Source: Aeromonadaceae bacterium
GTDB taxonomy: Bacteria; Pseudomonadota; Gammaproteobacteria; Enterobacterales; Aeromonadaceae
Length of the DNA stretch: 54,418 bases
Assembly: GCA_021209335.1 (NCBI GenBank)
Contig: JAJOIN010000022.1
Coordinates: 1 to 54,418, forward strand
Direction: 5' to 3'
Shown here: one piece after another, positions 1 through 54,418 of the stretch
Position numbering within the stretch: the first letter of the stretch is position 1
Layout of the letters: each line of letters begins with the position of its first letter
Translations under genes and position numbers: made by a program
The notes under the pieces: generated by a model
Databases searched by the model: none
Told to the model about the DNA's origin: nothing
The model's input: only the letters and a program-made list of their open reading frames with translations

Positions 1-132
1 GAGCCTATGCCGAGCGTACCGGAAATGGTTCGTTTCTGGTCTTCTTTTGAAACTGCTCTGAAGAACGTGACCACCAATCGTCAGACCGTTGACGAGGCTT
101 TGGATACTGCAGCTCGCCGTATCGTTCAATAA
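1..132 (+). CDS. malE: Maltose/maltodextrin ABC transporter substrate-binding protein, C-terminal fragment (truncated by window edge)
   Basis: Frame 1 reads EPMPSVPEMVRFWSSFETALKNVTTNRQTVDEALDTAARRIVQ*, a typical MalE C-terminus, directly upstream of malF. Confidence 0.85.
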   Translation, partial: EPMPSVPEMVRFWSSFETALKNVTTNRQTVDEALDTAARRIVQ

Positions 133-138
133 ATGATA

Positions 139-171
139 GGGAGGCCCTTGCGAGGGCCTCCCACTTTTTTT
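139..171 (+). terminator. Intrinsic terminator or attenuator between malE and malF
   Basis: GGGAGGCCCT-TGCG-AGGGCCTCCC followed by a T-rich run. Confidence 0.8.
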
Positions 172-193
172 GGCGTTTTGTAAGGTTTTTGGC

Positions 194-1828
194 ATGGAAC
201 AAATCCAGTCTACAAGTTCAAGCTCTGACCGGAAATCCAGCGCTGCCTGGATTAAGTGGTTAGTCGCGACACTCATCGCGCTGCTAAACGGTTATGCCAT
301 CATCATGATGTATGCCGGAGGAGAGATCGCCTTCGCGCTACTTGATTTGGTGGTGGTATCGGTTGGTCTTTACGTATTCATGAGCAAGCGCACTTACGCT
401 CATCGATACATATTCCCGGGTGTGGCCGGCATGGTGGTGTTTATCATCTTCCCGCTGGCGTACACCATCAGTATTGCCTTCACCAACTATTCAGGGGCAA
501 ACCTGCTGTCGTTGGAGAACGCCCGCGCTTTCCACCTGAAGAAAACCTACAAGGTTCAGGGTGGGGAGTATGACTTCACGTTGCTGGAACGCGATGATAA
601 GCGCTTCCAGTTGATGCTGGTTCAGGATGATCAGCGTTTCATCAGTGCGCCAGTGCAGCTGTGGACCAACAATGAGCTCAAAGCCGGTGGTCGTCAGGTT
701 GCAGCCAGCACTCAGATCAGCTTGGTGCCGATGGACGCAGAGCCAATGGCTAAGCCTGCAGCTATCCGCAGCATCGTCGACCGCAAGGGTTATCTGAGCA
801 GTGTGTCTTTGGTGTTGCCGGACGGCAGCCAGTTAAGCATGACTGGTCTGCGTAAGTTTGCAGCGCAAAAGCCGCTCTTTAAGCCGGTTGCGGGTTTTAC
901 CCTCAAGTCAGGCGAGTTCATGGACAAGCCGGATATGCTGCTGAATAACCAGACCGGCCAGATCATGATGCCCAATCCAGACACGGGCTACTACCAGTAC
1001 ATCAACGATCAGGGAGACTTCGTCGGTGAGGGAATGGCACCCGGCTTTGTGGTTAACGTGGGCTGGAAGAACTTCCTGCGCATCTTGACCGACCCGGGTA
1101 TCCAGGGCCCCTTCATTCAGATCTTTATCTGGACGGTTATCTTCGCTGCCTGCTCAGTGGCGTTTACCCTGGCCATCGGTATGGTGCTGGCCTCGTTGGC
1201 GCAATGGGAAGAGTTGGGGGGGCGTGGTTTCTACCGAGTGATGCTGATCCTGCCTTATGCGGTACCCGCCTTTATCTCGATTCTGGTGTTCAAGGGCTTG
1301 TTTAACCAGAACTTCGGTGAAATTAACCTGTTCTTATCCATGTTGGGCTTTGAGAAGCCGGAGTGGTATACCTCGCCCTTCCTGGCCAAGACCATGATCC
1401 TGATCGTCAACACCTGGCTGGGTTATCCCTACATGATGATACTGTGTATGGGCTTGCTGAAGGCTATTCCGGAAGATCTCTACGAGGCTTCCGCCATGGA
1501 TGGTGCCGGTCCGGTGCAAAATTTCTTCAAGATCACCGTGCCCTTGTTGATGAAGCCCCTGACACCGCTGCTTATCGCTTCATTTGCATTCAACTTCAAC
1601 AACTTCGTGCTGATCCAACTGTTGACCAATGGCGAACCTGACATCATAGGTGCGACCACACCGGCCGGTACGACCGACTTGCTGGTGAGTTACACCTATC
1701 GCATCGCCTTCCAAGGCTCTGGTGGTCAGGACTACGGTCTGGCTGGGGCAATTGCCACCGCAATCTTCCTGATTGTTGGCGCATTGGCACTGCTCAACAT
1801 GAAGCTGTCCAAGGCTGAGAAAGACTAA
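194..1828 (+). CDS. malF: Maltose ABC transporter permease MalF
   Basis: MEQIQS... start inside ORF 170-1828; multi-TM permease with large periplasmic P2 loop and EAA motif (YEASAMDGAGPVQNFFKITVPLL). Confidence 0.93.
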   Translation: MEQIQSTSSSSDRKSSAAWIKWLVATLIALLNGYAIIMMYAGGEIAFALLDLVVVSVGLYVFMSKRTYAHRYIFPGVAGMVVFIIFPLAYTISIAFTNYSGANLLSLENARAFHLKKTYKVQGGEYDFTLLERDDKRFQLMLVQDDQRFISAPVQLWTNNELKAGGRQVAASTQISLVPMDAEPMAKPAAIRSIVDRKGYLSSVSLVLPDGSQLSMTGLRKFAAQKPLFKPVAGFTLKSGEFMDKPDMLLNNQTGQIMMPNPDTGYYQYINDQGDFVGEGMAPGFVVNVGWKNFLRILTDPGIQGPFIQIFIWTVIFAACSVAFTLAIGMVLASLAQWEELGGRGFYRVMLILPYAVPAFISILVFKGLFNQNFGEINLFLSMLGFEKPEWYTSPFLAKTMILIVNTWLGYPYMMILCMGLLKAIPEDLYEASAMDGAGPVQNFFKITVPLLMKPLTPLLIASFAFNFNNFVLIQLLTNGEPDIIGATTPAGTTDLLVSYTYRIAFQGSGGQDYGLAGAIATAIFLIVGALALLNMKLSKAEKD

Positions 1829-1843
1829 GGAAGGAATGAAGTA

Positions 1844-2734
1844 ATGGCTATCGTTCAACCCAAATCAATCAAGTATCGCCTGCTGGCGACCCATCTGGTG
1901 ATGTGGGCCTTCATCGCCGTGATTGCCTTCCCGCTGGTGATGGTTATCGCCATCTCCTTCCGGACGGGTAACTTTGCGGTGGGTGACATCATTCCCACTA
2001 ACCCAACCTTGGATCACTGGAAGCTGGCTCTGGGGATGACCATTCAGAATGCGGATGGCTCTGTCACTCCGCCGCCCTTCCCGGTATTGCGCTGGTTGTG
2101 GAACTCCATCAAGGTGGCGGGTATCTCTGCTGCGCTTATCGTGGTGCTCTCTACCACCTGTGCTTATGCGTTTGCCCGTCTGCGTTTTCGTGGCAAAGAG
2201 CTGATCCTCAAGGGCATGTTGATTTTCCAGATGTTCCCGGCTGTATTGGCGCTGGTGGCCATCTATGCCCTGTTTGACAAGATCGGTGACTATATCCCCT
2301 GGCTCGGCCTCAATACCCATGGCGGCCTGATCCTGGCCTATATGGGGGGGATTGCCCTGCACGTTTGGACCATCAAGGGGTACTTTGAAACCATAGATCC
2401 TTCGCTGGAAGAAGCCGCCTCCATCGACGGCGCCACCCCGTGGCAGGCTTTCCGCCTGATACTGTTGCCCCTGTCAGTGCCTATTCTGGCGGTGGTCTTC
2501 ATTCTGGCGTTCATTGCCGCCATCACCGAGGTGCCCATGGCCTCTATTCTGCTGTCTGACGTCAGTAATCTGACGCTGGCGGTAGGGGCCCAGCAATATC
2601 TCTATCCGCAGAATTACCTGTGGGGTGACTTTGCTGCTGCCGCCGTCATGTCCGGTTTGCCGATCACCATAGTGTTCCTGCTGGCCCAGCGCTGGTTGGT
2701 GGGCGGCCTGACGGCCGGTGGTGTGAAAGGTTAA
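1844..2734 (+). CDS. malG: Maltose ABC transporter permease MalG
   Basis: 296 aa; EAA motif [24 protein letters not shown]; follows malF. Confidence 0.94.
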
Positions 2735-2798
2735 TGGTTGGGGGCTGCGGCCCCCTACATAAGTATTTTTGAATTCTTGATTTCCTGCGGAGTAACAC

Positions 2799-3935
2799 AT
2801 GGCTGATGTAATTCTGAAAAATGTTCGTAAAAATTACGATCCTGCGGTTCTGAAAGACACCCTGCGTAACATCGAACTGAACATTAAAGAAGGCGAGTTC
2901 ATTGTCTTCGTTGGTCCGTCTGGTTGTGGTAAGTCCACCCTGCTGCGGATGATTGCCGGTCTGGAAGATATCACCAGCGGCGAATTGTCGATTGGCGGTA
3001 AGTACATGAACGATGTGCCGCCGGTTGAGCGTAATGTCGGCATGGTGTTCCAGTCATATGCCCTTTATCCGCATATGAATGTTTACGAGAACATGGCCTT
3101 TGGTCTGAAGCTGAAGAAGCTGGATAAGGAAACCATTCATAAGCGGGTGTCCCGCGCTGCCGAGATCCTGGGTCTGGTGCCCTTGCTGGAGCGCAAGCCC
3201 AAGGCGCTGTCCGGTGGCCAACGTCAACGTGTGGCCATTGGTCGCTCTATCGTGCAGCAGCCCTCGGTTTTCTTGTTCGACGAGCCCTTGTCCAACCTGG
3301 ATGCGGCCCTGCGTGTCAAGATGCGTATCGAGATCGCCAAACTGCACAAGGAGCTGAACTCCACCATCATCTACGTTACCCACGATCAGGTTGAAGCCAT
3401 GACACTGGCGGACAAGATAGTGGTACTGAGCCCGCTCAAGGAAGCTGCTGAGTCTAATCTTGAGCAGTACGGCACGCCGTTGGAGCTGTATCACAATCCT
3501 GCCAACAAGTTTGTCGCCGGCTTCATTGGCTCTCCGAAGATGAACTTCCTGGATGGCATCCTGGTGGAAATCGGCCTGGACAAGTGCAAGGTCAAGCTCA
3601 ATAGTGGCGATATTGTCACGGCCTGTGTCGATGCTCGCCGTGGTAAGGTGGGTGACAAGGTCGAGCTGGGTATCCGTCCTGAGCACTTGGTGCCGGTGGA
3701 TCATCCCGATGCAGTAGGGCGTCTGTCTGGTCAAGTTCAAGTGGCGGAACACTTGGGTGCCGAGTCTTTCGTTTATATGGAAGTCGATGGCAAGGACTTT
3801 ACCGTCAAGGCGGCCAGTGAAATTCCGGTGGATACCGGTGATACGCTGGAAGTGGGGGTTCCTGCTCAGGCTTGCTATCTGTTCGATAGCAGCGAACAAG
3901 CCTTCCCTCGCACTGCCAAGTACAACCGCACTTAA
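2799..3935 (+). CDS. malK: Maltose ABC transporter ATP-binding protein MalK
   Basis: Walker A GPSGCGKST, signature LSGGQRQRVAIGRSIV, Walker B VFLFDEPLSNLD, C-terminal regulatory domain. Confidence 0.95.
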   Translation: MADVILKNVRKNYDPAVLKDTLRNIELNIKEGEFIVFVGPSGCGKSTLLRMIAGLEDITSGELSIGGKYMNDVPPVERNVGMVFQSYALYPHMNVYENMAFGLKLKKLDKETIHKRVSRAAEILGLVPLLERKPKALSGGQRQRVAIGRSIVQQPSVFLFDEPLSNLDAALRVKMRIEIAKLHKELNSTIIYVTHDQVEAMTLADKIVVLSPLKEAAESNLEQYGTPLELYHNPANKFVAGFIGSPKMNFLDGILVEIGLDKCKVKLNSGDIVTACVDARRGKVGDKVELGIRPEHLVPVDHPDAVGRLSGQVQVAEHLGAESFVYMEVDGKDFTVKAASEIPVDTGDTLEVGVPAQACYLFDSSEQAFPRTAKYNRT

Positions 3936-3956
3936 TCCCGGGGAACAACCCGAGCA

Positions 3957-3984
3957 AAACGCCGCAGCCTGCGGCGTTTTTTTT
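3957..3984 (+). terminator. Intrinsic terminator after malK
   Basis: AACGCCGCAGCCTGCGGCGTTTTTTTT hairpin plus T-tract. Confidence 0.9.
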
Positions 3985-4056
3985 GTCCACTGCACTGAGG
4001 AGGCCTGTGTTAACATCGCGGCAAGTAGCTTCTCAGCATTCTTATCGAGCCTATCA

Positions 4057-4959
4057 ATGAGTCGGTGGCCAAATCTTAAACAATTACACTATTTGGTGGC
4101 CTTGGCCGAGTGCGAAAATTTCAATCGTGCCGCCAAGGCCTGCTATGTCAGTCAGTCCACGTTGAGCACTGGGATCCAGAATCTTGAAGATCTGCTGGGC
4201 GTGCAGTTGATTGAACGGGACAACAAATCCTTTATCATGACCCCCATCGGGCGAGAGGTGGTACAGCGCGCACGGCAGTTACTCTCCGCAACCAAGGATT
4301 TGCTGGAGATGACCGCCAGTCAGGGCGGCAGCCTCAGTGGTCCGCTCCGTCTGGGCTGTATTCCCACCATAGCGCCATTTTTGCTGTCCCCGCTGGTGAC
4401 GCTATGTGCACAGACCTACCCGCAACTGGATTTGTTATTAAGGGAAGACACCTCGGATAATCTGCTGAAGTTGTTGGAGGCAGGCGAGTTAGATCTCCTC
4501 TTGCTTGCGCTGCCCTATGATCTCGGTGGTTTTCACAGCCGAGTCGTAGGACAGGATCCGTTTCGTTTGGTATTGCATGAGAAGCTCCTTGCGGCCTATG
4601 AAGCTAATCCGGCCCGCTACGCAGGTCTGCCGGATCATAGTCTGTTCCTGTTGGAGCGAGAGCATTGCCTGACTGACCACGCGCTCAGTGCTTGCCAGTT
4701 GGCGGATCAAGCCAAGATCAACCCCTTTGCGGCAACCAGCCTCTACACCCTGGTACAGATGGTTTCCCATCAACAGGGTGCCACTTTTTTGCCGGCCATG
4801 GCGCTGCGCTCAGGGATCTTGGATCGCACTGAATTGGTGGCAGTGGCGCCGCAGGGACAGATGCCGCACCGGGACATTGGCATGGTCTGGCGACCCAGCT
4901 CCTGCCGAGTGGAAGCCTTTGCTGGCCTGGGACGTTTAGTCAGTCAGTGTCTTGCATAA
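4057..4959 (+). CDS. oxyR: LysR-family OxyR-type peroxide-sensing regulator
   Basis: LysR HTH (NLKQLHYLVALAECENFNRAAKACYVSQSTLSTGIQNLE); CLTDHALSAC keeps the C-X8-C redox cysteine spacing of OxyR (C199/C208). Confidence 0.8.
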   Translation: MSRWPNLKQLHYLVALAECENFNRAAKACYVSQSTLSTGIQNLEDLLGVQLIERDNKSFIMTPIGREVVQRARQLLSATKDLLEMTASQGGSLSGPLRLGCIPTIAPFLLSPLVTLCAQTYPQLDLLLREDTSDNLLKLLEAGELDLLLLALPYDLGGFHSRVVGQDPFRLVLHEKLLAAYEANPARYAGLPDHSLFLLEREHCLTDHALSACQLADQAKINPFAATSLYTLVQMVSHQQGATFLPAMALRSGILDRTELVAVAPQGQMPHRDIGMVWRPSSCRVEAFAGLGRLVSQCLA

Positions 4960-4963
4960 AAAA

Positions 4964-4984
4964 ATCCCGGCGCTAGGCCGGGAA
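4964..4984 (-). terminator. Intrinsic terminator oriented for minus-strand transcription
   Basis: On the minus strand TCCCGGC-CTAGC-GCCGGGA is followed by TTTTTTT; no T-tract on the plus strand. Confidence 0.75.
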
Positions 4985-5176
4985 TACAAGAAATGGCTAT
5001 ATAACTAACAGCTTGTTACAGCTAAGACTAACTAAGGGCTTGCCCATAGGCTGCAGGACGTTACATCTGCGGCCTAACAAGACTGTGGGCAATCTAAGAC
5101 AAAAGCGTGATGCACGCAACATTTTTGTGTAAGTGAGTTACTGCTGAGGTTTGCATGAGTAAGCTGAACCCCCGCA

Positions 5177-6070
5177 TCATGAAAGTTTACCACTTGTCAT
5201 GGCGCGCCTGCCCCATGCCGCCAGCAGCCCCAGCATGCCAAGACTAATTAGGGGCAGAGAGCCGCCACCTGAGCTGTCGCTCGGCGGCTCTGACTGGTTG
5301 CCGCTCACATAGCCCTCGATCCACGGCAGGTAACTGCCGACGGCGGTATAGGCCGCGGGTGTGTCGGCCTGCGCGCACAGGGTCTCGCCATAGCTGGTGA
5401 TGCCATACAGTTGTCCTGCAAAGACCAGCGGACCGCCGCTGTCACCATAACAGGTGTCTTCACCGGCATTGCCGCCTGCAAGAAAGTGATCCGCTTCTAT
5501 CAGGCTGCTGAACCCCACAAAAGGCAGGTCGACTTCTTGCAGGGTATCAGCGGCCAGCGTGCCGCTGGCGCTGGTCACGCCCCAACCATAGGCCCGCAGT
5601 GGTGTGCCCATGGCCAGACTTTCTGCCGCATTCGCGTCTGCCAGCGCAACGGGGGTCAGCTCCACGGCGCTCGTGAGGTGCAACAAAGCGATATCGCCGG
5701 TGAAATCTCCACTGGTTTCTCCCTGCCAGGATGGGTGAAGTATGACCCTGTCTACCGTGACGTAGCGGCTGGCGCTGGAGAGGGTCAACTCGCCGATCAC
5801 CAGGTGCAGCAGGCTGGTATTACTGGTGCTCTCATCCAGGCAGTGGGCCGCCGTGACGACCCACTGTGGTGCTATCAGGCTACCGCCACAAAACGGGTAA
5901 TACAGGTTGCCGGATTTTAAGGTCAGGGCGGCAATCCAGCTGGGGGCACTCGTGGCGGGCGAGCCGCCGATGATGGTCGGCAGCAGCGACTGCGACGAGG
6001 CGCTAAGCGGGTTTGGCAGCAGGGGCGACAGCAAGAGGGGGAGAGCAAGCAACCTTATCTTACGTTTCAT
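5177..6070 (-). CDS. Secreted trypsin-like (S1) serine protease with GlyGly-CTERM-like C-terminal tail
   Basis: MKRKIRLLALPLLLSPLL signal peptide; VVTAAHC, DIALLHL and GDSGGPLVF catalytic motifs; C-terminus SSGGGSLPLISLGMLGLLAAWGRRAM. Confidence 0.88.
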   Translation of the reverse strand: MKRKIRLLALPLLLSPLLPNPLSASSQSLLPTIIGGSPATSAPSWIAALTLKSGNLYYPFCGGSLIAPQWVVTAAHCLDESTSNTSLLHLVIGELTLSSASRYVTVDRVILHPSWQGETSGDFTGDIALLHLTSAVELTPVALADANAAESLAMGTPLRAYGWGVTSASGTLAADTLQEVDLPFVGFSSLIEADHFLAGGNAGEDTCYGDSGGPLVFAGQLYGITSYGETLCAQADTPAAYTAVGSYLPWIEGYVSGNQSEPPSDSSGGGSLPLISLGMLGLLAAWGRRAMTSGKLS

Positions 6071-6185
6071 CGTGTCTAATCCTTGGTCATTGATGCTAGG
6101 GATTATAGGTCCAAGCCCTGCGATAAACTTGATCCCCCCCCTTGCGCTCAATAGACTAGTGCCCGTTTTGCTATGAGTATCACCC

Positions 6186-7241
6186 ATGCAAGTATCTGAT
6201 TTTCACTTTGAGCTGCCGGATGAGCTGATCGCGCGCTATCCGATGGCGGAGCGTACCGGCAGCCGGTTGCTGGTACTGGACGGCCCCAGCGGCCAAGTCA
6301 CGCATACCCGTTTCCCGGCCATCTTGGATCTGGTGAACCCAGGCGATCTCTTGGTGTTTAACAACACTCGGGTGATCCCGGCTCGCTTACACGGTCAAAA
6401 GGCCAGTGGTGGCAAGATAGAGGTGCTGGTGGAGCGGGTGCTGGATAAACACCGAATCCTGGCCCATGTACGCTCTTCCAAGGCCCCCAAACCCGGCACC
6501 GTCTTGCTGTTTGAGCAGGGCGTCCGTGCTGAGATGTTGGCCCGTCACGAGTCCCTGTTTGAGCTGGCCTTCGCCGGTGACGAAGAGGTGCTGAAGATAC
6601 TGGATAAGATAGGTCATATGCCGCTGCCACCTTATATCGACCGGCCAGATGAGCAGGCGGACAAGGAGCGCTATCAGACCGTCTATAACGCCAAGCCTGG
6701 GGCGGTGGCGGCACCCACAGCAGGGTTACACTTTGATGAACCCCTGCTGGCGGCGCTCAAGGCCAAAGGCGTTGAACTGGCCTTCGTCACTTTGCACGTA
6801 GGGGCGGGCACCTTCCAGCCAGTGCGGGTAGACAATGTGCTTGAGCACAAGATGCACAGTGAATATGCCGAGGTGCCGCAGCAGGTGGTGGATCAGATTG
6901 CCGCCACCCGGGCCCGAGGTGGCCGGGTGATCGCCGTGGGTACCACCTCGGTGCGCTCGTTGGAAAGTGCCGCCCAGGCTAGCCTGGCACAGGGCAAGCC
7001 ACTGCAACCCTTCTTCGGCGATACCGATATCTTCATCTATCCGGGCTATCGTTTTGCCTTGGTGGAGGCCATGGTCACCAATTTCCACCTGCCGGAATCC
7101 ACCCTTATCATGCTGGTATCGGCGTTTGCCGGTTATGAGCCGGTGATGGCGGCCTATCAGGCGGCGGTGGCCGAGCGCTATCGTTTCTTTAGTTATGGCG
7201 ATGCCATGTTTGTCACCCGTCGCGATGCCGCGAAGGGGTGA
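6186..7241 (+). CDS. queA: S-adenosylmethionine:tRNA ribosyltransferase-isomerase
   Basis: [41 protein letters not shown]. Confidence 0.96.
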
Positions 7242-7251
7242 GGTTGTCTGA

Positions 7252-8409
<1,158 letters not shown>

Positions 8410-8450
8410 AATCAGAACAATCACAACCTGCCACTAACGAGGAAACAGTA

Positions 8451-8786
8451 ATGGGTATTATCTCTAACGCTTATGCCAATGCCGGTGCCGCCCCTGCCGC
8501 CGGTGGTGGTCTGGAAATGATCATCATGCTGGCCGTGTTCGGCCTGATCTTCTACTTCATGATCTACCGTCCCCAGGCCAAGCGGGTCAAAGACCACAAG
8601 AACCTGATGTCCTCCCTGAATAAGGGCGACGAGGTTCTCACCAACGGTGGTTTGGTGGGCAAGATAGTCAAGGTCAGTGCCGACAGCGACTACCTGGTGC
8701 TGGCTCTCAACGGCGACACCAACATCACCATCAAGAAAGATTTCGTCAGCGCCATTCTGCCCAAGGGCACCATCGAGTCCATGTAA
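8451..8786 (+). CDS. yajC: Preprotein translocase subunit YajC
   Basis: 111 aa, single TM, YFMIYRPQAKRVKDHK; gene order tgt-yajC-secD-secF. Confidence 0.95.
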   Translation: MGIISNAYANAGAAPAAGGGLEMIIMLAVFGLIFYFMIYRPQAKRVKDHKNLMSSLNKGDEVLTNGGLVGKIVKVSADSDYLVLALNGDTNITIKKDFVSAILPKGTIESM

Positions 8787-8805
8787 ATAGCCCAAGGAGG
8801 CTGCC

Positions 8806-10659
8806 GTGTTAAATCGGTATCCGCTGTGGAAGTACCTGATGGTGTGCCTGGTGCTCGCCGTCGCCTTCCTGTATGCAGCGCCCAATCTATACGGGGAGGA
8901 CCCTGCCTTGCAGGTGTCCGGTTCCCGTGGTCATGAGGTCGCGCTGGCAACGCTGGATCAAGTAACCGGCTCGTTGCAGCAGGCTGGCATTGAGGTCAAG
9001 TCGGCCGCCCTGGACAAGGGGCAGGTGCTGGTGCGTTTCAACAAGGCTGACGATCAGCTCAGAGCCAAGGAGGTTGTGGCCAACGCCTTGGGTGAACAGT
9101 ACATAGTGGCGCTCAACCTGGCGCCGGCCACACCCGAATGGCTGACCCGGCTGGGTGCCGGCCCCATGAAGCTGGGGCTTGACCTGCGAGGTGGTGTGCA
9201 CTTCCTGATGGAGGTGGACATGAGTGAAGCCATCAGTAAGTCGATGGATCAGACGGTACAGGACTTTCGTACTCTGCTGCGGGAGGACAAGATCCGTTAT
9301 GCCGGCGTACGTCGGGATGGCGACAAGGTACTGGTAGCATTTCGCGAGGCTGACGCGCAGCAAAAGGGGCTGGCCCTGTTGCGCAAGCAGCACGCCGATC
9401 TGCAGTTTGACCAGTATGACGACCAGGGCCAGTTCTGGGTTAAGGCCAGCATGAGCGAGGCCAAGCTCAAGGAGATCCGCGAGTATGCCCTGGAGCAGAA
9501 CATCACCATCATTCGCAACCGGGTCAACGAACTGGGGGTGGCGGAGCCACTGGTGCAGCGGCAGGGTACAGAGCGCATCGTGGTGGAGCTGCCGGGTATC
9601 CAGGATACCGCCCGGGCCAAGGAGATCCTCGGCGCTACGGCGACCCTGGAGTTCCGTCTGGTAGACGATAGTGCCGATCTGGCCAGCGCCATGCAGGGCC
9701 GTGTGCCAGCCAATTCCCAGCTGTATCAGGATCGCGATGGCCGCCCTGTGGTGCTGCAAAAACGGGTGATCCTGACCGGGAACCACATCATAGGTGCCCA
9801 GTCGGGCGTGGATGAGTACAGCCGGCCGCAGGTGAACATCAAGCTGGATGGTCAGGGCGGCAATAAGATGTCCACCTTCACCAAGGACAGCGTGGGCAAA
9901 GCCATGGCCACCGTCTTCATCGAGTACAAGCCGACCGGCGAGCCGGGGCAGGATGGCAAGCGCAAATTCCGCAAGCAGGAAGAGGTGATCAATGTGGCGA
10001 CCATACAGTCGCGCCTTGGCAGTAACTTCCGCATCACCGGCATCGATAATCCCCAAGAAGCCCATAACCTGGCGCTGCTGCTGCGGGCCGGTGCCCTGAT
10101 TGCGCCCATTCAGATAGTGGAAGAGCGCACCATAGGTCCGAGCCTGGGGCAACAGAACATCGACAACGGTCTGCAGGCCATCCTGTTTGGTTTGGGGATA
10201 GTGATGGTCTTCATGGTGGTCTACTACCGCATGTTCGGCCTGGTGGCCAACTTAGCCTTGATGCTGAACGTGGTGTTGATGGTGGGGGTTATGTCCATGA
10301 TACCGGGGGCCACCATGACACTGCCGGGGATTGCCGGTATCGTGCTGACCGTGGGGATGGCAGTGGATGCTAACGTGCTGATCTACGAGCGGATCCGTGA
10401 GGAGTTGCGCAATGGTCGCCCGGTGCAGCAGGCTATCCACCTGGGCTATGAGCGTGCCTTTGCCACCATTGCCGACTCCAACATCACCACCCTGATCACC
10501 GCCTTCATCCTGTTTGCGGTGGGCACCGGGCCGGTGCGCGGCTTTGCCCTGGTGCTGATGATCGGCATTCTCTGCTCCATGTTTACCGCCATCACAGGCA
10601 CCCGTGCCGTGGTGAATCTGGTGTGGGGCGGCAAGCGTCTCACCAAGTTGTCCATCTAG
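8806..10659 (+). CDS. secD: Protein translocase subunit SecD
   Basis: [30 protein letters not shown]. Confidence 0.97.
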
Positions 10660-10668
10660 GGGTAGGCC

Positions 10669-11607
10669 ATGTTCGTACTGTTAAAACCGGGAATGACCAT
10701 CCCATTCATGCGCTTTGCCAAGCCCGCCACTGTGCTGTCGCTGTTGCTGGTGGCCCTGTCCATCTTCGCTCTGGCTACCAAGGGCCTCAACTGGGGGTTG
10801 GACTTCACCGGCGGGACTGTGGTGGAGGTCAAGTTTACCCAGGAGGCTGGGTTGCCGGCCATGCGGGAAGCCCTGGCGCAGCGTCAGCTGGAAGGCGCCG
10901 TGGTGCAACACTTTGGCTCCAATCGGGATGTGTTGATCCGCATGGCCCCCAAGGGCGAGGTGAGTCAACAAGCCATCGCCGATGGGGTGCTTGAGGCTGC
11001 CAAGCAACTGGATAGTCAAGCCCAGCTTACCCGGGTGGAGTTTGTCGGGCCGGCGGTCGGCCAGGAGCTGGCAGAGCAAGGGATGCTGGCCATTTTCGCG
11101 GCGCTGGCGTGTATTCTGGTGTATGTGGCCATTCGCTTCGAGTGGCGGATGGCCACCGGCGCCGTGCTCTCCCTGGGACACGATGTCATCGTCACTCTGG
11201 GGGTCTTCTCCTGGTGGCAGCTGGAGTTTGATCTGACCGTGCTGGCGGCTGTGCTCACCGTGGTGGGTTATTCGCTTAACGACACCATAGTGGTGTTCGA
11301 CCGGGTGCGGGAGGATGCGCGCAAGTTGCGCAACATGACCATACCCCAGATCCTGGATGTGGCCATGACCGAGACCCTGGGGCGCACCCTGATCACCTCG
11401 GGCACCACCTTGTTTGTGGTGATCGCCCTGTTTTTCCAAGGCGGGCCCTTGATCCATGGCTTTGCTACCGCCTTGTTGATCGGCATCGGCTTTGGTACCT
11501 ACTCCTCCATCTATGTGGCCAGTGCCTGGGCCATGTTCCTCAAGATGGACAGGGACAATCTGATGCCTGTCGAGGTCAATAAGGAAGGGGCGGATCTGGA
11601 GCCCTGA
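10669..11607 (+). CDS. secF: Protein translocase subunit SecF
   Basis: LDFTGGTVVEVKF, VVGYSLNDTIVVFDRVRE. Confidence 0.97.
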   Translation: MFVLLKPGMTIPFMRFAKPATVLSLLLVALSIFALATKGLNWGLDFTGGTVVEVKFTQEAGLPAMREALAQRQLEGAVVQHFGSNRDVLIRMAPKGEVSQQAIADGVLEAAKQLDSQAQLTRVEFVGPAVGQELAEQGMLAIFAALACILVYVAIRFEWRMATGAVLSLGHDVIVTLGVFSWWQLEFDLTVLAAVLTVVGYSLNDTIVVFDRVREDARKLRNMTIPQILDVAMTETLGRTLITSGTTLFVVIALFFQGGPLIHGFATALLIGIGFGTYSSIYVASAWAMFLKMDRDNLMPVEVNKEGADLEP

Positions 11608-11611
11608 GCAG

Positions 11612-11638
11612 GAGCGCCGCGAGGCGCTCTTTTTTTTC
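11612..11638 (+). terminator. Intrinsic terminator after secF
   Basis: GAGCGCCGCGAGGCGCTC followed by T8. Confidence 0.88.
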
Positions 11639-11765
11639 TGTCATGCGATTGTCAAGTGGAAAACTTCACTGCCCGCCGGCTTTTATCTGGGGAGCCGAGC
11701 ATGACAAAGCAGACAACGGCACTTAACATAGCAGACTCAGACCAGCAGGTTTTTCGGAGCCATCT

Positions 11766-12692
11766 TTGTACTTTAGGGATCTGTCCTGGGCGGCTTGTAA
11801 CGCCCTGTTTCTTCTCACTCTGGCCGGTTGCAGTAGCCATAGCAACCCCAGCATGATTCCCGCACCGCCGGCGAATACCGAAGTGGTGCTGGCCACTCCC
11901 CTGCAGGTCTCTTATCAGAGTGAGCTGGCCTTGGCCCGGCTTGGGCAGTTGCTTTCCAGCAATGAGCTTAACAGTGAGCAACGGGCTGAGCTGTTTTATG
12001 AGCGCGGTGTGGTCTTTGACCGGGTCGGTTTGCGCACCATGGCTCGGATTGACTTCACCCGAGCCCTGCGGGAGCGCCCCGATTTTGCCGAAGCTTACAA
12101 TTTCATCGGTGTGTACCTGACCGAGCAGCAGAGCTTCGATGAGGCCTACGATGCGTTTGATTCTGCCCTCGAGCTGATGCCCGATTATGACTATGCCTAT
12201 CTCAACCGCGGGATTGCCCTCTATTACGGTGGCCGAAGCAAGCTGGCGGTCAAAGATCTGGCGGAGTTTTATCGTCACAAGCCCGAAGATCCTTACCGGG
12301 TGCTTTGGTTGTACTTGGCTGAGAGCAAGCAGGATCCCAAGATGGCCTTTCAGGAGTTGCAGCGGCGCTACAACCAGCGTCACAGCGATGAGTGGGGCTG
12401 GCGTATTGTGTCGGTGTTTGCCGGCAAGCAAGGTATCAATCAGTTCCTGCAGGGAGTGGAGCAGGAGTCGCGGGATAACCGTGAACTGGCTGAACGCCTG
12501 TGCGAGGCCTACTTTTACTTTGCCAAGTTGAGTCAACTGCAGGGCAACGATGACAAGGCGGTCAGCTATTTCAAGCTGTCGCTGGCTAACAATGTCTATG
12601 ACTTCATCGAGCATCGTTATGCCCGGCTGGAGTTGCAGTTGCTGGCGCCCCAAGGCGACAGTGACGATGACGACGGCAGCCAGCTGGACTGA
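11766..12692 (+). CDS. nlpI: Lipoprotein NlpI (TPR), TTG start
   Basis: Lipobox LTLAGCSS; TPR repeats; YAYLNRGIALYYGGRSKLAVKDL resembles NlpI; GGAG upstream of TTG. Confidence 0.88.
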   Translation: MYFRDLSWAACNALFLLTLAGCSSHSNPSMIPAPPANTEVVLATPLQVSYQSELALARLGQLLSSNELNSEQRAELFYERGVVFDRVGLRTMARIDFTRALRERPDFAEAYNFIGVYLTEQQSFDEAYDAFDSALELMPDYDYAYLNRGIALYYGGRSKLAVKDLAEFYRHKPEDPYRVLWLYLAESKQDPKMAFQELQRRYNQRHSDEWGWRIVSVFAGKQGINQFLQGVEQESRDNRELAERLCEAYFYFAKLSQLQGNDDKAVSYFKLSLANNVYDFIEHRYARLELQLLAPQGDSDDDDGSQLD

Positions 12693-12716
12693 TCTGCGCC
12701 CTCTGCCAGTCAGATA

Positions 12717-12742
12717 AAAAAGCCCCAAAAGGGGCTTTTTGT
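12717..12742. terminator. Bidirectional intrinsic terminator between nlpI and ubiV
   Basis: AAAAAAGCCCCAAAAGGGGCTTTTTG between convergent genes. Confidence 0.85.
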
Positions 12743-12769
12743 TATTGCAAGGGGGCTGTGCCTGAACGA

Positions 12770-13645
12770 CTAGTCCACCAAGCACATGCCGGGAATGCGG
12801 CGCCAGTAGCCGTTGCAATCCTGGTTTGGCTGCAGCGGCTGGGGCGCCAGACCGGTTTCATTGGCCCGAAACCGCGTCAGCCAGTCCAGGGTCTCAGGCT
12901 GAGGGCTCAGTCGCACCACATCCACCAGCTCTGCCATCTCCGGCAGTTGATTGACTAGGTTATAGCAGTGGCCTGACTGGGTCTGGATGCCGTTGAGCAC
13001 AAACACCTGTTCGCCCTCCTGGCTGTGGGTTGGCATCCCCAGGGGATAATCCAGACAGGCCTTGAGACACTTGTCCTTGGGACGGTTTACCGCTCGGGCG
13101 GTGAAGCAGCGGGCCGAATAGGCCAGCGGCAGGTGACCGTAGGCAAATACCTCGACTTCAAAGCGTTCTCGCAGCCCATGGGCCTGACACTCCGCCAGCA
13201 CCTCGGCCAGCCATTGGCCGGAGAGTTCCACCGGCATGACCCAGCGCTGCATGCCGCGATCCAGCAGCAGGCGAATGACCTCGGCGTTGTAACAGTTGAT
13301 GGCCGGGCCACAGGTGAAGGGCAGCTGGCGCTCGGCCAACAGCTGCACCGTGCCCAGATCGTTGGCCTCGATGCTGAATTCACCGTTATCCAGCCAGCTG
13401 GCCAGCTCATTGAGCTCGGAAGGGGCCTGGATCAGCGCCAGGGTGGAGAGCACCACCTCCTTGCCCGCCTGCCGCAGGCCATGAGCGAGCTCCAGCCAGT
13501 CGCCCAGCTTGAGCTCGCGCCGCTTGCTGCAGACAGTCTCGCCCAGATAGACGATGTCCGCTTCGCTATGGCGGGCGGCATCATAAAAGGCTTGCGTGTC
13601 AGTCTTGTTCCAAAAATAGAGCAGGGGCCCCAAGGCATACTTCAT
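12770..13645 (-). CDS. ubiV: U32-family protein UbiV (O2-independent ubiquinone hydroxylation)
   Basis: MKYALGPLLYFWNKTDTQAFYDAA..., Cys-rich region SARCFTARAVNRPKDKCLKAC; adjacent to ubiU. Confidence 0.9.
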   Translation of the reverse strand: MKYALGPLLYFWNKTDTQAFYDAARHSEADIVYLGETVCSKRRELKLGDWLELAHGLRQAGKEVVLSTLALIQAPSELNELASWLDNGEFSIEANDLGTVQLLAERQLPFTCGPAINCYNAEVIRLLLDRGMQRWVMPVELSGQWLAEVLAECQAHGLRERFEVEVFAYGHLPLAYSARCFTARAVNRPKDKCLKACLDYPLGMPTHSQEGEQVFVLNGIQTQSGHCYNLVNQLPEMAELVDVVRLSPQPETLDWLTRFRANETGLAPQPLQPNQDCNGYWRRIPGMCLVD

Positions 13646-13655
13646 CTGTGACTCC

Positions 13656-14651
13656 TTACTGCCATTGTCTGTGATAGGCGCCGAGGGTGGTCTGGCTGCC
13701 TTCGGAGACCGCCGCCAATTGGGCATCCCATTGGGGGGCCACCTGGTAGCTGGCGGGATCCCGACGGTAGCGGTCGATGGCGGCACGCCACACCCGGGTG
13801 ACCTGTTCCACATAGGCCGGGCTGCGCTGGCGGCCCTCGATCTTCACCGAGCAGACACCCATCTCAAACAGCTCTGGCAGCAGGGCCAGGGTATTGAGGC
13901 TGGTGGGCTCTTCCAGGGTGTGGAAGGTGTGCCCCTCCACCTGATAGCGTCCCTTACATAAGGTGGGGTAGCCGGCGTTTTCTCCGGGCGCATAACGGTC
14001 GATCAGCACCTCGTTCAAGCGCGACTCCAGCCCGGCAGGGGTTTCTTGCCAGCGCACGAAGCGAGCCGGCGAGCAGGCGCCCACCGTGTTGGGGCTCTCA
14101 CCGGTCAGGTAGGAGGAGAGGTAGCAGCGTCCCTCGGCCATGATGCACAGGCTGCCAAAGGCAAACACCTCCAGAGGGACAGGGCTCTCCTTGGCCAACT
14201 GCCGCACCTGATGGATAGACAGCACTCGGGGCAGCACCACCCGCTGGATGTTGAAGGCCTGTTGGTAGAAGCGGATCGCTGCGGCATTGGTGGCGGAGGC
14301 CTGTACCGACAGGTGCAGCTCCATCTCCGGATAGCGCTGACTGGCATATTCCAGCACCGCCAGGTCGGCGATGATGAGGGCATCGGCCCCCAGATCCGCG
14401 CCCTTGTCTACCGCCGCCTGCCAACGGCGGCTGGCACCGGGATGGGCGAAGGTGTTGATGGCGATGTGCAGCTTTCGGCCATGCTGGTGGACATACTCCA
14501 CCCCGCGGGCCAGCTTCTTATCATCAAAGTTCAGACCGGCGAAGTGCCGGGCATTGGTATCGTCCTTCAATCCGATATAGACGGCATCGGCACCCTGGTC
14601 GATGGCCGTCTTCAAGGCAGGCAGATTGCCCGCCGGACAGAGTAGTTCCAT
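13656..14651 (-). CDS. ubiU: U32-family protein UbiU
   Basis: MELLCPAGNLPALKTAIDQGADAVYIGLKDDTNARHFAGLNF, SVKIEGRQRSPAYVEQVTRVWR. Confidence 0.93.
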   Translation of the reverse strand: MELLCPAGNLPALKTAIDQGADAVYIGLKDDTNARHFAGLNFDDKKLARGVEYVHQHGRKLHIAINTFAHPGASRRWQAAVDKGADLGADALIIADLAVLEYASQRYPEMELHLSVQASATNAAAIRFYQQAFNIQRVVLPRVLSIHQVRQLAKESPVPLEVFAFGSLCIMAEGRCYLSSYLTGESPNTVGACSPARFVRWQETPAGLESRLNEVLIDRYAPGENAGYPTLCKGRYQVEGHTFHTLEEPTSLNTLALLPELFEMGVCSVKIEGRQRSPAYVEQVTRVWRAAIDRYRRDPASYQVAPQWDAQLAAVSEGSQTTLGAYHRQWQ

Positions 14652-14825
14652 ATCTGGCTCGTTACTGAGACTAACAACAGCCGGATTCTAGCCAGAGTGA
14701 CGGCAGAGGGTTTTGACCTGGTGCAGTATCGGGGTGTGGCAGGGTAAAAAATTGATTTTCCACAGCATGAGCGATGCCGGCTTGTGCTTAGATAGGCCGT
14801 TTTGATCCCTCAAAGGAGCCCAGTT

Positions 14826-15347
14826 GTGTTGTTAGCCGCCAAACGCATGTTGGTCAAGCATGCCCCGGATCTGTTGCGTCCGCCCGTGTCCTTATTACCC
14901 TTTGCCCTGCAGCAGCGTCTGTTGAATCTGGCCTTGCGCAAGGTGTGCGCCGAGGCCCTGGCCGATGGGGATTTCGACTTTCTGGCTGGCAAGTACCTCA
15001 AGGTGGCGGTGACCGATCTGGGTTTGCACTGCTTCATCACCCTGGCAGATGGTCAGCTGCAGGTACTGGAGCAGGCCCCGGTGCAGGACGTCAGCTTCAG
15101 CGGGGGTCTCAACGATCTCATCCTGATCGCCGGGCGCAAGGAAGACCCCGATAGCCTGTTTTTTCAGCGACGCCTCAAAATCGAAGGGGACACAGAGCTG
15201 GGGCTGGAGGTGAAGAACCTGCTCGATAGCTTGGATCTGAGTCAGTTGCCTACTCTGTTACGCCGTGGGTTGACGGAATTGGCCAGCTTTATTCAATCCG
15301 CCGATACCCGGCCGGATCGTGCGCCGGGCAGCTTGGCTGCCGGCTAG
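14826..15347 (+). CDS. ubiT: SCP2-domain ubiquinone anaerobic biosynthesis accessory factor UbiT
   Basis: GTG start preceded by AAAGGAG; SCP2 fold region GDFDFLAGKYLKVAVTDLGLHCFITLADGQLQV; divergent from ubiUV. Confidence 0.88.
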   Translation: MLLAAKRMLVKHAPDLLRPPVSLLPFALQQRLLNLALRKVCAEALADGDFDFLAGKYLKVAVTDLGLHCFITLADGQLQVLEQAPVQDVSFSGGLNDLILIAGRKEDPDSLFFQRRLKIEGDTELGLEVKNLLDSLDLSQLPTLLRRGLTELASFIQSADTRPDRAPGSLAAG

Positions 15348-15511
15348 TCAGCGCCAAGGCGGTGTCGCTGTGAGCACAGTGAGCCCTAGTGGTGAGGGCC
15401 AGCGAAGATGCGCCCAAAACAGACACCGCTGGCAGTGGGGCAGGAAAAAGGGGCAAAGGCCAATGGCTGTGGTAGGATTTGCCCCCGGATTTTTAGACAG
15501 GGTTTAGCGTC

Positions 15512-16255
15512 ATGCTCGACAATCTGCGCATCGTTCTGGTGAACACCTCCCACCCCGGCAACATAGGCTCCGCCGCCCGGGCCATGAAGACCATGGGCAT
15601 CCGTCAGCTGGTATTGGTGGATCCCCAGGAGCCCCTGGACGGGCGTGCCACCGCCATGGCGGCCGGTGCCGTGGATATTCTGGCCAACGTCAAGACGGTG
15701 TCGACCCTGGCGCAAGCGATTGCTGACTGCCAGCTGGTGATCGGTACCAGTGCCCGTTCCCGCACCTTGCAATGGCCCATGCTGGATCCCAAGGCGGCGG
15801 CGGCCAAACTGTTTGCCGAGGGGCAGGCTGCCCAGGTCGCACTGGTGTTTGGTCGGGAGCGCACCGGCCTGACCAACGACGAGCTGCAACAGTGCCAGTT
15901 TCATGTCTGCATTCCCGCCAACCCCGAATACAGCTCGCTGAACCTAGCCATGGCGGTGCAGACCCTCTGTTATGAGGTGCGCCAGGCCTGGCTGCCCGGG
16001 CAGGCGGACGTGACCAATCTGCCCGACGATGAGTCGCTGGCCTATCCCTCCCAGGCTGAGTTGGATGGCTTTTATCACCACTTGGAGCGCACCCTGACCC
16101 AGGTGGGTTTCTTGCGGGACGAGCACCCCGGTCAGGTGATGAACAAGCTGCGTCGTCTGTATAACCGGGCACGCCCCGACAGCCTTGAGCTGAACATACT
16201 GCGCGGTATTCTCACCGCCACCCAGCGGGCCAGCGGGCATGAGAAAAATAGTTGA
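15512..16255 (+). CDS. trmJ: tRNA (cytidine/uridine-2'-O-)-methyltransferase TrmJ
   Basis: SPOUT methyltransferase; LVNTSHPGNIGSAARAMKTMG, FGRERTGLTNDEL; upstream of iscR. Confidence 0.95.
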   Translation: MLDNLRIVLVNTSHPGNIGSAARAMKTMGIRQLVLVDPQEPLDGRATAMAAGAVDILANVKTVSTLAQAIADCQLVIGTSARSRTLQWPMLDPKAAAAKLFAEGQAAQVALVFGRERTGLTNDELQQCQFHVCIPANPEYSSLNLAMAVQTLCYEVRQAWLPGQADVTNLPDDESLAYPSQAELDGFYHHLERTLTQVGFLRDEHPGQVMNKLRRLYNRARPDSLELNILRGILTATQRASGHEKNS

Positions 16256-16272
16256 GTAAAGGCAGGGGTTAA

Positions 16273-16297
16273 ATACTTGACTGAAATAGTCAGTCAT
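16273..16297 (+). promoter_or_regulatory. Candidate type 1 IscR binding site upstream of iscR
   Basis: ATACTTGACTGAAATAGTCAGTCAT matches ATASYYGACTRWWWYAGTCRRSTAT at 23 of 25 positions (hand aligned). Confidence 0.85.
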
Positions 16298-16337
16298 GGA
16301 ATAGTCATCTTAAGTTCAACAAACGGGTGACCTCGCC

Positions 16338-16823
16338 ATGAGACTGACTTCCAAAGGACGTTACGCCGTCACAGCCATGCTGGATGTGGCCTTGCACACC
16401 GATCTGGGGCCAGTCCCGCTGGCCGATATTTCCGAGCGGCAGGGCATCTCCCTGTCTTATCTGGAGCAGCTGTTCTCCCGCCTGCGCAAGCAGGGGTTGG
16501 TGTCAAGCGTGCGGGGACCCGGTGGCGGTTATCGCCTGGGCATGGCCGCAGGTGACATCTCTGTGGGCCAGGTGATAGCCGCGGTCAATGAATCTGTGGA
16601 TGCCACCCGCTGTCATGGTCAACATGGCTGCCAAGGGGGAGTACAATGCCTGACGCACTCCCTGTGGCGCGACTTGAGCGAGCGGATCAGCAACTTTCTT
16701 GACGACATCACCCTGGCCGAGTTGGTGGCTCAGGCGGAGGTCAAGCAGGTGGCGCAACAGCAGGATAAACACAGTCACAAGGCCAGCATCATTACCATGC
16801 CGCTGGATCGTGTGGCCCGCTAA
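16338..16823 (+). CDS. iscR: Fe-S cluster assembly transcriptional regulator IscR
   Basis: [20 protein letters not shown]; cluster ligands in [20 protein letters not shown]. Confidence 0.97.
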
Positions 16824-16872
16824 GCCAGCTTGGCTTGCATGCAGACAAGATACGCAGAATTTGGAGTAGACC

Positions 16873-18087
16873 ATGAAGCTGCCGATTTATCTGGATTATT
16901 CAGCCACCTGCCCGGTGGATCCCCGGGTGGCAGAGAAGATGATGCACTGTCTGACCCTGGATGGCACCTTTGGCAATCCGGCGTCCCGCTCTCATCGCTT
17001 CGGCTGGCAGGCCGAAGAGGCGGTGGACGAGGCCCGCAACCACATCGCCGACCTGCTTGGCGCGGACCCGCGCGAGATCGTCTTCACCTCGGGGGCGACC
17101 GAATCCAACAACCTGGCCATCAAGGGCATTGCCCACTTCTACGAGAAGCAGGGCAAGCACATCATCACCAGCAAGACAGAACACAAGGCGGTGCTGGATC
17201 CGTGCCGCTATCTGGAAGGCCAAGGCTTCGAGGTGACCTATCTGGAGCCGCAATCCGATGGCATCATCAGTCTGCAACAGGTGGAGGCGGCCATGCGGCC
17301 CGACACCATACTGGTGAGCCTGATGCATGTGAACAACGAGATTGGCGTCATCCAGGACATCGCCGCCATCGGTGAGCTGTGCCGGGCCAAGAAGGTGTTC
17401 TTCCATGTGGATGCCGCCCAGAGTGCCGGCAAGCTGCCCATCGACGTTGAGGCCATGAAGGTGGATCTGATGTCCCTGTCGGCGCACAAGATCTATGGCC
17501 CCAAGGGGATAGGCGCCTTGTACGTGCGGCGCAAGCCGCGGGTGCGTCTGGAGGCTCAGATGCACGGTGGTGGCCATGAGCGCGGCATGCGCTCCGGCAC
17601 CCTGCCGACCCACCAGATCGTCGGCATGGGCGAAGCCTTCCGCCTGGCCAAGCTGGAGATGGCTGAGGAAGCCAAGCGGTTGCTGGCACTGCGGGAGCGG
17701 TTGTGGAACGGCATCAAGGATATCGAAGAGGTGTACATCAATGGCTCCCTGGAGAAGCGGGTACCGGGCAACCTCAACGTCAGCTTCAACTATGTGGAAG
17801 GGGAGTCACTGATGATGGCCTTGAAGGACCTGGCGGTCTCCTCCGGTTCGGCCTGTACCTCCGCCAGTCTGGAGCCTTCCTACGTGTTGCGTGCCCTGGG
17901 GCTCAACGATGAGCTGGCCCACAGCTCCATCCGCTTCAGCATGGGCCGCTTCACCACCGAAGAAGAGATAGATTACGCCGTCACCCTGATCAACGAGTCC
18001 ATCGACCGGCTGCGGGAGATGTCGCCCCTGTGGGACATGTACAAAGACGGCATCGACCTGAGCAAGGTCGAGTGGGTACATCATTAA
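16873..18087 (+). CDS. iscS: Cysteine desulfurase IscS
   Basis: [55 protein letters not shown]. Confidence 0.98.
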
Positions 18088-18118
18088 GCGCTGCACGGCA
18101 TCATTAAGCACTGCACGG
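18079..18118 (+). repeat. Two-copy 20-bp tandem duplication spanning the iscS stop codon
   Basis: CATCATTAAGCGCTGCACGG followed by CATCATTAAGCACTGCACGG (1 mismatch). Confidence 0.95.
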
Positions 18119-18137
18119 AATAGGTAGGAGGTGTGAC

Positions 18138-18524
18138 ATGTCATACAGTCAAAAAGTAATCGATCATTACGAGCATCCGCGCAACGTCGGTTCCTTCAGC
18201 AAGGATGATCCGGATGTGGCCACCGGCATGGTGGGGGCGCCGGCCTGCGGCGACGTGATGAAGCTGCAGATCAAGGTCAACGAAGCCGGGGTCATCGAGG
18301 ATGCCAAGTTCAAGACCTACGGTTGCGGTTCCGCCATCGCCTCCAGCTCTCTGGTGACCGAGTGGGTCAAGGGCAAGACGCTGGATGAGGCGGCGGCTAT
18401 CAAGAATACCGCCATTGCCGAAGAGCTGGCGCTGCCGCCCGTCAAGATCCACTGCTCCATTTTGGCGGAGGATGCCATCAAGGCGGCCATCGCCGACTAC
18501 AAGCAGAAGAAAGGTCTGGAATAA
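18138..18524 (+). CDS. iscU: Fe-S scaffold protein IscU
   Basis: [54 protein letters not shown]. Confidence 0.98.
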
Positions 18525-18541
18525 CAAGAAGGAAGCGAGTG

Positions 18542-18865
18542 ATGGCCATCACCCTGACCGAAGCGGCGGCAAACCGCGTACGAACTTTTCTGGCCAACCG
18601 GGGCAAGGGCCTCGGTGTCCGGCTGGGCATCAAGACCTCCGGCTGCTCCGGCATGGCCTATGTGCTGGAGTTTGTCGACGAGAGCGATGCCGACGATCAA
18701 ATTTTCGAGCAGTACGGCGTCAAGGTGGTGGTGGATAGCAAGAGCCTGCTTTATCTTGACGGCACCGAGTTGGACTTTGTCAAAGAAGGGCTCAACGAGG
18801 GCTTTAAATTCCATAATCCCAACGTCAAGGACGAGTGCGGCTGCGGCGAAAGCTTCATCGTCTAG
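18542..18865 (+). CDS. iscA: Iron-sulfur assembly protein IscA
   Basis: [28 protein letters not shown]. Confidence 0.97.
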
Positions 18866-18877
18866 GCCCTGACGTCA

Positions 18878-18906
18878 GGCCGGCTGCCCAGCCGGCCGCT
18901 TGTTTT
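18878..18906 (+). terminator. Terminator-like hairpin between iscA and hscB
   Basis: GGCCGGCT-GCCC-AGCCGGCC then GCTTGTTTTTG. Confidence 0.6.
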
Positions 18907-18922
18907 TGTGCGGGAGTGCCGG

Positions 18923-19441
18923 GTGAACTATTTCGAGATCTTCCAATTTCCCATCGCCTTTGAACTGGACTCAGCCGAGCTGGCCAGCCGCTATCGTCAA
19001 CTGCAGCAGCAGTACCATCCGGACAAATTTGCCGCCGCCAGTGAAGCCGATCGCAGTCGCGCCCTGCAATGGGCCGCCGAGATCAATGCCGCCTTCAATA
19101 CCCTCAAGGAACCGGTGGCGCGCGCCGAGTACCTGCTGAGCCTGCAGGGGCTCGAGATCCGCGGTGAGCAGCAGACCCTGCAGGATATGGACTTTCTCGA
19201 ACAGCAGTGGACCTGGCGGGAGGCGCTGGATGAACTGCCGCTGGCTGACAATCCCCTGCTGGCCGCTGCCACCCTGGCGGCTGAACTCACCCAGGCCCAG
19301 CAGCAGATGCGCACCGCCTTGAGTCAGACCCTGGACGCCGGTGAGTGGCCGGCGGCGGCGGACTGGGTGCGCAAACTCAAATTCATGGCCAAGCTGCAGC
19401 TGGAGCTGGAGCGGCTGGAAGACTCTTTGTTGGACGATTAA
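18923..19441 (+). CDS. hscB: Fe-S co-chaperone HscB, GTG start
   Basis: [35 protein letters not shown] (J-domain HPD). Confidence 0.95.
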
Positions 19442-19445
19442 ACAG

Positions 19446-21293
19446 ATGGCGTTATTACACATTGCAGAGCCCGGCCAGAGTGCCGCCCCCCATCAGCACA
19501 AGTGGGCGGTAGGCATCGATCTGGGCACCACCAACTCCCTGGTGGCCGTGGTGCGCAGCGGCCAGGCCGAGGCGCTGGCGGATGCCGACGGCCAGGTGAT
19601 CCTGCCCTCGGTGGTGCGCTACGGCCAGGACGCTACCCTGGTGGGCTGGCAGGCCAAGCAGCAAGCCGCCCAAGACCCCCTCAACACCCTTTCTTCCATC
19701 AAGCGCTTGATGGGCAAGTCGCTGGCCGACGTGGACGCCGGTCGGTTGCCGTATCAGCTCAGTGACAGTGAGGGACGCCTGGTGCAGATCGAGACGGCAG
19801 TGGGGACCGTCAACCCGGTGCAGGTCTCGGCCGAGATCCTCAAGTGCCTGGCGCAACGGGCCGAGCAGAGCCTGGGCGCCCGCCTGGATGGGGTGGTGGT
19901 GACGGTGCCGGCCTACTTCAATGATGGTCAGCGCCAGGCCACCAAAGATGCCGCTCGCCTGGCCGGGCTGCACGTGCTGCGCCTGCTGAACGAACCCACC
20001 GCCGCCGCCGTGGCCTACGGGCTGGACTCGGGGCAGGAGGGGCTCATCGCCGTTTACGATCTGGGCGGCGGCACCTTCGACATCTCCATCCTGCGATTGC
20101 ACCGTGGGGTGTTTGAGGTGCTGGCCACCGGTGGCGACTCTGCCCTGGGCGGCGATGACTTCGATCATGCCCTGGCCGACTGGCTGCTGGGGCAGCTGAA
20201 CTTGACGCGGGCCCTGACGCCCCAGGAGCAGCGCCAACTGCTGGACTTGGCTTGTGAGGCCAAGGAGCGGCTCACCGTCCAGGACAGCTTGACCCTTTCC
20301 TTCCTCGGTTGGCAGGGGGAACTGAGCCGCAGTCAGTTTGATGCCCTCATTCAGCCGCTCGTCAAGAAGACCCTGCTGGCCTGCCGGCGTGCCCTCAAAG
20401 ATGCCGGTGTGACGGCCGATGAGGTGCTGGAGGTGGTGATGGTGGGGGGCTCCACCCGGGTGCCATTGGTGCGGGAGCAGGTGGCGGCCTACTTTGGCAA
20501 GCCGCCGCTCACCAGCATAGATCCGGACAAGGTGGTGGCGCTGGGCGCGGCCATCCAGGCGGATGTGCTGGTGGGCAACAAGCCCGATAACCAGATGCTG
20601 CTGCTGGATGTGATCCCCCTGTCCCTGGGGTTGGAGACCATGGGCGGCCTCACCGAGAAGATCATCCCCCGCAACACCACCCTGCCGGTGGCTCGCGCCC
20701 AGGAGTTCACCACCTTCAAGGACGGCCAGACGGCCATGGCCATCCACGTGGTGCAGGGCGAGCGGGAGTTGGTGGCCGATTGCCGCTCCCTGGCACGCTT
20801 CGAGTTGCGGGGCATACCCCCGATGGCGGCGGGCGCCGCTCATATCCGCATCACCTTCCAGGTGGATGCCGATGGCCTGCTGTCGGTGACCGCCATGGAG
20901 ACCAGCACCCAGGTGCAGGCGCACATTGAGGTCAAACCCGCCTATGGTCTGCAGGAGAGCCAGATCGCCGACATGCTGCGGGCCTCCATCGCCCATGCCG
21001 AGGCGGACGTGCAGGCCCGCATGCTGGTAGAGCAGCAGGTGGAGGCTGACCGGGTGATCGAGAGCGTCAGCCAGGCGCTGCTGGCCGATGGTGAACGGCT
21101 GCTGGAGCGGGCCGATCGCGCCGTCATCGAGACGGCCCTCACCCAGCTGCGCCAGGTGCGCCAAGGGCCGGATCTGGACGCCATCACAGCGGCCATCGCC
21201 CAGGTGGAACACGCCACCGCAGAATTTGCCGCCCGTCGCATGGATGATTCCATCCGCCGCGCGCTGCAGGGACAACAAATCGACAAGGTGTAA
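19446..21293 (+). CDS. hscA: Fe-S protein assembly chaperone HscA
   Basis: Hsp70 motifs [48 protein letters not shown]. Confidence 0.97.
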
Positions 21294-21294
21294 C

Positions 21295-21633
21295 ATGCCG
21301 AAAATCATCGTATTGCCCCATGAAACGCTCTGTCCGGACGGTGCCGTACTGGAGGCCGAGACGGGAGAGACCATACTGGATGTGGCATTGCGCAATCACA
21401 TCGAGATTGAGCATGCCTGCGAGAAGTCCTGCGCCTGTACCACCTGCCACTGCATCGTCCGGGAGGGGTTTGATTCCCTGGAGCCCAGTGACGAGCTGGA
21501 GGATGATATGCTGGATAAGGCCTGGGGGCTGGAGCCGCAGTCACGGCTGAGCTGTCAGGCCAAGGTGGCGGATGACGATCTGGTGGTCGAGATCCCCAAA
21601 TACACCATCAACCTGGCCTCGGAGCGTCACTGA
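21295..21633 (+). CDS. fdx: ISC-type [2Fe-2S] ferredoxin
   Basis: [23 protein letters not shown]. Confidence 0.97.
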
Positions 21634-21661
21634 CGCCTGTGCCGGTTGGCAAGGAGGTCAC

Positions 21662-21868
21662 ATGTCCCTCAAGTGGATAGACAGCCTGGAGATCGCCCTG
21701 GCTCTGGCCGAGCGGTTTCCCCTGCAGGATCCCCGTCAAGTCCGCTTCACCGATCTGCACCAGTGGGTCTGTGAGCTACCTGAGTTTGACGATGATCCTG
21801 CCCACTCCAACGAAGCTATCTTGGAGGCCATCATACTGGCCTGGCTCGGCGAGCTGGACGAGGAGTAG
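21662..21868 (+). CDS. iscX: Fe-S cluster assembly protein IscX
   Basis: 68 aa; [20 protein letters not shown]...[21 protein letters not shown]. Confidence 0.95.
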
Positions 21869-21875
21869 TATCAAC

Positions 21876-21904
21876 AGGCCACCGGCGGGTGGCCTGGTTT
21901 TTTC
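21876..21904 (+). terminator. Intrinsic terminator after iscX
   Basis: AGGCCACC-GGCG-GGTGGCCT then GGTTTTTTC. Confidence 0.85.
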
Positions 21905-21931
21905 TTGTTAGATTGAGAAGGATCCCTTTGC

Positions 21932-23233
21932 ATGTCTGCTGTCATGAAGATTCTGTTGTCCCAACAGCCTGCCGACCCCCAATGGGGTGAGCAGGCCCTG
22001 CTGAGTTTTGTCTCCACCGGCGCCCTGATCCATCTGGGAACCCAAGAGGCAGAGTGGCTGCGTCAGATCCAGCGTGCCGGCCGTCGCCTGGATGGTCAGG
22101 GGATCAAGCAGGTTTGTCTGTCCGGCGAGGGCTGGGATCTGGAGCGGCGCTATGCCTTCTATCAGGGTTTCTATAACCCTCGCGGCAAGCAAAACCTCTA
22201 TTTGGGGGAGATGCCGGTGGCCGAACAGGCGCAACTGGATGCCCTGCTGGAGTGTACCCGCTGGGTGCGCGAGCTCACCAACGGCACGCCGGAAGAGATC
22301 TATCCCCAGAGCCTGACCGAGCAGGCGGCCGAATTTATCCGCCGTCAGGCCCCCGAGGCCGTGACGGCCCGCTTCATCGTCGGTGAAGAACTGCGGGAGT
22401 TGGGTATGGTGGGGATCTATGGGGTGGGGCGCGGCAGCGACAGGCCGCCCGTGTTGCTGGAGCTGGACTACAACCCCAGCGGCGATGAGCGCGCGCCCGT
22501 GCTGGCCTGCCTGGTGGGCAAGGGCATCACCTTCGATTCCGGCGGCTACAGTCTCAAACCCTCGGACATGATGTTGCCCATGAAGTCGGACATGGGCGGG
22601 GCCGCCATGGTGAGCGGCGCCCTGGCGCTGGCCATCCGTCAGGGGCTTAAGGCTCGCATCAAGCTGTTTTTGTGCTGTGCCGAGAACCTGGTGAGTGGCA
22701 AGGCCTTCAAGCTGGGCGACATCCTCACCTATCGCAATGGCGTGACGGTAGAGGTGCAAAACACCGATGCCGAGGGACGGTTGGTGCTGGCTGACGGCCT
22801 GATCAATGCCAGCCAGACGGGCTGCCGCTATCTGCTGGATGCCGCGACCCTGACCGGTGCGGCCAAGGCGGCCCTGGGCCGTGACTACCATGGCGTCTTT
22901 AGCCTCAAGGAGGAGGATGCCTTCGCCCTGTGTGCCCTGGCCCGCCGCCAGCAGGAGCTTTGCTGGCCGCTGCCGCTGGCCACCTGGCACCTGCCGATGC
23001 TCAGCTCCGCCTATGCTGAGCTGGGTAACATCGCCGGGGCGGAAGGGACGCCGGGCGCCAGCACGGCGGCCGCCTTCCTCTCGCGCTTTGTCGACAGTCG
23101 GGTAGAACAGTGGCTGCATCTGGACTTGTCTGCCTCCTTCCAGAAGAACGCCACGGATCTGTGGGCCCCGGGCGGTAAGGGCCACGGGCTGCGCACCATC
23201 GCCGCCTGGCTGCACCAGGTGGCGCAAGCCTGA
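21932..23233 (+). CDS. pepB: Aminopeptidase PepB (M17 family)
   Basis: GKGITFDSGGYSLKPSDMMLPMKSDMGGAA, NTDAEGRLVLADGL. Confidence 0.95.
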   Translation: MSAVMKILLSQQPADPQWGEQALLSFVSTGALIHLGTQEAEWLRQIQRAGRRLDGQGIKQVCLSGEGWDLERRYAFYQGFYNPRGKQNLYLGEMPVAEQAQLDALLECTRWVRELTNGTPEEIYPQSLTEQAAEFIRRQAPEAVTARFIVGEELRELGMVGIYGVGRGSDRPPVLLELDYNPSGDERAPVLACLVGKGITFDSGGYSLKPSDMMLPMKSDMGGAAMVSGALALAIRQGLKARIKLFLCCAENLVSGKAFKLGDILTYRNGVTVEVQNTDAEGRLVLADGLINASQTGCRYLLDAATLTGAAKAALGRDYHGVFSLKEEDAFALCALARRQQELCWPLPLATWHLPMLSSAYAELGNIAGAEGTPGASTAAAFLSRFVDSRVEQWLHLDLSASFQKNATDLWAPGGKGHGLRTIAAWLHQVAQA

Positions 23234-23302
23234 TGCGCCTGGACCGGGCAGTGAGAGTTAGTTAAAAGATTTCATAAAAACGCCTGTTTGCCCGTGTCAG
23301 AT

Positions 23303-23334
23303 GGGCGTGCATCCGTATAATCGGAAGCACGCCC
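23303..23334. promoter_or_regulatory. Near-perfect inverted repeat centred on TATAAT upstream of ndk (promoter/operator and/or pepB terminator)
   Basis: GGGCGTGCATCCG-TATAAT-CGGAAGCACGCCC (12 of 13 arm positions complementary), followed by TTGTTTT. Confidence 0.6.
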
Positions 23335-23360
23335 TTGTTTTGACGGCGCTTAAGGAGTCC

Positions 23361-23798
23361 ATGTCGATGACCATTGAACGTACCTTTTCCATCATCAAAC
23401 CCGACGCTGTGGGGCGCAATCTCGTCGGCGACATCTATCATCGTTTCGAAAATGCCGGCCTGCAGATCATCGCCGCTAAGATGCTGCATCTGAGCCGTGA
23501 GCAGGCCGAGGGGTTTTATGCCGAGCACCAGGGCAAGCCGTTTTATGACCCCCTGATCAAGTTCATGACCTCAGGGCCCATCATGGTACAGGTGCTGGAA
23601 GGCGAGGATGCCATTCGCCGTCACCGGGAGGTGATCGGCGCCACGGATCCCGCCAAGGCACAGGCCGGTACCATTCGGGCCGACTATGCCAGCTCGGTGC
23701 AGCAAAACGCCGTGCACGGCTCCGACAGCACCACCTCGGCGGAGCGTGAAATTGCCTATTTTTTCACCACGGAAGAGATTTGCCCGCGCACCCGCTAA
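23361..23798 (+). CDS. ndk: Nucleoside diphosphate kinase
   Basis: [13 protein letters not shown]; active-site region NAVHGSDS. Confidence 0.96.
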
Positions 23799-23834
23799 CT
23801 CAATGACGCAGCAGCAAAAAGTTGCAAGCTAGCC

Positions 23835-23866
23835 AACAGGGGAGCCCAGGCTCCCCTGTTGTTTTA
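23835..23866 (+). terminator. Intrinsic terminator after ndk
   Basis: AACAGGGGAGCCCAGGCTCCCCTGTTGTTTT. Confidence 0.85.
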
Positions 23867-23957
23867 GCCGTCACCACCGGCCGGGCTCCCTAGCATAGCT
23901 GAAACATTATTTGTACAATGCCGCCCCCAAAGCTGGTAGTTCATCACAGAGGCCCCC

Positions 23958-25076
23958 ATGAGCGAGTCAAAAATCAACCTGCTGGATCTGGATCGCAAGG
24001 CGATGCGCGCCTTCTTCGCCGAGCTGGGTGAGAAGCCGTTTCGTGCCGATCAGGTCATGAAGTGGATCTACCACTTTGGCTGTGATGACTTTGCCGCCAT
24101 GACCGACATCAACAAGGCCTTGCGGGAAAAGTTGCAACAGCGCTGCGAGATCCGCGCACCCGAGATCAGTCAGGAGCAGCGCTCCGCTGATGGCACCATC
24201 AAGTGGGCCTTGCGGGTGGGGGATCAGGAGGTAGAAACCGTCTACATCCCCGAGGAGGACAGGGCCACCCTGTGTGTCTCCTCCCAGGTGGGGTGTGCCC
24301 TGGAATGCAAGTTCTGCTCCACCGCTCAGCAGGGCTTTAACCGTAATCTCACTGTGTCTGAGATCATTGGTCAGGTATGGCGGGCCGCCAAGGTCATTGG
24401 CTTCTCCAAGGAGACCGGCAAGCGTCCCATCACCAACGTGGTGATGATGGGCATGGGTGAGCCGCTGCTCAATCTGGCCAACGTGGTGCCGGCCATGGAG
24501 CTGATGATGGATGATTTCGGCTTTGGCCTGTCCAAGCGCCGGGTGACCCTCTCCACTTCCGGGGTGGTGCCGGCGTTGGATAAGCTGGGCGACATGATTG
24601 ACGTGGCGTTAGCCATCTCGCTGCACGCGCCCAACGACGCCTTGCGCTCCGAGATCATGCCCATCAACGACAAGTACAACATCGACGACTTCCTGTCGGC
24701 GGTGCGCCGCTACCTGGACAAGTCCAATGCCAACCAGGGGCGGGTGACGGTGGAATATGTGCTGCTCGATCACATCAATGATGACATGCAGCATGCCCAC
24801 GAGCTGGCCAAGACCTTGAAGGACACGCCGAGCAAGATCAACCTGATCCCCTTCAATCCTTTTCCCGGCAATCCTTATGGCAAACCGAGCAACAGCCGGA
24901 TTGACCGTTTCGCCAAGGTGCTGATGGAGTATGGCTTTACCGTCATAGTGCGCAAAACCCGGGGGGATGACATTGATGCCGCCTGCGGGCAGCTGGTAGG
25001 TGACGTGATCGACAGAACCAAGCGAACCATGAAAAAACGGATGCAACAAGAGGGTATTTCGGTCAAAATGCTTTGA
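23958..25076 (+). CDS. rlmN: Dual-specificity RNA methyltransferase RlmN (radical SAM)
   Basis: [31 protein letters not shown]. Confidence 0.97.
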
Positions 25077-25102
25077 AATCCAGTCCGTTATTGCTCATAC
25101 AC

Positions 25103-25882
25103 ATGAAAACTAACAGCTTGTTGGCTTGGGCAGTGTTGGCGCTGCTGCCCGGCTGTGTAACCGAAACCACCTATATCGGCAACAACACCTCCCGTGCGGC
25201 TCAATCCATCGACACCGCCGCTGCCGCCAAGACGCGGGTCGAGCTGGCGGTGGGCTACATGAAAAAAGGGGATCTGAGCCAGGCGAGATTTAATCTGGAC
25301 AAGGCGCTCTCCATGGATCCCCGCAGTGCCGAAGCCCACCTGACCCTGGCTTACTATTATCAAAAAGTGGGCGATACCCAGGCCGCCGATGCCGCCTACC
25401 GTAAATTACTCTCTCTGCACGGCAGTGATGCCAATGCCATGAACAACTACGGTGTCTTCCTGTGTAAGCAAAAACGCTATGACGAGGCCGAGCGCCAGTT
25501 CCTCAAAGCGGTAGCCCAGCCTGATTACGTGGACATGGGGGATACTTATGAGAATGCCGGTTACTGCGCCAGCTTGGCGGGCCAGCCAGATAAGGCCTTG
25601 CAGTATTACGAACAGGCGGTAAGCTACAACCCGCGCAAGGGGCAAGCCTGGCTGGCGAAGGCCGCTATGGAGCTGGATAGCAAGCGGCGAGACGCGGCTG
25701 GTGTGTCTTTGAGCCGCTATGCCCAGTTAGGCTTGCCAGAGACGGCAGAAAGTTTGTGGCTACGCTTGCGTCTGGCGCAAGAGCTGGGAGAATTGGCCCA
25801 ATTGCATAAGTTCGGCGGCGAGCTGGTACGTCGTTTTCCGGACTCCGCCCAAGCAAAAAGATATATAAACAATGACTACTGA
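25103..25882 (+). CDS. pilW: Type IV pilus biogenesis/stability lipoprotein PilW (PilF)
   Basis: Lipobox LALLPGCVTE; TPR repeats; between rlmN and rodZ. Confidence 0.9.
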   Translation: MKTNSLLAWAVLALLPGCVTETTYIGNNTSRAAQSIDTAAAAKTRVELAVGYMKKGDLSQARFNLDKALSMDPRSAEAHLTLAYYYQKVGDTQAADAAYRKLLSLHGSDANAMNNYGVFLCKQKRYDEAERQFLKAVAQPDYVDMGDTYENAGYCASLAGQPDKALQYYEQAVSYNPRKGQAWLAKAAMELDSKRRDAAGVSLSRYAQLGLPETAESLWLRLRLAQELGELAQLHKFGGELVRRFPDSAQAKRYINNDY

Positions 25883-26828
25883 TACCCACACAGAGCCGGC
25901 ACCCGCTACGCCGGAAGCTCGTCCCAGTCCAGGTTTGATGTTGCGTAATGCCCGTGAGCAGCGTCAGCTGTCCCAGGGGGAGGTAGCTGCTCGCCTGAAT
26001 TTGCGCGTTTCCCTGATTCGGGATCTGGAGCTGGATCGCTTTGATCAAAAAACCGCCAGCACCTTCACCCGGGGCTATATCAAGTCCTATGCCAAGCTGC
26101 TGGGGATTGCGGATGAGCCTATAGTGGCCGCCTACGAGGCCATGGCCGAGCGAACCCCCGAATACGGTCACCAGATGCATAGCTTCTCCCGGCGCACCAG
26201 CCGTGAGGCTAGCGAGAACCGGCTGCGCTATGCCTCCTGGCTGGCGTTCATTGTGCTGGCGGTGGGCATGTTTGCCTGGTGGTGGCAACAGCCGGCAGAG
26301 ACGCCCAAGACCAGCAATCTGGCCGACACCATGCGCCTGCTGGACAGTTCTACCGAATCTTTGGCAACGGCTGTTTCTGCCGCAGCGCCAGTCAGTGGTG
26401 CTGTGGTCAGCAGTGAGGCACTGGTCAGTGCAGCGGCTGCGCCCCTGAGCGCGGCGGTTTCCGCCGGTCAGGCCATGGCCCCCGCCACCTCGGCCCCGTC
26501 CGCCACCCCGCTGAGCGCTGATACTTCAGCCGTTGTTGCGGCGGCCGAGGCAGTTCCGGCGACGCCCTCAGATGCGAGCGTTGCCGGCGAGTTGGCCCTG
26601 TCATTTAAGGCTGACTGCTGGCTGCGCGTGACGGATGCCACCGGCAAGGTGCTGCTGGAGGGTCTGAAGAAGGCCGGCGCCCAGCAGAGCTTGTCTGGGG
26701 TACCGCCTTACCGTTTGGTGGTCGGCGCGCCGCAGGCTCTTAGCCTGAGCCTTGCCGGTGAGCCGGTGGATATGACCCGCTTCAAGGCGGGCCAGGTGGC
26801 CCGATTTACCCTGCCGAGCAAGAGTTGA
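25872..26828 (+). CDS. rodZ: Cytoskeleton protein RodZ
   Basis: N-terminal [35 protein letters not shown], single TM, Ala/Ser/Pro-rich linker, C-terminal DUF4115-like domain. Confidence 0.93.
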
Positions 26829-26832
26829 TTGT

Positions 26833-27951
26833 ATGAGTGATGTGGTTTCCCCGATCAAGCGCCGGATCAGCAAGCAGATCATGGTGGGCAAGGTGGCCGT
26901 AGGGGGCGATGCACCCATCTCGGTTCAGAGCATGACCAACACCCGTACCACGGATGTGGCGGCCACCGTGGCCCAGATCCAGGCCATTGCCCGGGCCGGG
27001 GCCGACATAGTGCGGGTGTCCGTCCCCACCATGGAGGCGGCCGAGGCGTTCGCCCAGATCCGTCGTCAGGTGACTCTGCCGCTGGTGGCCGACATCCACT
27101 TCGACTATCGCATCGCCCTCAAGGTGGCCGAGTATGGCGCCGATTGCCTGCGGATCAACCCGGGCAATATCGGCACTGAAGATCGCATCCGTGCCGTGGT
27201 GGATTGCGCGCGGGACAAGAACATTCCCATCCGCATCGGCGTCAATGGCGGCTCCCTGGAGCGGGAGCTGATGGACAAGTATGGCGAGCCGACCCCTGAG
27301 GCCTTGGTTGAGTCAGCCCTGCGCCATGTGGAGATACTGGATAGGCTCAACTTTGACCAGTTCAAGGTGAGCGTCAAGGCCTCCGATGTCTTCCTGGCAG
27401 TGGAAGCCTATCGCCAGCTGGCCCGTCAGATCGAGCAGCCCTTGCACCTGGGCATCACCGAAGCCGGTGGTTTTCGCGCCGGAGCGGTGAAGTCCGCCAT
27501 CGGCCTGGGGATGCTGCTGGCGGACGGCATCGGCGATACCCTGCGCATCTCGTTGGCCGCCGATCCGGTGGAAGAGGTGAAGGTGGGCTTTGATATTCTC
27601 AAGTCCCTGCGCATCCGCTCCCGCGGCATCAACTTCATCGCCTGTCCCTCCTGCTCCCGGCAGGAGTTTGATGTCATCGCCACCGTCAATGCCCTGGAGC
27701 AGCGGCTCGAAGACATTGTCACCCCCATGGATGTCTCCATCATCGGCTGCGTGGTCAATGGCCCCGGCGAGGCCCTGGTCTCCAACCTGGGGCTGGCCGG
27801 CGCCAGCAAGAAGAGCGCCCTGTATGAAGATGGCCAGCGGGTGGATCGGCTGGATAACCTGGATCTGGTCGACGCCCTTGAGGCACGGATCCGCGCCAAG
27901 GTGGCCCGGCTGGATCAGGGCAACCGCATCGATGTGACGCCCACCGAATGA
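26833..27951 (+). CDS. ispG: 4-hydroxy-3-methylbut-2-en-1-yl diphosphate synthase
   Basis: [40 protein letters not shown]. Confidence 0.97.
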
Positions 27952-27976
27952 CGGCGTCGCTTTCCCGCCCGGGCGT

Positions 27977-28005
27977 TTTACCTCGGGGGGGAAACTCCCT
28001 ATAAT
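27977..28005 (+). promoter_or_regulatory. Candidate sigma70 promoter of hisS with 7-G tract in a 17-nt spacer
   Basis: TTTACC-TCGGGGGGGAAACTCCC-TATAAT. Confidence 0.55.
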
Positions 28006-28050
28006 GCGTGCACTTTTTCCCCTGGTTTCTAATTGCATTCGAGTACCGAC

Positions 28051-29325
28051 GTGGCCAAACAGATCCAAGCTATTCGCGGCATGAACGACTGCCTGCCGGA
28101 GCAGACTCCGGTCTGGCAACTGGTAGAATCCTCCCTGCGCAACCTGATGGCCTCGTATGGCTATAGTGAGATGCGTATGCCCATCGTCGAGATGACCCAC
28201 CTGTTCAAACGGGCCATCGGCGAGGTGACCGACGTGGTCGAGAAGGAGATGTACACCTTCGAGGATCGCAACGGTGACAGCCTGACCCTGCGGCCGGAGG
28301 GCACCGCCGGATGTGTGCGGGCCTGTATCGAGCATGGTCTGGTCTACAACCAGGAACGTCGCGTCTGGTATATCGGCCCCATGTTCCGTCACGAGCGTCC
28401 CCAGAAGGGGCGTTACCGCCAGTTCCATCAGTTCGGGGTGGAGGTGTTTGGCCTCAATGGCCCGGATATCGATGCCGAGCTGATCCTGTTGACCGCCCGG
28501 CTGTGGCGTCAGCTGGGCATCAGTGAGCACCTGACCCTGCAGCTCAACACCCTAGGTTCCAGCGAGGAGCGGGCCGCCTATCGCACCGCCCTGGTGGCCT
28601 TTTTGGAGCAGCACAAGGAGCAGCTGGACGAGGATTGCCAGCGTCGCATGTACAGCAATCCGCTGCGGGTGCTGGATACCAAAAATGCCGATATCCAGAC
28701 GTTGCTGGTGGATGCCCCGCGGCTGGCGGATTTCTTTGGCGAGCAGAGCCGCGCCCACTTTGCCGGCTTGTGTCAGCTGCTGGACGCGGCCGGCATCGCC
28801 TACGAGGTGAACGAACGCCTGGTGCGCGGTCTGGATTATTACAACTACACCGTCTTTGAGTGGGTCACCCAGAGCCTGGGCGCCCAGGGCACTGTCTGTG
28901 GTGGGGGGCGCTACGATGGCCTGGTGGAGCAGCTGGGTGGCCAAGCTACCCCGGCGGTGGGCTTTGCCATGGGGCTGGAGCGCCTGGTGCTGCTGCTGGA
29001 AACCCTGCAGAAGACCGACAATGTCAAGGCGCCGGTAGACGTCTACCTCTGCACCATGGGAGAGGGGCTGACGGCCGCCGGTTTTGCCCTGGCCGAACAA
29101 CTGCGGGAGGCCGTACCGGGCCTGCGGCTGATGACCCACTGCGGCGGGGGCAATTTCAAGAAACAGTTGAAACGGGCCGATAAGGTGGGGGCCGAGTTGG
29201 CGCTCATCCTCGGTGAAGAGGAGGTGGCCCAGGGCGTGGTCACCGTCAAGGATCTCAAGCAGGGTGAGCAACAGACTCGCAAGGTCGCCGAGCTGATCCA
29301 GCTGCTGGCAGGCAAAGGAGCATAA
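28051..29325 (+). CDS. hisS: Histidyl-tRNA synthetase, GTG start
   Basis: [15 protein letters not shown]; class II motif [25 protein letters not shown]. Confidence 0.97.
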
Positions 29326-29327
29326 TC

Positions 29328-29978
29328 TTGGAAATTTATAACTCAGAAGAGCAACAGGTTGAGGCGATCAAGCAGTGGTGGGCGGAGAACGGCAAGTCCA
29401 TCATCGCCGGCACTGTGCTGGGCTTGCTGGGCCTGTTTGGCTGGCGTTATTACACCGAGTATCGTGAGGGCCAGCAGGAAACCGCGTCCGCCGAATATGC
29501 CCAGTTGATGGAGCAGATGCAGGCCGGAGGTGAGGCTGCCATTAAGGCGGGCAGCGCTTTTGTTGCCGCGCATAAAGATACCTACGGCGATCTGGCGGCC
29601 CTGCAACTGGCCTCGGTGGCCATAGCGCAAGAGCAGTTGCCCTTGGCTGCCGAACAGCTCAAGCGGGTGGCCACCACCAGCGCGAATGCTGAACTCAAGC
29701 CGCTGGCAACCTTGCGCTTGGCGCGGGTACTGGGTGCTCAGGGCGAATACGCCCCGGCCCTCAACCTGCTGGATGAGCTCAAGGAGCCGGCCTACACCGG
29801 CCTGGTGGCCGAAGTGCGCGGCGATCTCTTCTTGTTGCAGGGCGAAAAGGACAAAGCCCGAACTGCCTATCAGGCCGCCTTGGCGGCAGCCGGCATCAAC
29901 GGTAACCCTGCCGTGACTGCCAAGCTGGATGACCTGGCGAGTGCCGAGGACAGTGCCGATGCCAAGCCGCAAGCCTAA
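29328..29978 (+). CDS. yfgM: YfgM family ancillary translocon-associated protein, TTG start
   Basis: EIYNSEEQQVEAIKQWWAENGKSIIAGTVLGLLGLFGWRYY; between hisS and bamB. Confidence 0.92.
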   Translation: MEIYNSEEQQVEAIKQWWAENGKSIIAGTVLGLLGLFGWRYYTEYREGQQETASAEYAQLMEQMQAGGEAAIKAGSAFVAAHKDTYGDLAALQLASVAIAQEQLPLAAEQLKRVATTSANAELKPLATLRLARVLGAQGEYAPALNLLDELKEPAYTGLVAEVRGDLFLLQGEKDKARTAYQAALAAAGINGNPAVTAKLDDLASAEDSADAKPQA

Positions 29979-31155
29979 GTCTTTGTCTCGCTGGAGCCTG
30001 CCCCTGCTGGCCACCCTCACCCTGTCAGGCTGCTCCCTGTTCGGTGGTGAGGAGGACGTGGTGGTGATGGATCCTGTGCCTGAGGTACAGTCGCAGTTCG
30101 CCGCCAAGACACTGTGGAAGCGCTCGGTGGGGGATGGGGTAGGTCACTTCTACTCCCAATTGGCGCCCGTGATTGCCGATGACCGCCTGTTCGCCGCCGC
30201 CCGGGATGGGGTGGTGATGGCGCTGGATAAGCAGGATGGCACTGTGCTGTGGCAACAGGACCTGTCTGATCTGCCGGTAAATGAAGATCGCCGCAGCCCG
30301 CGGTTGGCCGGTGGTCTGGCGGTTGCGTATGGTCACCTGTTTATCGGCTCAGAGAATGGGGTGCTGTACTGCCTGTCCCAGGAGACAGGAGAGCTGGTAT
30401 GGCAGAGTCAGGTGGCGGGGGAGATACTGGCCGCGCCGGCGGTAGAGGATGGCAAGGTAGTGGTGAACACCTCCGCCGGCCGCTTGTTTGCCCTCAACGC
30501 CGACGATGGTCTGCTGCTCTGGACGGCCAGCGATGATCTGCCCAAGTTGACTCTGCGCGGCGTCTCTCGTCCTGTGATCACCTCGGGGGGCGTTTTGTAT
30601 GGCCGCGCCGATGGTCGTCTGAACGTGCTGTTGCTGGAGAATGGTCAGCTGGCACACATTGCCAAGGTCGCTAATCCCACTGGCTCTACCGAGCTGGATC
30701 GTATGGTGGACGTAGATGGGGCCCCCCTGGTGATCGGCAATGAGTTGTTTGCCATTGCCTATAATGGTGAGCTGGTGGCGCAGAAGCTGATCAGTGGCGA
30801 TGAGCTGTGGAAGCGACGCTATGCCTCCTACCAGGATCTGGCCTTTGGTCTCATCGATCTGGTGTTGACCGACAGCAAGGGCCATATCTATTCGGTGGAT
30901 CGCACCAACGGGCGTGAGCGCTGGGCCAATAATCAGCTTTCCTACCGTAACGTCACCGCGCCCGTGGTGTTGGGTGATCATGTGCTGGTGGGGGATGGCG
31001 AAGGGTATCTCTACTGGCTGAGCGACACCGATGGCCAGATAGTGGCGATGCAGCAGTACGACAGCGATGGCCTGTATGTGCCGCCGCTGGTGGATGGGGA
31101 TACCGTCTACCTGCAGACCCGCAGTGGCAAGCTGCTTGCCCTGCAACGCCCCTAA
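29959..31155 (+). CDS. bamB: Outer membrane protein assembly factor BamB
   Basis: Lipobox LTLSGCSLF; PQQ-like beta-propeller repeats; overlaps yfgM end. Confidence 0.95.
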   Translation: MPSRKPKSLSRWSLPLLATLTLSGCSLFGGEEDVVVMDPVPEVQSQFAAKTLWKRSVGDGVGHFYSQLAPVIADDRLFAAARDGVVMALDKQDGTVLWQQDLSDLPVNEDRRSPRLAGGLAVAYGHLFIGSENGVLYCLSQETGELVWQSQVAGEILAAPAVEDGKVVVNTSAGRLFALNADDGLLLWTASDDLPKLTLRGVSRPVITSGGVLYGRADGRLNVLLLENGQLAHIAKVANPTGSTELDRMVDVDGAPLVIGNELFAIAYNGELVAQKLISGDELWKRRYASYQDLAFGLIDLVLTDSKGHIYSVDRTNGRERWANNQLSYRNVTAPVVLGDHVLVGDGEGYLYWLSDTDGQIVAMQQYDSDGLYVPPLVDGDTVYLQTRSGKLLALQRP

Positions 31156-31178
31156 CTGCCTGTCAAAGTTATGTTTTT

Positions 31179-31209
31179 TGGCTCCTGATCCTGTGATCAG
31201 GGGCCTTTG
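31179..31209 (+). terminator. Hairpin/terminator after bamB
   Basis: GGCTCCTGATC-CTGT-GATCAGGGGCC then TTTGT. Confidence 0.65.
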
Positions 31210-31230
31210 TATTTGATAAATGAGGTCATT

Positions 31231-32733
31231 ATGACACCTGTTGTTGCCCTGGTGGGCCGTCCCAATGTGGGCAAGTCCACCCTGTTTAACCGCCTGACCC
31301 GCACCCGGGACGCCCTGGTGGCAGATTTCCCCGGCCTGACCCGGGACCGTAAATACGGCCAGGCCAAGCTGGGCAGAATGGAATTTATTGTGGTGGACAC
31401 CGGCGGTATCGATGGCTCCGAGGAGGGCATAGAGCTGCACATGGCGGAGCAGTCCCTGCTGGCCATCGAGGAGGCCGATGTGGTGCTGTTCCTGGTGGAT
31501 GCCCGTGCCGGTCTCACCAGTGCCGACATTGGCATCGCCAACCATTTGCGTCGGCAGAAGAAGAAGGTCTTCCTGGTGGCCAACAAGGTGGACGGCCTGG
31601 ATGGCGATTCGGTGGTGGGGGAGTTCTACGCCCTGGCCCTGGGTGAGGTGTACCAGATGGCTGCGGCCCATGGTCGTGGTGTCCATGGTCTGCTGGAACA
31701 GGCCCTGACCCCGTATCTGGAAGATCTGCAGGGCGAGGAGGGCGGCGCTGACGGCGAGTCCGACGACGACGCTGAGTGGGACAGTGACTGGCAGCCTGAG
31801 CCGACCGAGGCGGAGCTGGCGGCGGCCGAGCAGGAGTCTATCGAGGATGCGGTGCCCTTTGCCGATCTGCCGATCAAGTTTGCCATCGTCGGCCGGCCCA
31901 ACGTGGGTAAGTCCACCCTGACTAACCGCATGTTGGGCGAGGAGCGGGTCATCGTCTTCGACATGCCGGGCACCACCCGGGACTCCATCTATATCCCGCT
32001 GGAGCGCGATGGTCAGCAGTACATCGTCATCGACACCGCCGGGGTGCGTAAGCGCAAGAAGGTCTACGAGACGGTGGAGAAGTTCTCCGTCATCAAGACG
32101 CTGCAGGCCATCGAAGATGCCAACGTGGTGATCCTGGTGATCGATGCCCGTGACGGCCTGTCGGATCAGGATCTCAGCCTGCTGGGCTTCACCATCCAGA
32201 CCGGCCGCTCCATCGTCATCGCGGTGAACAAGTGGGATGGCCTGGAGCAGGATGTGAAGGATGAGCTCAAGGAGGCGCTGGAGCGTCGGTTGGGTTTCGT
32301 TGACTTCGCCCGCATTCACTTCATCTCCGCCCTGCACGGCACTGGGGTTGGCCATCTGTTTGAGTCCATTCAGGAGGCCTACCAGTCCGCCACCCGACGG
32401 GTGAGCACCGCCATGGTGACCCGCATCATGCGCATGGCCACCGACGATCACCAGCCGCCGCTGGTGCGCGGTCGTCGGGTCAAGCTCAAGTACGCCCACG
32501 CCGGCGGCTATAACCCGCCGCGCATCATAGTGCACGGCAATCAGGTCAAGGATCTGCCGGACTCCTACAAGCGGTATCTCATCAACTACTTCCGCCGCGC
32601 CTTGAAGATCATGGGGACGCCCATTCATGTGGAGTTCCAGGAAGGAGAAAACCCCTTCGAGGGCAAGAAGAACAAGTTGACCCAGAGCCAGATCCGCAAA
32701 CGCCGTCGTCTGATGAAGTTTGTGAAGAAGTAA
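31231..32733 (+). CDS. der: Ribosome-associated GTPase Der (EngA)
   Basis: Two GTPase domains, each [16 protein letters not shown]. Confidence 0.97.
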
Positions 32734-32841
32734 GCGCCGCACCGGCAGCCCGCCGGGCCGCGTTACAATGGCTCGCGCGGGCCATGCCGGCGCTTAAGCA
32801 GTGTGTGGGGGCTGTGGCTCCCCTGACATGGAGACATAGAG

Positions 32842-33072
32842 ATGGCGTATCTGTTGCATTGTCCGGCCTGTCAGGCCGAGGGGCTGGATCCTCGTCGCAG
32901 CGAGGCCAGCTGCACCCAGTGCGGCAAGGCATTTCGCCTGACCCCCCACTGTCCGGACTGTGACAGTGCGCTGGAGCGGGTGCAGGCCTGTGGCGCGGTG
33001 GACTTCTTCTGTAACCGCTGCAATAACCTGGTGTCCAAACGGGCGGCGCGCTACGACATACAGCCGCAATGA
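32842..33072 (+). CDS. Small zinc-ribbon protein (YfgJ-like)
   Basis: 76 aa with CPAC, CTQC, CPDC and CNRC knuckles; downstream of der as in E. coli. Confidence 0.85.
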   Translation: MAYLLHCPACQAEGLDPRRSEASCTQCGKAFRLTPHCPDCDSALERVQACGAVDFFCNRCNNLVSKRAARYDIQPQ

Positions 33073-33091
33073 GGCACAGTGACCATGGTGC

Positions 33092-33122
33092 AAAAAAAGG
33101 AGCCTTATGGCTCCTTTTTTTT
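33092..33122. terminator. Bidirectional intrinsic terminator
   Basis: AAAAAAAGGAGCC-TTAT-GGCTCCTTTTTTTT. Confidence 0.92.
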
Positions 33123-33149
33123 CGATTGGTTAGGGTAGAGAGTCTGTTA

Positions 33150-33287
33150 TTAGTAGCTTTGTGTCAGGAAGAAGGACAAGCGGCGGGTGGCCAGCTTGCG
33201 CACGCGACGTATGGTCACCCGTCGGCGTTGCCCATACCAGGGTTCGGTACGTTTCCGACGCTGTAATACCCCTCTTTTTCTTCTCAT
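33150..33287 (-). CDS. Arg-rich 45-aa small protein, uncharacterised (not in supplied ORF track)
   Basis: ATG preceded by AGGAGG with 7-nt spacing; translation MRRKRGVLQRRKRTEPWYGQRRRVTIRRVRKLATRRLSFFLTQSY*; terminator downstream. Confidence 0.75.
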   Translation of the reverse strand: MRRKRGVLQRRKRTEPWYGQRRRVTIRRVRKLATRRLSFFLTQSY

Positions 33288-33336
33288 AATGGTACCTCCT
33301 GAGGGTGGGCAGCCTGATCGACTGTCTGGCTCGATA

Positions 33337-34917
33337 CTAGCAGAAAATAACGCTGAAAAAAGCCCGCCGGGCTCTCAAGAAGAGGAGGGGATAGGGCCGT
33401 CGCCTGGTGGGGCTGTGGTGACTGCGGGGGGGCGTGGCGGGGGCCGGTGGTGGGGTGGACTGGGTGTCCGTGTCGCGACTCTCCGGTTGGCTGCGGGTGG
33501 CGATATTGAGCCAGCTTTGGCGAAACTGGCGCCGCTCCTCCTGCTGACGCTCGGTGGCATCGTACATGCGCAGGCTCTGGTAATAGCGGCGTATGTTGTT
33601 GACATAGAGGCGGGCTTCCCGGCCGCGGGCATAGCCGTAGCGGGTCTTGCTGTACCATCTGGCCTCGTGCAGCAGCGGCAGGCTGTCTTTCACATCCCGC
33701 CAGGCATCCGGGTTGCCGCCCCTGAGCTTGGTCAGGCGGCGGGCATCCAGCATGTGGCCATAGCCCATGTTGTAGGCCACCAGGGCAAACCAGATCTTCT
33801 CATCCTTGGGCACAGAGTCCGGCACCTTGTCGATCAACTGCCGCAGGTAGGTCGCGCCACCCTTGATGCTCTGCTCGGGATCCTTGCGATCGGCGATGCC
33901 CAACTCCTTGGCGGTGTCCTGGGTCAGCATCATCAGGCCGCGCACCCCTGTGGTGGAACGCGCCTCCTCGTTCCAGTGGGATTCCTGATAGCTGATGGCG
34001 GCCAACAGACGCCAATCCAATCCCTGGGCATAAGACTCAAACAGCTGGCGATACTTGGGCAGTACCTCCTTGACCCGTCGCAAGAAGGTGTGGGTATCCA
34101 CATAATCGAAGGTCTGCACATGGCCGAAGTACTTCTCGTCCAGCTGGGCCAGGGTGCCGTCCTGTTGGCGCTGGCCGAAGAAGTCGATGAGGGCGGCGTA
34201 CAGGGTATCGTCTTCCTGGCGCGAGAGGGCCCAGCCCACCGGGGTGGGGGGGGAGAGGGTCATGGCCTCAGCCAACTCGGGGTAGAAGCGCTGATTCTGG
34301 GCTAGCAGGGTGTCATCCACTATGGTGTAGGCGATCTTGCCCTCCGCCACCTCCCGCAGCAGGGCCTCGCTGTCGCCTTCTTCCTCCACCCGCCAGGGCA
34401 GGCTGTCAAACTGCTGGCTCAGGCCCTGCAGCAGATCCGCATGGCTGGAGCCCTTGACCACGACGATGGGCTCCTGGATATCGGCCAGTGAGCCAGGTCG
34501 CGGTCGGCCATTGCGATAGACCAGTTTCTGCTGCACCAGGTAATAGGAGGGGGTAAAGCGCAGCCACTGCAGCCGTTTGGGGGTGACCGCCAGGGCGGCA
34601 GCAATCAGGTCGACCTTGCCTTGGCTGAGCAGATCGAACAGTTGCTGGGTCTGGAAGGCGGGCACTATCTTGAGGTGCACGCCCAGGGTGTCGGCAAAGC
34701 GCTTGGCCAGCTCATAGTCCAGGCCGGTGGGCGTGCTATCCAACAGCCGGTAGGTGGTGCTGCTGTAGAGGGTGCCGACCCGCAATTCACCCCGGCGTTT
34801 TATTTCGTTGAGCTGTGATTGCCCGCCCTCCGGGCTACAGGCGCCAAGAAGCAAAACACCAATCAACAAAATCAACAGGTTAACTCTTGTATGGAATAGG
34901 CTAGCTCTACTGTGCAA
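33337..34917 (-). CDS. mltF: Membrane-bound lytic murein transglycosylase F
   Basis: Lipobox [12 protein letters not shown]3-like domain; SLT domain [26 protein letters not shown]. Confidence 0.95.
33355..33373 (-). terminator. Candidate intrinsic terminator inside the 3' end of mltF
   Basis: Minus strand: GAGCCC-GGC-GGGCTTTTTTC located upstream of the mltF stop codon. Confidence 0.55.
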
Positions 34918-34986
34918 GGGTTTTCCCGGTTATCGGTTGCTCGGAATTTATACCAAAGCCCCAGTTGGTTGTCACACCCTTCTGCT

Positions 34987-35038
34987 GGCCAAACGTTTGT
35001 CTCTTGCGGTCGACATCACAAAGGCCCCTCCCTATAAT
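34987..35038 (+). promoter_or_regulatory. Candidate purL promoter with PurR-like operator
   Basis: GGCCAAACGTTTGTCT (core CAAACGTTTG) at 34987-35002; TCGACA-17 nt-TATAAT at 35010-35038. Confidence 0.7.
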
Positions 35039-35084
35039 ACGCGCACTGCGTTTCCCCCCTCCCAACCAAACGAGAATTGGCACC

Positions 35085-38000
35085 ATGGAAATCTTACGAG
35101 GAGCGCCCGCGCTGTCTGAATTTCGCATCAGCAAGCTGCTGGCCAACTTTGCCGAACTGGGCTTGGACATCACCGACCTCTACGCGGAATATGTCCACTT
35201 TGCCGAGCTGAGCGCCCCCCTGGATGAGGCCCAACAAGACACCTTGGCAAAGCTGCTGACCTATGGTCCCACCATCGCCGAGCATGCCCCCCAGGGGGTT
35301 CTGTTTCTCGTCACTCCTCGCCCCGGCACCATCTCTCCTTGGTCTTCCAAAGCCACCGACATCGCCCATAACTGTGGCCTGAGTCAGGTGGTGCGGTTGG
35401 AGCGGGGCATCGCCTATTACGTGGCGGCGGCGAGCCTGGATGCCGAGCAGCGCCGGCTGGTGTCTGCCCTGTTGCACGATCGTATGATGGAGGTGGTATT
35501 TGACAGCCTGGCGGCCGCCGAGGCCCTGTTTGCCCATCACCAGCCCAAGCCCCACACCAGCGTGGATGTGCTGGGTGGCGGCCGTGCCGCCCTGGCCCAG
35601 GCCAACCAGCAGTTGGGGCTGGCGCTGGCCGAGGACGAAATCGACTACCTGGTGGCCAGTTTCCAGAAGTTGGGGCGCAACCCCAACGACATCGAACTGT
35701 ACATGTTCGCTCAGGCCAACTCCGAGCACTGCCGGCACAAGATCTTCAACGCCGACTGGACCATCGACGGGGTCAAGCAGGACAAGTCCCTGTTCAAGAT
35801 GATCAAGAATACCTACGAGCAGCACAGTGACTATGTGCTGTCGGCCTACAAGGACAACGCCGCCGTCATGGTGGGTTCCGAAGCCGGTCGCTTCTTCCCC
35901 AGCCCGGCAACCGGCGAGTATCAGTACCATCAGGAGCCGATCCAGATCCTGATGAAGGTGGAAACCCACAACCACCCCACCGCCATCTCCCCCTTCCCGG
36001 GGGCGGCCACCGGCTCCGGCGGCGAGATCCGTGACGAAGGCGCCACCGGCCGCGGTTCCAAGCCCAAGGCCGGTCTGTGCGGCTTCTCCGTCTCCAACCT
36101 GCGGATCCCCGGTCATCAACAGCCGTGGGAAACCGACTTCGGCAAGCCCGGCCGTATCGTCACCGCCCTGGACATCATGATTGACGGCCCCTTGGGGGCG
36201 GCAGCCTTCAACAACGAGTTCGGTCGTCCCAACATACTGGGCTACTTCCGTACCTATGAAGAGAAGGTGCCCAGCCACAACGGGGTGGAGATCCGCGGCT
36301 ATCACAAGCCCATCATGCTGGCCGGTGGTCTGGGCAACATCCGTGACGAGCACGTGCAAAAGGGCGAGATCCCGGTGGGAGCCAAGCTCATCGTGCTGGG
36401 TGGCCCGGCCATGAACATAGGTCTGGGGGGCGGCGCCGCCTCCTCCATGACCTCAGGCCAGTCCGCCGAGGATCTGGACTTTGCCTCGGTGCAGCGGGAC
36501 AACCCCGAGATGGAGCGCCGCTGCCAGGAGGTCATCGACCGCTGCTGGCAGATGGGGGAAGACAACCCCATCCTCTTCATCCACGACGTGGGGGCCGGTG
36601 GCCTGTCCAACGCCATGCCGGAGCTGGTGAACGACGGCGAGCGCGGCGGCCGCTTCGAGCTGCGCAAGGTGCCCAACGACGAGCCGGGCATGAGCCCGCT
36701 GGAGATCTGGTGTAACGAATCCCAGGAGCGCTACGTGCTGGCGGTGGCCGCCGATCAGCTGGCCAAGTTTGAAGAGTTGTGCCGCCGGGAGCGCGCCCCC
36801 TATGCGGTGGTGGGCGAGGCCACCGAAGAGCGTCACCTGACCCTGTCTGACAGCCACTTCGGCAACCAGCCCATCGATCTGCCCCTGGAGGTGCTGCTGG
36901 GCAAGCCGCCCAAGATGCACCGTGAGGTCAGTCGCCTGCCGGCCCAGGGCCAGGCCCTGCAGCTGGACGGCGCCACCGTCAAGGAAGCGGCCGAGCGGAT
37001 CCTGCGCCTGCCCACTGTGGCGGAGAAGACCTTCCTCATCACCATAGGTGACCGGACCGTGACCGGACTGGTGACGCGGGATCAGATGGTGGGCCCCTGG
37101 CAGGTGCCGGTGGCCGACTGCGCCGTCACCGCCGCCAGCTACGACACCTATGCCGGTGAAGCCATGTCCATGGGGGAACGTACCCCGGTGGCGCTGCTGG
37201 ATCACGGCGCCTCCGCCCGTCTGGCGGTGGCCGAGGCCCTGACCAACCTGGCGCCGGCCCAGATCGGCGACCTGACCCGGGTCAAGCTCTCCGCCAACTG
37301 GATGGCTGCCGCCGGTCACCCTGGCGAAGATGCCGGCCTGTACGAGGCGGTGAAGGCGGTGGGTGAGGAGCTGTGCCCCGAGCTGGCCATCACCATACCG
37401 GTGGGCAAGGACTCCATGTCCATGAAGACCCGCTGGGAGCAGGATGGTCAGCCGCGGGAGGTGATAGCGCCCCTGTCCCTCATCATCACCGCCTTTGCCC
37501 GGGTAGAAGACGTGCGCAACACGGTGACGCCGCAGTTGCGTCGCGATCTGGGGGAGAGCGATCTCATCCTCATCGACCTGGGCAACGGCAAGAACCGTCT
37601 GGGCGGCTCCTGTCTGGCCCAGGTCTACAAGCAGCTGGGCGAGGTGGCGCCGGACGTGGATAGTCCCACCCAACTCAAGGCCTTCTTCAACGCCATCCAG
37701 ACCCTGGTAGCCGAGCGCAAGCTGCTGGCCTACCACGACCGCTCCGACGGCGGCCTGTTCACCACCTTGGCGGAGATGGCATTCGCCGGCAAGACGGGCC
37801 TGACGGTGGCACTGGATCAGCTGGGCCATGACGATCTGGCGGTGCTGTTTGCCGAAGAGCTGGGCGCCGTCATCCAGGTGCGCCGTGACGACAAGGAAGC
37901 CGTGCTGACCACCCTGGCCGGTCATGGCCTGGCCAGCTGCACCTATGTCATCGGCAGCCTGAACGACGACGATCAGCTGCGCTTTACCCGCAACGGGCAG

Positions 38001-38975
38001 AACGTGCTGTGCGAAAGCCGCGTGCACCTGCGCACCGTCTGGGCCGAGACCACCCACCAGATGCAGGCGCTGCGGGATAACCCGGCCTGTGCCGATGCCG
38101 AGTTTAAGGCCAAGTTCGATGCCCAGGATCCGGGTTTGCATGCTGTCCTGAGCTTCGATGTGCATCAGGATGTGGCGGCACCCTACATCGCCAAGGGGCT
38201 GCGTCCTCGGGTGGCCATACTGCGCGAGCAGGGGGTCAACTCCCATAGCGAAATGGCGGCGGCGTTCGATCGGGCCGGCTTTGCCTGCCAGGACGTGCAC
38301 ATGAGCGACGTGCTGGCCGGGCGCATCCAGCTGGCGGACTTCCAGGGCCTGGCGGCTTGTGGCGGCTTCTCCTACGGCGACGTGCTGGGGGCCGGCGAAG
38401 GTTGGGCCAAGTCCATCCTGTTCAACCCCCGGGCCCGCGACCAGTTCCAGGGCTTCTTCCATCGGGACGACACCTTCGCCCTGGGGGTCTGTAACGGTTG
38501 CCAGATGATGTCGAACCTCAAGGATCTGATCCCCGGTGCCGAGCTGTGGCCGCGCTTCGTGCGCAACGAGTCCGAGCGCTTTGAGGCCCGCTTCAGCCTG
38601 GTGGAAGTGCAGGCGTCACCGTCGTTGTTCTTCGCCGGCATGGCCGGTTCCCGCATGCCCATCGCCGTGTCCCACGGTGAAGGCCGGGTGGAGGTGCGGG
38701 ATGCCCAGCACCTGGCGGCCATCAATGCCAGTGGAACCGTGGCGGTGCGCTTCAGCGACCACTACGGTCAGGCCACCCAAGCCTATCCCTTCAACCCCAA
38801 CGGCTCACCCACAGGGGTGACGGGACTGACCACCACAGACGGCCGGGTCACCATCATGATGCCGCACCCGGAGCGGGTGATGCGCACCGTGGCCAACTCC
38901 TGGCACCCGGACGAGTGGGGCGAGAGCAGCCCCTGGATGCGGATGTTCCGCAACGCCCGGGTCTGGTTGGGTTAA
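35085..38975 (+). CDS. purL: Phosphoribosylformylglycinamidine synthase
   Basis: FGAM synthase; [28 protein letters not shown]-terminal glutaminase GVCNGCQMM. Confidence 0.97.
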
Positions 38976-38989
38976 GCCTCTGCAAATGA

Positions 38990-39022
38990 AACAAGCCGCC
39001 TTTTTGGCGGCTTGTTTTTTTA
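38990..39022. terminator. Intrinsic terminator between purL and NlpC/P60 gene
   Basis: AACAAGCCGCC-TTTTT-GGCGGCTTGTTTTTTT. Confidence 0.88.
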
Positions 39023-39027
39023 GGCGC

Positions 39028-39516
39028 TCAGGGCAGGCGTCTGGCCTGCCAGTAGTGGCGCGACCAGTAGGGATTATCCAGCGCGGAGATGATGACGCCA
39101 CGGCTCGTCGAGGCGTGCAGGAACTGCCGATCCTTGAGGTAGATGCCCACGTGGCGGGTGCTGTAGCCGGTCTTGAAGAACAGCAGATCCCCGGGTTGTA
39201 GCGCCTGCTGACTGACCGGCCGGCCCAGGGTTGCCTGGCCTGAGGTATCTCGCGGCAGATCCAGCCCGAAACGTTCGGCGAAGGTAAGCTGCACGAAACC
39301 GGAGCAATCCACCCCTTGCCGGCTCTGGCCGCCCACCCGGTAGGGCACCCCCTTCCAGTGGTGATACTGCTCAAACAGCTGGGCGCGGATCAGCAGGGGA
39401 TCGGCCAGCAGATCCTGGTCGATAGCCGGTGGCTGGGTGTCGGAGGCGGGGGGCGGGCTTTGACACGCCGCCAGCAACAAGAGGGTCAGGGCAAGGGGTA
39501 GGGCTGGGCGCAGCAC
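39028..39516 (-). CDS. NlpC/P60-family peptidoglycan endopeptidase lipoprotein
   Basis: Lipobox LLLLAACQS; catalytic motif GVDCSGFVQLTFAERFGLDLPR; GVYLKD-like GIYLKDRQFLHAS. Confidence 0.9.
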   Translation of the reverse strand: MLRPALPLALTLLLLAACQSPPPASDTQPPAIDQDLLADPLLIRAQLFEQYHHWKGVPYRVGGQSRQGVDCSGFVQLTFAERFGLDLPRDTSGQATLGRPVSQQALQPGDLLFFKTGYSTRHVGIYLKDRQFLHASTSRGVIISALDNPYWSRHYWQARRLP

Positions 39517-39675
39517 GGGGAACTCCCTTCGGTGACAGCTGAAACTGCCGCACAGGGTGGGGGATTTTGCCGCCGCAGGCAAGTCTTCTGCCCGCTTGTG
39601 TGACAGCGCCGCCCTGACTGGGCTAGTTTTGTGCCAGATGAGACGGTAACTTGGGCAAAAAAACAGGAGAGCACA

Positions 39676-41151
39676 GTGCAAGGGGAGTGGGATCTGGTCA
39701 AGCTGGCCTATGAGTTTCTCGGTTGGCTGTTGTTTGCGGGCTACCTGGCCCTGATGGTGGGCATCTCACTACGGGTGGTGATGAAGCGCAGGCCCATCGG
39801 TGTCTCCCTGGCCTGGCTGTTTCTCATCTACATACTGCCGGGCTTGGGGATCGTCGGCTATTTGCTGTTTGGCGAAATTCGCCTGGGGCGCAAGCGCGTG
39901 GAGCGGGCGAAGGCCATGTACCAGCCCTATGCCCGCTGGATCCGCGAGCTGGTGCGTCAGTTTGCCCAACCCCAGGCCGAGCCCAGTCATCAGGCCCAGC
40001 CATTGGTGGAGCTGGTGGAGGCGCGCCTGGGCTCGCCGCTGCTCAAGGGCAACCGACTGGCCCTGCTGACCGAACCCAACGAGATCCTGTTTGCCCTGGC
40101 CCGTGATATTCAGGCCAGCCGGGTCTCCTGCTTTCTGGAGTTCTATATCTGGCAGCCGGGGGGCTGGGTGGATGAGGTGGCTGAGGCGCTCATCGCGGCG
40201 GCCGGCCGGGGGGTGGAGTGCCGGGTGCTGCTGGACTCGGTGGGCAGCGCCGCCTTCTTCAAGACCGACTGGCCAGCCCGGCTCACGGAGTCTGGCGTCC
40301 ATCTCGTCGAGGTGCTGCCGGTGGGGGCCTGGCGCATTCCCTTGCAGCGCCAGGACTTGCGCATGCACCGCAAGCTGGTGGTGATCGACGATCAGGTGGC
40401 CTACACGGGCTCCATGAACCTGGTGGATCCGCGCTTCTTCAAGTGCGGCGCCGGGGTGGGGCAGTGGATTGACATCATGGTGCGACTGCAGGGCCCAGTG
40501 GTGCCGCTGTTCTGGTCGCTGTTTGTGCAGGATTGGGAGATGGAGACGGGCGAGCGTCTGCTCGAGGCGCAACAGCACAATCCCGAATATCTGAGGGACA
40601 CGGATCAGCAGGTGCAGTTGGTGCCGTCCGGCCCCTTCACCGGTGGCGACTGTATCCAGCAGATCCTGTTGCAATCCATCTATCAGGCCCGTCATAGCCT
40701 GGTGTTCACCACCCCCTATTTTGTGCCGGACGATCCCCTGGTGGCCGCCTTGCAGGTGGCGGCGGAGCGCGGGGTGCGGGTGCAGCTGATCCTGCCGGCC
40801 AAGAATGACTCCCTGATGGTGACCTTTGCCAGTCAGGCCTTCTTCGAGGAGCTGCTGGCCTCCGGGGTGGAGATCTACCGCTTTCACGATGGGCTGCTGC
40901 ACACCAAGAGCGTGCTGGTGGACGATGCCCTGGCCCTGGTGGGCACGGTGAACCTGGACAGGCGCAGTCTCTGGCTGAACTTTGAGGCCACCCTGCTGGT
41001 GGATGATCCCGGCTTTGCCGGTGAGCTGGCGCGGGTGCAGCAGGACTACCTGCGGCGGGCCCGTCCCATGAGCTGGCAGCAGTGGCGCCAGCGCTCCCGT
41101 TGGCACCGACTGCGGGAAAACCTCTTCTATCTGCTTAGTCCGCTGCTCTGA
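39676..41151 (+). CDS. cls: Cardiolipin synthase (ClsA-type), GTG start
   Basis: Two HKD motifs: MHRKLVVIDDQVAYTGSMN and LHTKSVLVDDALALVGTVN; two N-terminal TMs. Confidence 0.94.
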   Translation: MQGEWDLVKLAYEFLGWLLFAGYLALMVGISLRVVMKRRPIGVSLAWLFLIYILPGLGIVGYLLFGEIRLGRKRVERAKAMYQPYARWIRELVRQFAQPQAEPSHQAQPLVELVEARLGSPLLKGNRLALLTEPNEILFALARDIQASRVSCFLEFYIWQPGGWVDEVAEALIAAAGRGVECRVLLDSVGSAAFFKTDWPARLTESGVHLVEVLPVGAWRIPLQRQDLRMHRKLVVIDDQVAYTGSMNLVDPRFFKCGAGVGQWIDIMVRLQGPVVPLFWSLFVQDWEMETGERLLEAQQHNPEYLRDTDQQVQLVPSGPFTGGDCIQQILLQSIYQARHSLVFTTPYFVPDDPLVAALQVAAERGVRVQLILPAKNDSLMVTFASQAFFEELLASGVEIYRFHDGLLHTKSVLVDDALALVGTVNLDRRSLWLNFEATLLVDDPGFAGELARVQQDYLRRARPMSWQQWRQRSRWHRLRENLFYLLSPLL

Positions 41152-41270
41152 GTGCGGACTTATTCGGGACAAGTTCAAAGAATCAAGCCGTTAGCCTTGC
41201 CCCTAGCCTGGGCCAGGATTACCGTGCTGCCAGTTCAAGCTTGTCTCTCCCGCGTAAGGATACGGATCTC

Positions 41271-42563
41271 ATGAACAGGAAACTCACCGTGGCCCTGCTG
41301 GTCAGCCTGGGCGGTCTGGCCTATGTGGCCGGTTGTGCCAACAGCAGCCGGTTGTTTGATGACCAGCGCCAGCAGGCCCTGGCCCAGCTCAATCAGCTGC
41401 CAGGGGTGCAGGCGCAGTGGCAAACCCTGGAGGATGGCTGGTTTCGCAGCCAGGGCCAGTTGCACCTGACCCTGCAGCAGGCCTTCTTCGAGCACTATCT
41501 GGGGGAGGAGGCTCCCGTGCTGACGGCGCCGCTGGAGGTCAGCAGCAGCCTGTTCCAGTCCTTCACCCCCTGGGGCGTCACCGGGGTGGGCAATCTGGAT
41601 CAGAGCCGTGGCAGCCTGGGCCGCTGGCTGGAGAAGAATCGTCAGGCCAGCCTGCCACTGGTACTCAACTGGCAGGCCGGGCTCTTTAGCTCAGGGCTCA
41701 ACCTGGCGCTGGCCCTGGATAGCGGGCAGTTTGCCAATGCCGACAGCCAAATGGCTTGGTCGCCGCTGCAGCTGAGCGTCCAGGGGCTGGGCGAAGACGC
41801 CATCGATATCCAGCTCAGCTGGCAGGGGGTGACGGCCAGCGCGGCCAGCACTCAGGCTAAGATGGCGGTGCAACCCCTGAGCCTCACGCTGGCGCTCAAG
41901 CGACTGGGACGGGCCTGGTATGCCGCGCAAAGCGAGCTGAGATTGGAGGGGATCCAGCTGCAACAACCGCAACAACAGTTGCAACTGGCCGGCCTGCACC
42001 TGCGCACCCAGGAGACAGAGCGGGGCACCGGGCTGGACGGGCGGCTGGACATGCACTATCAGCTGCAACTCGATAGCCTGCGGATGCAGGAGGACGGCGA
42101 CAGCCATCGGCTGGACAAGCTGGTGCTGGATCTGACGCTGGATGGGGTGGATCGCATGGGCTATGAGACGGCGCTCAACCAGCAGCAAAGCGGCGCGCCC
42201 CAGGAGCCGGAGCTGGCGTTGGCCAGCCTCAGCCTGATGGGGCAAAAGGGGCTCAAGATAGGGCTCTCGCCCCTGCAGGTGATGATCGAACAGGCGCCCT
42301 TGACGCTCTCGGGTGAGCTGACCCTGCCGCCTTATGACGTGACAGCCCAACCCAATCCACTGGCCTTGCTGCAACAGAGTCAGGGGCAGTTACAAGTGGA
42401 ACTGGCGCCGCAACTGGCCGAACAGATCCCCCAGCTGGCCGCCAATCTGGACAAGTTGCTGCAAAGCGGTTACCTCAGACGCAACGAGCTGGGCAATCTG
42501 CTGGTGGAGTTCAAGCTGGCTGACCACAGGGCCACCGCCAACGGCCTGCCGCTGCCGCTGTAA
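41271..42563 (+). CDS. DUF945 (YdgA-like) family protein
   Basis: N-terminal TM/lipobox-like segment; QGQLHLTLQQAFFEHYLG, repeated amphipathic beta segments. Confidence 0.75.
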   Translation: MNRKLTVALLVSLGGLAYVAGCANSSRLFDDQRQQALAQLNQLPGVQAQWQTLEDGWFRSQGQLHLTLQQAFFEHYLGEEAPVLTAPLEVSSSLFQSFTPWGVTGVGNLDQSRGSLGRWLEKNRQASLPLVLNWQAGLFSSGLNLALALDSGQFANADSQMAWSPLQLSVQGLGEDAIDIQLSWQGVTASAASTQAKMAVQPLSLTLALKRLGRAWYAAQSELRLEGIQLQQPQQQLQLAGLHLRTQETERGTGLDGRLDMHYQLQLDSLRMQEDGDSHRLDKLVLDLTLDGVDRMGYETALNQQQSGAPQEPELALASLSLMGQKGLKIGLSPLQVMIEQAPLTLSGELTLPPYDVTAQPNPLALLQQSQGQLQVELAPQLAEQIPQLAANLDKLLQSGYLRRNELGNLLVEFKLADHRATANGLPLPL

Positions 42564-42585
42564 ACCAACGTCAAGCGCATCAACA

Positions 42586-42613
42586 AACGGCCCCCGCTTG
42601 GGGGCCGTTGTGT
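42586..42613. terminator. Hairpin terminator between convergent DUF945 and SIMPL genes
   Basis: AACGGCCCCCGCTTGGGGGCCGTTGTGTT. Confidence 0.7.
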
Positions 42614-42631
42614 TATGGCAAGCCGAGGGTG

Positions 42632-43354
42632 TTAATCCCCCAGGTAATATTCGATGGTAGAGACGATGCGCACCTTCTTGATGTGGGGGGTGTTGCTGTC
42701 TCTGTCTTCGATGCTGAACTGCCCCTGGCTGGCATGTTTGATCTTGCCCAGCCGGCTTTGGGAGTCCTGGGCGAACTTGTCGGCCACCTCACGGGCGTTC
42801 TGGGTGGCCTCGGCGATCATCTCGGGTTTTAACCGATTGAGATCCGTGAACAGGAACTGGGTGCGGCTGTCATAGTCCTGGCCGGTGAGGGCGATACCGG
42901 CTTGCCCCAGCTGCCCAATCTGGCCCATGGCGGCGCGCACCTTGTCGATCTGGCGGCTATAGACGGTCACCGTCATGGCCCCCGTGTAGCGGCCTTGGTT
43001 GATGGTGGCGTCGTTGTAGCCCTGGGCCTGGCGATCCACCAGGCTGGGTTGGGAGACGGAGATCTCCTCGGCAGCAAAGCCCTGCTGCTGGAGGAAGTGC
43101 TGAATACGGGCGCGCTTGTCATCCAGGGTGGCATACAGGCTCGGCAGCTCGTTGTCCACCTCGGTGAAGCGGATGGGCCAGATGGCCACGTCCGCCGGCA
43201 CCTCCCGCTCCGATAGCCCCTTGACCACTACGCTGCGCTCCATGTCGCGGAACTTGAGCAGCCCCTCGGCCAGGAGGGCGCCCAGGGCGATGAGGCCGAT
43301 GCACAAGAGGCCGCCGAGAAACAGTGAACTCAAGAGGTTACGCTGGGTTTGCAT
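42632..43354 (-). CDS. SIMPL (DUF541) domain protein
   Basis: VVVKGLSEREVPADVAIWPIRFTEVDNEL; single N-terminal TM. Confidence 0.85.
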   Translation of the reverse strand: MQTQRNLLSSLFLGGLLCIGLIALGALLAEGLLKFRDMERSVVVKGLSEREVPADVAIWPIRFTEVDNELPSLYATLDDKRARIQHFLQQQGFAAEEISVSQPSLVDRQAQGYNDATINQGRYTGAMTVTVYSRQIDKVRAAMGQIGQLGQAGIALTGQDYDSRTQFLFTDLNRLKPEMIAEATQNAREVADKFAQDSQSRLGKIKHASQGQFSIEDRDSNTPHIKKVRIVSTIEYYLGD

Positions 43355-43451
43355 GATCTCTCCTGGTTGGTGGCGGCCATCCTGGCCGTCAAGGTGGGGA
43401 TACTGTTGTGAGTCTATGCCGCCGGACGCGCAGCAGCCAGGCCTGAAAACA

Positions 43452-43481
43452 CACAGGGCGGGGATGGCTCCCCGCCCTGTG
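43452..43481 (-). terminator. Strong hairpin terminator after purU
   Basis: Perfect 13-bp stem CACAGGGCGGGGA-TGGC-TCCCCGCCCTGTG followed on minus strand by TGTTTTC. Confidence 0.85.
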
Positions 43482-43483
43482 GC

Positions 43484-44320
43484 TTATTTGAACACCACCG
43501 TCTTGTTGCCGTGCACGAACACCCGTTCCTCCAGCACCTGCCGCAGCCCGCGGGTCAGCACCAGGCGCTCTACGTCGCGGCCGGCCTTGGCCATGTCCTC
43601 GGCGCTGAAGCTGTGATCCACCGGGATCACGTGCTGGTCGATGATGGGACCTTCGTCCAGGTCGTCGGTGACGAAGTGGGCGGTGGCGCCGATGATCTTC
43701 ACCCCGCGCTCATAGGCCTGCTGGTAGGGCCGGGCGCCGATGAAGGCCGGCAGGAAGGAGTGGTGGATGTTGATGATGCGGTAGGGGTAGGCGGCGACGA
43801 ATTCCGGGGTCAGCACCCGCATGTACTTGGCCAGCACCACATAGTCGGGGGCATAGTCGTCGATCACCGCCCGCATCTGGGCCTCGTGGGCCTCGCGGCT
43901 GAGCCCTTCATGGCTGACATGGTGGAAGGGGATGCCGAACTTGGTGGCCAGGTCTTCAAGCTTGTCGTAGTTGCCCACCACGGCGGCAATTTCCACATCC
44001 AGGGCGCCTTCGTAGCTTTTCATCAGTATGTCGCCCAGGCAGTGGGCTTCCTTGGTCACCAGGATCACCACCCGCTTCTTGCCGGCGGCCACCAGTCGGC
44101 GCTTGGCGCCCATCGGCAGGGTATCGTCCAGATCCGCCAGCAGGGTCTCGTCGTTGAAGCGCCCCTCCAGCTCGGTACGCATGAAGAAGCGGCCGTGGGC
44201 GTGATCCACGAACTCGTCGTTCTTGATGATGTTGAGCTGGTGCTTGTAGCAGATGTAGGTGATCTTGGCGATGAGACCTTGTGCGTCCGGGCAATCGGTG
44301 AGCAGAATCTTGCGCTTCAT
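43484..44320 (-). CDS. purU: Formyltetrahydrofolate deformylase
   Basis: ACT domain start KILLTDCPDAQGLIAKITYICYKH; NIHHSFLPAFIGARPYQQAYERGVKIIGATAHFV. Confidence 0.96.
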   Translation of the reverse strand: MKRKILLTDCPDAQGLIAKITYICYKHQLNIIKNDEFVDHAHGRFFMRTELEGRFNDETLLADLDDTLPMGAKRRLVAAGKKRVVILVTKEAHCLGDILMKSYEGALDVEIAAVVGNYDKLEDLATKFGIPFHHVSHEGLSREAHEAQMRAVIDDYAPDYVVLAKYMRVLTPEFVAAYPYRIINIHHSFLPAFIGARPYQQAYERGVKIIGATAHFVTDDLDEGPIIDQHVIPVDHSFSAEDMAKAGRDVERLVLTRGLRQVLEERVFVHGNKTVVFK

Positions 44321-44509
44321 CCTGTAGGTGTTCCTGGCTGACTCGTGATAAGTCGGACACTATGCCACAAATTTTTCGCTTTGCCAGAGCCGGGGTGGAC
44401 AAAGCCAGGGGTGGCGGTGCAGGCCTTGACCTAACGCAAAAGGAGGTCGACAGGCTTGGGGCAGCATAGGGGAAGCGGGGCCCGCAGCGGGCCCGAACAA
44501 GGAGCCTGG

Positions 44510-45442
44510 ATGTCTGACATGGATAGGGCCAAGGGGTGTCTGGTGGGGCTCGCCATCGGCGATGCCATCGGCACCACCTTGGAGTTTCGCCCGCGGGGCA
44601 GTTTTAGCCCGCTGGCGGACATGCACGGCGGCGGGCACTTCTGCCTGCCCAAGGGCCACTGGACCGACGACACCTCCATGGCCCTGTGCCTGGGGGAGAG
44701 CCTGCTGGCCTGCGGTGGCTTCGATGCGGCGGATCAGATGCGCCGTTACTGTGACTGGCTGGACAACGGCTATCAGAGCAGTCTGGGGGTGTGCTTCGAC
44801 GTGGGCATGACGGTGCAGTCGGCCTTGCGTCGCTTTCAAAAAAGCGGCAACCCCTACAGCGGCGCCCGCTCGCGCTGGAGCTCCGGCAACGGCTCCATCA
44901 TGCGTCTGGCCCCCGTGGCCATCGCCTACCGGGCCGATCTCACGGCCTGCCGCCATTATGCGGCCCTAAGCTCCCGCACCACCCATGCCTCACCCCTGTG
45001 TCTGGAGGCCTGCAGCCTGTTTGGCGAGCTGCTCTGGCGCCTGCAGCAGGGCCAGGACAAGGCCCAGGCGCTGCACGCCTGCCAGTTGCCGAGCGAGCCC
45101 GAATTGGCGGCGCTGCAGGGCGGTAGCTTCATCGACAAGTCCTATGCGGCCTTGAAGGGCAGTGGCTTTGTGGTGGAGAGCCTGGAGGCGGCCTTGTGGT
45201 GCTTCTGGCACACCAACAGCTTTGCCGAGTGCGTGCTGGCGGCGGCCAACCTGGGGGACGATGCGGACACCACGGCGGCGGTGGCCGGCCAGCTGGCCGG
45301 CGCCCATTATGGTCACTGTGCCATTCGGGCGGACTGGTGCCAGGCGCTGCACCGTCACGGGCAGATTGCCGCCTTGGCGGCAGCACTGCACGGCCTGGCC
45401 CCTGAGGATGTGGGGGCGCGGCTCGTTGATCGCCCTGCCTGA
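44510..45442 (+). CDS. draG: ADP-ribosylglycohydrolase, DraG-like
   Basis: KGCLVGLAIGDAIGTTLEF, WTDDTSMALCLGESL, GSIMRLAPVAI, NLGDDADTTAAVAGQLAGA; directly upstream of draT-like gene. Confidence 0.88.
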   Translation: MSDMDRAKGCLVGLAIGDAIGTTLEFRPRGSFSPLADMHGGGHFCLPKGHWTDDTSMALCLGESLLACGGFDAADQMRRYCDWLDNGYQSSLGVCFDVGMTVQSALRRFQKSGNPYSGARSRWSSGNGSIMRLAPVAIAYRADLTACRHYAALSSRTTHASPLCLEACSLFGELLWRLQQGQDKAQALHACQLPSEPELAALQGGSFIDKSYAALKGSGFVVESLEAALWCFWHTNSFAECVLAAANLGDDADTTAAVAGQLAGAHYGHCAIRADWCQALHRHGQIAALAAALHGLAPEDVGARLVDRPA

Positions 45443-46241
45443 TCCCTACCGCCTGCCGGATGACTGGTTGGCCCTGCCGTTTAACCACTGCAACCTGCCG
45501 GCCCGCTATCTGGCTTGTCTGGCGTTTCAGCTGGAGCCGGTGGCGCTGCAGCTGGACGGCGTGCACCTGCTGTATGCCGATCTGTTTGAACGGCTGGATG
45601 CCTGCCCGGACGCCCGCGCCCGGCGTCGCTGCTTCATCGACTTCATGGCGGTGCGTTTTCACCTGCCGGCGGCCGAGCTGCCCGAGGTGCCGGCCATGGG
45701 CCCGGTGCCGCGGCCGCGGCTGCACTATGGCCAGCTGCTGCTGGGCTGGCTGTTTGACTCGGATAACCAGCAGGGGGCCATCTGGCGGCAGTGGGTGGAG
45801 TCGCGCTTTGGCCTCTGTACCCGCTTCTACAAGGAGCCCATCACGGGGCCTGATGACCCGGCCTATGGCCGCTTCCTGCACACCGCCGGCTGGGCCGGCT
45901 ACAACAGCAATGCCCTCTATGACCAGCTGGACTTGCTCTACAGCTTCTGCCAGTACCAGCTGGTGCGGGACCATCCCTTGCGCCGCCGCCTGACCCTGTA
46001 TCGCGGCGGCACCGAGCGGCCGACCCATAGCTTCGAGGGGCAGCCCGTCATGCTGCTCAACAACCTCTGCTCCTGCACCGACAACCCGGAGGAGGCCTTT
46101 CGCTTCGGCCCGCGGGTCTATGCGCTGGCGGTGCCGCTGCCCAAGATCGTCTGTTATCAGCAGCTGTTGCCCAGCGTGCTGCAGGGGGAGGGCGAGTACA
46201 TGGTGCTGGGCGGCTGTTATCCGGTGACCCCGGTTGCCTGA
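45408..46241 (+). CDS. draT: NAD+-dinitrogen-reductase ADP-D-ribosyltransferase, DraT-like (start uncertain, ATG 45408 or TTG 45426; overlaps draG)
   Basis: LPFNHCNLPARYLACLAFQLEPVALQLDGV, RLTLYRGG, VMLLNNLCSCTDNPEEAFRFG, GEGEYMVLGGCYPV. Confidence 0.83.
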   Translation: MWGRGSLIALPDPYRLPDDWLALPFNHCNLPARYLACLAFQLEPVALQLDGVHLLYADLFERLDACPDARARRRCFIDFMAVRFHLPAAELPEVPAMGPVPRPRLHYGQLLLGWLFDSDNQQGAIWRQWVESRFGLCTRFYKEPITGPDDPAYGRFLHTAGWAGYNSNALYDQLDLLYSFCQYQLVRDHPLRRRLTLYRGGTERPTHSFEGQPVMLLNNLCSCTDNPEEAFRFGPRVYALAVPLPKIVCYQQLLPSVLQGEGEYMVLGGCYPVTPVA

Positions 46242-46315
46242 CTGTCATCAATCCTTCACGGCACGGCTCTAGGCTGGTTTTGTCTGTTATTTCCGAGAAT
46301 TCAAAGGATTGAACC

Positions 46316-47707
46316 ATGTCTAGCCGATTCCGTTTCCGTTTCTGCGCTCTGGCCCTGGGGCTGGCCTTGTCTGCCCCCCTGATGCACGCCGCGACCGTCA
46401 GCCAGGCCCTGCAACTGGCCCTGCCCGATGGCCTCAAGGTGCCCTACAGCGGGGTGCAGGCGTCGGCCTTCGCCGCCGGCCTGCCGCTGGGGGTGGGCTC
46501 CGGCCTCAGCTTCGCCGGTGTGCAGGCTGACGGCAGCTGGCTGTTCTACAGCCTGACCGACCGCGGCCCCAACGCCGATGCGCCGGACTGGCGGCAGGGC
46601 CAGGACAAGCTCTCCGGCAAGATCTTCGTGGCACCGGGCTTTACCCCGCAGATCCTGCCCATCCGGATAAAAGACGGCCAGGTCAGCGTGGGTGAGCCCA
46701 TCCTGCTGCACGACGACAAGGGCCCCATCCATGGCCTGCCGCTGCCGGTGGGCACGGTCGGCTCGACCCACGAGATGGCCCTGACCGACGATCTCAAGGC
46801 CATCGCCTCGCCGGATGGCCGTGGGCTGGATAGCGAGGGGCTGGCCCTGGCTGCTGACGGCAGCTTCTGGCTGTGTGACGAATACGGCCCCTTCCTCATC
46901 CATGCCGATGCCCAGGGCAAGATATTGCAAAAATGGGGCCCCGAGCCGCAGGCCGGCGAGCAGGCGGTGGCCACCGGCTTGCCGGGGGTGATCGCCTGGC
47001 GTCAGGCCAACCGTGGCTTCGAGGGGCTGGCCCTGCTGCCGTCGGGCAAGGTGATAGCGGCGGTGCAGAGCACCCTGGACATCGATGGCGAGACCGCCAA
47101 GACGGCGCCGATTGTGCGCCTGGTGGAGCTGGATCCGGTGACCGGTAAGACTCGCATGCTGGCCTATCCGCTGGAGGAGGGGTTCTACAAGAAGACCAAG
47201 GACGCCAAGATCGGCGATCTGGTGGCGGTGGATGAGCAGACCCTGCTCATCATCGAACAGGGCAAGGATAAGGATAAACAGATGCACAACCGCATCTACA
47301 AGCTGAGCCTGCAGGATGCCACGGATCTGACCGGCGTCAAGGTGGACGGCAAGGAGCCGGAGTTTGCCAGCCTGGCGGCGCTGCGAGCCGCCGGCGTGGT
47401 GCCGGTGCAGAAGACGCTGCTGGTGGATTTGCGTGCGCTGGGTTGGCAGGCGGAGAAGGCCGAGGGGCTGAGCCTCATCGATGCCCAGACCCTGGCGGTG
47501 GCCAACGACAACGACTTTGGCCTGGGCGTCACCCTGGTGGAGCCGGTGAAGGGCGAAAAAGACCCTACCGAGTACCAGACCGATGGCACGGGCCAACTGC
47601 TGATGAAGGGCCAGCCGGTGGCCAGCCGGCTGCAAACCCAGCCGCTGTCGGCCGCGGAGGCGGCCTCCCACCTGTGGATCCTCCAGCTGGACAAGCCGCT
47701 GTTCTAA
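46316..47707 (+). CDS. Secreted esterase-like/phytase-like beta-propeller protein
   Basis: Signal peptide; LSFAGVQADGSWLFYSLTDRGPNAD, SEGLALAADGSFWLCDEYGPFL, NRGFEGLALLPSGKVIAAVQS. Confidence 0.85.
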   Translation: MSSRFRFRFCALALGLALSAPLMHAATVSQALQLALPDGLKVPYSGVQASAFAAGLPLGVGSGLSFAGVQADGSWLFYSLTDRGPNADAPDWRQGQDKLSGKIFVAPGFTPQILPIRIKDGQVSVGEPILLHDDKGPIHGLPLPVGTVGSTHEMALTDDLKAIASPDGRGLDSEGLALAADGSFWLCDEYGPFLIHADAQGKILQKWGPEPQAGEQAVATGLPGVIAWRQANRGFEGLALLPSGKVIAAVQSTLDIDGETAKTAPIVRLVELDPVTGKTRMLAYPLEEGFYKKTKDAKIGDLVAVDEQTLLIIEQGKDKDKQMHNRIYKLSLQDATDLTGVKVDGKEPEFASLAALRAAGVVPVQKTLLVDLRALGWQAEKAEGLSLIDAQTLAVANDNDFGLGVTLVEPVKGEKDPTEYQTDGTGQLLMKGQPVASRLQTQPLSAAEAASHLWILQLDKPLF

Positions 47708-47728
47708 CGGGCCTCGGCCATCTGCATG

Positions 47729-47756
47729 AAAAACGCCACCTTGCGGTGGCGTTTTG
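47729..47756. terminator. Bidirectional intrinsic terminator
   Basis: AAAAACGCCACC-TTGC-GGTGGCGTTTTG between convergent genes. Confidence 0.85.
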
Positions 47757-47791
47757 CTGCGAGGGCCTTGCTGTTGTGCCTCGAGACAGCC

Positions 47792-48949
47792 TTAGAGTGC
47801 CAGGCGCAAGATGGCCTTGGCATCGTCCGGCGTGATGTCGGCGTGTTCCCCCAGGGCCACGTGGCCGTGGGCGGTGAGCTTGGCGGCGACGGGCTCAATC
47901 ACCTCTTCCCCCAGGCCGTAGGCACTCAGCCGCGGCGGGTTGCCCATGGCCGCGAAGAAGGCCTCGGTCTGCTCGATGGCGGCCAGGGCCTTTTGCTCCT
48001 GACTGCCGTCACGCACGTCGAACACCCGCTCGGCATACTGGGCCAGCTTGGCCTGCTTGGCGGCCAGCTTGTGCTTCCACACTGCGGTCTGGACGATGGC
48101 CAGGGTCTGGGCATGATCCAGGCCGTAGAGGGCGGTCAGCTCGTGGCCAATCATGTGGGTGGCCCAGTCGGTGGGCACGCCGGTACTCAAGGTGCCGTTC
48201 AGTGCCATGGTGGCACTCCACATCAGGTTGGCACGCACGTCGTAATCCTGCGGGTTGGCCAGCGCCTTGGGGCCCTCCTCAATCAGGGTGCGCAGCAGCC
48301 CCTCGGCGATGCGATCCTGTACCTTGGCGTTTACCGGGTAGGTGCTGTACTGCTCCAGGGTGTGAACGAAGGCGTCCACCACGCCGTTGGCAATCTGGCG
48401 GGGGGGCAGGCTGTAGGTGGTGACGGGATCCAGGATGGAGAAGCGCGGCTGCACAAAGGGCGAGAAGAAGAACAGCTTGTCCTGGGTCGCGGCCTTGGTG
48501 ATGACGGCGCCCGAGTTCATCTCTGAGCCGGTGGCGGCCAGGGTCAGCACGGTTCCCAGAGGCACGGCATCGGTGATCTTGCTGCCGTAGGTCTGCAGTA
48601 TCTCCCAGGGATCACCTGGGTAGCGGGCGGCGGCGGCGATAAACTTGCTGCCGTCGATGACCGAGCCCCCACCCACCGCCAGGATAAAGTCGATGCCCTC
48701 GGCCTTCACAACCTCGACCGCCTGCATCAGGGTCTCGAAGTGGGGGTTGGCCTCGATGCCGCCAAACTCCAGGAAGTGCCGGTCGGCCAGGGCGGCATGC
48801 ACCTGAGCCAGCACACCGTTCTGCTTGATGCTGCCGCCGCCATAGGTGATGAGGATGCGGGCGTCAGGGGGGATCTCGCTGGCCAGTTGGGCTATCTGGC
48901 CTTCGCCGAAGTGAATACGGGTGGGATTGAAGTAGGTAAAGTTGTTCAT
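47792..48949 (-). CDS. yqhD: Iron-containing alcohol dehydrogenase, YqhD-like
   Basis: MNNFTYFNPTRIHFGEGQIAQL, AVGGGSVIDGSKFIAAAA, TLAATGSEMNSGAVIT, MIGHELTALYGLDHAQTLAIV. Confidence 0.92.
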   Translation of the reverse strand: MNNFTYFNPTRIHFGEGQIAQLASEIPPDARILITYGGGSIKQNGVLAQVHAALADRHFLEFGGIEANPHFETLMQAVEVVKAEGIDFILAVGGGSVIDGSKFIAAAARYPGDPWEILQTYGSKITDAVPLGTVLTLAATGSEMNSGAVITKAATQDKLFFFSPFVQPRFSILDPVTTYSLPPRQIANGVVDAFVHTLEQYSTYPVNAKVQDRIAEGLLRTLIEEGPKALANPQDYDVRANLMWSATMALNGTLSTGVPTDWATHMIGHELTALYGLDHAQTLAIVQTAVWKHKLAAKQAKLAQYAERVFDVRDGSQEQKALAAIEQTEAFFAAMGNPPRLSAYGLGEEVIEPVAAKLTAHGHVALGEHADITPDDAKAILRLAL

Positions 48950-49123
48950 TCGTGCTCCTGGTTATGCGACTGGGGGGGGCGGCTCAAGGTTCGCCATCGC
49001 GCAAGACAATGACAGAATAGTTGCCCCTGTACCGCCACATAAGCGACATTACTGGCATTTATTTGCCTATTTATGTCAACTTGCGGCGAGAGTCCGCAGA
49101 GGCGTTCACGCCGGGAGAGTGCC

Positions 49124-50011
49124 ATGACCACAACCTTGGCCCAGGCCATGGGCCACTTTGCCGAACAGGCCGGACTACAACAGCTCGAAGGGGTGGCCGA
49201 CACCTGCCTGCCCGGCGTGCGCTTTTTTCGCGCCAGCCGCAGCACCCCCCGTCAGCCGCTGACCTATGAGTCGGGCATTCTCATCCTGGGCCAGGGCAAC
49301 AAGATCATCCATCTGGGGGAGCAGCAGGTGGCCTACGGCCCCGGCAGCTATCTGGTGGTGGGGGTGCCACTGCCGTTGGAGTGCGAGGCGTATTGCCGGC
49401 CTGGCGAGCCGATACTGGGGCTGTCGGTGGCGGTGGACTTGCAGCGGTTGCACCAGCAGGTCACCCGGCTCTATCCGCCGCCATCCCGCATGACGCCCTG
49501 CCGGGCCATTGAGTGCGGCCTCTCCTGCGCCTGTCTGCCGGCGGAGCTGGACGCGGCCTGCCAGCGTCTGCTGGTCGCCTTGGCCAGTCCTGTAGAGGCG
49601 GCCATTCTGGGGCCAGGTCTGCTGGAGGAGATACTCTATCGGGTGCTCACCGGCGAGCAGGGGCATGTGTTGCTGCAGCTGGCGCACCACGATGGCCACT
49701 ACGCCCGCATCGCCCGGGTGCTGGGGCGCATCCACCGTGACTATGCCGAACCCCTGACGGTGGAAAGCCTGGCGGGGGCGGCGCATATGAGCCTATCCAC
49801 CTTTCATCGGGCCTTTCGCCAGGTGACCCGGGTGTCGCCCCTGCAGTACCTGAAGCAAATTCGCCTGAACCGGGCACGGGAGCTGATCCAGCGGGAGGGG
49901 CGGGGGATCGCCGAGGCGGCTGCCCTGGTGGGCTACAACAGCCCGTCCCAGTTCAGCCGCGAGTACAAGCGTCACTTTGCCTGCAACCCCAGCGGCGATC
50001 AGGCCGCCTAG
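49124..50011 (+). CDS. AraC-family regulator, YqhC-like
   Basis: C-terminal AraC HTH (HMSLSTFHRAFRQVTRVSPLQYLKQIRLNRARELI...VGYNSPSQFSREYKRHF); divergent from yqhD. Confidence 0.88.
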   Translation: MTTTLAQAMGHFAEQAGLQQLEGVADTCLPGVRFFRASRSTPRQPLTYESGILILGQGNKIIHLGEQQVAYGPGSYLVVGVPLPLECEAYCRPGEPILGLSVAVDLQRLHQQVTRLYPPPSRMTPCRAIECGLSCACLPAELDAACQRLLVALASPVEAAILGPGLLEEILYRVLTGEQGHVLLQLAHHDGHYARIARVLGRIHRDYAEPLTVESLAGAAHMSLSTFHRAFRQVTRVSPLQYLKQIRLNRARELIQREGRGIAEAAALVGYNSPSQFSREYKRHFACNPSGDQAA

Positions 50012-50038
50012 GGGCTGTGGGGCCGCCTTGCCCCCAGA

Positions 50039-50848
50039 TCAGGGGATGGGCGGTGCCAGCAGGAAGTTGCCGCTGCCGCTGGCCGCCGGGCCTTGGGCTG
50101 CCGTCTCGTCTTTGAGCGCCACGCCCGAGCAGTGCCGGCGGCGGCCTTCACTGAGCAGATAGTGCAGCCGGTAGGCGGCCTCCGCATAGCTCATGCCCGC
50201 CGGGCGCACGTTGGAGATGCAGTTGCGCCGCTCGTCGGTCAGCCCCACCTTGGGGGCCTGGGTGAAGTAGAGTCCCAGGCTGTCCGGCGAGCTCAAGCCC
50301 GGCCGTTCACCCACCAGGATCACCACCGCCCGGGCGCCCAGCCGCTGGGCCACCTCGTCTGCCACCGCCACCCGACCCTGCTCCACCAGGCACAGGGGGG
50401 CCAGCTTCCAGGTTTCGCCACTGAGCTTGTCGTGTAGCGCCTGTAAAAACGGCAAGGCGTTTTGCTTTAAGGCCAGGGCCGACAGGCCATCGGCCAGCAC
50501 CAGCGCCAGATCGTAGCCACTCTCCTGGCGATAGGGGGTGAGGGTGTCGCGGCTGGCCTCATCCAGCCGGCGGCCCAGATCCGGCCGTTGCAGGTACTGA
50601 TGGCGGTCGGCGGCGGCGCTGTGCAGATGCAGGCTGGCGCCAAAGCCGGCGGCCTGCAGCTCGGCCTGCAGGGCCGGGAAGTCCAGGGCAAGGTGCACCG
50701 CATCCCGCGCCTGGGCGTGGGCCAGCTGAAAGGCCAGCTGGGCCGAGGTGGGCTGGCTCACCCCGCTGCGCCCCAGGGCGATGCGGGCATCGGTGAAGGC
50801 CCGCAGGGCCTGCCAGGGATTGGCGGTGATCTGGGTCTCTTCCTGCAC
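50039..50848 (-). CDS. eutC: Ethanolamine ammonia-lyase small subunit; annotated from GTG 50848, likely true start ATG 50876 disrupted by a poly-C tract
   Basis: [73 protein letters not shown]. Confidence 0.93.
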
Positions 50849-50872
50849 CTGGGTCAGTTGGGGGGGATTGGG

Positions 50873-52291
50873 TCATGCTTGGCTCCTTACCGGCAGACGG
50901 CCCAGGGCCGGCTCGAAGGCGGCGGGCAGCCCCTCGGCCAGGGCAAAGGGCAGCCCCTGGGCCTGGGTGAAGATGCCCATGCGCTCCAGCCAGGCCTCAA
51001 ATTCCGGCGCGGGCCTGAGCCCCAGCACCCGGCGGGCGTAGAGGGCGTCGTGGAATGAGGTGGTCTGGTAGTTGAGCATGATGTCGTCGGATCCCGGTAT
51101 GCCCATGACGAAGGTGCAGCCGGCGGCCCCTAGCAGGGTCAGCAGCACGTCCATGTCATCCTGATCCGCCTCGGCGTGGTTGGTGTAGCAAACGTCACAA
51201 CCCATGGGCAGCCCCAGCAGCTTGGCGCAGAAGTGATCCTCAAGGCCGGCGCGGATGATCTGCTTGCCGTCATACAGGTATTCGGGGCCGATGAAGCCCA
51301 CCACCGTATTCACCAGCAGGGGAGAGAAGGCGCGGGCCACGGCGTAGGCGCGGGCCTCGCAGGTCTGCTGATCCACGCCGTGGTGGGCGTTGGCGGACAG
51401 GGCGCTGCCCTGGCCGGTTTCAAAATACATGACGTTGTCGCCGACCGTGCCCCGCTGCAACGACAGGGCGGCCTCCCGGGCCTCCGCCAGCATGGCCAGG
51501 TTGAAGCCGAAACTGCTGTTGGTGGCCTCGCTGCCGCCGATGGACTGGAACACCAGATCCACCGGCGCGCCGCGGTTGATCGCCTCCAGCGTGTTGGTGA
51601 CATGGGTCAGCACGCAGGATTGGGTGGGGATGGCGTACTGGTCGATGATCTCCGCCAGCATGCTGACCAGGCGGATCACCTGGGGCAGGTTGTCGGTGGC
51701 CGGGTTGATGCCCAGCACAGCGTCGCCGCTGCCGTACAGCAGGCCGTCCAACAGGCTGGCGGCGATGCCGGTGGCATCATCCGTGGGGTGATTGGGTTGC
51801 AGCCGGGTGGAGAGGCGGCCCGGCAGGCCTAGGGTGTTGCGAAAGGCGGTGGTGACCCGGCACTTCTTGGCCACCGCGATCAGATCCTGATTGCGCATTA
51901 TCTTGGCGACGGCGGCGGCCATCTCGGGGGTGATACCGTCCTTCACCGCCGCCAGGGTCTCGGCGGTGACGGCATCACTGAGCAGCCAGTTGCGAAAATC
52001 CCCCACCGTCAGGTGGGCCAGTTGGGCGAAGGCGCGCTGGTCGTGGTTGTCGAGGATGAGGCGGGTGATTTCGTCCTGCTCGTAGGGGATCAGGGCCTCC
52101 TGCAGGAAGGTGGCCAGGGGCAGCTCGGCCAGGGTCATCTGGGCAATCACCCGCTCCTCGGCGCTGTCGGCGGCGAGCCCCGCCAGCCGGTCGCCGGAGC
52201 GCAGTGGCGTGGCCTTGGCCATCAGGGTCTTGAGGTCGGCAAACTGGTAGGTGCGGGCACCCAGACGGTGGAAATAGGGGGTAGTGGACAT
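50873..52291 (-). CDS. eutB: Ethanolamine ammonia-lyase large subunit
   Basis: ANPTL-type region: GLPGRLSTRLQPNHPTDD, INPATDN, HHGVDQQTCEARAYAVAR, CDVCYTNHAEADQDD. Confidence 0.96.
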   Translation of the reverse strand: MSTTPYFHRLGARTYQFADLKTLMAKATPLRSGDRLAGLAADSAEERVIAQMTLAELPLATFLQEALIPYEQDEITRLILDNHDQRAFAQLAHLTVGDFRNWLLSDAVTAETLAAVKDGITPEMAAAVAKIMRNQDLIAVAKKCRVTTAFRNTLGLPGRLSTRLQPNHPTDDATGIAASLLDGLLYGSGDAVLGINPATDNLPQVIRLVSMLAEIIDQYAIPTQSCVLTHVTNTLEAINRGAPVDLVFQSIGGSEATNSSFGFNLAMLAEAREAALSLQRGTVGDNVMYFETGQGSALSANAHHGVDQQTCEARAYAVARAFSPLLVNTVVGFIGPEYLYDGKQIIRAGLEDHFCAKLLGLPMGCDVCYTNHAEADQDDMDVLLTLLGAAGCTFVMGIPGSDDIMLNYQTTSFHDALYARRVLGLRPAPEFEAWLERMGIFTQAQGLPFALAEGLPAAFEPALGRLPVRSQA

Positions 52292-52322
52292 AGGCTCACC
52301 CAAAAACGCTAGTGGTGCAGAA

Positions 52323-52355
52323 AACGACAGGCCTGCCGCCGTAACGACAGGCCTG
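52323..52355 (-). repeat. Two 13-bp direct repeats (20-bp period) that can also pair as a hairpin, between eat and eutB
   Basis: AACGACAGGCCTG at 52323-52335 and 52343-52355; CAGGCCTG is self-complementary. Confidence 0.85.
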
Positions 52356-52362
52356 GTATTGC

Positions 52363-53754
52363 TTAACCCGCGGTGGCGCTGGCCATCAGCAGGGCTGCGT
52401 CACGGCGATGGCCGGTGAGGCGGAAGTAGATGTAACCGGCCAGCATGAAGGCCACGAACAGCACGAAGATCAGGAAGTTGTAGTAGATCATGGTCAACAT
52501 GCAGATGGTGGCGGCAATCAGGGCGAAGGCCGGGAAGTAGGGATAGAAGGGCGCCTTGAAGGGCCGTGCCATCTCAGGTTCGCTCATGCGCAGTTTGAAC
52601 AGGCTCAGCATGCTCAGCATGTACATGGCGATGGCGCCGAACACCGCCATGGTGACGATATTGGCGGTCAGCGGCAGGCCACCCAAGGTGATCACCGCAT
52701 CGGAGAAGATGGCCAGGATACCCACGGCGCCACCGGCCAGGATGGCACGGTAGGGAGTGCCGAACTTGGGATGCACCTTGGCCAGCCAGGTGGGCAGGTA
52801 GGCTTCCCGGGACAGGGCATAGATCTGGCGGGAGTAGCCGATGATGATGCCATGGAAGGAGGCCACCAGACCGAACAGGCCCAGCCACACCAGCATGTGC
52901 ATCCAGCCGCTGTTTTCACCCACCACTTCCACCATGGCCTTGGGCAGGGGGTCGTTGATGTTGGACAGGCGGGTCCAGTCGCCACTGCCACCGGCGAACA
53001 CCATGACACCAATGGCCAGGGCCACCAGGGTCAGGATACCGGCGATGTAGGCGATGGGGATGGAGCGCTTGGGATCCTTGGCTTCTTCGGCGGCCATGGC
53101 GACGCCTTCAATGGCCAGGAAGAACCAGATGGCAAACGGAATGGCGGCGAAGATGCCGGGGATGGACGCCAGGCTGAAGCTGTCCTCACCGGACCAGCCT
53201 CCGGCCACAAAGTTCTCAAAGGAGAAGGCCGGCGAGACCACGCCCATGAACACCAGCAGCTCGACGATGGCCAGCACAGTCACCAGCAGCTCGAAGGTGG
53301 CGGCGATGCGCACCCCGACTATGTTGAGGCCCATGAAGACGATGTAGGCAGACACGGCCACCATCTTCTCGTCCAGCGCCGGGAACTGCACCTTGAGGTA
53401 GGCGCCGATGGCCAGGGCAATGGCCGGCGGGGCGAACACAAACTCCACCAGGGTGGCTGCCCCCGCCAGATAACCGCCGACCGAACCGAAGGCGCGCTTG
53501 CTGTAGGCAAAGGGGCCGCCGGCTTGCGGCGTGGAGGTGGTCAGCTCGGTGAAGCTGAAGATGAAGGTGGTGTACATGAGGGCGACAAACAGGGCCGTGA
53601 TGGTGAAGCCCAGGGTACCGGCGCTGGCCCAGCCGTAGCTCCAGCCAAAATATTCCCCCGAAATCACCAGACCCACGGCAATACCCCACAGTTGCAGGGT
53701 GCCGAGCACCGGCTTGAGCTTGTTGTCGCTTGGCGACGAAGTGGCATGGTTCAT
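52363..53754 (-). CDS. eat: Ethanolamine permease, APC superfamily
   Basis: 12-TM APC transporter; ISGEYFGWSYGWASAGTLGFTITALFVALMY; upstream of eutB-eutC. Confidence 0.92.
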   Translation of the reverse strand: MNHATSSPSDNKLKPVLGTLQLWGIAVGLVISGEYFGWSYGWASAGTLGFTITALFVALMYTTFIFSFTELTTSTPQAGGPFAYSKRAFGSVGGYLAGAATLVEFVFAPPAIALAIGAYLKVQFPALDEKMVAVSAYIVFMGLNIVGVRIAATFELLVTVLAIVELLVFMGVVSPAFSFENFVAGGWSGEDSFSLASIPGIFAAIPFAIWFFLAIEGVAMAAEEAKDPKRSIPIAYIAGILTLVALAIGVMVFAGGSGDWTRLSNINDPLPKAMVEVVGENSGWMHMLVWLGLFGLVASFHGIIIGYSRQIYALSREAYLPTWLAKVHPKFGTPYRAILAGGAVGILAIFSDAVITLGGLPLTANIVTMAVFGAIAMYMLSMLSLFKLRMSEPEMARPFKAPFYPYFPAFALIAATICMLTMIYYNFLIFVLFVAFMLAGYIYFRLTGHRRDAALLMASATAG

Positions 53755-53852
53755 GGATAGTCTCCGTTAAACAGTTCTGTTGGCATGTCCCTGCAACAGT
53801 GGTGCAAGTTACCCAGGGACAGTAACAAAGGCGTTTTGTCGGCCGTTATCTG

Positions 53853-53914
53853 AAATCGGCAAACATGATGCCAATGAACAAACTTCGTCGAATGTGCGGC
53901 AAAAATCGGCAAAC
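53853..53914. promoter_or_regulatory. Candidate regulator-binding direct repeats in eat/eutR-like intergenic region
   Basis: AAATCGGCAAAC at 53853-53864 and 53903-53914, exactly 50 bp apart. Confidence 0.5.
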
Positions 53915-53972
53915 TGGCGGATAAAGTTCGACAAATTGCAGAAGTCGCAGGGTATTTGAGAGGGTCGGAGTC

Positions 53973-54418
53973 ATGCCGTTCATCACGGGTTTTCAGCTCA
54001 TGCCACAGCAGGGTGCAGGCGAGGGATTCAATCTGCACGGATCGCACCATTTGCGTGCAATCACGGCCGATGATGCCGATGAGCACGCCAATAATCTTAC
54101 CGATTGGCAGCAGCAATATGACCAGGTGTCGGCCGGTGCGTTTCGTGGCACCTTGCTGGAGCGGCACCAAGGCGCACTGCAGCTGTTTTGCGAGGCGACG
54201 AGCCAGGCGGTGCGCCAATCCTGTTGCGTACCGCCTGGCTCCCTTTGGCTGGGGCTGCCGGTGCAGGTGACGCAGGGCATCCGCATCAACGGTCGTCAGG
54301 CGCCGCAGTACGCCTTCCTGACCCGGCCTGGCGGGGTGGAGTTTGAGCTCATCACACCAGCGGCCTATGCCATCTACGGCATAGTGGTGCCCAAGGCGGC
54401 GCTGATGCAGCTGGCGGC
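53973..54418 (+). CDS. eutR: EutR-like AraC-family regulator, N-terminal part (truncated by window edge)
   Basis: NNLTDWQQQYDQVSAGAFRGTL...AVRQSCCVPPGSLWLGLP...TRPGGVEFELITPAAYAIYGIVVP resembles EutR N-terminal domain; divergent from eat-eutBC. Confidence 0.8.
   Translation, partial: MPFITGFQLMPQQGAGEGFNLHGSHHLRAITADDADEHANNLTDWQQQYDQVSAGAFRGTLLERHQGALQLFCEATSQAVRQSCCVPPGSLWLGLPVQVTQGIRINGRQAPQYAFLTRPGGVEFELITPAAYAIYGIVVPKAALMQLA

Follow-up and report, generated by a model that had tools for sequence, protein, structure and literature searches.

A conserved gene downstream of mltF for a short arginine-rich protein of an apparently undescribed family in Aeromonadaceae and related bacteria

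A 45-codon reading frame on the minus strand of the 54,418-nt stretch of an Aeromonadaceae genome analysed here (contig JAJOIN010000022.1; hereafter the window) is almost certainly a real, selected small-protein gene. Its product appears to belong to an undescribed family that has been kept vertically in a large group of organisms, including major marine bacteria, Vibrio and Aeromonas, and that is absent from E. coli, the species that serves for most research on small proteins and ribosomes. With moderate confidence, based on composition, predicted structure and profile comparison, the product is regarded as an rRNA-binding, ribosome-associated small protein. No description of the family was found in the open-licence literature, and its members may already be present in databases as hypothetical proteins.

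The coding sequence spans 33150..33287 on the minus strand, from the ATG start at 33287-33285 to a tandem TAA TAA stop (33152-33147), and encodes MRRKRGVLQRRKRTEPWYGQRRRVTIRRVRKLATRRLSFFLTQSY. Fourteen Arg and three Lys make up 17 of the 45 residues and the only acidic residue is a Glu, giving a computed pI of 12.0 and a charge of about +15.5; the sequence, coordinates and counts of the initial annotation were all reproduced on re-reading. Among the 989 six-frame ORFs of the window, this is the only one of 40-60 aa in which R+K reaches 37% or more. The gene lies between mltF (33337..34917, minus strand), its upstream neighbour and the syntenic anchor of this analysis, and a convergent yfgJ-like zinc-ribbon gene (32842..33072, plus strand). 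No RNA family (Rfam), tRNA or protein family covers the ORF. The initial annotation had recognised no family either, and the family as a whole has no match in Pfam, NCBIfam or PHROG and no relative in the PDB by sequence.

The gene had been proposed to form its own transcription unit, and the signals behind this proposal were largely found as described. The Shine-Dalgarno sequence AGGAGG is located at 33295..33300 (minus strand), 7 nt before the ATG, and its core recurs in 34/34 Aeromonas-type loci. The extended -10 promoter element proposed upstream is present as TGCTAGTAT at 33334..33342 (minus strand), where it is a putative element that overlaps the mltF stop (the TAG lies inside it) and for which a generic sigma-70 scanner reported no -35/-10 pair. 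Related elements, CTGTTACCAT or CTGTTAGTAT, occupy the equivalent upstream place in 31 of the 34 Aeromonas-type loci and in A. diversa-type loci, and Oceanimonas/Oceanisphaera-type (g2) loci carry a different conserved element, TGTCACTTTAC (20/23). The bidirectional intrinsic terminator, placed about 30 nt downstream by the initial annotation, was found 28 nt past the stop at 33092..33122 (-18.5 kcal/mol, z -5.6) and is common to the convergent yfgJ-like gene; a terminator also lies directly 3' of the stop in 31/34 Aeromonas-type loci. Together, the conserved promoter element, terminator and Shine-Dalgarno sequence support a separate transcript for the small gene, which in Aeromonas would be a unit of about 250 nt with strong 5' hairpins. 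In the window, a further terminator-like hairpin in the last mltF codons (33355..33376, minus strand; -9.9 kcal/mol, with a modest z of -1.5) probably separates mltF from this transcript. The small gene is presumably expressed in the window genome.

The initial annotation had suggested a conservation search in Aeromonadales genomes by tblastn. A tblastn search with the 45-aa ORF against 60 related genomes gave no convincing homologue and one 24-residue arginine-rich chance match, because the family diverges too fast for a single-sequence search. Homologues were instead recovered far beyond Aeromonadales by synteny and profiles, which succeed for such fast-evolving basic proteins where a single tblastn fails; tblastn alone would have led to the wrong rejection of the gene. 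In Aeromonadaceae, a small basic ORF was found downstream of mltF in every locus reaching far enough, and stop codons or frameshifts, which had been named as evidence against the gene, did not interrupt the frame in any of the 62 mltF-bearing loci read. A homologue of 45-55 aa, directly after mltF or beside purL, is carried by 74/77 Aeromonadaceae genomes, of which 67 match the profile and seven (the window's congener G001 and six genomes of the g4 genus) were added by reading beside purL. Among the three genomes without a homologue, the absence seems to be true in G004; G002 (purL not found) and G032 (contig ending at purL) are incomplete at the locus. The window genome is itself a 66%-complete assembly.

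In the GTDB order as a whole, the profile matches 160 of 395 genomes, nearly always in single copy, and in the rest of the class it matches none of 368 other genomes, which bounds the false-positive rate. Homologues with intact start, frame and stop were read at 50 named loci located via MltF alignment, most of them in other genera; these loci include Vibrio, Photobacterium, Aliivibrio, Grimontia, Shewanella, Alishewanella, Alteromonas, Paraglaciecola, Colwellia, Aeromonas, Oceanimonas and Oceanisphaera. At 15 Enterobacteriaceae-type loci (Yersinia, Serratia, Erwinia, Pantoea, Edwardsiella, Xenorhabdus and similar), nothing downstream of mltF matched with an E value under about 0.05. E. coli K-12 has no homologue downstream of mltF; there mltF and tadA overlap by 4 nt, so there is no room for the small gene.

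That the ORF is translated and selected as a protein is supported by codon-aligned homologues of two types, the Aeromonas type (MRTRRRATLARKTKCAWSPRRKLKLNDMKRKIWRRNRSYTLLIAEHTE) and the g2 type (MLKRRRALLKQRKPAGWSPRRKILMQDLRRKILRRNNAYFLTQATAE). The pN/pS of the coding frame was 0.23 for 31 distinct Aeromonas-type sequences (four other frames 1.3-1.6; the antisense frame sharing third positions 0.48) and 0.37 for 23 g2 sequences (four other frames 1.0-1.6; the corresponding antisense frame 0.47). The bias towards synonymous substitutions that the initial annotation had asked for was thus seen in both groups, and translation and selection of the window ORF are assigned by homology to them. When the window and its congener were left out of the profile, the window ORF came top among the 989 frames, at 16.8 bits and E=2.2e-4 against E=1.1 for the runner-up, and 0/2000 composition-preserving shuffles of the ORF reached its score. 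The same test was weak for the congener G001, whose ORF did not outscore its top shuffle (4/2000 reached its score) and is therefore assigned mainly by position. The initial Met and two arginines (window R22 and R35) are invariant in a 42-member alignment, and both arginines stay invariant in a 55-member alignment. The net charge of the homologues ranges from +11.5 to +15.6, with a pI of 12.

Members of the family share a layout of 40-60 aa in which a loose basic N-terminus is followed by a long basic helix with the pattern RR[KR]...[KR]K..xR..[SA][FY]. AlphaFold2, run with 42 sequences, predicted residues 17-44 to be helical at pLDDT 91-97 and placed an N-terminal helix at 2-14 with low confidence; the mean pLDDT of the model is 82. 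The hydrophobic moment of helix 17-44 is not unusual and the helix is not amphipathic; a membrane peptide is therefore unlikely, and contact with RNA all round the helix fits better. Neither a hydrophobic segment nor a signal peptide was found.

A very short, extremely basic, single-helix protein is also what bS22/mS38 (PF08213) and its functional analogue eL41 are. The family profile was compared by hhalign with eleven basic small proteins against composition shuffles, and only two actinobacterial bS22 proteins matched (z 3.9 and 4.2), with RRKRM..KKHRKLLRRTR of bS22 aligned to RRR..L..xHRK[VI]L.R.R of the family at z about 4. The other nine, a set of ribosomal proteins, rescue factors (ArfA among them) and ribosome-associated proteins, gave z -0.9 to 1.4. 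Of the reference sequences in these comparisons, those of bS22 and mS38 were confirmed against PDB chains. The Vibrio, Photobacterium/Grimontia and g2 subfamilies each matched bS22 above all 60 shuffles in the same register, the Alteromonadaceae matched more weakly in that register, and f10 showed weak similarity; taken alone, the Aeromonas, f6, f2 and g4 subfamilies do not stand out against bS22 in the shuffle test. The bS22 proteins of Flavobacterium and Borrelia and human mS38 did not match the family profile (z -0.8 to 1.3). PF08213 (COX24_C) was above its cut-off in 0/50 genomes without a weak match at the locus, and hit one of the 42 members at E=0.035; the NCBIfam bS22 model NF047430, which describes the actinobacterial protein and not E. 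coli Sra, matched 0/395 genomes. Since both models miss the locus and the Flavobacterium, Borrelia and human proteins do not match, homology to bS22 is not claimed. The small protein differs from bS22 in scoring under the COX24_C and NCBIfam thresholds, without being even a weak best match in the genomes, in about 15 extra N-terminal residues, in a C-terminal S-[FY]-x-L, and in being Arg-rich rather than Lys-rich. For other candidates the resemblance was one of composition only: bTHX, bL34, bL36, bS21, Sra, bL35, bL37 and eL41 were dropped after hhalign with shuffle controls, and bL34, bL36, bTHX, Sra and bL37, which fall in the same size and charge class as the small protein, showed nothing significant beyond composition against the family profile (z -0.9 to 1.4). 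The further candidate, a DUF2633/YfgG-like protein, was also dropped, as it gave no Pfam match.

In several genomes bS22 itself remained unannotated until cryo-EM revealed it, and its helix is described as lodged in an rRNA pocket close to h44/h27/h45 (Borrelia, PMC10618245; M. smegmatis, PMC5876184). A seat in the 30S pocket h2/h27/h44/h45 is characteristic of bS22, and the small protein may, by analogy, work in the same way. In the preferred reading, a single-copy gene equipped with a promoter, ribosome-binding site and terminator of its own would encode a strongly basic protein of 40-60 aa, whose helix would dock into structured RNA, most likely small-subunit rRNA, as single-helix proteins of the bS22/eL41 type do, and would there tune or stabilise the ribosome of this lineage. 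The initial annotation had suggested ribosome or nucleic-acid association; this gains some support from the basic helix, the charge of +11 to +16 and the resemblance to actinobacterial bS22, and it is best kept as a suggestion. The protein is not known to occur in ribosome structures from E. coli, which fits with its absence from that species. On the other side, the rare AGA and AGG make up 42% of the Arg codons in the Aeromonas homologues, unlike typical highly expressed ribosomal-protein genes, and the high divergence of the family speaks against a core ribosomal protein. The stronger form of this reading is more tentative: the family could be an overlooked small-subunit protein of Vibrio, Aeromonas, Shewanella and Alteromonas ribosomes, positioned in or close to the decoding-centre pocket as the gammaproteobacterial equivalent of bS22/eL41, and missed as E. 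coli lacks it. Should the product prove to be ribosomal, E. coli would be atypical of this group in one part of its ribosome.

The bS22 resemblance also bears on the alternative that survives best, in which the translated protein binds DNA or mRNA/sRNA as a nucleoid- or RNA-chaperone-like factor and not the ribosome. Composition and predicted helix fit such a binder equally, and the 5' UTRs of Aeromonas, which are long and structured (z -2 to -4.6), suggest post-transcriptional control, which is common for regulators. However, no DNA- or RNA-binding family is matched, no regulators are found as neighbours, and the bS22 resemblance points to rRNA, so we consider this alternative rather unlikely.

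A ribosome rescue or hibernation factor like ArfA or ArfT, whose basic peptide would insert into the vacant mRNA channel, is improbable. Both are short basic peptides from small, easily missed genes, ArfT being similarly short and unannotated (PMC6299226), and the length of 40-55 aa, the basic charge and the separate transcript would suit such a role, as would the presence of the small gene in the g2 group, where no ArfA match was found in any genome. However, there is no sequence relation: the 42 members do not match Pfam ArfA (PF03889), hhalign gave z -0.8, and the alignment contains no Gly/Lys stretch like the KGKGS-like one near the C-terminus that defines ArfT (PMC6299226). A true ArfA is also present in the window genome and in Aeromonas, so there is no pattern of replacement, and in the window and the Aeromonas loci inspected the stop precedes the terminator, unlike in arfA. 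The separate ArfA of the window genome is located at G000:C98:3112-3240 (PF03889, E=1.2e-24).

That the small gene follows immediately on mltF in most lineages could point to a regulator or partner of the lytic transglycosylase MltF, or to an envelope-active peptide. This is very unlikely, because in several lineages, among them the genus of the window itself, the small gene adjoins purL with mltF gone (G001 and the readable g4 loci), which largely refutes a partnership and indicates that the small gene is under selection of its own, independent of this neighbour. The lack of a hydrophobic segment or signal peptide, the non-amphipathic helix and the separate promoter and terminator argue in the same direction. 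The usual place of mltF beside purL is empty in G001 (locus L136) and in the g4 genus (L137-L143).

Even less credence is given to a noncoding or dual-function small RNA with an incidental or secondary ORF. The transcript unit of about 250 nt, its strong 5' hairpins in Aeromonas and the AGA codons conserved at fixed positions would fit it, but the coding-frame pN/pS of 0.23-0.37, the conserved start, Shine-Dalgarno sequence and stop, the homology at protein level across families and the lack of an Rfam match all oppose it. A chance ORF with good-looking signals, as arginine-rich chance ORFs common in GC-rich DNA and the unconvincing tblastn in 60 relatives might suggest, is refuted by the conserved synteny, by the selection on the frame and by the leave-out profile, the homologues being too diverged for single-sequence tblastn.

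Several further features of the locus were observed. The 5'-UTR hairpins of several Aeromonas groups are strong (z -2.0 to -4.6), those of g2 homologues are shorter, and the UTR in the window has no strong hairpin (z +0.6). Between promoter and Shine-Dalgarno sequence, inverted repeats (e.g. loci L005, L060, L006, L062 and L063) vary in sequence by Aeromonas lineage with the hairpin kept, and these repeats could form a regulatory or stabilising leader. The 42% of rare AGA/AGG among the Arg codons of Aeromonas-type homologues (e.g. L004, L005, L015) compares with 3.9% among those of mltF in these genomes; AGA is almost fixed at positions 5, 6 and 20, position 21 is CGC, and most other genera with several loci use AGA/AGG below this degree. 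A translational or RNA-level constraint is a possible cause. At the 3' end of the window mltF (33337-33376, minus strand), the frame crosses the hairpin and U-run at 33376-33355 and stops about 16 nt further, so that an mRNA ended there would carry no stop codon. The C-terminal tail of the window mltF is also of low complexity, so that an assembly frameshift is possible.
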